Origin: an uncultured beta proteobacterium
GTDB taxonomy: Bacteria; Pseudomonadota; Gammaproteobacteria; Burkholderiales; Burkholderiaceae_C
Direction: 5' to 3'
Assembly (NCBI GenBank): GCA_903886275.1
Contig: CAISLN010000119.1
Location: 1 to 64,000 of the forward strand
Length of the DNA: 64,000 nucleotides
Shown: positions 1-64,000 of the stretch, piece by piece
Layout: every line of letters starts with the position of its first letter
Position numbering within the stretch: position 1 is the first letter of the stretch
Translations under genes and position numbers: made by a program
The notes under the pieces: model-generated
Seen by the model: the letters and a program-made list of their open reading frames with translations, nothing else
What the model was told of the DNA's origin: nothing
The model's database searches: none

Positions 1-22
1 AACTCATGCACGGAGGCCGTGT

Positions 23-106
23 ATGAGTTGCCTGTTTCGCCAAAACAGGCACGGCGCGCCAGCGCTGCACGGCGCAGCCGTGCGCATGCACGGAGGCCGT
101 GTATGA
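23..106 (+). CDS. putative 27-aa mini-ORF in repeat unit 1 ([27 protein letters not shown])
   Basis: ATG at 23, TGA at 104-106 overlapping the ATG at 103 (ATGA). Below the length cutoff of the ORF track; coding status is unproven. Confidence 0.4.
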   Translation: MSCLFRQNRHGAPALHGAAVRMHGGRV

Positions 107-186
107 GTTGCCTGTTTCGCCAAAACAGGCACGGCGCGCCAGCGCTGCACGGCGCAGCCGTGCGCATGCACGGAGGCCGTGTATGA
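103..186 (+). CDS. putative 27-aa mini-ORF in repeat unit 2, identical peptide, stop overlaps murG start
   Basis: ATG at 103, TGA at 184-186 overlapping the murG ATG at 183. Coding status is unproven. Confidence 0.4.
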   Translation: MSCLFRQNRHGAPALHGAAVRMHGGRV

Positions 187-1334
187 GTAAACCCTTGAAC
201 GCCGCAGGGCCGCCCCAAGGCGTGAGGGCCCCCTTGGGGGGCAGCGCAGTACACGCAGTGACAAGCGTGAGGGCCATACCCTGCGCATTGGTCATGGCCG
301 GCGGCACCGGCGGCCATATTTTTCCGGGGCTGGCCGTGGCCGAGGCCCTGCGCGCCAAGGGCTGGCGCGTGCACTGGCTGGGCGCACCCGAGAGCATGGA
401 AAGTCGGCTGGTGCCGGCGCGTGGTTTTGCGCTGGAGCTGGTGGACTTCTCCGGCGTGCGCGGCAAGGGCCTTGCCACGCTGGTGCTGTTGCCACTGCGC
501 CTGCTGCGCGCCTTCTGGCAAAGCCTGCAGGTGCTGCGCCGCGTCCAGCCCGATGTGCTGGTCGGCCTGGGTGGCTACATTACCTTCCCCGGCGCCATGA
601 TGGGCGTGCTGGTTGGCAAACCGCTGGTGTTGCACGAGCAAAACTCGGTGGCCGGCATGGCCAACAAGGTGCTGGCAACTGTGGCAGACCGCGTGTTCAC
701 CGCCTTCCCCAAGGTGTTTGCCAAGGGCGTTTGCGTGGGCAACCCGCTGCGTACCGAGTTTCTGCAGCAGGCCGAACCGGCGGCGCGTTTTGCCGGGCGC
801 ACCGGGCCCCTGCAGCTGTTGGTGGTGGGCGGTAGTCTGGGCGCGCGTGCCTTGAACACCCTGGTGCCCAAGGCGCTGGCGCTGATGCCGCAAAATCAAC
901 GTCCCATCGTGCTCCACCAAAGCGGCGAGAAGCAGATCGACGAATTGCGCGCCAACTACGCCGCCAGCGGCGTCACGGCCGAGCTCAGCCCCTTTATTAC
1001 CGACACGGCCGCCGCCTTTGCCGGCGCCGACCTGGTGTTGTGCCGCGCCGGTGCCAGTACCGTCACCGAACTGGCCGCCGTGGGCGCGGCTGCGGTGTTT
1101 GTGCCTTTCCCTTCTGCTGTGGACGACCACCAGACCCACAACGCCCGCTTCCTGGTGGACCAGGGTGCGGGCTGGCTGATGCCCCAAGGCGCGTTGACGC
1201 CTGAAGGCTTGGCCGCCTTCATCCAGAACACCGACCGCCATGCGTTGCTGCAACGCGCAGTGGCTTCCAAAAACATGCAGCAGCTGCGCGCCACCGATGC
1301 GGTGGTGGCCGCTTGCGAGGAACTTTGCAAATGA
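183..1334 (+). CDS. murG: UDP-N-acetylglucosamine--N-acetylmuramyl-(pentapeptide) pyrophosphoryl-undecaprenol GlcNAc transferase
   Basis: [19 protein letters not shown]..., [25 protein letters not shown], followed by murC; ATG at 183 preferred over the upstream GTG at 99. Confidence 0.97.
207..242 (+). repeat. REP-like inverted repeat inside the murG 5' coding region
   Basis: GGGCCGCCCCAAGGCGTGAGGGCCCCCTTGGGGGGC, with CCCCAAGG/CCTTGGGG arms; 19 bp identical to a copy at 5769-5787. Confidence 0.65.
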
Positions 1335-2746
1335 AACACGCGATCAAACACATTCACTTCGTCGGTGTGGGCGGCTCCGGCATGTCCGGTATCGCCGAGG
1401 TGCTGAGCAATCTGGGCTACACCATTTCTGGCTCCGACCTGGCCGACAACGCCACCACCCAAAGGCTGGCAACGCTTGGCATCACCACCTATGTGGGCCA
1501 CAGCGCTGACAACGTCAAAGGAGCGGACGCGGTGGTCACCTCCACGGCCGTCAAGCAGGACAACCCCGAGGTAATACGCGCCCGCGAGATGCACATCCCC
1601 ATCGTGCCGCGCGCCCTGATGCTGGCCGAGCTGATGCGCCTCAAGCAGGGCATTGCGATTGCCGGCACCCACGGCAAGACCACCACCACCAGCCTGGTGG
1701 CCAGCGTGCTGGCACAGGCCGGTCTGGATCCCACCTTTGTGATTGGCGGGCGCCTCAACAGCGCCGGTGCCAATGCGCGCCTGGGGCAGGGCGACTACAT
1801 CGTGGTGGAAGCGGATGAATCGGACGCATCGTTTTTGAACCTGCTGCCGGTGATGGCGGTGGTGACCAATATCGATGCCGACCACATGGAAACCTATGGC
1901 CACGACTTCAATCATTTGAAGAAGGCCTTTGTCGATTTTCTGCACCGCATGCCCTTTTATGGCACGGCCATTCTGTGCACCGACGATGCGGCCGTGCGCG
2001 ACATCGTCAACGACGTCACCTGCCCCATCACCAGCTATGGCTTTAACGCAGAGGCCCAGGTGCGCGCCGTCAACGTGCGTGCGGTGGGCGCGCAAATGCA
2101 CTTCACCGTGCAGCGCCGCAACGGCGTGGTGCTGCCCGATATGGAGGTGGTGTTGAACCTGCCGGGCCTGCACAACGTGCTCAATGCCTTGTCGGCCATC
2201 GCCGTTGCGGTGGAACTCAATATCGAAGACGCGGCGGTGCAAAAGGCATTGGCCGAGTTCCGCGGTGTGGGCAGGCGCTTCCAGCAATACGGCGATTTGC
2301 CCCTGCCCCAGGGCGGCACGGTCACGGTGATTGACGACTATGGTCACCATCCGGTGGAGATGGCCGCCACCTTGTCGGCTGCGCGCGGCGCCTTCCCCGG
2401 TCGGCGCCTGGTGCTGGCCTTTCAGCCGCACCGTTTTAGTCGCACGCGCGACTGCTTTGACGACTTCGTCAAGGTCATCGCCCTGGCCGACTCGGTGTTG
2501 CTGGGCGAGGTTTATGCCGCTGGCGAGGCGCCCATCATCGCGGCGGATGGCCGTGCCCTGGCGCGTGCCCTGCGCATTGCCGGCAAGGTCGAGCCGATCT
2601 TCGTGGATGACATTTTGGCCATGCCGCAAGCGGCCATAGACAACGCCCGCGATGGCGATGTGCTGCTGTGCATGGGCGCTGGCTCGATAGGCGCGGTGCC
2701 CGGAAAAATTGCCGACATGCTCACAGTGAAAGGTGCAGGCGCATGA
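1331..2746 (+). CDS. murC: UDP-N-acetylmuramate--L-alanine ligase
   Basis: [48 protein letters not shown] overlap with murG. Confidence 0.97.
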
Positions 2747-3696
2747 GCCAGCTCAAGTCAGAATTTGGAAAAGTCGCGGTCCTGATGGGCGGCGCCTCGG
2801 CCGAGCGCGAGGTCTCGCTGATGTCGGGCAACGGCGTGCTGAAGGCCTTGCTGTCCAAGGGCGTGGATGCCCATGCCTTTGATCCGTCCGAGCGCCCACT
2901 CGATGACCTCAAGCGCGAGGGCTTTGCGCGCTGCTTTATCGCCCTGCATGGCCGCTTTGGTGAAGACGGCACGGTGCAGGGTGCGCTCGAATTGCTGGGC
3001 ATTCCCTACACCGGCTCCGGCGTCATGGCCTCCGCCATTTCGATGGACAAGGTCATGACCAAGCGCATCTGGCGCTTTGAAGGTCTGTCCACCCCGGCCT
3101 GGGCGCAGGTCAGCAGCGCCGCACAGACCCACGCCGCCTTTGCCGAGCTGGGCGCGCCCATGATCGTCAAGCCAGCGCGCGAGGGCTCCTCCATCGGCTT
3201 CACCAAGGTCTTGAGCGCAGACCAGTGCACGCCAGCCTACGCATTGGCGGCGCAGCACGATGTGGAAGTGCTGTGCGAGCAGTTTATTGCCGGCGATGAG
3301 GTCACCTGCCCGGTGCTGGGGCCTGCCGACGCGCCACAGGCCTTGCCGCTGATCCGCATCGTCGCACCCGACGGCAACTACGATTACCAAAACAAATACT
3401 TCACCGACGTCACCCAGTACCTGGTGCCGGCTGGCCTGCCCGCCGGTGAGGAAGAGGCGATTGCAGAGCTGGTGTGCCGCGCCTACCAGGTGCTGCGCTG
3501 CCGCGGCTGGGCCCGTGCCGATGTGATGATTGATGCCACTACCCGCAAGCCCTATCTGCTGGAGATCAACACCTCGCCCGGCATGACCGGACACTCCCTG
3601 GTGCCCATGTCGGCCAAGGCCGCCGGCATCAGTTACGAAGACCTGTGCGTGCAACTGCTGCAAAGCGCCACGCTAGATGCGAAGGCCATGCCATGA
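2743..3696 (+). CDS. ddl: D-alanine--D-alanine ligase
   Basis: [47 protein letters not shown] overlap with murC. Confidence 0.96.
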
Positions 3697-4487
3697 AATC
3701 TGGACTGGCCACGCCCATGGACATCAAACTCATGAACCTCACGGTTGCCGTGCTGGTGCTGGTGTTTGTCGTCCTATGCGCCGTGGCCGGTGTGCGCGGT
3801 TTTTCGCGCGCCCATGCCTTCGATATCCAGGGCATCACGGTCAGCGGAGATACCCGCCACAACAACAGCCTGACCCTGCGCGCCAATGTGGCGCCGCACA
3901 TTGCGGGCACTTTCTTTACCGTCGATTTGGACAGCGCGCGTACCGCTTTCGAGGCTGCACCCTGGGTGCGCCGCGCGGTGGTGCGCCGCGAATTTCCGAA
4001 CCGCCTGCGCGTCAGCCTGCAGGAGCATGAGCCGGTGGCGCTGTGGGCCAGTGAGGGCGCGCAGGGCGATGCCCGTTTGGTCAATAGCTTTGGTGAGGTG
4101 TTCGAGGCCAATCTGGGCGAGGTCGATCAGGAAAGCCTGCCCATGCTCAGCGGCCCCGAAGGCCAGAGCCCGGAGTTGCTGGCCATGTACCGCGCGATAG
4201 CACCTCTGTTCGATGCCATGGATATGCCGGTGGAAGAGCTGGCGCTGTCGGGCCGAGGCAGCTGGAGTGTGCGCCTGGATGCGGGCTCCGAGATCGAGTT
4301 GGGGCGTGGCAGTCCGGACGAGGTGACGCCGCGCGTGCAGCGTTTCCTGACGACGCTGCGCCAAGTGGTATCGCGCTACGGGCGTGCCAGCAATGCAATT
4401 GAATCGGCCGATTTGCGGCACGAAAACGGATATGCCATTCGTCTGCGCGGTGTCAGCACCGGGCAGACGGATGGTGCGAAAAAATAA
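3693..4487 (+). CDS. ftsQ: cell division protein FtsQ
   Basis: single N-terminal TM plus POTRA-like region ([16 protein letters not shown]); position between ddl and ftsA; ATGA overlap with ddl. Confidence 0.93.
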
Positions 4488-4506
4488 TGCAAACACAGGT
4501 GAACTG

Positions 4507-5733
4507 ATGGCTAAAGAATACAAGGACCTGATCGTCGGGCTGGACATAGGCACCGCCAAGATCATGGTGGTGGTGGCCGAGGTGATGCCGGGCGGCGAAC
4601 TCAAACTGGCCGGTCTGGGTGTCGCGCCCAGCAACGGCCTCAAGCGCGGTGTGGTGGTCAATATCGACGCCACCGTGCAGAGCATCCAAGTCGCGCTCAA
4701 AGAGGCTGAGCTGATGGCAGACTGCAAGATCACCCGCGTCTACACCGGCATTACCGGAAGCCATATCCGCGGCATCAATAGCAGCGGCATGGTGGCAGTC
4801 AAAGACCGGGAAGTGACGCAGGCCGATGTGGCGCGCGTGGTGGAGACGGCCAAGGCCATCAACATCTCGACCGACCAGCGCTTGCTGCTGGTGGAGCCGC
4901 AGGAGTTCATCATCGACGGCCAGGACGTACGTGAGCCCATAGGCATGAGCGGCATCCGCCTAGAGGCCAAGGTGCATATCGTCACCGGTGCCCAGACCGC
5001 TGCCGAGAACATCATCAAGTGCGTGCGCCGTTGCGGCCTGGAGGTGGAGCAGCTCATGCTCAATCCGCTGGCCAGCAGCCTGTCCGTCTTGACCGCCGAC
5101 GAACGCGAACTTGGTGTTGCCATGGTCGATATTGGTGCTGGCACGACCGACGTGGCCATCTTCACCAATGGCGCCATCCGCTACACCGCAGTGATCCCGA
5201 TTGCCGGTGACCTGATCACCAGCGACATCGCCATGGCCCTGCGCACGCCGACCAAGGACGCCGAAGACATCAAGGTGGAGTCGGGACATGCCAAGCAGTT
5301 GCTGGCCTCTGAGACCCAGGTGGAGGTGCCCGGCCTGGGCGACCGCGGCCCGCGCATGCTGAGCCGCCAGTCGCTGGCCGGTGTGATCGAGCCACGCATC
5401 GAAGAAATATTCTCGCTGGTCAACCACGTGATGCGTGAGTCTGGCTTTGAAGAGGTGCTGTCTAGCGGCATTGTGCTGACCGGTGGCAGCTGCGTCATGC
5501 CCGGCATGGTGGAGTTGGCCGAAGATATTTTCCTCAAGCCCGTGCGCCGTGGTACTCCGCAGTACCGCGGTGCGCTGTCCGACATGGTGGCCCATCCACG
5601 CGCTGCCACGGTCATGGGTCTGCTCGAAGAAGCCCGTTTGGGCCGCATGCGCGGCTACAAGGTGGCGCAAAAACAAGGGTCCGTGAAGACCGCGTTTGGC
5701 GGTCTCAAGGACTGGTTTGTTGGGAACTTTTGA
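4507..5733 (+). CDS. ftsA: cell division protein FtsA
   Basis: KDLIVGLDIGTAKIMVVVAEV, VDIGAGTTDVAIFTNG, GIVLTGGSCVMPGM. Confidence 0.97.
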   Translation: MAKEYKDLIVGLDIGTAKIMVVVAEVMPGGELKLAGLGVAPSNGLKRGVVVNIDATVQSIQVALKEAELMADCKITRVYTGITGSHIRGINSSGMVAVKDREVTQADVARVVETAKAINISTDQRLLLVEPQEFIIDGQDVREPIGMSGIRLEAKVHIVTGAQTAAENIIKCVRRCGLEVEQLMLNPLASSLSVLTADERELGVAMVDIGAGTTDVAIFTNGAIRYTAVIPIAGDLITSDIAMALRTPTKDAEDIKVESGHAKQLLASETQVEVPGLGDRGPRMLSRQSLAGVIEPRIEEIFSLVNHVMRESGFEEVLSSGIVLTGGSCVMPGMVELAEDIFLKPVRRGTPQYRGALSDMVAHPRAATVMGLLEEARLGRMRGYKVAQKQGSVKTAFGGLKDWFVGNF

Positions 5734-5768
5734 CCATGCACAAGCGCAACATTCGCATGAGCGCAGCC

Positions 5769-5787
5769 GGGCCGCCCCAAGGCGTGA
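5769..5787 (+). repeat. fragment of the REP-like element upstream of ftsZ
   Basis: GGGCCGCCCCAAGGCGTGA, identical to 207-225 in murG. Confidence 0.6.
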
Positions 5788-5959
5788 AGGTCAGTGGCTG
5801 TGCAATCTGCGAAGTGGCAATTGTCAGGGTACCATCCAGCCGTCCGCATTGGAGATGGCGATGTATAGGACCTCCTTCGTGAGCTAGTCAGGGAATGGCA
5901 ACTACAAGAAAAACAACAACAGCATTGATTCACGTAATTTGAAATTTAGGAGTAGCAAA

Positions 5960-7198
5960 ATGACCATCGAAATGATTGAAGAAGAGGGTTTCAACCAAGG
6001 CACCCAAATCAAGGTGATTGGCGTTGGTGGTGGCGGTGGCAATGCGGTTGAGCACATGATCCGCTCTGCTGTGGGTGGTGTGGAGTTCATCTGCGCCAAC
6101 ACCGACGCACAGGCGCTTTCGCGCAGCAGCGCGCACAAGACCATACAGTTAGGCGCATCTGGCCTGGGCGCCGGCAGCAAACCCGACAAGGGCCGTGAAG
6201 CTGCAGAGGCTGCAGAAGCCGACATCCGCGACGCCATCCAGGGCGCGCACATGCTTTTCATCACGGCGGGAATGGGTGGGGGCACCGGTACCGGTGCGGC
6301 TCCCATCATCGCCAAAGTGGCCAAGGAAATGGGCATTCTGACCGTGGGCGTGGTCACCAAGCCGTTCGACTTTGAAGGTGGCAGGCGCATGGGCAATGCC
6401 GACGCAGGATTGGCCGAGCTCGAAGCCAATGTCGATTCGCTGATCGTGGTGTTGAACGAAAAGCTGCTCGAAGTGCTGGGTGACGACATCAGCCAGGAAG
6501 ATGCCTTTGCGCAGGCCAACGACGTGCTGAAAAACGCCGTTGGTGGCATTGCCGAAATCATCAACGTGCCTGGCGACATCAACGCCGACTTTGAAGACGT
6601 GCGCACGGTCATGGGTGAGCCCGGCAAGGCCATGATGGGCACTGCCATGGCCAAGGGCCCGGACCGCGCCCGCATTGCATCCGAGCAGGCGGTTGCCTGC
6701 CCGCTGCTCGAAGGCATTGACCTGTCCGGCGCCAAGGGCGTGCTGGTGCTGATCTCGGCTGCCAAGGGGTCGCTCAAGCTCAAGGAATCCAAGATGGCCA
6801 TGGAAACCATCCGTGCCTATGCCTCGCCCGATGCGCATGTGATCTACGGCACTGCCAATGACGACAGCCTGGGCGAAGACATCCGCGTCACCGTGATTGC
6901 CACCGGCCTGTCGCGCAACGCCCAGCGGGTGCGCCCACCCATCCAGGTGGTGCAGACCCATTTGCGCACCGGTACCGACAACGTGCCGTACGCCTCACCC
7001 ACACTCAGCCATGCGGCGAACGTGCAGGGTGCGGCCACGCCCGCAACCGCAAACAGCCAGCCCGATTACGGCAGCATGGAAAAGCCCAGCGTCTGGCGCA
7101 CCAACCGCACCCAAGCGGCGGCGCGTGTGGATGCACTGTCGAGTGGCGGCATGGACGACTACGAGATCCCGGCCTTCCTGCGCAAGCAAGCCGATTAA
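5960..7198 (+). CDS. ftsZ: cell division protein FtsZ
   Basis: IKVIGVGGGGGNAVEHMI, GMGGGTGTGAAPIIA, C-terminal DYEIPAFLRKQAD; RBS TTTAGGAG before ATG. Confidence 0.98.
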   Translation: MTIEMIEEEGFNQGTQIKVIGVGGGGGNAVEHMIRSAVGGVEFICANTDAQALSRSSAHKTIQLGASGLGAGSKPDKGREAAEAAEADIRDAIQGAHMLFITAGMGGGTGTGAAPIIAKVAKEMGILTVGVVTKPFDFEGGRRMGNADAGLAELEANVDSLIVVLNEKLLEVLGDDISQEDAFAQANDVLKNAVGGIAEIINVPGDINADFEDVRTVMGEPGKAMMGTAMAKGPDRARIASEQAVACPLLEGIDLSGAKGVLVLISAAKGSLKLKESKMAMETIRAYASPDAHVIYGTANDDSLGEDIRVTVIATGLSRNAQRVRPPIQVVQTHLRTGTDNVPYASPTLSHAANVQGAATPATANSQPDYGSMEKPSVWRTNRTQAAARVDALSSGGMDDYEIPAFLRKQAD

Positions 7199-7222
7199 AC
7201 GACCACACCGGCTGGCCGAAGC

Positions 7223-7255
7223 GGCACACCCCAGGCGAAATGCCCGGCGTGTGCC
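7223..7255 (+). other. imperfect hairpin in the ftsZ-DUF817 intergenic region
   Basis: GGCACAC c CC a GGC gaaat GCC c GG c GTGTGCC; no following T-run. Confidence 0.45.
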
Positions 7256-7280
7256 CGTTGGCAGTTTGGGCCCTGTCACC

Positions 7281-8135
7281 ATGTCTGTCGTACCACTGGA
7301 TAAGCACCTGCTGGACTTTCGTCCCAGACCGGCTGTGGGCGGGGTGCGCCGTTTCGTGATGGAGTTCTGGTATTTCGGCATTAAGAATGCCCGCGCATGC
7401 CTGTTCGTTGCCTTGTTCTTTGGTGCCGTGTTTTCGGTTCCAAGGGCCGGCCTGTGGGGACTTCCGCGCTATGACGTGCTACTCGCGGTGGCGCTGCTGA
7501 TTCAATGGGGAATGGTTCGCGCCGGGCTGGAAACCCTCGACGAGTTCAAGGCGATATGCCTGTTCCATGTGGTGGGCTTTGCCCTGGAGGTTTTCAAGAC
7601 GTCCTCCAGCATTCAGTCCTGGTCCTATCCTGATTTCGCATACACCAAGGTCTGGGGCGTTCCGCTGTTCTCCGGCTTCATGTACGCGGCCGTGGGTAGC
7701 TACATCATCCAGGCCTGGCGCTTGTTTGATTTGCGCATCCGGCACCATCCGCCTTACTGGATGGCAACGCTCATTGCCACGGCCATCTACCTCAATTTTT
7801 TCACGCACCACTATATTGGCGATCTGCGTTGGTACCTTGCAGCCTGCGCCATGGGTCTGTATGCCAGAACCATGGTGCACTTCAAACCGCGGGACCGGGA
7901 GCGGTGCATGCCCTTGCTGAGTTCGTTTGTGCTGATTGGTTTCTTCATTTGGTTGGCGGAGAACATCAGTACCTTCTTCGGCATTTGGCGGTACCCCAAC
8001 CAGCTCGGTGCCTGGTCTACGGTGCACTGGGGGAAATGGAGTTCGTGGTCCATGCTGGTGGTGATGACCTTCACCATCATTGCCAACCTGAAGCACATCA
8101 AGGCCACCATCCATGTTCCTCCTCAAAATGGCTAA
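7281..8135 (+). CDS. DUF817 (YoaT-like) integral membrane protein
   Basis: QWGMVRAGLETLDEFK, SWSYPDFAYTKVWGVPLFSGFMYA, YLNFFTHHYIGDLRWY, GFFIWLAENISTFFGIWRYPNQ match my recollection of the DUF817 family. Confidence 0.85.
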   Translation: MSVVPLDKHLLDFRPRPAVGGVRRFVMEFWYFGIKNARACLFVALFFGAVFSVPRAGLWGLPRYDVLLAVALLIQWGMVRAGLETLDEFKAICLFHVVGFALEVFKTSSSIQSWSYPDFAYTKVWGVPLFSGFMYAAVGSYIIQAWRLFDLRIRHHPPYWMATLIATAIYLNFFTHHYIGDLRWYLAACAMGLYARTMVHFKPRDRERCMPLLSSFVLIGFFIWLAENISTFFGIWRYPNQLGAWSTVHWGKWSSWSMLVVMTFTIIANLKHIKATIHVPPQNG

Positions 8136-8191
8136 TCCGGTTTGCTACCGTTCAAGACATCACGCCTGCATCGGCCAAGTAAAATCAGTCC

Positions 8192-9115
8192 GTGCTCAAA
8201 CAACGAACCCTTAAATCTCTAACCCATGCCGTCGGTGTGGGGCTGCACAGCGGTCAGCGCGTGGAAATCACGCTGCGCCCGGCAGCGCCCGACACCGGCA
8301 TTGTGTTTAGGCGCATCGATCTGCCGCAGGTGGTGGACATTGCGGTGTCGGCCCAAGCCGTAACCGATACGCGCATGGCCTCCACCCTGTCCAAGGGGGA
8401 CGCCAAGGTGTTGACGGTGGAGCACCTGATGTCGGCCTGCGCCGGTCTGGGCGTAGACAACCTGTTTGTGGACATCACGGCCGAGGAGATTCCGATTCTG
8501 GATGGCTCGGCCGCCTCCTTTGTGTTCCTGCTGCAAAGCGCGGGCATCGAGTTGCAGAACGCGCCGCGCCGCTTTATCCGGGTGACCCATCCGGTGGAAG
8601 TGCGCCAAGGCAGTGGCACCACCGAAAAGTGGGCGCGCCTGGAGCCCTTTCACGGCTACAAGCTGAGCTTCGAGATTGACTTCAACCACCCGGCAGTGGA
8701 CTCCACCGGACAGCGCGTGGAATTTGACATGAGCACCGGCTCTTATTCGCGCGACATCGCGCGGGCCCGTACCTTTGGCTTTACCAAGGATGTGGAGATG
8801 ATGCGCGCCAATGGCCTGGCCCTAGGCGGCGGTCTGGACAACGCCATCGTCATGGACGATTACAAGGTCTTGAACGCCGGCGGCCTGCGCTATGACGATG
8901 AATTCGTCAAACACAAAATCCTCGACGCCATGGGCGACCTGTACCTGGTGGGCAAGCCGCTGTTGGCCAGTTACTCGGCCTTTCGCTCCGGCCACGCCAT
9001 GAACAACTTGCTGCTGCGCGAGTTGTTGGCCCACCCCGAATGCTGGGAAGTGGTGACCTTCGAGGATGTCAAAAAAGCGCCCGTCGGTTTTGCCCAACCG
9101 GCGCGCGCCTGGTAG
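8192..9115 (+). CDS. lpxC: UDP-3-O-acyl-N-acetylglucosamine deacetylase
   Basis: [55 protein letters not shown] start. Confidence 0.97.
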
Positions 9116-9127
9116 GAGAAACAAACC

Positions 9128-9304
9128 ATGCTGATCTTTCGCTGGCTGGCCATGCTGTTTGCGCTGGGCATCATTGCCAGCTTTGGCCTTTTTATTGCCA
9201 CCGGGCAGCAGCGCTACAAGCGCATCGGGTTGCTGTGCCTGAAGTGGGTGGTATTGGCCGGCCTGGGGTTTTTTGCGGTGCTCATTCTGGAGCGCATCGC
9301 GTAA
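9128..9304 (+). CDS. 58-aa small membrane protein downstream of lpxC
   Basis: MLIFRWLAMLFALGIIASFGLFIATGQQRYKRIGLLCLKWVVLAGLGFFAVLILERIA*; RBS-like GGAG at 9115-9118 region; two hydrophobic segments; absent from the ORF track because of size. Confidence 0.8.
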   Translation: MLIFRWLAMLFALGIIASFGLFIATGQQRYKRIGLLCLKWVVLAGLGFFAVLILERIA

Positions 9305-9324
9305 GGCCAGCAAAGCCAGCCCCT

Positions 9325-9338
9325 TTGTTCCTTATCAA
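9325..9338 (+). promoter_or_regulatory. FNR/Anr-type binding site upstream of dcuB
   Basis: TTGTT-CCTT-ATCAA, 9/10 defined positions of TTGAT-N4-ATCAA, 71 bp before the dcuB ATG; possible -10 TACAGT at 9379-9384. Confidence 0.55.
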
Positions 9339-9408
9339 ACGCAAGCAAGGCAGAGTGACGCTTGGCCCCTGAGGGGGCTACAGTGGTGCATTCTGAAAGG
9401 GGTTCCCC

Positions 9409-10749
9409 ATGGATGTCTTGCTGCAAATTGCCATTATCCTGATCTGCCTTTTTTACGGCGCCCGAAAGGGCGGTGTGGCGCTGGGCCTCTTGGGTGGCAT
9501 TGGTATTGTCGTGCTGGCCTTTGTCTTCAAGCTCGCACCGGGTAAGCCGCCGGTGGATGTGATGCTGACCATCATCGCCGTCGTGGCGGCATCGGCGACG
9601 CTGCAGGCCTCGGGCGGTTTGGAGGTGATTTTGCAGGGGGCCGAAAAGCTGCTGCGGCGCAATCCCAAATATGTCTCCATCCTGGCGCCGTTCACCACCT
9701 GCGTGCTCACCATGCTGTGCGGCACAGGCCATGTGGTCTACACCATGCTGCCCATTATTTACGACATCGCCATCAAGAACGACATCCGGCCCGAGCGCCC
9801 GATGGCGGCCTCTTCGATTGCCAGCCAGATGGGTATTTTGGCCAGCCCGGTGTCGGTGGCCGTCGTGTCCTTGGTGGCCTTTCTGGCCAAGGTGCCCGTC
9901 AACGGCCATGTGATCGACTTTATCCAGTTGCTCTCCATCACCATCCCAGCGACCCTTGCCGGCGTGCTGATGATAGGCATCTTCAGCTGGTTTCGCGGCA
10001 AGGAACTCAAGGACGATGTGGACTTTCAAAAGCGCATTGCCGACCCGGTGCAGCGCCAGAACATCTATGGCGAAAGCAGCTCCCTGTTGGGCAAGACGCT
10101 GTCGCGCAGCCAGTGGACAGCGATGTGGATTTTCATAGGCTCGATTGCTGTGGTGGCGCTTTTGGGCGCCTTTCAGGACCTGCGCCCACTGGTGGGCGGC
10201 AAGCCCCTGTCCATGGTGCTGACGATACAGATGTTCATGCTCTTCGCCGGTGCGCTGATGATTGTGTTTACCAAGACCGACCCCGGCAGCATTGGCAAGA
10301 CCGAGGTCTTCAGGGCCGGCATGGTGGCGGTGGTGGCGGTGTTCGGCATTGCCTGGATGGCCGATACCGTGTTTGAGGCCAATCTGCCCCAGCTCAAGGC
10401 CACGCTGTCGGAGATGGTGAAGACCCAGCCCTGGACCTATGCCATCGCCCTGTTGCTGGTGTCCAAGCTGGTCAACTCTCAGGCAGCGGCCATCAGCGCC
10501 ATGGTGCCGGTAGGCCTGGCCATTGGCGTGCCGCCCGGCTACATCGTGGCCTTTGCGGCTGCGTCCTACGGTTACTACATCCTGCCCACCTACCCGAGTG
10601 ACCTGGCGGCCATTCAGTTTGACCGCTCAGGCACCACCCACATCGGCAAGTACGTGATCAACCACAGCTTTATTGCGCCAGGGCTGATCGGTGTGGGCAC
10701 CTCCTGTCTGGCGGGCTACTTCCTGGCCGCCGCCAACGGCCTGGTTTAA
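9409..10749 (+). CDS. dcuB: anaerobic C4-dicarboxylate transporter, DcuB type
   Basis: [84 protein letters not shown] closely match remembered E. coli DcuB. Confidence 0.93.
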
Positions 10750-10755
10750 GGACGC

Positions 10756-13239
10756 TCAGCCTTCGATCTCGAGCGAGGGGCTGCGCCAGATCTTCTCGGC
10801 ATACTCCCCAATCGTGCGGTCCGACGAGAAGGGGCCCATGGCCGCCACATTGCGCAGGGCCATGATGGCCCAGGCCTGCGGGTCCAGGTAGGCCGCGTCC
10901 ACCTTCGCCTGCGCCGCCATGTAGCTGGCGTAATCGCCCAGCAGCAGGTAATGGTCACCCCAGGTCACCAGCGCATCAAAGATGGCCTGGTAGCGCTCGG
11001 GCTCTTCGCGGTTGAACAGGCCGCTGCGAATCGCATTCAGCGTGGCGGCCAGCTCCGAGTTTTGTTCGACGATGACGGAGGGGCGGTAGCCGGCGGCGCG
11101 GGTGGCCGCCACTTCCGGTGTGGTCATGCCGAAGATGAAGATGTTGTCCGCACCCACGTTCTGCAGGATTTCCACATTAGCGCCGTCCAGCGTGCCAATG
11201 GTGAGCGCACCATTGAGCGACAGCTTCATGTTGCCGGTGCCCGAGGCTTCGGTGCCGGCCGTGGAGATCTGTTCTGAGAGGTCGGCCGATGGAATGATGA
11301 TCTCGGCCAGGCTGACGCTGTAGTTAGGGATGAACACCACCTTGAGCTTGTTCCCCACACGTGGGTCGTTGTTGACCAGTTTGGCCACATCGTTGATGAG
11401 ACGGATGATGAGCTTGGCCATGTGGTAGGCCGAGGCAGCCTTGCCGGCAAAGATCACCACGCGTGGCACGACCACCGCCTCCGGGTTGTTGATGATGTGC
11501 AGGTAGCGGGTGACCACATGCAGCACATTGAGCAACTGGCGCTTGTATTCGTGTATGCGCTTGACCTGCACGTCAAACAGGGCGTCGGTGGGGATCTCCA
11601 GGTCCATATGGCTTTTTACCCAGGCGGCCAGGCGGCGCTTGTTGAACAGCTTGGCCTGCTGGAAGCCGGTAATCACCTTCTCTTGGGTGAGCAGCGGTGC
11701 CAATTCCTTTAGTTGCGTCAGGTCGCGGCGCCAGCCGCTGCCAATATGTTTGTCCAGCAGCGCGCTCAAGGCCGGATTGGCCTGGGCCAGCCAACGCCTG
11801 GGCGTGATGCCATTGGTCTTGTTGTTGAAGCGCTCGGGCCAGAGGCGGGCAAAGTCGCTGAAGATGGATTCCTTCATCAGCTCCGAGTGCAGGGCCGACA
11901 CGCCGTTGATGCTGTGGCTGGTTAGCACGGCCAAGTAGGCCATGCGCACGCGGCGGTCGCCATGCTCGTCCACCAGGGATACCTTTTGCAGCATGCTGGC
12001 GTTGACGCCGGCCTGTGCCAAGCCGGTCAGGAACTGGGCGTTGATGTCATAAATGATTTGCAGGTGGCGCGGCAAAATGCGCTCCATCATCTTCACCGGC
12101 CAGGTCTCCAGCGCCTCGTGCATCAGCGTGTGGTTGGTGTACGAGAACACGCGCTGGCATAGGCGCCAGGCGTCGGCCCAGGGCAGGTGGTGCTCGTCGA
12201 GCAGCAGGCGCATCATTTCCGGAATGGCCAGCACCGGGTGCGTGTCATTGAGGTGGATGCTGACCTTGTCGGGCAGCTCCTCAAAGCCTTCGTGGCAGCT
12301 GGTAAAGCGGCGCAGCAGGTCTTGCACGCTGGCGCTGCAAAAGAAGTATTCCTGGTGCAGGCGCAGTTCGCGTCCGGAGTCGGTGGAGTCATCGGGATAG
12401 AGCACGCGCGACACGTTCTCGCTGTGGTTCTTGCTCTCCACCGCCGCAAAGTAATTGCCACGGTTGAAGGCGCCCAGGTCAATCTCTTGTGTCGCCTTGG
12501 CGGACCACAGTCGCAGGGTGTTGGTGGCCATGGTGTCGTAGCCGGGGATGATGGTGTCATAGGCCATGGCCTGCACATCATGCGAATCGACCCAGTGGTA
12601 GACATCGCCCTCCTTGACCACGCGCCCACCAAAGCGCACGCGGTAATTCACCTCGGGGCGGGCAAATTCCCAGGGGTTGCCGTGGGTCAGCCAGTAGTCC
12701 GGCACCTCGACTTGGTTGCCGTCCACAATGGTCTGGCGAAACATACCGTACTCGTAGCGGATGCCGTAGCCAAAGCCTGGAATATTCAGCGTGGCCATGG
12801 AGTCCAGAAAGCAGGCGGCCAGCCGTCCCAAACCGCCATTGCCCAGGGCTGCATCGGGCTCCAGTTCGGTCAGTGCGTCCATGTCCACGCCAAAGTCGAG
12901 CAGGGCCTGGCGCACGCGGTCGCGCAGTCCCAAGGCCAGCATGGCGTTGCCAAAGGCGCGCCCGATCAGGAATTCCATCGACATGTAGTAGACGCGCTTG
13001 GCATCCTTGGCGTACTGGGTGCGCGTGGTCTTCATCCAGCGCTCCACCAGTTGGTCGCGCACGGCGTAGGCGGCGGCATTGAGCCAGTCTTCGGCGCGGG
13101 CCACCTTGGGGTCTTTGCCCACGGTGAACATCAGCTTGTTGGCGATGGCGCGCTTGAGAGACTCCAGATCGCGCCCTGGCGCGTCAAACGGAAAATCGGT
13201 ATTGGTAGTTGCAGCAGCTAAAGAGGGGTTGGTATTCAC
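10756..13239 (-). CDS. glgP: glycogen/maltodextrin phosphorylase
   Basis: [65 protein letters not shown] (PLP site). Confidence 0.96.
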
Positions 13240-14699
13240 ATCAAACTTTGGTAGAGGTGGGTGTATTGCTGGGCGGCGGTCGCCCAGTCAAACGCAATTC
13301 GCATGCCAGTCTGGCGAACACGGTTCCAGTCGGAGCGCCTGCGGTACAAGGCGAAGGCGCGTCGCACGGCGCGACCATAGTCGGACGCGTCGAAGCTATC
13401 AAACACAAAACCGGTAGCCGTCTGGTCCTCCAAGGTTTCCAGATCGGTGTCTGTCACCGTGTCGGCAAGTCCCCCCACACGGCGCACCAGTGGCAAGCTG
13501 CCGTATTTTAGTCCGTACATCTGGGTCAGGCCGCAGGGCTCGAAACGCGAGGGCACCAGGGTCACATCGCTGGCGGCAAAAATGCGGTGTGCCAGGTCTT
13601 CGTCGTAGCCCAGTTTAAAGGCCACTTGGTTCGGATGGGCCTTGGCCTGCAGGGTGAAGGCCTGCTCCAGCTGCGTATCGCCATTGCCCAGCACCATCAA
13701 CTGACCGCCGCGCGAAAGAATCTCCTGAAGGCCTCCCAGCACCAGGGGCAGGCCCTTTTGCTCGGTCAGGCGGCTGACCACGGTGAACAGTGGCGCATCG
13801 GAGTCCACCGTCAGTCCAAATGCGGTTTGCAGGGCGGCCTTGTTGCGCGCCTTGCCGGTGAGATTGCGCACATCGTAGCGGTGCTGCAAAAGGCGGTCGG
13901 TGGCCGGGTCCCAGACCTTGTCGTCCACCGCGTTGAGAATGCCGCTTAAGGCTCCGGCGCGCCCGCGCAGCAGCCCGTCTAGGCCGCAGCCCTGCTCCGG
14001 CGTCTGGATTTCACGCGCATAGCTAGGGCTCACGGTGGTGATGTGGCTGGCGTAAGACAGGCCCGCCTTCATGAAAGAAATCTGGCCGAAATACTCCATG
14101 CCGCCCACGCTAAACACATGGTCGGGCAGTCCCAGATCGCTGAAGTTCTGCGGCCAAAAAATACCCTGGTAGGCCAGGTTGTGGATGGTGTGCACGCTGG
14201 GCACGCGTGGGCCTTGGCCCGCGTTCCATACCGCCAGGCAGACCGGCGCCAGGCCGCAATGCCAGTCATGGCTGTGCACCAGGTCGGCGCGCCAGTGCGT
14301 ATCGAGGCCGTGCGCCAGATGCGCTGCAGCCCATCCCAGCGCCGCAAAACGCCGGTGGTTGTCGGCATAGGGATGCTTGTTGGCGTCTTCATAGGGGTTG
14401 CCCGGGCGATCATACAAAGCCGGTGCGACCAGCACATAGGCATAGACGGTGTGAACACCTTGGCTAACGGCAGGCAGCGCGCCAAACAGCACCTCCACCG
14501 ATTCGCCCCAGGGCGTGCCAAAAGCGCCCACCCGCACCGGGTCCTGCAGGCCTGCCAGGATGGCCGGAAAACCGGGCAGCAGCACCCTTGCGTCGCAGCC
14601 CTGGGCCAGCAAGGCGGTCGGCAGGGCGCCGGCTATATCGGCTAGCCCGCCGGTTTTCAACAAAGGGAAGATTTCGGCACTGACCTGCAAGATTCGCAT
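13236..14699 (-). CDS. glgA: glycogen synthase (ADP-glucose)
   Basis: [76 protein letters not shown] overlap with glgP. Confidence 0.96.
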
Positions 14700-14728
14700 A
14701 GGTTCGGGGTTCTCGTTGGTTGCTCGGT

Positions 14729-16030
14729 TTATGGGGTCAAGCGGTTGATCATGTCGCGGGTGACCAGCACCACACCATTTTCGGTGCGCTCGAAACGCGC
14801 CGCATCCGCCACCGGATCTTCGCCGATGACCAGACCCTCTGGAAGCGAGCAGTTGCGGTCCAGCACGACCCGGCTCAGGCGGCAGCCGCGCCCTATGGTG
14901 ACATCGGGCAGTATCACCGCCTGGTCGATCACGCAGTAGGAGTGGACGCGCACGCTGGAGAACAGCACCGAGTTGCTGACGATAGAGCCCGACACAATGC
15001 ATCCGCCCGAGACCATGGTGTTGATGGTCTGGCCGTGCTTGCCCTCGGCGTCCTGCACAAACTTGGCGGGGGGAAGCTGGCGCTGGCTGGTCCAGATCGG
15101 CCAGCTGGTGTCGTAGATGTCGAGTTCGGGTGTGACCGAGGCCAGGTCCAGATTGGCCGCCCAAAAGGCGTCAATGGTACCCACGTCGCGCCAGTAGGGT
15201 GCCGCCTCTGGGGTCGAGGATACGCAGGACATAGAGAAGGGGTGGGCCATGGCCCGGCCCTCGGCTACCACCAGGGGAATCACGTCCTTGCCGAAGTCGT
15301 GGCTGGAGCTGGGGTTGGCAATATCGGCGTCCAGCAAGGCATACAGGTAGTTGGCGTTGAAAATATAAATGCCCATGCTGGCCAGGGATACGGCGTCATT
15401 GCCGGGCATGGGCGGCGGGTTGGAGGGCTTCTCAATAAACGCGATGATCTTGCGCTCATCGTCCACCGCCATCACGCCAAAGGCCGAGGCCTCGTCGCGC
15501 GGCACCTCGATGCAGCCCACGGTGCAGCCCGCGCCGCTGCGCACATGGTCGGCCAGCATCAGCGAGTAGTCCATTTTGTAGACATGGTCGCCCGCCAACA
15601 CCACGATGAATTCCGGGTTGCTGCCCTGGATGATGTCGATGTTTTGGTAAATGGCGTCTGCCGTGCCGCGGTACCAATGCTCTTCATTGACGCGTTGCTG
15701 GGCCGGCAGCAGGTCCACCATTTCATTGAGCTCGGCGCGCAAAAAGCTCCAGCCGCGCTGCAGATGGCGCAACAGCGAGTGCGACTTGTACTGGGTGATG
15801 ACGCCAATGCGGCGAATGCCCGAGTTGACGCAGTTGGACAGTGCAAAGTCGATGATGCGGAACTTGCCGCCAAAGTAAACGGCAGGCTTGGCGCGCTTGT
15901 CGGTCAACTGCTTCAGCCGTGAGCCACGTCCCCCAGCCAGCACCAGGGCAATGGTGCGGCGTACCAGCATATGGGGCTGCATGTGGCGTTCCGCCTGGGC
16001 GTGGGGTCCGGTGGATTCCCTTAAGTTCAT
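14729..16030 (-). CDS. glgC: glucose-1-phosphate adenylyltransferase
   Basis: [50 protein letters not shown]. Confidence 0.97.
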
Positions 16031-16093
16031 GATGACTCCTTATGTGCGTAATGGTTGTTCTTGATGGCTTGACTAGTCGGGTGCGGGCCGGCC

Positions 16094-19838
<3,745 letters not shown>

Positions 19839-19841
19839 CCT

Positions 19842-22055
19842 TTAGTCGGCCCGCTGGGTCAGGATCACGGTGGCCAGCGGCGGCAGGGTCAGCACCAGCG
19901 ACTGGTGTTTGTGGTGGGCGCTGATGGAGTCGGTGTGCAAGCTGCCGTTGGCCAGGCCGCTGCCGCCATAGATGGACAGGTCGGAGTTGATGGTCTCTTC
20001 CCAATGACCGGCCCGGGGCACGCCTAAGCGAAAGCCATGGCGCGGCACCGGCGTGAAGTTGCACACCACCACGGCGCAGCTGCCGTCCGCGCCCCAGCGG
20101 GTAAAGGCCACCAGGCTTTGCGCCGCATCGTTGTGCGAAATCCATTCAAAGCCACCGGGCTTGACGTCTTGCTGGTGCAGCGCCGGGTAGGCCTGGTAGA
20201 CGCGGTTGAGGTCGCGCACCAGGCGCTGCACGCCGGCGTGCGCGCTCTGGCCTTCCAGATGCCAGGGCAGGCTGCCGGTGTCGGACCATTCGGTGGTCTG
20301 GGCCAGCTCGCAACCCATGAACAGCAGCTTTTTGCCCGGATAGCCCCACATAAAGCCGTACAGCGCGCGCAAGTTCGCAAAGCGCTGCCAGGGGTCGCCA
20401 GGCATCTTGTCGAACAGGGACTTCTTGCCATGCACCACCTCGTCGTGCGAGAGCGGCAGCACGAAGTTTTCGCTAAAGGCGTACATCAGCCCGAAGGTGA
20501 GCTGGTTTTGGTGGTGCTTGCGGTAGACCGGGTCCATGGCGGCGTACTGCAAGATGTCGTGCATCCAGCCCATGTTCCACTTGTAGTGAAAGCCCAGGCC
20601 GCCGCTTTGCAGATCGTCGCTGGGCGGGCGGCTGACTCCTGGGAAGGAGGTGGATTCTTCGGCCAATGTGATGGCGCCGGGGCGCTCGGTGCCGACAATA
20701 AAGTTCATGCGGCGCAGGAACTCGATGGCCTCCAGGTTTTCACGCCCGCCCCGGGCATTGGGAATCCATTGGCCTTCCTGGCGGCTGTAGTCGCGGTACA
20801 GCATGGAGGCCACGGCATCCACGCGCAGCCCGTCGATGCCAAAGCGCTCCAGCCAGAACAGCGCATTGCCGACCAGAAAGTTGCGCACCTCGGTGCGGCC
20901 GAAGTTGTAGATCAGCGTGTTCCAGTCCTGGTGAAAGCCTTCCTTGGGATCGGCGTATTCGTACAGGTGGGTGCCGTCAAATTCGGCCAGTCCGTGGGCG
21001 TCGCTGGGGAAATGGGCCGGCACCCAGTCCAGGATCACACCCAGACCGGCGTCGTGCGCGGCATCGACAAAATCGCGGAAGTCTTCCGGTGTGCCAAAGC
21101 GCGAGGTCGGCGAAAAAAGGCCCAGCGGCTGGTAGCCCCAGGAGCCGTCAAACGGGTGCTCGCTGATGGGCAGCAACTCCAGGTGGGTAAAGCCCATTTC
21201 CTTGGCATAGGGCACCAGGCTGTGGGCCAGCTCGCGGTAGCTCAGCCAGCGCCAGCCGTCCGCCTTGCGCCAAGAGCCCAGATGCACCTCGTAAATGCTC
21301 ATCGGCTTGTCAAACGCATTGGCTGCCGCGCGCTCGGGACGCATGGGCCTGCGGGGCATCAGCGGGTAGACCACGCTGGCGGTGTCCGGGCGCAGCTGCG
21401 ACTGGAAGGCATAGGGGTCGGCCTTGAGTGCAATCACACCATTGGCACCCAGGATCTCGAACTTGTAGATGTCGCCCTGCATCAGGCCGGGGATGAAGAT
21501 TTCCCAGACCCCGCATTCGCGGCGCAGGCGCATGGGGTGGCGCCGGCCATCCCACTGGTTGAAGCTGCCCACCACCGAGACGCGTTTGGCGTTCGGTGCC
21601 CAGACGGCGAAGCTCACGCCATCCACGCCGAGCATTTGCGTGAGGTGCGCGCCCAGGGCTTCAAAGGGTCGCTGGTGCGAGCCCTCGCCGAGCAGCCAGA
21701 CATCCATCTCTTGCAGCACAGCGGGGAAGCGGTAGGCGTCTTCGAGCACCTGCACATGGGGCGAGGTGCGCTCGGGTGCGGCGGCCCAAGTGACTTGCAG
21801 CAGGTAGTCAAAGCGCTGGCCGTCACCGGGGATCTGGCCACCAAAGACGGCACTGTCGGGGTAGGGCTTGAGGGTGGCGCGCTGGGCGCCGGTCTGGCGG
21901 TCCAGCACGGTCACCTGTTCGGCGCCGGGTAGCACGGCATGCACCCAGAGGGCACCTGCGTTTTCATGCATACCCAGGACGCTGAATGCATCGCCGTGGT
22001 CGGCCCGCATCAGTGCGGAAGTATCGTTCGCAGTCAACATGTTGTTCTTATCCAT
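19842..22055 (-). CDS. glgB: 1,4-alpha-glucan branching enzyme
   Basis: [71 protein letters not shown]. Confidence 0.97.
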
Positions 22056-22153
22056 TCAAGTCAGACCAGTATGTTCGCGCATTGTTGGGCGCGGCCCTAG
22101 GCTAACCCTAATTGTTGCGCTAAGTCAGCAAAACGTTGGGGGTACGTAACTTT

Positions 22154-22720
22154 TTAGCGGCTGCGCCCGGCCCGGTACGAGGCCTTGTTGCTGATTTTGG
22201 CGCCCGAGCCGCCGCCCAGGCTGTCGGCAGCAGCCAGTCGCGCCATGGCCTTGCCGGCATGGGCGTGGGTAATGGCGATGCCCAGCGCATCGGCGGCATC
22301 GGTGCCGGGCAGGCCGCTCAAGCTCAGCAGGCGCTTGACCATCTCCTGGATCTGGCTTTTTTGCGCCCGCCCGTGGCCGGCCACGGCCTGCTTCATTTGC
22401 AGGGCGGTGTACTCGGCCACCGCCAGGTTCTGTGAGACCAGGGCAGTGATCAGTGCGCCACGCGCCTGGCCCAGCAGCAGGGTGGACTGGGGGTTGACGT
22501 TGACGAATACGATTTCCACCGCCGCGCAGTCCGGTTGGTAGCGCTGCACCACCTCGCCAATGCCATCAAACAAGACCTTGAGCCGCGCCGGCAGGGCATG
22601 GGTGTCCAGGTGCTGGGTGCTGATGGTGCCGCTTGCCACATAGCTCAGCAGGCCGCCGGCCTCGTCCACCACGCCAAACCCGGTGGTGCGCAGGCCGGGG
22701 TCAATACCAAGTATTCGCAT
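22154..22720 (-). CDS. ruvC: crossover junction endodeoxyribonuclease RuvC
   Basis: [41 protein letters not shown]; the longer ORF upstream is a shadow. Confidence 0.95.
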
Positions 22721-22746
22721 CCGGGGATGATAGCGGGGGCATGGCC

Positions 22747-25700
22747 TCAGACTGCGGTTCGGGGTACCTGGGCGACGGCCTGCCAGGCTGCATCCACCTG
22801 CCAGCGCTGCAGCCATGCCGGCAGTTGGTCCACTGGCATGGGGCGGGCAATGCCATAGCCTTGGGCCAGTTCGCAGCCCAGGTCCATCAGGGTGCGGCCA
22901 TGCTCCAGCGTTTCCACACCCTCGGCGATGACACTGCGGTCGAGCTGGCGCATGATCCAGAGAATGCCGTCCAGGATGGAGCGGTGGTCGCGGTCCAGCA
23001 GCATGTCGCGCACAAAGCTCTGGTCGATCTTCACCGTGCGGATAGGCAGGCGCTTCAGATAGGTCAGCGACGAATAGCCGGTGCCAAAGTCGTCGAGTGC
23101 AAAGCCGACGCCGAGTTCGCCGCATTGCCCGATGAGGCGGCTCACCAGGTCCATGTCTTCCAGTGCACTGGTTTCCAGGATTTCCAGTTGCAGGCTGTGC
23201 GGTGGAAAAGCGGGGTACTCTGCCATGGCTTGCTGCAGGCGGTCGAAAAAATCGGCTTGCTGAAGTTGCATGGCGGAGATGTTGATGCTGATGGGCACCA
23301 GCGTGCCGCTCTGCTGCCACAGGGCCAGTTGCTGTAACGCTTGGCGAATCACCCATTCGCCCACAGCCACAGACAATGCGTGGTTTTCGATCAAGGGCAG
23401 GAAGTACGCGGGAGCCAGCAGTCCGTCCTGCGGGTGCATCCAGCGGATCAGCGCCTCCACGCCGACAAATTCGCGGCTGCGCATATTCACCTTGGGCTGG
23501 TAATAGAGCACAAATTCATCGGCTGCCAGTGCCTGGCGGATGCGCTCTAGGCTGGCATGGTGGCCGCGCACGATGACATCGTTCTCGGCATCAAACACGG
23601 CGAAGCGGTTCTTGCCCGATTGCTTGGCGTGGTACATCGCCTGGTCGGCCTGGCGCAGCAACTGCTCGGCATCCGTGGCACCGGCCTGCGGAAAATAGGT
23701 CACGCCTATGCTGGCAGACACCCGTAAGGACAAACTGTCCACCTGTACCGCTTGGGCTGCGGCCTGCAGCATGCGCTCCAACACCGGCACAGCGGCCTCC
23801 ACGCTTTCAAGATCGGTCAACACGGCGACAAATTCATCGCCGCCCAGCCGGGAAAAGGTATCGCCCTCGCGCAGACACAATGTCATTCGCTCGGCCAACT
23901 GCACCAGCAGATGGTCGCCCACGGCATGTCCATGCGCGTCATTGACAGCCTTGAAGCCGTCCAGGTCCAGATAGGCCACTGCCAGCTTGCGTGCGCGCCG
24001 CTCGGCGTGAATCAATCCCTGGGTTAAGCGGTCGGCCAACAGCAGGCGGTTGGGCAAGCGGGTCAGCATGTCAAAGTTCGCTAGGTGTTCCAGTTGCTTT
24101 TGGTGTTGGCGCACTGCGGTGACATCCGAGAACAGCATCACATAGTGCCGGGTGCGCCCCTGCTCATCGGCCACGGCGCTCATGGTCAGGGCGGCTACAA
24201 AGATGTCACCGTTCTTGCGACGCCCCAAGACCTCCCCATGCCACTGGGAATGTGCGCTGAGTTCGGACCACAGGGTGGCATAAAAAGCTGGGTCCTGCTG
24301 GTCCGAATGCAACAGAGCGGGCGGGCCGCCCAGTACCTCGTTGGCCTCGAAGCCGGTAATGCGCGTAAAGGATTGGTTGGCGTTGATGACCAGCGTATCT
24401 GCGCCACAGATCAGAATGGCTTCGCGCGAGTGGCCAAACACGCTGGCGGCCTGTATCAGTCTTTCGGCCTTGTTGCGTTCGGTGACATCGCGCGCCGCTG
24501 CAAACACACCGAGCACCATGCCATGGTCGTCGCGGTACACATTGGCGTTGTACAAAACCTCGGTCACATGGCCAGACACATGGCGTATGGCCAAGGGGTA
24601 ATCGGTGACAAAGCCGTTCTCAAAGGCGAGCCGATAGCCGGCGCGCGCACGCTCAGGCAGCGTGAAGTAGTTGGCGAAATCACTGCCCACCAAGGCGGTA
24701 CGGGCCAGGCCGGTCACTTTTTCCGTGGCCGAGTTCACGTCGGTAATCTGGCCCTCGGTATTGATGGTGACCAAGGGGTCCAGGCTGGCTTCGATCAGGC
24801 TGCGTGCGTAGTTGGAGGCGGCGCGTTCGGCCACGCGTTTGCGTTTACTCGCGCTCCAGGCTAGGGCCCCCGTGACCCCCAGGGCCAGGGCTGCGACGCC
24901 CAACCAGGGCATTGCGCGCCGCAGCGCGTCCCATAGTGAAAGAAGCGGATCGTTTTCGATAGTGATCCATTTGCGCGACAAGGCGTCTCTGTCACGCTGC
25001 GGTATGGCACTGAGGGCATCCACCATGAGCTCACGCAGCAGGGGCTCGTCCTTGCGCACCGCAAAGCGCAGGTCGTAGCTGTAATCAAAGCCGCTGGCCA
25101 CGCGCAGATTGGTGAACTTCTCCTGCTCAATGAAGTACGAGGCACTTGCCACATCCATGATGACGGCCTCTACCGCCCCGAAGGACAATTGGCGCATGCC
25201 CTCCAAGTCATCGGCAACCAGGGTCAACTCCATGGCCGGGAACTTCTGCTCCAGATAGCCCTGCACGCCATAGCCTTTGCCCACCGCCACGTTCTTGCCC
25301 AGATAGCCCTGTGGCCAGGGCCCCGGTTTGCTGCCGGACTTGACCAAAATGACGGTTGGCACCTGGATGTAGGGCGGGGTAAAAGCCAAAAAGCGGGAGC
25401 GCTCGGCGGTCTCTTTGAGTGAGGTCACAAGCTCCACATTCCCTTGTTGAACCTGCTCCAGGATGTGGCTCAGGTCTTGCGCCGGCAAGATCTGAAAGGG
25501 CCTTGGCATGTGCTGCTGCATCAGCTGGATCATGTCGGCTGACAGGCCCTGCCAGACCCCGTCTTGCATAAAGCTAAAGGGCGGGTAATTGGCCTCAGGG
25601 GCCACACGGATGGCGCTCTTGTGACTGGCAATCCAGGCTTCTTGTGCAGCGCTGCGTGGGGCGGAGGCAGCATCGCTGGCGCGCGCAAAAATGCAGAGCA

Positions 25701-25791
25701 GACAAAGTGCCGCCAGCATCGCCAGACGCCCAAGGTATCGCCAGCTTGGCAATGGAGCAAAAAGAGGGTCTGGCAAGGGCATACCGGGCAT
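22747..25791 (-). CDS. extracellular solute-binding family-3 sensor + PAS + GGDEF + EAL protein
   Basis: [29 protein letters not shown] (SBP_bac_3), PAS segments, [14 protein letters not shown] (I-site and active site), EALIRW...[17 protein letters not shown]. Confidence 0.92.
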
Positions 25792-25852
25792 GAAGGTCCG
25801 TTTATTTGCCTTGATGGTGCCACAGTCTTTGACACCTGCGCAGCGCAAAACC

Positions 25853-26842
25853 CTACAAATTGAAGTACCAGCGCGCCGAGTGAAAGAACACCGGGGCTGC
25901 AAAGCACAGGGCGTCCACCCGGTCGAGCAGGCCGCCGGCACCGGTGATGGCGCGGCCTTGCTTGCCCCAGCTGGGAATGCCACGGTCGCGCTTGAGCGCC
26001 TTCATGACAAAGTGGCCCAGCGACCCGGCCAGGCAGGCGATGAAGGAGAAGGCAAAGGCGGTTCCCGGCACCCAGGGTGTGATGCCCGCCAGGGCCGCAC
26101 CAAACAGGCTGGCCACCAGCATGGCAATCCACCAACTGGCCCAGTGAAAGCTGCTACTGATGGCCGGTGCCACGGCCAGACGTTTGAGCCAGCGCCCCAC
26201 CAGATGCTGGGTGACCATGCAGACCTGCACCACCAGTACCAAGAAAAAAACCATGAAGGCGTTGCGGTGGTCGTAGTCGGGAAAGCGCAGCATCAAGAGC
26301 GCCGGCACATGGCTCATGCCGTAGATGCAAACCATGATGCCCCATTGCAGCTTGGCATTGCGCTCCAGAAAGTGCTGCGGGTCGTTGGCCAAGGCACTCA
26401 CCACCGGCAGCGCCAGAAACACATAGACCGGGATGAACACCGCAAACATGTCAAAGTGCCCGGCCCAGACCAGCCAGTACTGCAGCGGCAGCACGACAAA
26501 AAAGGCCAGCACCAGGCTGCGGTGGTCGCTGCGGCGTATGGGTGAGAGCGTCAGGAACTCGCGCAGCGAAAAGAACGAGACCAGGCCGAACAGGGTCAGC
26601 GCCACCCGGTCGCCCATCATCCAGCCCAGCCAGAAAACGCCGACCATCAACCAACTGCTGCGGATGATGCCGTTGATGCTGTCGAGCTGTGCGCGGCGCT
26701 GCGCGGCCTTTGCCTCATCGGGAAATTCCTTGATGGAGAAGACGAAGGCGCTCACGCTGGCCAGCAGCAGCAAGCCAAACACCAGCACAAACAGGGCACC
26801 TATTTGCTGTGTGGGGCTCAGGTTTTTCAGATAGAAGTACAT
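25853..26842 (-). CDS. phosphatidate cytidylyltransferase-like membrane protein
   Basis: polytopic; SSFHWASWWIAMLVASLFGAALAGITPWVPGTAFAFSFIACLAGSLGHFVMKALKRDRGIPSWG...GGLLDRVDAL (CdsA signature). Confidence 0.87.
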   Translation of the reverse strand: MYFYLKNLSPTQQIGALFVLVFGLLLLASVSAFVFSIKEFPDEAKAAQRRAQLDSINGIIRSSWLMVGVFWLGWMMGDRVALTLFGLVSFFSLREFLTLSPIRRSDHRSLVLAFFVVLPLQYWLVWAGHFDMFAVFIPVYVFLALPVVSALANDPQHFLERNAKLQWGIMVCIYGMSHVPALLMLRFPDYDHRNAFMVFFLVLVVQVCMVTQHLVGRWLKRLAVAPAISSSFHWASWWIAMLVASLFGAALAGITPWVPGTAFAFSFIACLAGSLGHFVMKALKRDRGIPSWGKQGRAITGAGGLLDRVDALCFAAPVFFHSARWYFNL

Positions 26843-26844
26843 GG

Positions 26845-27456
26845 CTAGCGCTCCCTGAGTGCCATGACAGCAGCGCGGGCGCGCTCAAGAAAGGCACGTC
26901 GCTCTTCGCCCGGCTGCAGTTGCATGGGCGCGCCAAAGGTCACCGAGCACAGCACCGGCACCGGCACCACTTCACCCTTGGGCAGCACATGCTGCACGTT
27001 GTTGATCCAGGCCGGCACCAGTACCGCCTGCGGGCGCTGCAACGCCAGGTTGTACAGGCCGGCCTTGAAGGCCTGTGGCTCACCCTTGTGGCCGCGCGTG
27101 CCTTCGGGAAACAAGATGATGGAGTCGCCCTGGTCCAGGGCTTCGAGCAGGGGCTCCAGCGGGTCCTCGTCGGCCGTGCGTTCACGCGAAACATAAATGA
27201 CATTGAACACTGCGGTGGTCAGCCATTGCTTGAAGGGGGTTTTGGTCCAGTAGTCGCGCGCGGCAATGGCGCGCGTTACGTGGCGCAGTTCCTTGGGCAG
27301 GGCGGCCCAGATCATCACCAGGTCGGCATGGCTTTGGTGGTTGGCAAAGTAAATGCGCTGCTCCGCCTTGGGCGGGCAGCCGACCCAGCGGGCCTGGGAA
27401 CCGGTGAGCACCCGGATCAGTCCCAGCAGGAAGTAAGACATCAACTTGGCCAGCAT
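26845..27456 (-). CDS. 1-acyl-sn-glycerol-3-phosphate acyltransferase-like (PlsC family)
   Basis: IYFANHQSHADLVMIW (H-X4-D), ILFPEGTRGHKGE. Confidence 0.88.
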   Translation of the reverse strand: MLAKLMSYFLLGLIRVLTGSQARWVGCPPKAEQRIYFANHQSHADLVMIWAALPKELRHVTRAIAARDYWTKTPFKQWLTTAVFNVIYVSRERTADEDPLEPLLEALDQGDSIILFPEGTRGHKGEPQAFKAGLYNLALQRPQAVLVPAWINNVQHVLPKGEVVPVPVLCSVTFGAPMQLQPGEERRAFLERARAAVMALRER

Positions 27457-27467
27457 GGCTACCGCCC

Positions 27468-28169
27468 TTAAAGGCCCAGGCTCTGCAGGCTGATAAGGCC
27501 TTTTGGAGTGCGCAGTTCCACCGCGATATTGGCCGGGCCGGTTTCCAGCGCTATGCCTTCCAGGCCGAGTGCCTCATAGGCCGGGCGCAGCTTGTCGGCC
27601 GAAGGATGGCTGACGGCAATGCTTTGCAGCGCCACGCCGGAGCGCGGCAGGCTGTTGCGCGGGTGCAGGCGCGTCGGCTCGGCGTCTTCCGGTTGGCCCC
27701 ATTGGATCAGGCTGGGCAGCGCCCCGTTGAAGAGGCGCTGGCCGTCATCGCGCACCGTGATCTGCCACTGCAGCACGCCCTTGCGGGTGTGGCGCTTAGC
27801 GCGCACTGCGGGGCCACGGTCCATGCCCAGGGTTTTGAGGGCAATGCGGGCGCCTTGGATGTCGTCGGTGCTCGCCACAAAGTGGGCCAGACGCGGCTCC
27901 AGCGCCACAGCGGCCTGTACCTGCGCGTCGTCCATGTCAAACCAGCGTTTGCCCTGGGCTGGTGCCTTGGCCTGCGGGTCGATGGCAATGATTTCCAGAT
28001 AGGCCAGGGGATAGGCAGGCGTGGCAATCTTGAACAGGCGGTTATGCGTGCCGAACTGGCTGTGCTCGCCGCCGGGGCCGGGGGTGATGCCCAGCGTGGC
28101 CTCGCACCACTGCACACCCTGCTCCAGGGTTTTTGCCAGCACCACCAAATGATCAAGTTGTGTTTTCAT
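27468..28169 (-). CDS. VOC/glyoxalase-like domain protein
   Basis: QLDHLVVLAKTLEQGVQWCEATLGITPGPGGEHSQFGTHNRLFKI. Confidence 0.8.
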   Translation of the reverse strand: MKTQLDHLVVLAKTLEQGVQWCEATLGITPGPGGEHSQFGTHNRLFKIATPAYPLAYLEIIAIDPQAKAPAQGKRWFDMDDAQVQAAVALEPRLAHFVASTDDIQGARIALKTLGMDRGPAVRAKRHTRKGVLQWQITVRDDGQRLFNGALPSLIQWGQPEDAEPTRLHPRNSLPRSGVALQSIAVSHPSADKLRPAYEALGLEGIALETGPANIAVELRTPKGLISLQSLGL

Positions 28170-28199
28170 GGCCGCACCATACCACCCGGCGGGCTGGGC

Positions 28200-28916
28200 T
28201 CAGGGCAGCCGGGCGTCGCCTATGCGGGCGGCAATCACCCCGGCACGCCCGCTCAGGTAGGCCGAGTTGGGCGTCTTCTCGAAGTACTTGGGGCGCGGCA
28301 GCATGACCACCAGGCGCGCGGCCTCATAGGCGCTCAGGCGCGATGCCGGTTTGCGAAAGTAATGCTGGGCGGCAGCCTCTGCGCCAAACACGCCCTCGCC
28401 CCATTCCACGTTGTTGAGGTAAATTTCCAGAATGCGCGGCTTGCTTAAGCAGATTTCCAGCGCCAGGGTCAGCACGAATTCCTGGCCCTTGCGCAACAGG
28501 GTGCGCTCGCCCGAAAGGAACAGATTTTTTGCCAGCTGCTGGGTGATGGTGGAGCCGCCCACCACCTTGGGCGGTTTGCTGGTGCCCTTTTGCTCGGCGC
28601 GCAACTCGGCCCGGTTGTTTTTTGCCCAGGCTTTTTCCAGGGCGTCCCAGTCCACGCCGTCATGGCTGGCAAAGCCATCGTCTTCCGATGCGATGACCGC
28701 GCGTTTGAGGTTGTCGGGAATTTGTCCATAGGCCAGCCATTGCTGGGACCAGGGCAGGGCGCCCTTGTCGCGCGCAACGCGCCAAGCTTCGGAGCGCTGG
28801 AATGCGGTGGACTGGGGATTGACCACGGCCATCAGGGCGATGCGGACAACAAGGAAGACTTGAAGGCACAACAGTGCCAGGGCACACAGGCCCAGCCAAC
28901 GCCACAGCGCCCTCAT
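28200..28916 (-). CDS. mtgA: monofunctional biosynthetic peptidoglycan transglycosylase
   Basis: VIASEDDGFASHDGVDW, GGSTITQQLAKNLFLSGERT, EIYLNNVEWGEGVFGAEAAA. Confidence 0.95.
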   Translation of the reverse strand: MRALWRWLGLCALALLCLQVFLVVRIALMAVVNPQSTAFQRSEAWRVARDKGALPWSQQWLAYGQIPDNLKRAVIASEDDGFASHDGVDWDALEKAWAKNNRAELRAEQKGTSKPPKVVGGSTITQQLAKNLFLSGERTLLRKGQEFVLTLALEICLSKPRILEIYLNNVEWGEGVFGAEAAAQHYFRKPASRLSAYEAARLVVMLPRPKYFEKTPNSAYLSGRAGVIAARIGDARLP

Positions 28917-29773
28917 GGTGTGGCGCTGACCCGTGCTTGCAGGGTATCGTCGCGCGTGAAGCGAAAGCGCGACACCATCACCAGCTGGTCAAACTCCTTG
29001 CGCATGGCTGGGCTGAAGGGGCCAAAGGGACCAGCGGTGCGGGCTATGGCCGCAGCACGGCGGTCTAGCACCGGATTGCCGGAACTTGAAACCACCTCTG
29101 TGTTGAGTACGCGGCCATCAAAATTGATGGTGATGATCATGCTCAGGTCGCCGTAGAGTTTCTTGCCATTGACGGCAGGGAAGTTTTCTGTGCCCCGGTC
29201 TTCAATCGCGTGGCGCAGGTGGTCGTAATACAGGGCATAGACTTCCTCGCGGGTGGACGGGCTGATGTAGCGCTTCTTGGGGCGGGAGTTTTCGCTGTTG
29301 ATGCGGCGCTCGATCTCGGCCAGCAGTTTGACCAGTTGTTTGCGCTTTTCCTCGCGCTCGGCTTGGTCGGCCGTGCTGGTCAGGTCCTTGGGTGCGGACT
29401 GCGGCATGCGGGCGATCTGCTGCTTCAAGTCGGACAGCATCAGGCTTTGCTGTTCCTGCATCTTCTGCAGCTTGCTGGCGCTGATGTTCTCCAGCGTGTC
29501 ACCCAGATCGGTAAATTCCGAGGGCGGCAAGGGGCTGGTGGCGCGTCCCTGTTCGGCTTCTCCCCCGCCGGCCAGCGAATTTTGGGCAATCGCCTTGGCC
29601 TTGGTGAGCTTTTCGTTGGTGCGGGCGTTGACCAGGATGACTTCCAGCGGCGTGTCCTCGAACACCCGGTGGAAGGACGCAGGATCGATAAAGCGCACCG
29701 AAAGCAGCAAGCCGTGCACCGCGATGGATGCACCTAGGGCGAGCTGCAATGTACTGTATTTTGAAAAATTCAC
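28913..29773 (-). CDS. TonB C-terminal domain (energy transducer-like) protein
   Basis: N-terminal TM; YGDLSMIITINFDGRVLNTEVVSSSGNPVLDRRAAAIARTAGPFGPFSP; ATGA overlap with mtgA. Confidence 0.8.
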   Translation of the reverse strand: MNFSKYSTLQLALGASIAVHGLLLSVRFIDPASFHRVFEDTPLEVILVNARTNEKLTKAKAIAQNSLAGGGEAEQGRATSPLPPSEFTDLGDTLENISASKLQKMQEQQSLMLSDLKQQIARMPQSAPKDLTSTADQAEREEKRKQLVKLLAEIERRINSENSRPKKRYISPSTREEVYALYYDHLRHAIEDRGTENFPAVNGKKLYGDLSMIITINFDGRVLNTEVVSSSGNPVLDRRAAAIARTAGPFGPFSPAMRKEFDQLVMVSRFRFTRDDTLQARVSATP

Positions 29774-31842
29774 TAGGCGGGATTATCACCAGATCCTTCG
29801 CCGGTGTCGCTTACATCCACGGCAATCGCAATCGGCCCCACCACTTCATCGTCGTCCTCTTCGGGCTCGTCCAGGAGTTCATCGTTGCTTTGTGTCACCG
29901 GTGCGTCCAGCCGCTCGGTCACGGTGCCGTTCACATCCAGCGTGATCAGGTCGATTTCGCCCAGCTTGACGCGCACCCGGGCGTTGCGCGGCAGGCCCTG
30001 CGCACCCATGACCGGCAGCACCAGCGGCAGCGCGTCTGCGCGCACCAGGTTTTCCTTGAACAGGCTGGCCACCAGTTCGGTGACATTGTTTTGCTGCAGA
30101 TAACGCAGGGTCCAGAAACGCTCCATGCCGCTCTGGTAGCCGTTGTAGGCGCTGTAGGCAGCATCGAAGGACGAGATGATGGAAAACAGCTCGGCGTCCT
30201 TGGGTTTGAAGGGCGCCACCAGGGCCGCTGTCTTGCCGTGGCGGGCGCAGGCAATGATTTGCCATTGGTTGACCAGATCGGTATAGCGGCGTAGCGGCGA
30301 GGTGCTCCAGGCGTAGCTCGGCACGCCAATGCCGGCGTGCGGCAGGGCGCGCGTGCCCATGCGCACCTTGACGCCAGGCGCCAGCGACGCTTGGCTGCGG
30401 TAAATGCCGGGCACGCCCATCTCTGCCATCCAGCTGCCCCAGGTGCTATTGGCCAGGATCATGGCCTCGGCGACGATCAGGTCCAGTGGCGCCCCCCGCA
30501 TGCGGGTGCTGATTTCCACTGTCTCTTCTCCGGTGGGCTCCGTGCCGGCCAAAGAGGGGTCGGTGCGGACCAGGCGGAAGTTGTAGTCCGGGCGGTTAAA
30601 GGTCTCGGGCTTGCCGCGCACCACTTCGCGTTTGGCCTTGAGGTCGCGCGCCAGGCGGTGCAAAAAGGCCAGGTCGGTGCGCAGACCGGTGAGCGCCTCG
30701 GGCTCAGAGTCGTGGTTAAAGGCGGGGTCCTGCAGCCAGGGCTCGGTGACGATGGCGTCGAGCTGGTCGTGGCGTAGGTTGTGAACGATGGGCACGCGCT
30801 CCAACTTGGTCTCGCTGCCCTTGATCTCCAGCGTGGCCTCGTCCAGCGTCACGTACAACGAGACGGCAGGACAATCGCGCCCGGCCTGCAGGGTGTAGCT
30901 CTGCACCACCTCGTCGGGCAGCATGGTGACCTTGTAGCCGGGCATGTAGACGGTGGACAGGCGCGCGCGCCCCAGCACATCGACCGGGCTGCCCGGCTGA
31001 ATGGCCAGGCCGGGAGCAGCAATGTGGATGCCCACGATGACAGTGCCGCTGCCCAGGCCTTGCACCGAGAGGGCATCGTCGATTTCGGTGGTTTGCGAGT
31101 CGTCGATCGAATAGGCCTGCGCCGTGGAGAGCGGCAAGTTGTCCACAATGGGCGGCGCACTGATGGGCGCAAAGCCGCAGCCCTTGGGGAAGTTCTCCAG
31201 CAGGAAGCGCTTCCAGTGGAACAGGTAGGGCGAGCGGATGGCGCCGGCCTTTTGCAGCAGCTCCAGCGGCGCGGTGTGGGTGGCGCGCGAGGCCTCCACC
31301 ACGGCCTTGTATTCGGGGGCGTTTTTGTCGGGCTTGAACAAGAGCTTGTAGAGCTGGTCCTGGATGGCATCCGGGCACCGGCCCTCGCCGAGTTCGCGGG
31401 CCCAAAAGACGATCTGCTCGGCAACCAGGCGCTTCTTCTCAATCGCTGCCAGGGCCAACGCAATGATTTCGGCCGGGGCCCGCTTGAAGCGGCCCTTGCC
31501 GGAGCGGCGAAAGTAATGCGGCGCCTCGAACAGTTTGAACAGCATGCCCGATTGCTGCTCCTGTGTGGCGTTGTCCGAGAAATAGTCGCGCGCCAGGTCG
31601 GCGAAGCCGAATTCCTCCTCGGGCGCAAATTCCCAGGCCATCTCCAGTTCGATGCCTGCAGCGCAGGCCTGCGCTGCCTGCACAAAGGCGGCCGGCGCGG
31701 GCTTTTCGAACTTGATCAGCATATTGCTGGTCTTGACCTTGACGCGCTTGCCACTGTCCAACTCCACCTGTGCAGAGGCATCCGCCTCCGACAGCACCCG
31801 ACCGGCCATGAATTTTCCGGCTTCTTCAAACAATAAAAACAT
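29773..31842 (-). CDS. RNB-domain exoribonuclease (RNase II/R family)
   Basis: YSIDDSQTTEIDDALSVQ, YRSQASLAPG, YAWSTSPLRRYTDLVNQWQI; upstream extension of the ORF to 32571 rejected. Confidence 0.9.
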   Translation of the reverse strand: MFLLFEEAGKFMAGRVLSEADASAQVELDSGKRVKVKTSNMLIKFEKPAPAAFVQAAQACAAGIELEMAWEFAPEEEFGFADLARDYFSDNATQEQQSGMLFKLFEAPHYFRRSGKGRFKRAPAEIIALALAAIEKKRLVAEQIVFWARELGEGRCPDAIQDQLYKLLFKPDKNAPEYKAVVEASRATHTAPLELLQKAGAIRSPYLFHWKRFLLENFPKGCGFAPISAPPIVDNLPLSTAQAYSIDDSQTTEIDDALSVQGLGSGTVIVGIHIAAPGLAIQPGSPVDVLGRARLSTVYMPGYKVTMLPDEVVQSYTLQAGRDCPAVSLYVTLDEATLEIKGSETKLERVPIVHNLRHDQLDAIVTEPWLQDPAFNHDSEPEALTGLRTDLAFLHRLARDLKAKREVVRGKPETFNRPDYNFRLVRTDPSLAGTEPTGEETVEISTRMRGAPLDLIVAEAMILANSTWGSWMAEMGVPGIYRSQASLAPGVKVRMGTRALPHAGIGVPSYAWSTSPLRRYTDLVNQWQIIACARHGKTAALVAPFKPKDAELFSIISSFDAAYSAYNGYQSGMERFWTLRYLQQNNVTELVASLFKENLVRADALPLVLPVMGAQGLPRNARVRVKLGEIDLITLDVNGTVTERLDAPVTQSNDELLDEPEEDDDEVVGPIAIAVDVSDTGEGSGDNPA

Positions 31843-31925
31843 GGGGGCATTGTCTCTGTATTTGGGACGGGGCTGTTTTGGACCTGCGCCCGGCACAGCC
31901 CTTAGAGGGTGGAGGCGCAGCGGTG

Positions 31926-32507
31926 TCAGCAGTCCAGGTAGTTCATGACGGCTGGCAGGTGATTGGCAAAGTCGCTGAGGGCATGGTCCCCACCTTCTAG
32001 CAGCAAGAGCCTGCTTGCGGCGTAGCGGGCCTGCATTTCGCGCCAGTCCAGCACCTCGTCGCCCTTGGCGATGATGGCCAGGTAATTCTGCGGTTGGCGC
32101 AGTGCGCCGCAGGCCAGGTCGCGCAGTTGCTGCACATATTCCTCCTTGAAATAGAAGGATTCCTCGGGGGCGTGGAACTGGGTTTGCTGGCCTATGTATT
32201 GCTCCAGGTCGCGCGCCGGGTTGACGGCAGGGTTGAGCACAACGGCGCGGCAAGCGCGCTGCTCGGCCACCCAGGTGGCGTAAAAGCCGCCCAGCGAGGA
32301 GCCGACGACGGCCATGCGCTCGGACGGCCAATCTGCGGTGGACTGGTTGACCATTTCCATGGCCTCCAGCGGCGAGGGTGGCAGTTGCGCACAGTGCCAG
32401 ACCACATGGGGATGTTGCTGCGCCATGCTGCTTGCCATCAGGCGGGCCTTGGCCGATTGCGGGGAGGAGCGAAAGCCGTGCAGGTAAAGAAGATGGGTGG
32501 TTTTCAT
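31926..32507 (-). CDS. YqiA/YcfP-family alpha/beta-hydrolase esterase
   Basis: LLYLHGFRSSPQSAKA, VVGSSLGGFYATWVAEQ, LLEGGDHALSDF. Confidence 0.85.
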   Translation of the reverse strand: MKTTHLLYLHGFRSSPQSAKARLMASSMAQQHPHVVWHCAQLPPSPLEAMEMVNQSTADWPSERMAVVGSSLGGFYATWVAEQRACRAVVLNPAVNPARDLEQYIGQQTQFHAPEESFYFKEEYVQQLRDLACGALRQPQNYLAIIAKGDEVLDWREMQARYAASRLLLLEGGDHALSDFANHLPAVMNYLDC

Positions 32508-32550
32508 GGTGGGAATCGTAAGGGGTGGGCTTGGCTGGATAATTGTGCTT

Positions 32551-33705
32551 ATGGCTTCTCCATTTACCCAACCTTCACTGCGCCAGCGTATCGCCCCCTG
32601 GTTCGCCGGCTTTGACGGCCCGCTGGCTTTTGCCGTGTTTTTGCTCGCCTGCGGCGGCATGCTGACCATGTATTCCTCTGGCTGGGACCACGGAACCCGC
32701 TTTGAAGACCATGCGCGCAATATGCTGATAGCTGCGGCCATCATGTTTGTGGTGGCGCAGATTCCGCCTCAGCGTCTGATGGCCTTGGCAGTACCCCTGT
32801 ACGTTGTGGGTGTCACCTTGCTGATCGCGGTGGCTGTCTTCGGTGTGACCAAAAAGGGCGCCAAGCGCTGGCTCAATGTGGGCATCACCATTCAGCCCAG
32901 CGAGGTGCTCAAGATCGCCATGCCGCTGATGCTGGCCTGGTGGTTCCAAAAGCGCGAGGGGCAGTTGCGCCCGCTGGACTTCGCCGTGGCCACCGCCTTG
33001 CTGGCGGTGCCGGTGGCGCTGGTCATCAAGCAGCCCGACCTGGGCACGGCACTTTTGATTTTGGCGGCTGGCATGTCGGTGATCTACTTTGCCGGCATGA
33101 GCTGGAAGCTGATCGTTCCGCCCATTGTCATTGGCCTGGTGGGGGTTGTGCTGATCGTGGTGTTTGAGCCCACTCTGTGTGCCGATGGCGTGCGCTGGCC
33201 GGTGTTGCACGACTACCAACAGCAGCGCATCTGCACCCTGCTGGACCCCACGCGTGACCCGCTGGGCAAGGGGTTTCACATCATCCAGGGCATGATCGCC
33301 ATCGGCTCGGGCGGCGTTTTCGGCCTGGGCTTTATGCAGGGCACGCAGACGCACCTGGAGTTCATTCCCGAGCGCACCACCGACTTCATCTTTGCCGCCT
33401 TCTCAGAAGAGTTTGGCCTCGTGGGCAACCTGTGCCTGATTGCGGCCTTTATTTTCCTGATCCTGCGCGGACTGGCGATTGCGCTGGATGCCCCCACTTT
33501 GTTTGCGCGCCTGCTGGCCGGTAGCCTGACCATGATTTTTTTCACCTACGCCTTTGTCAATATGGGCATGGTCAGCGGCATCTTGCCTGTGGTGGGTGTG
33601 CCCCTGCCCTTTATTAGCTACGGTGGCACGGCGATGGTGACGTTGGGCCTGGCGCTCGGGATTTTGATGTCGATTGCGAATTCGAAGCGACTGGTGCAGT
33701 CTTAG
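32551..33705 (+). CDS. rodA: rod shape-determining protein RodA (SEDS glycosyltransferase)
   Basis: polytopic SEDS; GAKRWLNVGITIQPSEVLKIAMPLMLAWW, PERTTDFIFAAFSEEFGLVG, VGVPLPFISYGGTAMVTLGLALGIL. Confidence 0.95.
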   Translation: MASPFTQPSLRQRIAPWFAGFDGPLAFAVFLLACGGMLTMYSSGWDHGTRFEDHARNMLIAAAIMFVVAQIPPQRLMALAVPLYVVGVTLLIAVAVFGVTKKGAKRWLNVGITIQPSEVLKIAMPLMLAWWFQKREGQLRPLDFAVATALLAVPVALVIKQPDLGTALLILAAGMSVIYFAGMSWKLIVPPIVIGLVGVVLIVVFEPTLCADGVRWPVLHDYQQQRICTLLDPTRDPLGKGFHIIQGMIAIGSGGVFGLGFMQGTQTHLEFIPERTTDFIFAAFSEEFGLVGNLCLIAAFIFLILRGLAIALDAPTLFARLLAGSLTMIFFTYAFVNMGMVSGILPVVGVPLPFISYGGTAMVTLGLALGILMSIANSKRLVQS

Positions 33706-33766
33706 GCTCCATAAGGTCTTGCCAGCGCTTGCGCCATGCGCTGAGCAGCGCGCCTAGAATCGCTGC

Positions 33767-35227
33767 ATGATTTCTCGCGAACCCACCATCGAACGCCTGG
33801 CCACGGCCAAAGCCCTGTTGCTCACCCCCTTTGGTCTGGATGAAACCCATCTGGCCCGTGCCCTGAATGAAATCAAGGCGCACAAGGTGGACGAGGCCGA
33901 TCTCTACTTTCAGTACACCCGCTCCGAGGGCTGGAGCCTGGAGGAGGGCATCGTCAAGACCGGGTCCTTTAGCATCGACCAGGGCGTGGGCGTGCGGGCG
34001 GTGAGCGGCGAGAAGACGGCCTTTGCCTATTCCGACGATATTTCCGAGGCCTCGCTGCTCGACGCGGCGCGCACCGTGCGCACCATCTCCGCCGCTGCCA
34101 AGTCGGCCCGCGTAAAGGCCGGCAAGCAAAAAATCGCCGCAGCCCGCAGCCTCTATACCGCGGTGGACCCGATCTCGACATTGGACAGCCAGGCCAAGGT
34201 GGACCTGTTGGGCCGAGTCGAGCGCATGGCCCGCGCCAAGGACCCGCGCGTGGCGCAGGTCATGGCCGGTCTGGCCGCCGAATACGACGTGGTGCTGGTG
34301 GCGCGCGCCGATGGCACGATTGCGGCCGATGTGCGCCCCTTGGTGCGCCTGTCGGTGACGGTGTTTGCAGAGCAAAAGGGCCGACGCGAAGTGGGCTCTG
34401 GCGGTGGCGGTGGCCGCTTTGGCTTGGCCTATTTCACCGATGCACAGATTCAGGAATATGTGGACCAGGCCGTGCATGCGGCGCTGACCAATCTGGACGC
34501 ACGACCGGCACCGGCTGGCGAGATGACGGTGGTGTTGGGCTCGGGTTGGCCCGGCATCCTCTTGCACGAGGCCATTGGCCACGGCTTGGAGGGCGACTTC
34601 AACCGCAAGGGGTCGAGTGCCTTTAGCGGTCGCATAGGCCAGCGCGTGGCGGCCAAGGGCGTGACCGTGCTCGACGACGGCACGCTGGCTGATCGCCGTG
34701 GCTCGCTCAATGTGGACGACGAGGGCAATGCCAGCCAGCGCAATGTGCTGATCGAGGACGGCATCCTCAAGGGCTATATCCAGGACAGCATGAACGCGCG
34801 CTTGATGGGCGTGGCACCCACCGGCAACGGTCGGCGCGAGAGCTATGCCCACATTCCAATGCCGCGCATGACCAACACCTACATGCTGGGCGGCGACAAG
34901 GCGCCCGAAGAAATCGTCAAGAGCATTAAGAAGGGCCTATACGCCACCAACTTCGGTGGTGGCCAGGTGGACATCACCTCGGGCAAGTTTGTCTTTTCCG
35001 CCAGCGAGGCCTACTGGGTGGAAAACGGCAAGATCCTGTACCCGGTCAAGGGCGCCACCATCGTGGGCAGCGGCCCGGAATGCCTGAAACGCGTCAGCAT
35101 GATCGGCAACGACATGAAGCTCGACAGCGGTGTGGGCACCTGTGGCAAGGAAGGCCAAAGCGTGCCGGTGGGCGTGGGTCAACCCACCCTGCGCATTGAC
35201 GGCTTGACCGTAGGCGGCACGGCTTAA
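33767..35227 (+). CDS. tldD: metalloprotease TldD
   Basis: [46 protein letters not shown]. Confidence 0.95.
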
Positions 35228-35239
35228 AAGCGACTTAGC

Positions 35240-35956
35240 GTGCGTCCGTTTTTCGCGGGTGCGCGCGACACCTTCCCGATGCTGGTGGGGGCTGCACCCT
35301 TTGGCGTGATCTTCGGCACCCTGGCCATTGGCAGTGGCCTGCCGGTCTGGCTGACGCTGGGTATGTCGCTGCTGGTGTTTGGCGGCTCCTCCCAGTTTGT
35401 GGCGGTCAGTCTGATCAGCAGCGGTGCTGCATTGCCGGTGATCTGGCTCACCACCTTTGTGGTCAACCTGCGCCATGCGCTTTACAGCGCCACGCTGCTG
35501 CCCTATGCGCGTGAGTTACCGGCGCGCTGGCGCTGGGCCCTGGCCTTCTGGCTCACGGATGAAACCTTTGCGGTGGTGGAAAACCAGTTGCGCCACCCTA
35601 CCGATGCCAAGGACGGCAGCTGGTACTGGCTGGGCTCATCGCTGGCCATGTACTTCAATTGGCAGCTCTGGACGCTTGTGGGCGTGGTGTTGGGCCAGAG
35701 TGCGCCCATGCTCGCCACGCTGGGCCTGGACTTCGCCATGGTCGCCACCTTTGCGGCCATCGTCGCCATGCAACTGCATGCGCGCCCGGTGCTGTTTGCG
35801 GCATTGGTGGCCGGCACGGTGGCGCTGCTGGCGCGTGAGCTGCCCTACAAGCTGGGCCTGATGCTGGCGGCAATGGCCGGCGTGGCTGCCGGGGTGATGA
35901 CCGAGAAGTTGTCAGAGCGCGTGAGCCGCGCCGCAGAGCCGCAGGCCCTGCCATGA
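35240..35956 (+). CDS. azlC: AzlC-family branched-chain amino acid exporter subunit
   Basis: [53 protein letters not shown]. Confidence 0.9.
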
Positions 35957-36288
35957 ACGGCTACACGAACGCCGAATCGGCCCTGATCCTGATGGGTATG
36001 GTGCTGGTCACCTACGGTATACGCCTGAGCTTTTTGGTATTCGGTCACAGGGCCGCGTTTCCAGAATGGCTCAAGCGCGCCCTGCGCTATGTGCCGGCGG
36101 CCGTGCTGACGGCCCTCATCGTGCCAATGGCGTTGGCGCCGCAGGGTGCTGTGGATGTGTCGCTGCACAACGCCTATCTGCCCGGCACCATCGCGGCCGT
36201 GGCTGTGGCGCTGTGGACGCGCCAGACACTGGCGGCCATATTGGGTGGCTTTGTGGTCTACGGCCTGTGGCGCTGGTGGGTGGCCTGA
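35953..36288 (+). CDS. azlD: AzlD-family branched-chain amino acid exporter subunit
   Basis: [48 protein letters not shown]; overlaps azlC. Confidence 0.88.
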
Positions 36289-36325
36289 AAGTTCTGCGTT
36301 AAAGACATGTGCTACATTGGCCGCT

Positions 36326-36394
36326 ATGCATTCAGCAGCTTTTTTCTTTGGCTATTTTTGGTTCTCATGCGCCGGCGGCGATAGAGAGATCTGA
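36326..36394 (+). CDS. 22-aa leader peptide MHSAAFFFGYFWFSCAGGDREI (Phe/Tyr/Trp-rich) of the aroG attenuator
   Basis: ATG CAT TCA GCA GCT TTT TTC TTT GGC TAT TTT TGG TTC ... TGA; 5 Phe, 1 Tyr and 1 Trp within 8 codons, followed by a hairpin terminator before aroG. Confidence 0.85.
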   Translation: MHSAAFFFGYFWFSCAGGDREI

Positions 36395-36454
36395 ACGTAC
36401 CTGAGAAAAGTACCGAATCTTCCTAAAACCGCCGGCAACCCCGGCGGTTTTTTT
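36371..36454 (+). promoter_or_regulatory. transcription attenuator region upstream of aroG (antiterminator/terminator alternative)
   Basis: GCCGGCGG (36371-36378) is perfectly complementary to CCGCCGGC (36429-36436), the 5' arm of the terminator. Confidence 0.75.
36426..36454 (+). terminator. intrinsic terminator (attenuator) before aroG
   Basis: AAACCGCCGG-CAACC-CCGGCGGTTT followed by TTTT; 10-bp perfect stem. Confidence 0.9.
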
Positions 36455-36485
36455 ATGTGTGTTTGTTTAACCCAGGGAAAAGCCC

Positions 36486-37583
36486 ATGACCACCAAAGCC
36501 CATACCAGTGCCGACCGCACCGGCATTACCGACGACGAACGCATCAAGGACATCACCGTGCTGCCACCTCCCGAGCATCTGGTTCGCTTTTTCCCAATCC
36601 AGGGCACGGCCGTCGAAAAGCTGATCGCCGACACCCGCCACGCCATTCACAACATCATGGCCGGCAAGGATGACCGACTGCTGGTCATCATCGGCCCCTG
36701 CTCCATCCATGATCCCGCAGCCGCCGTGGAATACGCCCGCCGCCTGAAGGAAATGCGCGTGAAATACGCCGACACGCTGGAAATCGTGATGCGCGTGTAC
36801 TTCGAGAAGCCCCGCACCACCGTGGGCTGGAAGGGCCTGATCAACGACCCCTACCTCGATGAGAGCTTTCGCATCGACGAAGGCCTGCGCATTGCGCGCC
36901 AACTGCTCATCGAGATCAACCGCCTGGGCCTGCCCGCCGGAAGTGAATTTTTGGACGTGATCTCGCCCCAGTACCTGGGTGATTTGATTTCCTGGGGTGC
37001 CATTGGCGCGCGCACCACCGAGAGCCAGGTGCACCGCGAGCTGGCCTCTGGCCTGTCGGCACCGATTGGTTTCAAGAACGGCACCGACGGCAATATCCGC
37101 ATTGCCACCGACGCTATTCAGGCCGCTGGCGGCGCCCACCATTTCTTGTCGGTGCACAAGAATGGCCAGGTGGCGATTGTGCAGACCAAGGGCAACAAGG
37201 ATTGCCACGTGATTTTGCGCGGCGGCAAGGCGCCCAACTACGACGCAGCCAGTGTGGCGGCAGCCTGTGCCGAGCTGGAAAAATCCAAGTTGCCGGCTAC
37301 GCTGATGGTGGACTGCAGCCACGCCAACAGCAGCAAACAGCATGAAAAGCAGCTGGAAGTGGCGCGCGACATCGCGGCCCAAATCAGCGCCGGCTCAAAG
37401 AGCGTGTTTGGCGTGATGGTGGAGAGCCATCTGCAAGCCGGGGCGCAAAAGTTCACACCCGGCAAGGACGATTCCGCCAAGCTGGAATACGGCAAGAGCA
37501 TTACCGATGCCTGCCTGGGCTGGGACGATTCACTGGCCGCGCTGGAAGTGTTGTCACAGGCCGTGAAGGCGCGTCGCGGTTAA
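36486..37583 (+). CDS. aroG: 3-deoxy-7-phosphoheptulonate (DAHP) synthase, AroF/G/H family
   Basis: LLVIIGPCSIHDPAAAVEYA, VYFEKPRTTVGWKGLINDPYLD, PATLMVDCSHANSSKQ. Confidence 0.96.
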   Translation: MTTKAHTSADRTGITDDERIKDITVLPPPEHLVRFFPIQGTAVEKLIADTRHAIHNIMAGKDDRLLVIIGPCSIHDPAAAVEYARRLKEMRVKYADTLEIVMRVYFEKPRTTVGWKGLINDPYLDESFRIDEGLRIARQLLIEINRLGLPAGSEFLDVISPQYLGDLISWGAIGARTTESQVHRELASGLSAPIGFKNGTDGNIRIATDAIQAAGGAHHFLSVHKNGQVAIVQTKGNKDCHVILRGGKAPNYDAASVAAACAELEKSKLPATLMVDCSHANSSKQHEKQLEVARDIAAQISAGSKSVFGVMVESHLQAGAQKFTPGKDDSAKLEYGKSITDACLGWDDSLAALEVLSQAVKARRG

Positions 37584-37703
37584 CCAGGGGGCGCAGTGGC
37601 GGCTTGCCTCGTAGCGCTGGCAGGGAGTCAAGCTGCTCCATGTCAGCGTTCCCGAGGCTACTTTGCGGTAACCTCGGCCGGTAGCCACCAAACAGGAATT
37701 GAT

Positions 37704-38012
37704 ATGCGCAGCGAAGTGAATGTGATAGTGGGAGGGCAGAATTTTTCTTTCAGCCTGGAAGGCCAGGAGCCGCTTGCCAATGACGCCGCGCGCAAGTGGC
37801 TGGATGGGCAGTTTGTGGCGCTGGAATGCGAGCCCCTGCGCGCCTCCGGCAAGTTGCTGCTGGCCGACAAGGTGGTGGTGGTAGCCCGCGAGGCCGGCGT
37901 CAAGCACTTTGCCGATGCAAAGTGGGGAGCGGCCTTTGCCGCAGCCGCCAGCGCTGCTCTGGGCAAGAAGATAGTGCAGGTAGACGCCGACAACCTCAGC
38001 GTGACCTACTAG
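37704..38012 (+). CDS. hypothetical protein, 102 aa
   Basis: ATG at 37704, intact ORF MRSEVNVIVGGQNFSFSLEGQEPLANDAARKWLDGQ...; family not recognised. Confidence 0.6.
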   Translation: MRSEVNVIVGGQNFSFSLEGQEPLANDAARKWLDGQFVALECEPLRASGKLLLADKVVVVAREAGVKHFADAKWGAAFAAAASAALGKKIVQVDADNLSVTY

Positions 38013-38063
38013 CCTCGCTGCCGGGGCCTCTGGCCGGGCCTGTGCACTAGCCGGGCTTGTTGC

Positions 38064-39452
38064 TCAGGCGCTCTGCAACGCCAAGGCCAGCTTTTGGTGG
38101 ATGCCACCAAAGCCGCCGTTGCTCATGCACAAAAGATGGTCGCCGGGTTTCACCCGGGCCAGCACCTGTGCCACCACCGCGTCCACGCTGTCGGCCACGC
38201 AGACCCGCTCGCCCATGGGGCTGAGCGCCGCCATCGCATCCCAACCCAGACCGCCGCTGTGGCAAAAAGCCAGGTCGGCCTCTTCCAGGCTCCAGGGCAG
38301 TTGCGCCTTCATCGCGCCGAGCTTCATGGTGTTGCTGCGCGGCTCGAATACGGCCAGGATGCGTGACTCTCCCACCTTGCGGCGCAGGCCGTTGACGGTG
38401 GTGCGAATGGCGGTGGGGTGGTGGGCAAAGTCGTCGTAAATGGTGACAGGTGCGTCTGTGCCGGGCAGCAGGATTTGCGCGCGCACCTCCATGCGGCGCT
38501 TCACGTTCTCAAACGTCGCCAGGGCCGCCGCAGAACGGACAGCTGACACGCCCACATGCTCCGCCGCTGCAATGGCCGCCAGGGCGTTGAGCTGGTTGTG
38601 CACACCGCTCAGGTTCCAGTGGACATGGGCCACGGTTTTGCCCTGCAGCAGCACGTCGAAATCATCCGGCGCGCCCAGCGCTGAAAAGTCGCTCACAGCG
38701 GCGCCAAAACTGCGCGTCTCGCTCCAGCAGCCCTGGTGCAGCACACGGGTCAGGCTTTCTTCCAGACCGTTGACCACCACGCGCCCGCTGGCAGGCACGG
38801 TGCGCAACAGGTGGTGGAACTGGCGCTCGATGGCGCCCAGGTCATCAAAGATATCGGCGTGGTCGAATTCCAGGTTGTTCAGCACCGCCGTGCGCGGGCG
38901 GTAATGCACGAACTTGCTGCGCTTGTCGAAGAAGGCGGTGTCGTACTCATCGGCCTCGATGACGAAGCATTTTCCTTTTCCTAACCTCGCCGACACCCCA
39001 AAATTGACCGGCACACCGCCGACCAAAAAGCCGGGTTCGAGCCCGGCGCTGTGCAAAATCCAGGCCAGCATGGCGGTGGTGGTGGTCTTGCCATGGGTGC
39101 CTGCAATGGCCAGCACATGGCGGCCCTGCAGCACATGCTCGGCCAGCCATTGTGGGCCGCTGGTATAGGCAGCGCCGGCATCCAAAATAGCCTCCATCAG
39201 CGGGAACTTGGGTTCGCCATCGGGCAGGCGGGCGCGGCTGACCACGTTGCCCACCACAAACAGATCGGGCTTCAAGTCGAGCTGTTCGGCGCCAAAGCCC
39301 TCCATCAGGTCAATACCCAGCGCGCGCAACTGGTCGCTCATGGGGGGGTAGACGCCGGCATCGCAGCCGGTCACCCGGTGCCCGGCCTCGCGTGCGAGTG
39401 CGGCCAGGCCGCCCATGAAAGTGCCACAGATACCCAGAATATGAATGTGCAT
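38064..39452 (-). CDS. mpl: UDP-N-acetylmuramate:L-alanyl-gamma-D-glutamyl-meso-diaminopimelate ligase
   Basis: [67 protein letters not shown]. Confidence 0.95.
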   Translation of the reverse strand: MHIHILGICGTFMGGLAALAREAGHRVTGCDAGVYPPMSDQLRALGIDLMEGFGAEQLDLKPDLFVVGNVVSRARLPDGEPKFPLMEAILDAGAAYTSGPQWLAEHVLQGRHVLAIAGTHGKTTTTAMLAWILHSAGLEPGFLVGGVPVNFGVSARLGKGKCFVIEADEYDTAFFDKRSKFVHYRPRTAVLNNLEFDHADIFDDLGAIERQFHHLLRTVPASGRVVVNGLEESLTRVLHQGCWSETRSFGAAVSDFSALGAPDDFDVLLQGKTVAHVHWNLSGVHNQLNALAAIAAAEHVGVSAVRSAAALATFENVKRRMEVRAQILLPGTDAPVTIYDDFAHHPTAIRTTVNGLRRKVGESRILAVFEPRSNTMKLGAMKAQLPWSLEEADLAFCHSGGLGWDAMAALSPMGERVCVADSVDAVVAQVLARVKPGDHLLCMSNGGFGGIHQKLALALQSA

Positions 39453-39476
39453 GGGCCTATTGTGCACAATGGGCAA

Positions 39477-40070
39477 ATGGAATATGTCAAAGAAGAAATT
39501 GCCGCTACCGCCGCCCGACTGGTCGTGGAGGAGGGCCTTGAATACGGTCCAGCCAAGCGCCGGGCGGTCAAGCAACTTGGCCTGACGGGCCGCGCCGGTC
39601 TGCCCGATAACGAGCAGATCGAGCGTGCAGTCGAGGAATACATCGCCCTTTTTTGCGCCGACTCCCAAGCGGTGGAACTGCGGGCGCTGCGGGAACTGGC
39701 CTTGGTCTGGCTACAGCGGCTGCAGCGTTTTCGGCCCCATCTGGGCGGCGCCGTCTGGCGTGGCACTGCCACCCGACACTCCGACATTTATATACAGTTG
39801 TTTTGCGACGATCCCAAGGCGGCGGAAATTGCGCTGATCGACATGGGCATTCGCTTTGAAGTCAGCGCGGTCACTGGCTTTCAGGGGGAGGTGGTGGACG
39901 CACTGAGCGTGCATGCAAGGCTGCCCGAGCTCGCTGTGCATGTGGGTGTGCATTTGATGGTCTACGACTTTGATGACCTGAGAGGTGCATTGAAGTCCGA
40001 CACGCGTGGCCGCAAACCCCGCGGCGACGCGGCAGGGCTGCAGGTTTTGTTGCATGATGGGTCGCTATGA
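39477..40070 (+). CDS. conserved hypothetical, possible nucleotidyltransferase-like
   Basis: intact ORF MEYVKEEIAATAARLVVEEGLEYGPAKRRAVKQLGL...; WRGTATRHSDIYIQLFCDD weakly resembles a nucleotidyltransferase motif. Confidence 0.55.
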   Translation: MEYVKEEIAATAARLVVEEGLEYGPAKRRAVKQLGLTGRAGLPDNEQIERAVEEYIALFCADSQAVELRALRELALVWLQRLQRFRPHLGGAVWRGTATRHSDIYIQLFCDDPKAAEIALIDMGIRFEVSAVTGFQGEVVDALSVHARLPELAVHVGVHLMVYDFDDLRGALKSDTRGRKPRGDAAGLQVLLHDGSL

Positions 40071-40645
40071 GTGCAACCGATAACAAACCTGAAAGCAGCC
40101 TAGAGAAGCCCGGTGTGGTGTCCTCACGCCGGTCGGTCCTGTTGGGCGCAGGGATGTTGGCCGCCGCTGCTGGCGTGGGGTTTTCCTGGTGGCGTGCCAG
40201 ATCGGTGCAGAGCGCGCAGGGCGAATTGCCTGTCGATGGATTTTGGGATCTGCAATGGGACGCCGCGCAGGGCGCGCCCTTGCGTCTGCAGGCCTTTCGT
40301 GGCCGACCTCTGTTGATCAACTTCTGGGCCACATGGTGCCCGCCCTGTGTGGAAGAGCTGCCGCTGATTAACGAATTTTTTACCAATAACCGTGCCAATG
40401 GTTGGCAGGTCCTCGGTCTTGCCGTGGACAAGCCCAGTGCGGTTCAGGCCTTTCTCCAAAAAATGCCGCTGGCCTTTCCCGTCGGCATGGCGGGTTTGAC
40501 GGGCACCGAGCTGGCCGGGGCTTTGGGTAATCCTTCCGGGTCGCTGCCCTTCTCTGTAGTACTGGGTGCACAGGGTACGATTCTGCAGCGCAAACTCGGG
40601 CGCCTGCGGCGCGAAGATTTGGCGAACTGGGCTCAGTTAAAATAG
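40067..40645 (+). CDS. TlpA/ResA-like thiol-disulfide oxidoreductase
   Basis: LLINFWATWCPPCVEELPLINEF; N-terminal signal/TM segment. Confidence 0.9.
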   Translation: MSATDNKPESSLEKPGVVSSRRSVLLGAGMLAAAAGVGFSWWRARSVQSAQGELPVDGFWDLQWDAAQGAPLRLQAFRGRPLLINFWATWCPPCVEELPLINEFFTNNRANGWQVLGLAVDKPSAVQAFLQKMPLAFPVGMAGLTGTELAGALGNPSGSLPFSVVLGAQGTILQRKLGRLRREDLANWAQLK

Positions 40646-40813
40646 CTGACATTGGCTTGCCGGAAGCTGTCCATTTTGCCGGTCTGGCCTAAAAAATGGG
40701 CATCCCGAATGCTTCAATCCCCCTTTATTTGTCAGTAATTTAATAAAAATGATGACGGTTCAAGGGTTTTGTTGTAAATTAAAGCCTTATTACCGTTAGT
40801 TGCTGGAGATTTC

Positions 40814-41260
40814 ATGGATTTAAGAAAACTGAAGACGCTTATTGATCTGGTGTCTGATTCCAACGTGTCTGAGTTGGAAATCACCGAAGCCGAAGGCAAG
40901 GTGCGCATCGTCAAGGGCGGTGGCGCCATGGTTCAGGGTTTCCAACAGCCCATCTATCAGCAAATGCAAGCAGCGCCTGCACCCGTGGTGGCCGTTGCGG
41001 CAGCGGTGGTGGAAGAGGCTGCCGTTGGTCACACCGTTAAGTCGCCCATGGTGGGAACCTTCTACCGCTCGGCTTCGCCCGGCGCAAAGTCGTTTGTAGA
41101 GCTCGGCTCCACCGTCAAGGAAGGCGAAACCATCTGCATCATTGAGGCCATGAAGATCCTCAACGAAATTGAGGCCGACAAGTCCGGCACGATTTCCAAA
41201 ATCCTGTGTGAAAACGGACAGGCGGTCGAGTACGGCCAAGCCATGTTCATCATCGAATAA
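40814..41260 (+). CDS. accB: acetyl-CoA carboxylase biotin carboxyl carrier protein
   Basis: MDLRKLKTLIDLVSDSNVSELEITEAEGKVRIVK; biotinyl site EAMKILNEIEADKSG. Confidence 0.97.
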   Translation: MDLRKLKTLIDLVSDSNVSELEITEAEGKVRIVKGGGAMVQGFQQPIYQQMQAAPAPVVAVAAAVVEEAAVGHTVKSPMVGTFYRSASPGAKSFVELGSTVKEGETICIIEAMKILNEIEADKSGTISKILCENGQAVEYGQAMFIIE

Positions 41261-41278
41261 GCCGGGCTGTTTTTGTCC

Positions 41279-42628
41279 ATGTTCAAAAAAATACTGGTCG
41301 CCAACCGTGGCGAAATTGCCCTGCGAATCCAGCGCGCCTGCCGCGAGCTGGGCATAAAGGCCGTCATGGTCTATTCCGAGGCGGATCGGGATGCCAAGTA
41401 CGTCAAGCTGGCGGAAGAGGCTGTTTGTATCGGTCCCGCCTCGTCGGCACTGAGCTACCTGAATATGCCAGCCATCATTTCGGCCGCCGAGGTGACCGAT
41501 GCCGAGGCGATTCACCCGGGCTATGGTTTCCTGAGCGAAAACGCCGATTTCGCCGAGCGGGTGGAGAAGAGCGGCTTTCAGTTCATAGGCCCCACGCCCG
41601 AGTCGATCCGCATTATGGGCGACAAGGTCTCGGCCAAGCAGGCCATGATCCGCGCTGGCGTGCCCTGCGTGCCCGGCTCCGAAGGCGAACTGCCAGACGA
41701 TCCGGCCAGCATCCGGCGCATTGGCAAGGCGGTGGGTTACCCCGTCATCATCAAGGCAGCGGGGGGCGGTGGCGGGCGCGGCATGCGCGTGGTCCACACC
41801 GAGGCAGCGCTGATCAATGCAGTGCAGATGACCAAGGCCGAGGCCGGTGCCGCTTTTGGAAATCCTGCGGTCTACATGGAAAAATTCCTGCAGAACCCGC
41901 GCCATATTGAAATCCAGATCATGGCCGACAAGCACAAGAATGCGGTCTATCTGGGTGAGCGCGACTGCTCCATGCAGCGGCGCCACCAGAAGGTGCTGGA
42001 AGAGTCGCCGGCGCCTGGCATCAACCGCAAGCTAATTGAACGCATTGGTGAGCGCTGTGTGGCCGCCTGCAAGAAGATCGGCTACCGCGGTGCCGGCACT
42101 TTTGAGTTCCTGTATGAAGATGGCGAGTTCTATTTCATCGAAATGAACACCCGCGTGCAGGTGGAGCATCCGGTGACCGAAATGGTGACAGGCGTGGACA
42201 TCGTCAAGACCCAGATCATGGTCGCAGCCGGTGAGAAGCTGCCCTTTACCCAGCGCGACATCGTGATGCGCGGTCACGCCATCGAATGCCGCGTGAACGC
42301 AGAAGACTCCTACAAGTTCACACCGTCTCCTGGGCGCATCACCATGTGGCATGCACCGGGTGGACCCGGCGTGCGGGTCGATTCGCACATCTATACCAAC
42401 TACTTTGTTCCACCGAATTACGACTCCATGATCGGCAAGATCATTGCGCACGGCGATACGCGCGAGCAGGCCATGGCCCGCATGCGCACGGCGCTGGCAG
42501 AGACCGTGGTGGAAGGCATCAACACCAATATCGCGCTGCACCGCGAGCTGATGGTGGACGCCAAGTTCATGGCCGGTGGTACCAATATCCACTACCTGGA
42601 ACATTGGCTTGAGCAGCACAAACGGTGA
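41279..42628 (+). CDS. accC: acetyl-CoA carboxylase biotin carboxylase
   Basis: [57 protein letters not shown]. Confidence 0.98.
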
Positions 42629-43518
42629 GCGCCGCCACCATGTTTGAACTGCGCCTGATGTGCCCGCAGGACCGGGTGGAAGACTTGAGCGACGCACTCG
42701 ATGCGCTGGACGCACTGAGTGTGAGCGTGGAGGATGCCGATGCCCAGACCGATGCCGAGCAGGCCCTGTTTGGCGAACCTGGCATGCCCGCGCCCAAGGA
42801 TGGCTGGAACCGCTCGCGTGTGATCGCTCTGTTTGAAAATGAAGGGCTTGCTGCTGAGGCGGCCACGCTGCTGCAGGCGCAGGGTTTTTTTGATACCTGC
42901 CAGGTGCTGGGAATCAACGCTGTGCCCGACCAAGACTGGGTGCGCCTGACACAGTCGCAGTTCGCCCCTGTGGAGATCACGCCGACGTTCTGGATCGTGC
43001 CGACTTGGCATGAGCCGCCTGTGCAAGCCAAGCAGGTGATCCGGCTGGATCCGGGCCTGGCCTTTGGTACCGGCACCCATCCCACCACACGCATGTGCCT
43101 GCGCTGGATTGCCACTCACCCTGTGCCGGTCCGCGTGCTGGACTATGGTTGTGGCTCCGGTATTTTGGCCATAGGTGCGGCCAAGCATGGCGCACAAGAA
43201 GTGTGCGCAGTGGATATCGATGATGCCGCGGTGCAGTCCACGGTGCTGAACGCCGAAGCCAACCATGTGGATTTAGTGGCTGGTCTGCCCGACAAGGCTG
43301 TGGGCATCTTCGGCCTTGTGCTGGCGAATATTTTGGCCACTCCCTTGAAGGTGCTGGCGCCTCTGCTGTGCGCCCATGTGGCAAAGGGGGGGCATCTGGT
43401 GCTGGCCGGTATTTTGGCGCGCCAGGCCGACGAGCTGATTGCCGCCTATGCGCCCTATTGCCAACTGGCTGTCAGTGACAGCGAAGACGGCTGGATATTG
43501 ATGACCGCTACGCTCTGA
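42625..43518 (+). CDS. prmA: ribosomal protein L11 methyltransferase
   Basis: [45 protein letters not shown] overlap with accC. Confidence 0.94.
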
Positions 43519-43551
43519 GCCGGGGCGGGTGCGCTCTACAATGAATCGCAC

Positions 43552-44715
43552 ATGAGCTTGATTACCCAATGCCCGGCATGCGCCACGATGTTTCGCATCG
43601 TGCCGGACCAGCTTCGGATTTCCGAAGGCTGGGTGCGTTGCGGTCAATGCGACGAGGTGTTTGATGCCAACGCCCAGTTGCGCACGCTGGACGAAACGCA
43701 GAGCCTGCCACCCGCCTATCCTGCACCGCAGGGCCTCACGGCACCTGAGTCCATGCCGGCAGCGCAGGGCCTTACGGCACCTGAGTCCATGCCGGCAGCG
43801 CAGCAGGGCATTGAAGGGCACGCTGCGCTGTCCTTAGCAGCCGCGACCCCGGAAGCACCGCTAGGCCCGGTGCTTGTTCCTGATTTCTATGATTGGGGTC
43901 CGGCCCTGTCACCCCCGCCTGCCACACCCGAGATTGAACTTGATCTGGGCGAGCCCGTGGCGGGTGCCGTGTCGTTTGGGGCGCTGCCACTTGCCCCGGC
44001 ACATAGCCTGCAGGATGCAATCCTGGCTCTAGATTCGGCAATGGAGCCAGCGCTAGATCCAGAGCCTATGCCAGTGTTCGCTGCAGTTGCCCGTAGCGCA
44101 CCGACCGACGGCGGGCCACTGCAGCAGGAGCAGGAAAGCACAGCCTTGCGCTACAGCGAGGCACTCGACCAGGCTGCGGACGCACCTTTGGCCGAAGAGC
44201 TGTCCTTTTTGGCTGTGCGCACAGTGCCATCCTGGGGTAGTCACGGCGTGGGGAAGGTGATGTTGCTGGCGTTCTGCACCCTGCTGGTATCTGTGCTGGG
44301 GCTGCAAGTGATGCTGTCGGAGCGGGACCGCATTTTTGCGGTGGCACCGGCGCTGCGCCCTCTGCTGAGCGCCAGTTGCAGCGCGCTGGGATGCACGATA
44401 GCGCCACCCAGGCAGATCGAGGCCATCGCCATCGACAGTTCAAGCTTTACCAGCGTGAAGTCCGGTATCTACCTGCTCAAGCTGACCCTGAAGAGTGGCG
44501 CCGCCATCGATCTGGCCACGCCCGCGCTGGAGCTCACGCTGACGGACGCACAAGACCAGCCTCTGTTGCGCCGTGTGATTCTGGCAGCTGAATTCAATGG
44601 CCATTTGCCAATCGCAGCCGGTGCTGAGCTGGCTGCCAGCCTGCCGGTGACGGTACAAGCGTGGGTCGCTGCGCAGAAGATATCTGGCTACAAGTTGCTC
44701 GCTTTTTACCCCTGA
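43552..44715 (+). CDS. MJ0042-type zinc-ribbon / DUF3426 membrane protein
   Basis: TQCPACATMFRIVPDQLRISEGWVRCGQCDEVFDA; TM near the middle; C-terminal DUF3426-like domain. Confidence 0.87.
   Translation: MSLITQCPACATMFRIVPDQLRISEGWVRCGQCDEVFDANAQLRTLDETQSLPPAYPAPQGLTAPESMPAAQGLTAPESMPAAQQGIEGHAALSLAAATPEAPLGPVLVPDFYDWGPALSPPPATPEIELDLGEPVAGAVSFGALPLAPAHSLQDAILALDSAMEPALDPEPMPVFAAVARSAPTDGGPLQQEQESTALRYSEALDQAADAPLAEELSFLAVRTVPSWGSHGVGKVMLLAFCTLLVSVLGLQVMLSERDRIFAVAPALRPLLSASCSALGCTIAPPRQIEAIAIDSSSFTSVKSGIYLLKLTLKSGAAIDLATPALELTLTDAQDQPLLRRVILAAEFNGHLPIAAGAELAASLPVTVQAWVAAQKISGYKLLAFYP
43729..43800 (+). repeat. 36-bp in-frame tandem duplication (QGLTAPESMPAA x2)
   Basis: cagggcctcacggcacctgagtccatgccggcagcg followed by cagggccttacggcacctgagtccatgccggcagcg; 1 mismatch in 36. 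Confidence 0.95.
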
Positions 44716-44724
44716 ATTGCACAC

Positions 44725-44757
44725 AAAAAAGCCCGGCACCTTTCAGTGCCAGGCCTT
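44725..44757 (-). terminator. intrinsic terminator of the histone-like gene
   Basis: minus strand AAGGCCTGGCAC-TGAAAG-GTGCCGGGCTTTTTTG (one bulge and one G-U). Confidence 0.75.
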
Positions 44758-44772
44758 GATGCGGTTGCCTGA

Positions 44773-45192
44773 TTAAGGCTTGCTTGCTGTCGGAAACGGC
44801 CAAGCAGCCTGCGGGTTCAGCATGGTCTGAGTGGAAGACCCCGATGCTGCTGCGGTAGCAGTGCTTTTTGTGGCCTTCTTTGCAGCGGGCTTCGTGGCTG
44901 CTTTTTTAGCAACAGGCTTCTTGACGACCACGGCCTTTTTGGCGACTACCGCCTTTTTGGCTGGAGCGGCCTTCTTGGCTACCACAACCTTCTTGGCGGG
45001 GGCTGCCTTTTTAGCCGGCGCAGCCTTCTTCGCTGCTACCTTTTTTGCAGGAGCGGCTTTCTTGGCTGCTACCTTTTTGGCGGGAGCTGCTGCCTTCTTG
45101 GCCACAGGGGCCTTGGTTGCGGCTACCTTTTTAGCGGGAACTTTCTTAGCGGGAGCGGCCTTTTTTGCGGCCGGTTTTTTTGCAGTTGCCAT
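44773..45192 (-). CDS. Lys/Ala/Pro-rich histone H1-like (AlgP-like) DNA-binding protein
   Basis: repeated AAPAKKVAAKKAAPAKK motifs across the protein. Confidence 0.85.
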   Translation of the reverse strand: MATAKKPAAKKAAPAKKVPAKKVAATKAPVAKKAAAPAKKVAAKKAAPAKKVAAKKAAPAKKAAPAKKVVVAKKAAPAKKAVVAKKAVVVKKPVAKKAATKPAAKKATKSTATAAASGSSTQTMLNPQAAWPFPTASKP

Positions 45193-45363
45193 AATTTTCT
45201 CCTTGATCAAGTAACAAAGAGCACTTCTTGCTTGTCAGAGCACAAGAAGCGATTCATATCGTTGGGCATGGTCCCAGCGGCATGAACGCGGTGACACACG
45301 TGCACACGTGCTTCTTGGAGCGTGTTGTGCAGGTGTGAAGTTCTAAAAATCATTGGTGATGCT

Positions 45364-46575
45364 TTAGTCCCAGGAAAGCGCGCCGCCGGATTGGTATTCA
45401 ATCACGCGGGTTTCAAAGAAGTTGCGCTCTTTCTTCAGGTCAATCATTTCACTCATCCAAGGGAAGGGATTCTCCTCTGTCGGGAAGACAGCTTCCAAAC
45501 CAATTTGCGTGGCACGCCTGTTGGCGATGTAACGCAGATAACCCTTGAACATGGATGCGTTCATGCCTAGCACGCCACGCGGCATGGTGTCTTCGGCATA
45601 GCGATACTCCAGCTCGGCGGCCTTCTCGAACAGAACCTTGATCTCTGCCTTGAACGCGGGCGTCCAGAGCTGGGGGTTTTCGGCCTTGAGCTGGTTGATC
45701 AGGTCGATGCCGAAGTTGCAATGCATGGACTCGTCGCGCAGGATGTACTGGTACTGCTCGGCCGCACCGGTCATCTTGTTTTGCCGACCCAAGGCCAGGA
45801 TCTGTGTGAAGCCCACATAGAAGAACAGTCCCTCCATCAGGCAGGCAAACACGATCAGGCTCTTCAAGAGGGTCTGGTCGGTCTCTAGCGTGCCGGTGTG
45901 GAAGTGGGGGTCCATGATCGCCTCAATAAAGGGGATCAGGAATTGGTCCTTGTCGCGTATCGATTGCACCTCGTTGTAGGCGTTGAATATCTCGCCCTCA
46001 TCGAGGCCCAGCGACTCCACGATGTACTGGTAGGCGTGGGTATGGATGGCTTCTTCAAAGGCCTGGCGCAACAGGAACTGGCGGCACTCGGGCGCGGTGA
46101 TGTGGCGGTAGGTGCCCAGCACGATGTTGTTGGCGGCCAGCGAGTCGGCAGTGACAAAGAAGCCCAGATTGCGCTTGACGATGCGGCGCTCGTCATCGGT
46201 CAGGCCGTTCGGGTCTTTCCACAGCGCGATGTCGCGCGTCATGTTGACCTCTTGCGGCATCCAGTGGTTGGCGCAACTGGCGAGGTACTTTTCCCAGGCC
46301 CACTTGTACTTGAAGGGTACCAGTTGGTTGACATCGGTCTTGCCATTGATGATGCGCTTGTCAGAAGCGCTCACGCGGCGAGCGGCTTCGGTCAACAGGG
46401 GCTTGATGGGAGATGCGTAAACTTTGGCAGAAGCGGTTTGCGCAACACGTGCGACGTCGTCCAAAGTGCGTAATCCAAGGGTAGCGTTTTCTTGCGTCAG
46501 CGGCGCAGCAGGGTGCGCCGTACGTGTGAAATTTGTTTGCGATGAGGGCTTGACTTCTTCGTCCCAGGTCAACAT
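45364..46575 (-). CDS. nrdB: ribonucleoside-diphosphate reductase beta subunit (class Ia)
   Basis: [37 protein letters not shown] metal-ligand segments. Confidence 0.95.
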
Positions 46576-46698
46576 AGGTGTTTCCAATCAGCGGATTATG
46601 AGAGCAGTGAAATGAAATGAAAAGACCTCGTGCATTTCACTGCGTATTGTGTTGTTGATATGCATCGCAAAGCCTTGCTGATGCATGCGAAAAAAGAG

Positions 46699-49635
<2,937 letters not shown>

Positions 49636-49730
49636 GGTTTCCTCTACTAAATCGGTTTCTGTGTTGGGGTAACAGGCCGATGTGCCGGCCGCTTGGGGCT
49701 CGGATGGTTACGCCTGTGTGTGCACTCGGC

Positions 49731-49746
49731 ACACTATATATGGGGG
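49731..49746 (-). promoter_or_regulatory. NrdR box 1 upstream of nrdA
   Basis: ACACTATATATGGGGG versus consensus acaCwAtATaTwgTgt. Confidence 0.65.
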
Positions 49747-49762
49747 TTGAATGGCTTGCAAG

Positions 49763-49778
49763 CCACTACCGGTAGTGT
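49763..49778 (-). promoter_or_regulatory. NrdR box 2 upstream of nrdA
   Basis: CCACTACCGGTAGTGT (palindromic ACTACCGGTAGT), 16 bp from box 1, 32 bp centre to centre. Confidence 0.6.
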
Positions 49779-50023
49779 ATCCAAGGAAAACAAGAAGTGC
49801 TCCCATGGGTCCGAAAAAAGTTCTGCGGGGCCCCGGATGGTGTCCACGCAGGGGCCGGCCAGACCCCTTGCGGGGCGGCCGAAAAAGCCTCAGAAAGGGG
49901 TCGGCCTGGCGCAGCTTTGTGCCGCACAGCGCGCGTTCATCAAGGGTTTGGCACAAGTGGAGGCGCCACCTTCCGCCGCACTGTTGCCTTGCGTTGGGTG
50001 GCAGAGACCGGCGCAAGCCGGGT

Positions 50024-50605
50024 TTATGTGTTGCCGATGCTCGCAGGAAAGCAGTGGGCCGCCAGACCGCTGCAGCGTTGCAACAGAGGCCAGTCCAGGC
50101 CCGGCCCGGGATCGGCCTTGCGACCCGGGGCGATGTGCTCATGGCCTGCGATGTGGCGTACCGGGTACTGCAGCGCCAGGGCCGGCAGCAGGGCTGCCAG
50201 CGTCTCGTACTGGGCCGGCTCGAACAGACCACCCTCCAAGCCCTCCAGCTCGATGCCTATGGAAAAGTCATTGCAGTTGTCGCGAGCGCCAAATTGGGAG
50301 CGCCCGGCATGCCAGGCGCGGTCATCGCAACTCACAAACTGCCAGAGCTCGCCGCCGCGCTGAATGAAGAAGTGTGCCGAGACCTGCAGCCCTTCGATCT
50401 TCTTGAAATAGGGGTGCGCATTCCAGTCGAGCTGGTTGGTGAAGAGCTGCTGCACCGCCTGCCCGCCAAACTGGCCCGGTGGCAGGCTGATGGAATGCAG
50501 CACCAACAAATCCACTGGGGTGTGGGGCGGGCGCGGTCCGCAATTGGGCGAGGCACAGGGGTGGGCAAAGGTGTACCAGCCCCGGCGCCAACTGGGCTCA
50601 GGCAT
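50024..50605 (-). CDS. ampD: 1,6-anhydro-N-acetylmuramyl-L-alanine amidase
   Basis: DLLVLHSISLPPGQFGG, VSAHFFIQRGGELWQFVSCDDRAWHAG, FSIGIELEG, HIAGHEHIAPGRKADPG. Confidence 0.94.
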   Translation of the reverse strand: MPEPSWRRGWYTFAHPCASPNCGPRPPHTPVDLLVLHSISLPPGQFGGQAVQQLFTNQLDWNAHPYFKKIEGLQVSAHFFIQRGGELWQFVSCDDRAWHAGRSQFGARDNCNDFSIGIELEGLEGGLFEPAQYETLAALLPALALQYPVRHIAGHEHIAPGRKADPGPGLDWPLLQRCSGLAAHCFPASIGNT

Positions 50606-52058
50606 CGAAGTCCTCGCCGTGTATCTCGGGTGCGTCGATCTTGAGGCGGGCAATGCGGTAGCGAATTTGGCGCAGGGTCAGACCCAATAGCTTGGCCGCC
50701 AGGGTGCGGTTAAAGCCGGTCTCGCGCAGGGCGCGCACCAGAATTTGTCGCTCCTTGTCGTCCAGATAGGCTTGTAAGTCCTCTGGCAGGGCGGGCCTTT
50801 GCACAGGTGCCGGGGCGCTGAGCGGCGCGGTTGCCAAGTTGCCCAGCTCGCCCCATTCGGTTTCCCTTAGCTCCAGGCCATCGTCCTCAGACAGGGCCAG
50901 CGCGCGGTGCAAAATATTCTCTAGCTCGCGCACATTGCCCAGCAGAGGCAGGCTGGCCAGGCGCGCTATCGTGCCTGCAGCCACCTCTCGCTGCGCCGTG
51001 CAGGAGTCCCTGGCAATGCGTCCCAGCAAGGCCTTGCAAAGTGCGGGCAGGTCTTCCGGGCGCTCGCGCAGCGGTGGTATATCAATGTCGATCACGTTGA
51101 GGCGATAAAACAGATCCTGGCGAAAGCGCCCCGCAGCCACTTCGGCGCCCAGGTCCTTGTGGGTGGCGCTGACGATGCGTACATCTACCATTTCTTCTTG
51201 GTTGCCGCCCAGTGGGCGTATGCAGCGCTCCTGGATGGCGCGCAACAGCTTGGCCTGCATCGCCAGTGGCAGGTCGCCAATTTCGTCCAGAAAAAGCGTG
51301 CCCTCATGGGCCGCCTGGAAGAAACCCTCGCGGTCCTGGCTGGCGCCGGTGTAGGCGCCTTTTTTGGCGCCGAAAAACTCGGCCTCCAGCAGGTTCTCGG
51401 GAATGGCACCGCAGTTCACTGCTACCCAGGGGCCATCCTTGCGGTGGCTGTTGGCATGCAGGGCGTGCGCCACCAGTTCCTTGCCGGTGCCGGACTCGCC
51501 GCGCACCATGACCGGCGCCATGCTGCGCGCCACCTTGACAATGCGTTCGCGCACCGAGCGCATGGCCAGTGAGTCGCCTGCCATGCGCGCAAGTGCCTGC
51601 TCGCCCTTGCCGGGCTGGCCCGGGCTGCTTTCCAGCAGGGGCGCGCTGCTGGCAAAGGGCGCTGTAGCGACTTGTGCGCTGCGCGTTGCCGCCACTACGA
51701 CGGCCCTGAACTGCTTGAGGTCCACTGGTTTGGTGAGGTAATCAAAGGCGCCGGCCTTGAGCGATTCCACGGCATTTTCTGCCGAGCCGTAGGCGGTGAT
51801 GACAATGCAGCGCTCGCGCCGCTGCTGGGCACGCAGGCCTTTGAGCAGGTCTACGCCGAAGCCGTCGGGCAGGCGCATGTCTGTAATCACCAGATCAAAG
51901 CGCTGCGCGTTCAGCAGATCCCAAGCCTCATGCAGCGTGCCCGCTGCCTCTACTTGGTAGCCCTCGCGCAACAGCGTGAGCTCATACAGGGTGCGCAGAT
52001 CCGGCTCGTCGTCAAGGACCAGAATCCGGATCGTATTCAAACCGTTGGAAGTGGCCAT
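50598..52058 (-). CDS. sigma-54-dependent response regulator (NtrC/PilR-like)
   Basis: receiver VLDDEPDLRTLYELTLL...DMRLPDG, RGESGTGKELVAHALH, GAYTGA, C-terminal Fis-type HTH. Confidence 0.93.
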   Translation of the reverse strand: MATSNGLNTIRILVLDDEPDLRTLYELTLLREGYQVEAAGTLHEAWDLLNAQRFDLVITDMRLPDGFGVDLLKGLRAQQRRERCIVITAYGSAENAVESLKAGAFDYLTKPVDLKQFRAVVVAATRSAQVATAPFASSAPLLESSPGQPGKGEQALARMAGDSLAMRSVRERIVKVARSMAPVMVRGESGTGKELVAHALHANSHRKDGPWVAVNCGAIPENLLEAEFFGAKKGAYTGASQDREGFFQAAHEGTLFLDEIGDLPLAMQAKLLRAIQERCIRPLGGNQEEMVDVRIVSATHKDLGAEVAAGRFRQDLFYRLNVIDIDIPPLRERPEDLPALCKALLGRIARDSCTAQREVAAGTIARLASLPLLGNVRELENILHRALALSEDDGLELRETEWGELGNLATAPLSAPAPVQRPALPEDLQAYLDDKERQILVRALRETGFNRTLAAKLLGLTLRQIRYRIARLKIDAPEIHGEDFDA

Positions 52059-53782
52059 AGGGGTAGGGTGCTGTCATCGGCCGCTGCCAAGGGTGCGGCG
52101 ACGCGGACAAAATTCACAAAAAATTCATTGCCTTCGACCATTGCGCCTTCGATATCGCGCGTGTTGCGCTGGTAGGCAATGCTGGCATTGTGCCCTTCGC
52201 AAAGCTCCCGGCAAATATAGAGCCCCAGACCGCTGGAGCGGCTCTCGGACGAAAAAAAGGGCTCGAACAAATGGCGCTCCACGGTCCGGTCCATGGGCGG
52301 GCCCTCGCTCCAGACGCGCAGCGTGGCGGCATGGGTGTGCAGCCCCTGGGTCTGCACCTGAATGCCGTCGGCCCGTTGCGGCGCAAAGCGGCTGGCGTTG
52401 TCCAGCAGGTTGACCAGCACCCGGCGCAAATGGTCGCCCTCAAATTGCACCGTGATGTCCTGCGTGCTGATATCCAAGGGCCGGCCCTGTGGGCGATGGT
52501 TCTGATTGCTCCAGTCACGCCAGACGCGGCCCACCGTCTCGTTGAGATCGATTTGCAAGGGAGCTAGGCTGCCATCCTCGGGTTGCGCGCGCGAGGCATT
52601 GAGGATGTCGTTGACGATTTTGGCCAGGCGTTGGGCGTTCTGCCCCACCATGTGGGTCAGTCGTTTGTGCCGCGGATCGCTCAGGTCTTCGTCCAGCAGG
52701 TCGTTGGCCTGGGAGATGGCGGCCAGCGGATTGCGGATTTCGTGCGCCACGGCAGTGGACATGCGTCCCATGCTGGCCAGCTTTTCGGTGCGCATGCGTG
52801 CCTCAAGCTCGCGCTGGTCCTGCAGGAACAGCACGCACAGGCTTTCGCCGTCCAGGTCTTGCGGATTGGTCGGGCGCGTGCTGACACGGATGCGCCGCGG
52901 GCCCTGGCCCTCGTGGCGAATGGTGACATCTTGCTGCTGCCCCAGTCCCTGCGCAAAGCTTTGCCGCGTCAACTCCAGCAGCGGCTGCCAGCCCGGCTCC
53001 AGATTCAGATGGGTCAGGCGCAGGTCGGCTTGGGGTGTGGCGGCCAACAGCTTCAATGCCGCAGGGTTGGCCGCAAGCACCGCGCCCAGGTGGTCTACAA
53101 CCAGCACGCCGTCGGGCAGCGCCTCGATCACCAGTTCATTGACCTGGCGCTGCAGGTTGACGGCGGCCTGGCTGGAGCGCACCCGCAAACCCTCGCTGGA
53201 GAGGCGGCTGGAAAGCTGGTTGGCCAGCAGGGCAATTGCAAAATAGCCCACGCCCGTCAGTGCGGCCTGCAGCAGCGAAACAGTGGTGTCGGTGCCGCCA
53301 TCCAGATAGCCCACCAGAGTGCTGCCCAGCAAAATCATGGTGACGCCAGCTGCTGTGCCCAGGGCCAAGCGCAGCGAGCCCAGCACCGAGGCCAGCAAAA
53401 TAGGCAGCGCAAACAGCGGCGTGTAGTTGACAGGGGTGCCCTGCAGGATTTGCAGGCTGGAGAAGGCCAGCACATCCAGGCCCACCAGCCTTATCCAGTG
53501 GCGGTTGAAACTGTCACCCAGGAACAGCGGCCGCCCGAACAGGCCGGTGGTCAAGCTGCTGGCAAAGTAGGCAAGGCTGATCAAGAGCAGGATCTTGCTG
53601 TGGGAGTTGCCTATGGCCAGCAGGGTCACCTGTAGGACCAACAGCATCAGCCCCAGGGTGAAGCGGGCCGTCATAAAGCCCTGCCAAATGCGTGAGAACT
53701 CGCGCGTGTCGTCTGTGTGAATGACGCTGGCCCAAGGTGCTGCCGGTCCGAACCAGGAGCGCGCTGCACGCGGTTGCGCCAT
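52037..53782 (-). CDS. PilS-like membrane sensor histidine kinase
   Basis: multiple TMs, PAS, STAVAHEIRNPLAAISQANDLL, VNLLDNASRFA, SSGLGLYICRELCEGH; overlaps regulator. Confidence 0.92.
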   Translation of the reverse strand: MAQPRAARSWFGPAAPWASVIHTDDTREFSRIWQGFMTARFTLGLMLLVLQVTLLAIGNSHSKILLLISLAYFASSLTTGLFGRPLFLGDSFNRHWIRLVGLDVLAFSSLQILQGTPVNYTPLFALPILLASVLGSLRLALGTAAGVTMILLGSTLVGYLDGGTDTTVSLLQAALTGVGYFAIALLANQLSSRLSSEGLRVRSSQAAVNLQRQVNELVIEALPDGVLVVDHLGAVLAANPAALKLLAATPQADLRLTHLNLEPGWQPLLELTRQSFAQGLGQQQDVTIRHEGQGPRRIRVSTRPTNPQDLDGESLCVLFLQDQRELEARMRTEKLASMGRMSTAVAHEIRNPLAAISQANDLLDEDLSDPRHKRLTHMVGQNAQRLAKIVNDILNASRAQPEDGSLAPLQIDLNETVGRVWRDWSNQNHRPQGRPLDISTQDITVQFEGDHLRRVLVNLLDNASRFAPQRADGIQVQTQGLHTHAATLRVWSEGPPMDRTVERHLFEPFFSSESRSSGLGLYICRELCEGHNASIAYQRNTRDIEGAMVEGNEFFVNFVRVAAPLAAADDSTLPLWPLPTV

Positions 53783-54004
53783 TCAGGATTCCTGCGCCTG
53801 TCGATGCTCCGTGCTGCAATACAGCGCGCTAGCGCCTTGCACGGCATCGCTTGCGGGTAGGTGCAGCCCGCAATGCGCGCAACGCACCATGTCCACCGGC
53901 CCGGATGCGCTCTTGCGCTGCGCCTGTTTGACCTTGGGTGCGCGCGCATGGCGCCATTGCCAGAGCAGCACCATAAAGATAAAAAACAGCAGCAAGTACT
54001 TCAT
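53783..54004 (-). CDS. PP0621-family small zinc-ribbon-like membrane protein
   Basis: MKYLLLFFIFMVLLWQWRHAR...CAHCGLHLPASDAV...YCSTEHRQ. Confidence 0.8.
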   Translation of the reverse strand: MKYLLLFFIFMVLLWQWRHARAPKVKQAQRKSASGPVDMVRCAHCGLHLPASDAVQGASALYCSTEHRQAQES

Positions 54005-54804
54005 GGCGTGCGGCCGAGTACGATTTCCATTACAAAGCGCGAGCCCACATAGGCCAGCAGCAAAAACACCGAGCCCATGTACAGCACATTGGCAGCGCGC
54101 TTGCCACGCCAGCCAAAGCCCATGCGGCCGACCAGCAACACGGCGAAGGTCAGCCAGGACAGCACCGAAAAAATCGTCTTGTGGTCCCAGCGCCAGGCGT
54201 GCCCGTACACCACCTCACCAAACAGCATGCCCACGGCCAGTGTGGCGCTGAGCAGCACAAAACCGGCGGCCATAAAGCGGTAGGTCAGGCGCTCCAGCGT
54301 CAGCAGCGGCAGCCCGCTTTGCGAATCTTTGCCCAGGCGAATGCGCTTCTCGGCGTGGTTCATGAACCAGGCGTGCACTACCGCAATGCCAAAAAGTCCG
54401 TAGCAGGCCACACCAAAGGCCAGATGCACCGGCAACCAGACCGACGCTGTGGCTGGCATGGCACTGCCCGGAAACAGATAGGCCAGCAGGACCGCAAGCG
54501 CACCCAAGGTGCTCAGGGTCCAGCGTGTGGGCAGCTGCGGATAGATCAGACTCTCTACCGCATACACCGCTGCCACCAGCCAGGCGGTGACGGACAGGGC
54601 CGGTGCGAAACCAAAGTGGGGTGGGTCGCCGAGCAGGCCCCAGGCCAGCAACAGGCCTTGTAGGAGCCATGCCATTGCCACCCACAAATGGGCGCTGCGC
54701 AGGCTGATACGGTGCAGCAAGACGGCGGGTAGCACATAGGCCAAAGCGGCCAGAACCGACAGGATCAGCGGGAGGGGGGACGCACTGGCTAAAATCATGC
54801 CCAC
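54001..54804 (-). CDS. CcsA-like cytochrome c assembly membrane protein
   Basis: polytopic; VHLAFGVACYGLFGIAVVHAWF...WDHKTIFSVLSWLTFAVLLVGRM. Confidence 0.87.
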   Translation of the reverse strand: MGMILASASPLPLILSVLAALAYVLPAVLLHRISLRSAHLWVAMAWLLQGLLLAWGLLGDPPHFGFAPALSVTAWLVAAVYAVESLIYPQLPTRWTLSTLGALAVLLAYLFPGSAMPATASVWLPVHLAFGVACYGLFGIAVVHAWFMNHAEKRIRLGKDSQSGLPLLTLERLTYRFMAAGFVLLSATLAVGMLFGEVVYGHAWRWDHKTIFSVLSWLTFAVLLVGRMGFGWRGKRAANVLYMGSVFLLLAYVGSRFVMEIVLGRTP

Positions 54805-54878
54805 AGTTTAGCGTTTTGCATCCCGCCAGCCTCGTCTGGTGCTCAATACAGGTTCCGGTTACCGGAATTTTTCTCCCT

Positions 54879-56243
54879 ATGGCCTCCGCTCTTACCGACA
54901 AACTCAGCCGCCTCGTCAAGGAACTCCGAGGACAGGCACGCATCACCGAAAGCAATGTCACCGACATGCTGCGCGAAGTGCGCATGGCGCTGCTGGAGGC
55001 CGACGTGGCCCTGCCCGTGGTGCGCGACTTCATTGCCCGCGTGAAGGAAAAGGCCCTGGGCGAAGAGGTGCTGGGCTCGTTGCAGCCCGGCCAGGTGCTG
55101 GTGGGCATTGTCAACCGCGAGTTGGCTACCACCATGGGCGAGGGCATCAGCGACATCAACTTGGCAGCCCAGCCACCGGCCGTGATCCTGATGGCCGGTT
55201 TGCAGGGCGCAGGCAAGACCACCACCACGGGTAAGCTGGCCAAACACCTGATCGAGAAGCGCAAGAAAAAAGTGCTGACGGTCTCGGGTGACGTGTACCG
55301 CCCGGCCGCCATCGAGCAGCTCAAGATGGTGACTGCGCAGGCCGGTGCGGAATGGTTCCCCAGCACGGCAGACCAGAAGCCGGTGGACATCGGCCTGGCC
55401 GCTCTGGACTATGCCAAGAAGCATTTTTTTGACGTACTGTTGGTCGATACTGCCGGCCGTCTGGCCATTGACGAAGCGCTGATGCTTGAAATCAAGCAGC
55501 TGCATGCGGCACTGAACCCGGTGGAAACGCTGTTTGTGGTGGACGCCATGCAAGGCCAGGATGCGGTCAACACGGCCAAGGCCTTCAAGGACGCGCTGCC
55601 GCTCACCGGCATCATCCTCACCAAGACCGATGGCGACTCGCGCGGCGGTGCAGCCCTGTCGGTACGCCAGATCACCGGTGCGCCCATCAAGTTCGCCGGT
55701 ACCAGCGAAAAGCTCGACGGCCTGGAAGTCTTTGACGCCCAGCGCCACGCCGGGCGCATTCTGGGCATGGGCGACATCGTGGCCCTGGTCGAGCAGGTCA
55801 CCTCGGGTGTCAACATGGAGGCGGCGCAAAAGCTGGCCGCCAAGGTCAAAAGCGGTGCCAGCTTTGACCTCAATGATTTCCTGGCCCAGATCCAGCAGAT
55901 GAAGCAGATGGGTGGACTCGCCAGCCTGATGGACAAGTTGCCCGCTGCCATGGCAGCCAAGGCCGGTCAGGTGGACATGGACAGGGCCGAGAAGGACATC
56001 AAGCGCAAGGAAGGCATCATCCACAGCATGACGCCACTGGAGCGCCGCAAGCCCGAGCTCATCAAGGCCACGCGCAAGCGCCGCATTGCCGGCGGCGCTG
56101 GCGTACATGTGCAGGAAGTCAACCGCATGCTCAAGGAATTCGAGCAGATGCAAGACATGATGAAGAAGATGCGGGGCGGCGGGATGATGAAGATGATGAA
56201 GCGCATGGGCGGCATGAAGGGCATGCCCAAGATGCCGTTTTAG
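54879..56243 (+). CDS. ffh: signal recognition particle protein Ffh
   Basis: AGLQGAGKTTTTGKLAKHL, VDTAGRLAIDEALM, TKTDGDSRGGAALS, Met-rich C-terminus. Confidence 0.98.
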   Translation: MASALTDKLSRLVKELRGQARITESNVTDMLREVRMALLEADVALPVVRDFIARVKEKALGEEVLGSLQPGQVLVGIVNRELATTMGEGISDINLAAQPPAVILMAGLQGAGKTTTTGKLAKHLIEKRKKKVLTVSGDVYRPAAIEQLKMVTAQAGAEWFPSTADQKPVDIGLAALDYAKKHFFDVLLVDTAGRLAIDEALMLEIKQLHAALNPVETLFVVDAMQGQDAVNTAKAFKDALPLTGIILTKTDGDSRGGAALSVRQITGAPIKFAGTSEKLDGLEVFDAQRHAGRILGMGDIVALVEQVTSGVNMEAAQKLAAKVKSGASFDLNDFLAQIQQMKQMGGLASLMDKLPAAMAAKAGQVDMDRAEKDIKRKEGIIHSMTPLERRKPELIKATRKRRIAGGAGVHVQEVNRMLKEFEQMQDMMKKMRGGGMMKMMKRMGGMKGMPKMPF

Positions 56244-56404
56244 TGTTCTTGGCCGCGCTGTCCGGGACGCTCAACCCGTAGCGTGGTGCTGCCGGCTGAG
56301 TGCCGGCCATGCGATTTTTACGTATGGGATATTTTGGAATGGGCGCCTGCGCTGCTTGAGCGTGTCGCCCTGTCCCCAAGCTGCAGCCGGCGTGGGGATT
56401 CAGA

Positions 56405-56683
56405 TCAGTGTGTGCGCTGGCGGTTGGTCAAGCCCATCAGAACCTCTTGGGCGTCGCCGTCAAAGTCATGAAAAAACTCACACACGTGCACCCCCAGCGT
56501 TGATGCCAGTGCAATCATCACCAAGAGCGTTGGGTTAGCACTTCCCGCTTCGATGCGGGAGAGATAAGTCCGATAGATGCCGCAACGCTCGGACAACACA
56601 TCTTGTGTCAATCCTGCCCTGAGCCTCAGCTTTCTCACTTGCTTTCCAACGATCTTTTTAAAGTCAACGCCATTATTCTCCAT
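56405..56683 (-). CDS. XRE-family helix-turn-helix regulator
   Basis: IVGKQVRKLRLRAGLTQDVLSERCGIYRTYLSRIEAGSANPTLLVMIALASTLGVHVCEFF; start at 56683 preferred over 56713. Confidence 0.88.
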   Translation of the reverse strand: MENNGVDFKKIVGKQVRKLRLRAGLTQDVLSERCGIYRTYLSRIEAGSANPTLLVMIALASTLGVHVCEFFHDFDGDAQEVLMGLTNRQRTH

Positions 56684-56796
56684 AGTCCCAAGTATCAAGT
56701 TGATGGGCAACATGTCAAATACACATATTCATACATTCGCATTTTGCCCACGCCGCACGGCGGTCTGCCACTTGTTGGCAGGGAGTTTTCGCAATA

Positions 56797-57219
56797 TCAG
56801 GAGTAGTCACAAGCGAATTGTTTGAGTAAATTGCGGGCGATGCCCGGGCATACGTGCTGCAAAATGGCGTTCTCGGTCAGGGCAAATAAAACCACGGCAT
56901 GCGGTATTTTTGCGATTATTGCGGGCTGCAAGTGCAGTGCGCCCAAACTGGTACAAGCCAGGCTTGGCTCTTGCATGATTTCTTCGTTGAGCACGACGGA
57001 GTTGAGATGGTAGGGGCTTGCAAATATCCGCTGCAATTCGCAGCGGGTTTCCACGGCTTCCCCATCAATGGCCTGCATCAGGTGACCGGCCGAAAAAAGA
57101 AGCATAGAACGAAGAGAGTTCGACCGGCTGTGCCTGACGGAATGCTCCAATATTGCGGGCAAGTCCAGCCCGTTTGTGTCTCGCAATATGCTGACGAAAA
57201 TTACATTGAGTCTTGCCAT
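56797..57219 (-). CDS. degenerate BLUF-domain-like protein
   Basis: LNVIFVSILRD...MLLFSAGHLMQAIDGEAVETRCELQRIFASPYHLNSVVLNEE matches the BLUF fold pattern; the usual Tyr is Phe and the usual Asn is Ser/His. Confidence 0.75.
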   Translation of the reverse strand: MARLNVIFVSILRDTNGLDLPAILEHSVRHSRSNSLRSMLLFSAGHLMQAIDGEAVETRCELQRIFASPYHLNSVVLNEEIMQEPSLACTSLGALHLQPAIIAKIPHAVVLFALTENAILQHVCPGIARNLLKQFACDYS

Positions 57220-57331
57220 CCCTTTTCCCTGTATCTGGTTTATCCGCAGACTCTAGGTGCGAAACCGCCAGGTGGATACCCACTGATTCATACATTTTTG
57301 CAAGGTGCGGGGTGATCTGCAGCTCGCCGTG

Positions 57332-58675
57332 CTAACTGGCTGGGCGAGTTTGTTGCGCCAGCACCTCGCCGCGCAGGGTGTAGCTGCGCGTCTCGGTAAT
57401 CTTCACGTCCACCATCTGCCCCACTAGGAGGGGCTGACCGGCGAAATTGACGACGCGGTTGCATTCGGTGCGGCCCATCAGTTCACCGCTGTCGCGCTTG
57501 GAGGAGCCTTCGACCAGCAGGCGCTGCACCGTGCCCAGGCGGCTCTCGCTGATGCGGGTGATGTTGGCGTTGATCACGCCCTGCAGGTGCTGCAGGCGGC
57601 GCAGCTTGACCTCGTGTGGCGTGTCGTCATGCAGGTTGGCCGCTGGCGTGCCGGGGCGCGGACTGAAGATAAAACTAAAGGAGTTGTCAAAGCCCACATC
57701 GTCAATCAGCTTCATCATCTTGGCGAAGTCCTCCTCGGTCTCGCCGGGGAAGCCGACGATGAAGTCGCTGCTAAAGGCCATGTCGGGGCGTATGGCACGC
57801 AGCTTGCGCACCGTGCTCTTGTATTCCATAGCGGTGTAGCCGCGCTTCATCGCCATCAAAATCCTATCGCTGCCATGCTGCACCGGCAAATGCAGATGGC
57901 TTACCAGCTTGGGGATCTTGTCATAGGCGGCAATCAGCGCCGGGGTGAATTCGTTAGGGTGGCTGGTGGTGTAGCGCAGGCGCTCAATGCCGGGGATGTC
58001 GGCCACATATTCCAGCAGGGTGGCAAAGTCGGCCACGCCGGACTTGTCTCCCATGGGCGCGCGCCAGGCGTTGACGTTCTGACCCAGCAACGTGATTTCC
58101 TTCACGCCCTGATCGGCCAAGCCAGCCACTTCCACCAGCAAGTCTTCAAATGGGCGGCTGACCTCTTCGCCGCGGGTGTAGGGCACCACGCAGTAGGAGC
58201 AATATTTGCTGCATCCTTCCATGATGCTCACAAAGGCTGAGGCGCCGTCCACCTTGGCGGGGGGAAGGTGGTCGAACTTTTCAATCTCGGGGAAGCTGAT
58301 GTCCACCTGTGGTTTGTTCTTTGCTGCACGTGCGGCCAACAGGTCGGGCAAGCGGTGCAGGGTCTGCGGGCCGAACACCACATCCACATAGGGCGCGCGC
58401 GCAATGATGGCTGCACCCTCTTGGCTCGCTACGCAACCCCCCACACCTATCAGTACGCCCTTTTTCTTGAGGTGCTTGATGCGCCCCAGATCGGAGAACA
58501 CCTTCTCCTGCGCCTTCTCGCGCACCGAGCAGGTGTTGAACAAAATCAGGTCAGCCTCTTCGACATTTTGCGTGGGCTCATAGCCTTGGGCCGCACCCAG
58601 CACATCGGCCATCTTGTCCGAGTCGTACTCGTTCATCTGGCAGCCGAAGGTTTTGATAAATACTTTTTTGGACAT
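57332..58675 (-). CDS. miaB: tRNA-2-methylthio-N6-dimethylallyladenosine synthase
   Basis: [46 protein letters not shown] (radical SAM CxxxCxxC). Confidence 0.97.
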
Positions 58676-58966
58676 GGTGTCGCTCTGCAAAAGGGATGGG
58701 TTGGCGCAGCACCGGGCGGTTGAAAAGGCGGGTGCCTAGAACGCCGGCAGGGTGCCAATGGGGGTGTTGTCCGCAGGGGCGGCGGAACTATCGCGCGTGC
58801 GTTTTCAGCGTGGGTGCGCTTGGCAGGGGGTGCAGCGGCCTGGCAATAGATGCGTTGCAGCGGTTCATGGTGTGTATCCAGAGGCTGTGAATAAGAAAGA
58901 TCGGATGCTATCACGGCCCCGGTGCTGCGGTGGAGCGGCCCCATGCAGCGCAGCAGCGACCGCGTT

Positions 58967-59257
58967 TTAGAGCGCTCCGTACTGCGTCGTGTTGGCGCGA
59001 ATGAAGGCGCAGTTCTCAGACCATCCCTGGTCTGCGTCACAGTCCATCACACGGGAGTCGCGGCAAATGGCGCACACATGGCCTCTGTGCCGGGTCAAAT
59101 CGCCTGCGGTGGTGGATACGGTGTTGGCCGCTTCGTCCACGGCCCTTTGGATAAGGGCCAGTTGCGCGTTCTCATGCACCAGGTGCGGGTTGTTTTTGCG
59201 GTGCTTGTCGATTGCTTCCGCCAAGGTGTCAGCCTCTCTGCGTTCCCAGTTGGCCAT
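58967..59257 (-). CDS. hypothetical protein with Cys-rich C-terminus
   Basis: MANWERREADTLAEAIDKHRKNNPHLVHENAQ...HVCAICRDSRVMDCDADQGWSENC. Confidence 0.6.
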   Translation of the reverse strand: MANWERREADTLAEAIDKHRKNNPHLVHENAQLALIQRAVDEAANTVSTTAGDLTRHRGHVCAICRDSRVMDCDADQGWSENCAFIRANTTQYGAL

Positions 59258-59379
59258 ACGGTGTCTCCATGGTTGTCCAGCTGCCCATTCACTCGGCTCG
59301 GCGCATGGTCTCTTGACCACTCCTGGCAACCACCCGAGCCAAGACTGACTGTAGGGGATTTTGCCCGGCCTCAGACAAT

Positions 59380-59414
59380 AAAAAAACCCGCTGCGCCTGA
59401 GGCGTAGCGGGTTT
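59380..59414 (-). terminator. intrinsic terminator downstream of tRNA-Met
   Basis: minus strand AAACCCGCTACGCC-TCA-GGCGCAGCGGGTTTTTTT. Confidence 0.85.
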
Positions 59415-59421
59415 TGGTATT

Positions 59422-59498
59422 TGGTGGTGATAGGTGGATTTGAACCACCGACATCAGCATTATGAATGCTGCGCTCTAACCAACTGAGCTATATCACC
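59422..59498 (-). tRNA. tRNA-Met (anticodon CAT), 3' CCA encoded
   Basis: GGTGATATAGCTCAGTTGGTTAGAGCGCAGCATTCATAATGCTGATGTCGGTGGTTCAAATCCACCTATCACCACCA; 7-bp acceptor stem GGTGATA/TATCACC. Confidence 0.96.
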
Positions 59499-59547
59499 GA
59501 AGCGCGCAATTATAGCAAGTCAAATGGCCCGTTTTGCAGATCGGCCC

Positions 59548-60327
59548 TTATGCGTTGCGAAATTCTGCTTTTCTCTTGTTCACAAAGGCGTCCATGCCTT
59601 CCTTTTGGTCTTCGGTTGCGAACAGGGCGTGGAACAGGCGGCGCTCAAACATCAGGCCGTCTGAGAGGCTGCCCTCAAAGGCGCGGTTGACGGTTTCCTT
59701 GGCGGCCATGGTGGCGATTTGCGAGAAGCTGCAGATCATCAGCGCAGCGGCCAGCGCCTCGTCCATCAGCTTGTCTACCGGCACGATACGGCTGACCAGT
59801 CCGGCGCGCTCGGCCTCCACGGCATCCATCATGCGTCCGGTCAGTGCCATGTCCATGGCCTTGGCCTTGCCCACGGCGCGCGGCAGGCGCTGCGTGCCAC
59901 CTGCACCGGGGATCACGCCGAGTTTGATTTCGGGCTGGCCAAATTTGGCGTTGTCGGCGGCGATGATGAAATCGCACATCATGGCCAGTTCGCAGCCGCC
60001 GCCCAGGGCAAAGCCGCTGACTGCGGCAATCACCGGCTTGCGTACGCTCCGGATGGCTTCCCAATTGCGCGTGATGAAGTCATCGCGGTAGGCCTTGGCA
60101 AAGCTCAGCGTGGCCATGGCGGTGATGTCGGCGCCGGCGGCAAAGGCCTTTTCGCTGCCGGTAATCACCATGCAGCCAATCGCGCTGTCGGCGTCAAAGC
60201 CCTTGAGGGCCTGGCCCAGCTCTTCCATCAACTGGTCGTTCAGGGCATTGAGCTGCTTGGGGCGGTTGAGGGTGATGATGGCGACCTTTTCGCCCTCAAT
60301 GCGGGTGGTGATGCATTCGTAGTTCAT
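59548..60327 (-). CDS. enoyl-CoA hydratase
   Basis: [47 protein letters not shown]. Confidence 0.93.
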
Positions 60328-60349
60328 GGTGTGTGCCTGTGAAGAAAAA

Positions 60350-62182
60350 TCAGGGTGCAGGTTCCAGCCAGCGCTGGAGCATGGCCGCATCGGCCACAGA
60401 GAGGCGCAGCGCCTGGCTGGGCTTGGGCAGGGTCAGGCAAAGGGTCAGCAGGCGCTTGTCGCGCGCCACCGTGGCAATCACCTTTTGGGCATCGCCCGCG
60501 TACAGCGTCAGGTCGTCCAGGGTCTGCATGCGCCAGGGGCCGCTGGCCCGGGCGCTGGATTCACCCGTATCGGCCTGCACCGCCAGCCATTCATCGCCGC
60601 TGGCAAAGCCGGCCTGCTCGGCGACACCGCCGCGCAGCACCTGGTGGATGGTGAGGCCATCGGACTCCTTGACGCGCAGCCCCAATTGCTGCGCCACCTG
60701 ATCGGGCTCGCGGTGGACCTTGACGCCATGGCGCTCCAGCAGCTCGGCCACCGGCAGCTCCTGCGTGCTGTGCACCCAGCTGGCGATGTCTTGGGCATAG
60801 GAGCGCTGGCCCAGGTCGGCCAACACATCGAGCAGGTCTTCTTCCGTCATCGGGCCCGCGCTGCATTGGTGCCAAAGCGCCCGCATCACCGCGTCCAGCG
60901 TGCTGTGGCCCTCGGCGCGCAGCGTCAGGTCCAGGCACAGGGCCACCAAGGAGCCCTTGGTGTAATAGCTGACGGTGGCGTTGGCCGTGTTCTCGTCGGG
61001 GCGGTAGTACTTCACCCAGGCATCAAAGCTGGCCTGGGCCACGCTTTGCACCAAGCGCCCCGGCGTCTGCTGCACCTGGTTGAGGGTCTTGCACAGCAGC
61101 TTGAGGTAGGCGGCGTTGTCCAGACGCCCGGCGCGGTACAGCAGCAAGTCGTCGTAGTAGCTTGTGAAGCCTTCAAAAAACCACAGCAGCTCGGTGTAGT
61201 TTTCCTGCGTGTAGTCGTAGCGATCGAACTCGGCCGGGCGCAGGCGCTTGACGTTCCAGCTGTGAAAATATTCGTGGCTGATCAGGCCCAGCAGCGTGGC
61301 GTAGCCCTCGGGCTGCTTGTGGGTGGTGGGTGCCAGGGTCTGGCGCGGCTTGCGCGGCAGGTCCTTGCGCGTGCCAATCAGGGCGGTGGAGTTGCGGTGC
61401 TCCAGTCCGCCATAGCCCTCATGCACGGCATTGAGCATGAACAGATAGCTCGTGAAGGGCGGCGCCTCACTGCTGCCATCCTGTTGCCCATGCCAGAAGC
61501 GGATTTCGGTCTCGCAAATGGCCTGGGTGTCGGCCAGCAGTTTCTCGCCGTCAAAGCTGTCGCTGGCACCGGCCACGACAAAGCGGTGCGCTATGCCACA
61601 GGCCTCAAAGTTGGCGCTCCAAAAGAGGCCCATTTCCACCGGGCAGTCCACCAGGGCGTCGTAGTTGTCGGCGCGGTAGCTGCCAAAGCCGGACTTGTGG
61701 ACGTTCAGGGGTTCCAGGCCCGTGGCGAGTTGCCAGTCGGGTGCCTGTGCTGGCGCGACGAGCTCCACGCTGTGGCTGCATTCCTCGGCGCCTGCCACTT
61801 TCAGAAACAGGCTGGTGCCGTTGAAAAAGCCGCGCGTGGCATCGAGCCAGGCAGTGCGCACCGAACGGTCAAAGGCATAGACCTCGTACTGCACTTGCAG
61901 CGGCGCACCGGACTGGCAGTCCACCTGCCAACGGGCCTTGTCGCACTGGCTCGCCGCCACGCTGCGAGCGCCCTGGGTGCAACGCAGCTGCTGCAGGTGC
62001 TTGGCAAACTCGCGCACCAAGTAGCTGCCCGGAATCCAGACCGGCAGTTGCAGCATTTGCCCGGCCTGCGGTTCGTCGATGGTTAGCGTCACGCAAAACA
62101 GGTGAGCCTGCAGGTCGGCCAGTTCGACCCGGTAGTGAATCGCCGGCCGGGCTGACTTGGGCGCGGCCTTGCTGGCGTTCAT
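60350..62182 (-). CDS. M61-family metallopeptidase with PDZ domain
   Basis: [21 protein letters not shown] (HExxH), [19 protein letters not shown]-terminal PDZ-like region. Confidence 0.9.
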
Positions 62183-62907
62183 GACTTGGCGTCGGCCAGG
62201 CGCTTTTCGATTTGCTTGGCGTCAATGGCGCCCGGCACGCGTGTGCCATCGACAAAGATCAGGGTGGGTGTGCCGTTGATCTTGTGCTTGCGACCGAGTT
62301 CGACATTGCGCTTGAGGGCGTCGGTATCGCACATTTGCACCGAGCTGGGGACCGCCTGATCACGCACCATCCAGTCCAGCCAGACCTGTGCCCGGTCCTT
62401 GGCGCACCAGATGGCCTTGGACTTCTCGGCCGAATCCGCTCCCAAGATCGGGTAGAGGAACATGTAGACGGTAACGTTGTTGATGGTTTGCAGGTCGTGC
62501 TCAAAGCGTTTGCAGTAGCCGCAGTTGGGGTCTTCGAATACGGCCACCTTGCGCTCGCCGTTGCCGCGCACGATGGTGAAGGCATCCTTGAAGGGCAGGC
62601 TGTCGAACTTGACGGCGCTGAGCTTGTCCACCCGCTCTTCGGTCAGGTTGCGCTTTTGTTTGGTGTCGTAGACGTTGCCCACCACCAGGTAGTCGCCCTG
62701 GGCATCGGTGTAATAGATCTCGGTGCCGTTGATGCGCAACTCGTACAGGCCGGGAATGGGGGCCTTGTTGACCTCGTTGATGGTCTTGAGTTCCGGGTAG
62801 CGCTGCGCAATATTTTTGCGGATCACGGCTTCCTGGGCCAGGCTGGCCAGCGACAGGGTGAAGGCGGCCAGTGCCAAACTAAGGCGGCGTGTTTGCTTGA
62901 AGTTCAT
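62179..62907 (-). CDS. dsbC: thiol:disulfide interchange protein DsbC
   Basis: signal peptide, VFEDPNCGYCKRFEHDLQ, KINGTPTLIFVDGTRVPGAI. Confidence 0.92.
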   Translation of the reverse strand: MNFKQTRRLSLALAAFTLSLASLAQEAVIRKNIAQRYPELKTINEVNKAPIPGLYELRINGTEIYYTDAQGDYLVVGNVYDTKQKRNLTEERVDKLSAVKFDSLPFKDAFTIVRGNGERKVAVFEDPNCGYCKRFEHDLQTINNVTVYMFLYPILGADSAEKSKAIWCAKDRAQVWLDWMVRDQAVPSSVQMCDTDALKRNVELGRKHKINGTPTLIFVDGTRVPGAIDAKQIEKRLADAKS

Positions 62908-62936
62908 GGTGCTTCTTTCTCGTTATAAATAGGGGT

Positions 62937-64000
62937 TCAGGTCTTGGCCGCTGCATGCAGGCGCCCGCCCATGGCACGGGCTGCGACCCAATGCTTGAAC
63001 GGGCCGCTGTTTTCAAAGCCGCGCATGCCGACGCTGCGCAGGGTTTGCCAGGCCGGGTGTTGGTTCTGGAAAATTTGTTGTAGCGCGTCACCCGAGCCGC
63101 CCACCAGGGCAAAGTCGGCCTTGCGCGCACGCTCATAGGCACGCAGCAGTTTGGGGTCGCCCACGCTGCGCCAGTAAGCGCGGTGGTCCAGGATGTTTAC
63201 CAACTCTGCCACGTCACCCAGGCCCAGGTTCAGGCCCTGTCCGGCCAGTGGGTGCACATTGTGTGCCGCGTCGCCGGCCAGCAGCCAGCTCGCACCCTGT
63301 GCGGTGCCGACCCAGCGCCTGGCCTGCGCCGCCTGCAGCGCCCAGACCTTGCGCTCGCTGCTTAGCGTGCAGTCGCCCATGGCGCCTTGGCTGGCAGCGC
63401 GCAATTGCTGGCAAAACTCGGCGGGCAATGCGTCTTGCAGTTCCTGTGCACGTTCCGGGCGGAGTGACCAGACCAGTGCACAGAGCCGGCCCTTGGGGCC
63501 GTCCAGCGGCAGCAGGGCCAGGATGTCGCCCTGGTCGAACCATTGGCGTGCCACCTGTCCATGGGGCAGGGCACATTCCACACGGGCGGCCAGCGCCCAT
63601 TGGTGGTAGGGCTTGACGTCAAACTCGACGCCGAACTCGGCGCGCGTCTTGCTGGCGCGGCCTTCGCAGACCACGGTCAATTCGGCCGGAACCGGATGCG
63701 TCACCATTTCAATCAGGGGTTGAAAGCGCACCGCTTCCTTGAGCAGGTTTTCCAGCACCGGCACATCCACAATCCAGTTCAGCGCCGCAGCGCCTTGGGT
63801 TTGCGCTTCAAAGACCACCGGTTCGCCGCCGTCGCCCTGCACCTGCATGCGGGTGACCGGCGTGGCGTGGGTTTCATCGGGCCAGCAGCGAATCGCCTCC
63901 AGCAGAGTGCGCGAGGCCGGGCTGAGCGCATAGGCCCGCACGTCTGAGTGCGCAGCATCGGTGGGAGCCTCGTGGGCCAGCAGGGCCACGCGCAGGCGCT
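62937..64000 (-). CDS. FAD-dependent ubiquinone-biosynthesis-type monooxygenase (UbiH/VisC-like), 5' end outside window
   Basis: DVRAYALSPASRTLLEAI, LLAGDAAHNVHPLAGQGLNLGLGDVAELVNIL; open at the right edge. Confidence 0.87.
   Translation of the reverse strand, partial: RLRVALLAHEAPTDAAHSDVRAYALSPASRTLLEAIRCWPDETHATPVTRMQVQGDGGEPVVFEAQTQGAAALNWIVDVPVLENLLKEAVRFQPLIEMVTHPVPAELTVVCEGRASKTRAEFGVEFDVKPYHQWALAARVECALPHGQVARQWFDQGDILALLPLDGPKGRLCALVWSLRPERAQELQDALPAEFCQQLRAASQGAMGDCTLSSERKVWALQAAQARRWVGTAQGASWLLAGDAAHNVHPLAGQGLNLGLGDVAELVNILDHRAYWRSVGDPKLLRAYERARKADFALVGGSGDALQQIFQNQHPAWQTLRSVGMRGFENSGPFKHWVAARAMGGRLHAAAKT

Follow-up and report, generated by a model that had tools for sequence, protein, structure and literature searches.

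A tandemly repeated unit at the ftsW–murG junction as a probable translated relay spacer

The 80-bp tandem repeat preceding murG is probably a locus-specific, translated relay spacer that keeps ftsW and murG coupled, a reading to which we assign a probability of roughly two in three. The window analyzed here comprises bases 1–64,000 of contig C119, from a genome assembled in 132 contigs. Tandem Repeats Finder reports in this window a repeat at 5–188 with a period of 80, 2.3 copies and 100% matches (score 368), confirming the duplication described in the first-pass annotation, and the two identical 27-codon mini-ORFs linked to each other and to murG by ATGA overlaps are likewise as claimed there (Table 1). 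The contig starts at window base 1 with five ftsW bases followed by two repeat units, and ftsW itself is found together with murD on the partner contig C21 of the same assembly. The FtsW C-terminus on C21 reads ...IDHENRQLMHGGRV (in a longer stretch, ...HENRQLMHGGRV) and ends at the predicted ATGA, which bears out the earlier expectation that the upstream gene stops there. Two further proposals are supported as well: what was duplicated is a stop/start junction, and the resulting units can be translated and act as spacers separating genes that are coupled. The single unit on the partner contig, the covarying hairpin and the occurrence of the unit across the family, all described below, go beyond that annotation.

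In the proposed relay, a ribosome ending ftsW would reinitiate at the overlapping ATGA, translate the mini-ORF through its hairpins to the next ATGA, and there reinitiate on the following unit or on murG. Translation of murG, an essential gene, would thereby stay coupled to that of ftsW despite the 80–250 nt added between them, and the exact removal or addition of units by way of the direct repeats would give arrays of 0–3 copies. Reporter studies in E. coli and Haloferax revealed that hardly any reinitiation is left once the intergenic gap reaches ~20 nt, and that no more than the final 15 nt of the preceding gene are needed for it (PMC10666635). Given this published gap limit, an insert of 80–250 nt would uncouple the two genes unless it were translated and carried the same junction at its end. 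The anatomy of the unit, its reading-frame rule, the covariation of its helix arms, its distribution and the differences in unit number between close species are observed directly, while the reinitiation, the coupling of ftsW to murG and any effect on the amount of MurG are what we infer from them.

Each unit is composed, in order, of the ftsW 3′ end copied in reverse complement, a TTTnnnCAAAA core with part of that end copied directly behind it, a pair of small hairpins, and the terminal ~17–22 bp of ftsW as a direct copy, with its Shine–Dalgarno GGAGG and start codon ATGA. Helix 1, a hairpin of 21 bp with a loop of 3 nt (AAACAGGCAACTCATGCACGG / CCGTGTATGAGTTGCCTGTTT), joins the end of ftsW to the first half of the unit; of its 5′ arm the last 13 bases alone fall in the window, at 1–13. 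As long as ftsW is not being translated, this hairpin may hide the start of the mini-ORF. A shorter helix within the unit (helix 2) shares one strand with helix 1, so that the two exclude each other. The C21 copy, folded over its terminal ~155 bases, gave −82.8 kcal/mol (z = −7.2), and a search of the 64-kb window itself for hairpins with arms of at least 17 bp (at most 1 mismatch, loop of 3–10) returned none. The small middle hairpins vary in sequence, with a mean z of −1.8 over 42 units. A consensus structure computed for the entire unit was limited to helix 1 plus a portion of hairpin 3, because the variable middle aligns poorly.

Table 1. Features of the ftsW–murG junction, in window coordinates
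Feature	Position	Strand	Description
ftsW 3′ end	1..26	+	codons ...QLMHGGRV, TGA at 24–26; remainder on C21
Shine–Dalgarno GGAGG for mini-ORF 1	12..16	+	within the ftsW coding end; read from the sequence
Helix 1, 3′ arm	17..37	+	pairs with C21:36638–36658 in ftsW; spans the ftsW stop and the mini-ORF start
Unit 1	23..102	+	80 bp
Mini-ORF 1	23..106	+	27 codons; start within the ftsW stop (ATGA), end in ATGA
Helix 2	29..51	+	TGCCTGTTT (29–37) with AAACAGGCA (43–51); unit 2 equivalent at +80
Two further small hairpins	53–66, 67–83	+	variable middle; repeated in unit 2 at +80
ftsW tail copy ATGCACGGAGGCCGTGT	86..102	+	original at 6–22, second copy at 166–182; Shine–Dalgarno and start for the next ORF
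GGAGG repeats	92–96, 172–176	+	for mini-ORF 2 and murG, respectively; read from the sequence
Unit 2	103..182	+	80 bp; identical to unit 1; missing from the overlapping C21 end
Mini-ORF 2	103..186	+	27 codons; terminal ATGA is the murG start
murG	183..1334	+	N-terminal extension from a dispersed repeat at ~196–278

The reading frame obeys a fixed rule. The ftsW stop overlaps a start codon in an ATGA-type arrangement, as in translational coupling by termination–reinitiation, at 122 of 122 junctions with or without inserts, and the frame opened there leads to murG directly in 83 and by relay in 39, with no exception. At all 37 insert-bearing junctions, the ORF starting at the ftsW ATGA runs uninterrupted to the ATGA of another unit or of murG, a conserved hand-over that makes serial reinitiation, as suggested in the first-pass annotation, the reading best supported by the comparative data. 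Every final unit has a length of 2 mod 3 (80, 83, 86, 89 or 116 bp), and the inner units measure 80, 83 or 89 bp (separate ORFs) or 84 or 87 bp (read through into the next unit), being 2 or 0 but never 1 mod 3. Stops are rare in the units owing to their high GC content, and in a simulation with shuffled middles and a random length change of ±1, 58% of units were still translated through, MurG fusions included. The frame evidence consequently rests on the 2-mod-3 length rule, for which the chance is 1/3 per independent case, the cases being related and not all independent. Inserts of unrelated sequence also form ATGA-to-ATGA mini-ORFs, namely in Cupriavidus (L118), in Variovorax (L047), and in two genomes of two other families (L165 and L166).

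Several of these junctions have features of their own. Cupriavidus laharis (L118) carries a different palindromic repeat between two GATGCGCGGAGGCAAGGTATGA-like ftsW tail copies and a relay ORF of 43 codons, and in the Variovorax genome the relay mini-ORF, which is without the family core, seems to be made of a repeat related to the dispersed GPPQG type. L166 (G606, from another family of the order) has a long hairpin at the FtsW end and a 12-codon ATGA-to-ATGA mini-ORF before murG, without tail duplication. In G426, which was analyzed apart, the last tail copy is short of one base, yet translation in this frame would still stop at the ATGA of murG.

Comparison of the junction across relatives, a check proposed together with the original observation, revealed arrays of 0, 1, 2 or 3 units. 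Among 99 ftsW–murG junctions gathered solely by MurG similarity, and hence not chosen for the unit, 14 carry a homologous unit at this position, in other Comamonadaceae. Strict patterns detected the unit in 24 of 400 further genomes of the family (23 by a first pattern and 1 by a second), a count that leaves out an extra, unrelated match in L146 located away from ftsW|murG; the reversed-pattern control gave 0 matches in the 400 further genomes. The core pattern is confined to ftsW|murG in 11 of 11 insert-bearing genomes checked. Many relatives lack the unit, and its number varies among close species. Arrays of 2–3 units lie intact on single contigs in L050, L065, L077, L104, L133, L139 and L148, and some multi-unit arrays hold non-identical units. 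On the MurG tree, presence is clustered, requiring 21 changes as compared with 31.7 for shuffled labels, yet well-supported branches make at least 11 of them unavoidable. Two unit types occur in the Acidovorax/Comamonas group: L133 and L065 contain both, L134 and L135 the first only, L053–L055 the second only, and L056 neither. This pattern is best read as an old (alpha + beta) two-unit array with later differential loss. Direct repeats of ~17–22 bp flank the unit, so exact loss or gain of units would be possible. The unit's fixed arm of 15 nt, its gap of 3 nt ahead of CAAAA and its core are common to ~15 genera. The unit middle (~29 nt) on contig C102 of G426, a genome of another genus, is nearly identical to window positions 54–83, a hint that genera may have exchanged units.

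The arms of both helices covary. In helix 1, 97.1% of cells are paired, as compared with 84.4 ± 1.0 after shuffling; double-change cells number 73 versus 24 shuffled, and the covariation score is 0.354 versus 0.116 shuffled and at most 0.10 when the arms are slid. In helix 2, 90.7% are paired, and the score is 0.491 versus 0.229 shuffled and at most 0.15 when slid. The arm inside the unit tracks the ftsW codons of its own host: in a set of 24 distinct arm pairs, 207 of the 216 positions that vary are paired with their own partner, as compared with 148 ± 6 (never above 173 in 5000) once each arm is matched with that of another species. Compensatory changes of the kind expected of a conserved structured RNA are thus present, and template switching can yield the same signal; the covariation could reflect selection on the RNA or repeated template switching. 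G–U outnumber A–C departures in the arms by 8 to 2, a count that leans weakly to selection on the RNA strand and is suggestive only. By comparison, the mini-ORF peptide has a pN/pS of ~0.85 by a crude count over nine sister pairs with differences. The amino-acid sequence is thus little conserved, a conserved micropeptide or functional small protein gene is unsupported, and the peptide is probably a by-product.

Several points weigh against the relay spacer. The retained GGAGG of murG could allow initiation without coupling, the scarcity of stops in GC-rich units limits the frame evidence to the length rule, the covariation could come from template-switch mutation instead of selection, and most relatives do without the unit. 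An elaboration of the relay, which we hold only tentatively and consider rather improbable, takes the unit as a translation-sensing RNA switch whose number would set the FtsW:MurG ratio; that copy number could tune murG expression was also suggested in the first-pass annotation. Ribosomes finishing ftsW would block the long helix, so that the short helix forms and the mini-ORF starts are used, whereas upon failure of ftsW translation the long helix would hide the start and murG would fall; unit number (0–3), shifting by slippage between direct repeats, would make the ratio quickly changeable. A distinctly unlikely alternative sees the unit chiefly as a structured RNA with a regulatory role (for example as an attenuator, as a target of RNase III or RNase E processing, or through a hairpin governing access to the murG start), its open frame being merely what tolerance in a translated operon demands. 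The covariation of both mutually exclusive helices with their shared strand, the two additional middle hairpins that persist with changing sequences, and the unconserved peptide would fit such an RNA; but many close relatives lack the unit, the 8-to-2 count is a weak sign of selection on the RNA strand, the frame rule is obeyed without exception, and Rfam gives no match above the gathering score.

Neutral debris is a competing account of the element's origin that we judge unlikely. According to this account, quasi-palindromic template switching and tandem slippage at the junction create and homogenize the units, which persist only where murG stays undisturbed. Template switching is known to create, maintain and repair perfect hairpins (PMC8794818), an 11-bp quasi-palindrome (CTCATGCACGG-AGG-CCGTGTATGAG) is already present in zero-unit relatives such as L019, unit number differs among close species, and non-homologous inserts occur at the same site. 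Against it, the arm, gap and core fixed across ~15 genera argue for one ancient conserved element, and ancestral alpha + beta arrays with differential loss imply long retention. Insertion of a mobile palindromic element (REP/MITE-like) with target-site duplication would account for the direct repeats flanking the unit and for its scattered distribution, with the forced changes on the MurG tree. This origin is very improbable, as the core occurs nowhere else in the 11 insert-bearing genomes and the inverted arm follows the host ftsW codons, unlike an element of fixed sequence. A dispersed mobile element was rejected on the same grounds: the 11 genomes checked contain no dispersed copies of the kind that defines REP/MITE families, and the sequence is not constant.

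The copy number in the source genome is a separate matter. The two units upstream of murG described in the first-pass annotation stand on C119; C21 continues past ftsW with a single unit, then ATGAGTAAAC (the murG start), and then ends. As the two contigs overlap, the assembly contradicts itself, and its break sits inside the repeat (G000:C21:36757 and C119:1). The source genome may thus hold one unit, two or a mixture, and the two units of the window are uncertain. That the second unit arose as an artefact of assembly, with one unit in the true array, is a serious possibility, somewhat short of an even chance: the discrepant contigs and the break exactly at the repeat favor it, while relatives have 2- and 3-unit arrays on single contigs, some with non-identical units that no artefact would make. 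A second assembly, G426, likewise breaks inside the element (C84 and C102). With two assemblies breaking exactly within it, the element may be under-counted in draft genomes.

The relay spacer can be compared with several known systems. Bicistronic designs (BCD) in synthetic biology employ a short leader ORF that carries the Shine–Dalgarno sequence of the next gene near its end and an overlapping stop/start, and ribosomes translating the leader open structure at the target start. The window shows the same layout, with the GGAGG repeats of Table 1 and ATGA at 103 and 183; unlike BCD, the arrangement is natural, lies downstream of a full gene, is tandemly repeated and has a hairpin pairing back into the upstream gene. 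Transcription attenuators and leader-peptide switches use mutually exclusive helices. Helices 1 and 2 resemble these in sharing a strand and in both covarying, and a translating ribosome would decide which of them forms; the differences are that no terminator was identified, that the peptide has no regulatory codons, and that the unit lies inside an operon. Termination–reinitiation at ATGA overlaps (PMC6728339, PMC10666635) shares the −4 overlaps, the Shine–Dalgarno sequence near the stop/start and the strong need for a short distance. Distinct from those systems, the coupling junction itself is duplicated here, forming translated structured spacers in series at a single conserved locus. Template-switch hairpins (PMC8794818) are alike in having perfect inverted copies beside a quasi-palindrome, but the unit is locus-specific, occurs in many genera and keeps its open reading frame throughout. 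Rickettsia palindromic elements and other REP/MITE in genes are similarly palindromic, in-frame, tolerated inserts, although they are dispersed and the arms of the present unit are host-specific ftsW copies. Rfam, searched at gathering scores, gave as its best sub-threshold hits unrelated miRNA hairpins, and the literature searched for ftsW/murG coupling or similar mini-ORFs yielded nothing; as far as these two sources go, the element was not found described.

If the relay reading is true, leader cistrons form a natural series that is still evolving between two genes essential for the cell wall, the repeated part being the coupling junction itself. The dozens of sequences would provide a comparative test of how strictly termination–reinitiation limits inserts in operons, and a test case for distinguishing selected RNA structure from hairpins maintained by template-switch mutation. 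In addition, the element marks a junction at which draft assemblies break.

A different repeat lies in murG itself. The dispersed repeat at window positions 196–278, which extends the N-terminus of MurG, has ~20 partial copies in the genome, and it is also found at the murG start in L015, L016, L017, L018, L022, L025 and L046, in tandem in L018 and L046. A short copy of it is located at window positions 5758–5790, right after ftsA and before ftsZ.

Follow-up and report, generated by a model that had tools for sequence, protein, structure and literature searches.

DAHP synthase is the first enzyme of the aromatic pathway and forms its entry point, and in Escherichia coli its expression is under the control of the repressors TyrR and TrpR. 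The gene aroG, which encodes such an enzyme in a 64-kb stretch of DNA from an uncultured beta proteobacterium of the order Burkholderiales (the whole of this stretch is called the window below), raises the question of how the same step is governed here. A first-pass annotation, made from the letters of the window alone, had proposed that a leader peptide coded by Phe, Tyr and Trp codons and an adjoining terminator act together as an attenuator of aroG, and had set this against TyrR control in E. coli; the contrast fits, in that the genome to which the window belongs gave no match to a TyrR-type HTH domain in a search whose control recovered that of E. coli. The product of aroG is a class I DAHP synthase whose best relatives in the PDB are structures of the Phe-sensitive DAHP synthase of E. 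coli (E about 1e-140). Two other loci of the same genome encode AroF/G/H-type DAHP synthases (L002 and L003), and neither has such a leader. Between tldD (33767-35227) and the aroG leader, at 35240-36288, lie an azlC-like gene (TIGR00346, 75.5 bits, a weak match below the cut-off) and a 111-aa membrane-type ORF that is probably azlD; elsewhere in the window a tRNA gene is found on the minus strand at 59425-59498 (Rfam RF00005, 76.4 bits). The features that bear on the control of aroG are collected in Table 1.

Table 1. Features of the aroG leader region, numbered from the first letter of the window.
Feature	Position	Strand	Remark
Extended -10 promoter element, TGTGCTACATT	36308..36318	+	Putative promoter, from its position and conservation
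Leader ORF, MHSAAFFFGYFWFSCAGGDREI*	36326..36394	+	ATG at 36326, TGA at 36392-36394; probably translated from a leaderless mRNA; aromatic block kept in relatives
Control codons, TTT TTC TTT GGC TAT TTT TGG TTC	36341..36364	+	Predicted stall sites (Phe/Tyr/Trp)
Strand 1:2 hairpin, UUCUC..CGCC / GGCG..GAGAG	36362..36388	+	36362-36373 with 36377-36388
Strand 2, GCCGGCGG	36371..36378	+	5' partner of the antiterminator; exact complement of 36429-36436
Intrinsic terminator, strands 3:4	36425..36454	+	11-bp stem AAAACCGCCGG/CCGGCGGTTTT with 5-nt loop (36425-36451), T-run (36448-36454); 5' arm 36429-36436 is strand 3
aroG, DAHP synthase (365 aa)	36486..37583	+	Regulated gene; TIGR00034 aroFGH, 540.7 bits against a cut-off of 173.2

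The leader ORF and its run of aromatic codons, seven Phe, Tyr or Trp codons in eight upstream of aroG, were found where the first-pass annotation had placed them, and so was the gap of 31 nt that it had given between the terminator and the ATG of aroG. Among all ORFs of 10-45 aa on both strands of the 64-kb window, the leader ORF alone has at least six aromatic residues in ten, and no ORF with at least seven in ten arose in 40 second-order Markov copies of the window. An overlapping ORF (36307-36384, MCYIGRYAFSSFFLWLFLVLMRRRR) was dismissed because relatives do not, in general, preserve its reading frame. A short ORF with codons for the products of the pathway, which an attenuator requires, is present in 80 Comamonadaceae-type leaders and in about 79 leaders of a wider set. 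Phe is encoded in 159 of 159 leaders, Tyr in 154 and Trp in 104, and at the aromatic positions the three residues interchange. In both sets the aromatic codons are concentrated at codons -12 to -4 relative to a GGCGG motif in strand 2, and their share falls to 0-6% at codons -3 to -1.

The first-pass annotation had counted loss of the aromatic run in relatives among the findings that would speak against its proposal, and had pointed to other Burkholderiales as the place to look for similar leaders; the run is conserved, and such leaders are found there. For comparison with near relatives, 80 aroG loci were taken from genome contigs, and the leader occupies the same place in 79 of them, giving 80 Comamonadaceae-type leaders when the window is counted; at the remaining locus (L007) no leader is present within the 178 nt available upstream of the predicted aroG start. 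The consensus reads F(F/Y)F(G/S/A)YFWFS followed by UUCUCAAGCGCC-NNN-GGCGGUAGAGAG, with a stop codon soon after, then a stretch of less conserved RNA, and then AACCGCCGG-loop-CCGGCGGTT and a T-run; in the predicted 1:2 hairpin, the highly variable NNN makes up the loop. At E<=0.01, R1, a covariance model that spans leader and terminator and contains no aroG sequence, matched 72 of the 300 genomes searched in the order. At each of its 30 best loci, and at 67 of the 69 matches inspected besides the window, aroG follows directly. In the genome of the window, the model from relatives matches the site described here at E=5e-22, the next best match having E=2.4, and the leader is present in all ten genomes sampled from the same family. 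A second model (R2), built from 65 diverse sequences, matched 78 of 300 genomes of the order, in 14 families, at E<=1e-7, together with four genomes from elsewhere in the class, belonging to two more families, and its additional strong matches also precede aroG. The weaker R2 matches that were checked, those with E above about 5e-7, stand without aroG, many of them covering the terminator part only, and were discarded; the raw R2 tallies of 180/300 and 85/292 therefore overstate the spread. AroG of this kind is encoded in 202 of the 300 genomes of the order, about 60% of which have no detectable leader (78 against 202), so that the leader, though common, is by no means universal.

Several individual loci deserve mention. 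One genome (G149, family f31) has two aroG genes, on contigs C15 and C170, and the leader precedes the copy 63% identical to aroG of the window, not the copy that is 75% identical (C15). Two loci of family f43, L181 and L185, keep the GGCGG motif and the terminator and have lost most aromatic codons: L185 encodes the peptide MHASPRPLRFCRPRSTAVGRQ, while L181 is without recognisable aromatic codons, and two further loci of the same genus (L161 and L164) have weak aromatic runs. Decay or re-tuning of the switch is possible in L181 and L185. Four genomes outside the order (L170-L173, families f60 and f65) have the same leader, terminator and aroG; their AroG sequences fall within a tree group with family f4 of the order, a placement that may reflect horizontal transfer.

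An intrinsic terminator between leader ORF and structural gene is a second feature required of an attenuator, and one with a T-run lies there as first annotated, except that its stem has 11 bp and not 10. The perfect complementarity of GCCGGCGG at 36371-36378 to CCGCCGGC at 36429-36436, on which the first-pass annotation had built its switch, holds over all 8 bp, so that strand 3 can pair with strand 2 or with strand 4. These alternatives are preserved together. Core pairs of the terminator are present in 49-50 of 50 aligned relatives and in 96.5% of cells of 65 wider sequences, the 2:3 pairing in 89-93% of cells among relatives, and the 1:2 hairpin in 90.7% of cells in 50 relatives. Strands 2, 3 and 4 are nearly invariant within Comamonadaceae, and hence no covariation is seen within that family: RNAalifold on the Comamonadaceae alignment yielded the terminator only, with almost no covariation, which made the wider set necessary. 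Columns 163-177 of the wide alignment, a terminator pair, have A-U in 31 rows and G-C in 31, and columns 78-163, a 2:3 pair that involves the same terminator base, have C-G in 21 rows and U-A in 21; no shuffle out of 500 attained the double-sided changes, which number 38 for the terminator pair and 23 for the 2:3 pair. Positions -1 and -3 before GGCGG track the terminator in this set, and position -2 shows no covariation with it. In the aligned sequences, then, the 5' arm of the terminator co-varies both with its 3' arm and with the GGCGG segment, as mutually exclusive structures require. Independent changes are few: a tree of 96 AroG sequences requires at least five changes of the terminator base, and in independent contrasts the leader follows the terminator in 3-4 of five and never goes the opposite way, an underpowered comparison that is not significant.

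The probable start of the transcript had been overlooked by the first-pass annotation, whose attenuator logic is largely supported. In the window, the -10 element lies 7 nt before the leader AUG, which has no Shine-Dalgarno site. The element TGTGCTACATT is the sole conserved block upstream of the leader ATG at 79 Comamonadaceae-type loci, its end being 6, 7 and 8 nt from the ATG in 15, 46 and 18 of them, respectively; thus TANNNT stands 6-8 nt before the ATG in 79/79 of these leaders, and an SD-like sequence in 0/79. The wider set has TANNNT at this distance in 34 of 77 leaders and an SD-like sequence in five of 77. For comparison, the starts of aroG itself have an SD-like sequence in 119 of 166 cases and TANNNT at 6-8 nt in none of 166. 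The 11-mer TGTGCTACATT occurs only once in its own genome. A scan for the sigma-70 consensus with both hexamers gave no match here, and the promoter was found through the alignment. Given a -10 element 6-8 nt before the AUG and no Shine-Dalgarno sequence, the leader mRNA is probably leaderless, with a predicted transcription start at the leader AUG or within 1-2 nt of it. Leaderless transcripts with a TA-rich motif immediately upstream are documented in Burkholderia cenocepacia (PMC4603805).

The conservation of the leader might in principle reside in its peptide. The tail GGRE(I/F) is nearly invariant in Comamonadaceae, and the product could itself be the sensor through its C-terminal SxAxGGRE(I/F), either as an arrest peptide or as a small protein with a function of its own, working within the ribosome tunnel or in trans and not through codon-dependent stalling. 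The wider set argues otherwise. GGCGG is read in all three frames, its offsets from the stop codon covering all three residues modulo 3: as GGC GGT in Comamonadaceae, and as CTG GCG GAG or ACG GCG GTC in others, so that other families end the same RNA in LAE, TAV or PRR-type tails. In L008 and L058 a one-base deletion shifts the frame and leaves the motif, and with it the RNA, intact, L028, L033, L064 and L072 have a TGA inside the motif, and in some Acidovorax-type leaders such a TGA is in frame. The use of all three frames and these internal stops together indicate that GGCGG is conserved as RNA and not as peptide. With the exchange of Phe, Tyr and Trp that is tolerated at the aromatic positions, they leave a peptide sensor very unlikely. 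On comparative grounds, the 3' part of the leader is kept as nucleotide sequence, and the upstream part as aromatic codons among which Phe, Tyr and Trp exchange. In L028, L033, L064 and L072 the stop TGA lies within strand 2 (GGCGGATGAGAG), so that a ribosome terminating there would itself occupy the antiterminator segment.

The placement of the codons was assessed by folding simulation in 158 leaders, with a ribosome footprint imposed that reached from 16 nt upstream of the A site to 12 nt downstream of it, and with a transcript ending after strand 3. For a stall 1-3 codons before the last aromatic codon, the mean 2:3 pairing was 0.94-0.96 in Comamonadaceae and 0.81 in the wide set; on the last aromatic codon it was 0.84 and 0.59, respectively, and two codons past it 0.05. 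The drop after the aromatic block stems partly from the assumed footprint, and the informative part of the result is the position of the codons: in the simulation, the aromatic run ends at the edge where the antiterminator is lost. The control codons are thus placed so that a stalled ribosome would free strand 2 and an advancing one would cover it. When leaders were folded without a ribosome, 47 of 80 favoured other pairings and 33, the window included, favoured 2:3; this mixed outcome leaves the role of the 1:2 hairpin uncertain. The window sequence itself favoured the antiterminator without a ribosome (P about 0.9-1.0), and termination without translation is therefore not assured in it.

Computation from the sequences has shown the leader and terminator, the complementarity through which strands compete, the way in which these features are conserved and co-vary together, and where the codons sit; these results point to a ribosome-mediated transcription attenuator of aroG, a reading to which we give a probability of about 0.92. 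The attenuation logic of the first-pass annotation thus finds support in conservation, in position, in RNA covariation and in folding simulation. Transcription would start from the extended -10 promoter at or beside the leader AUG, and RNA polymerase would transcribe the leader with a ribosome close behind. With charged aromatic tRNA plentiful, the ribosome would clear the aromatic block and cover GGCGG in strand 2, the 3:4 terminator would form and transcription would stop. With charged aromatic tRNA scarce, the predicted stall on the aromatic codons would leave strand 2 free to pair with strand 3, no terminator would form, and the resulting read-through would allow aroG to be transcribed. 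There would be nothing unusual about a terminator after azlD, and it might be supposed that this one merely ends the upstream genes (azlC-azlD or tldD) constitutively, the aromatic ORF being incidental. Such an arrangement is exceedingly unlikely: relatives keep leader, spacing and terminator together with aroG while differing in sequence farther upstream, shuffled windows yielded no comparable chance ORF, and the GGCGG segment co-varies with the terminator arm. It is hardly more credible that Rho, an RNA-binding protein or a riboswitch acts on the same terminator. Nothing specific speaks for any of these, and no Rfam family reaches threshold at the leader; moreover, the conserved structure is confined to the competing strands adjoining the aromatic-codon run, with little room for an aptamer between the AUG and strand 1.

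If attenuation is accepted, it is less clear which of Phe, Tyr and Trp provides the presumed signal. It is quite possible, without being probable, that the switch has essentially one input, most likely Phe, the Tyr and Trp codons being bystanders or minor contributors. Phe alone is present in every leader (159/159, against 154 for Tyr and 104 for Trp), the enzyme itself most resembles Phe-sensitive AroG, and the aroR leader of Corynebacterium glutamicum, which encodes Phe-Tyr-Phe, is reported to respond to limitation of Phe only (PMC11802643). Against this, the Comamonadaceae set has Trp or Phe at codon -6 and mostly Tyr at codon -8, near the switch point, and a ribosome stalled on any one of these codons would, by the geometry, leave strand 2 free. 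It is about as possible that a single, leaderless leader gene is a three-input sensor: whichever of Phe-, Tyr- or Trp-tRNA ran short, the ribosome would stall within the one aromatic block and the enzyme at the gate of the common pathway would be opened. Such a sensor could replace TyrR control in Burkholderiales, its input set drifting (FYW, FY, mostly F) and the RNA switch remaining fixed. The reported lack of response to Tyr in the C. glutamicum aroR leader is the main ground for caution over three-way sensing.

A large part of one bacterial order appears to use a translated RNA switch for DAHP synthase where E. coli uses repressors, and the conserved promoter would make the transcript start right at the leader AUG. 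The leader family amounts to a natural series of Phe/Tyr/Trp mixtures before the same RNA switch, so that the weighing of several tRNAs by a multi-codon attenuator becomes directly testable; it could also be put to practical use where these bacteria are to produce aromatic compounds. An Rfam search at gathering and relaxed thresholds gave no family matching the aroG leader, and no earlier description of the leader family was found in the open-access literature, a search whose scope did not extend to the two surveys where one would be likeliest, Vitreschak 2004 (FEMS Microbiol Lett) and Lopatovskaya 2010 (Mol Biol), or to Table S3 of PMC5688073, a list of 82 short 5'UTRs of Burkholderia cenocepacia. 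The mechanism is the known one of classical ribosome-mediated attenuation; what is new is the widespread aroG leader family, set apart by a start that is probably leaderless and by a mixed set of codons that drifts between lineages.

Among characterised systems, pheL-pheA of enterobacteria and trpL-trpE share the 1:2 / 2:3 / 3:4 logic and have their control codons just upstream of strand 2, whereas the leader in the window controls aroG, mixes Phe, Tyr and Trp codons and appears to be leaderless. It is a member of neither corresponding Rfam family: against RF01859 (Phe_leader) the window scores 22.4 bits, with a gathering score of 55 and a match to 36400-36456 only, and against RF00513 (Trp_leader) 13.2 bits, with a gathering score of 41. 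The trpL attenuator of Sinorhizobium meliloti resembles it in having a transcript that starts at the leader AUG (PMC7298713), but that alphaproteobacterial system senses Trp only and controls trpE(G), and leaderless status in the present case is deduced from the position of the promoter. The predicted uORFC-13-1, upstream of aroF in Acholeplasma, likewise has Phe codons, adjoins a terminator and precedes a DAHP synthase gene, but comprises 24 sequences with at least one Phe codon in an unrelated lineage (PMC8632094). The nearest functional precedent is the aroR leader of C. glutamicum, a Phe-Tyr-Phe leader peptide before a DAHP synthase gene, where ribosome stalling under Phe limitation is reported to raise transcription of the aroF operon (Neshat et al. 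2014, as summarised in PMC11802643; PMC4046766). The aroR leader belongs to another phylum and has a much shorter aromatic run that lacks Trp.
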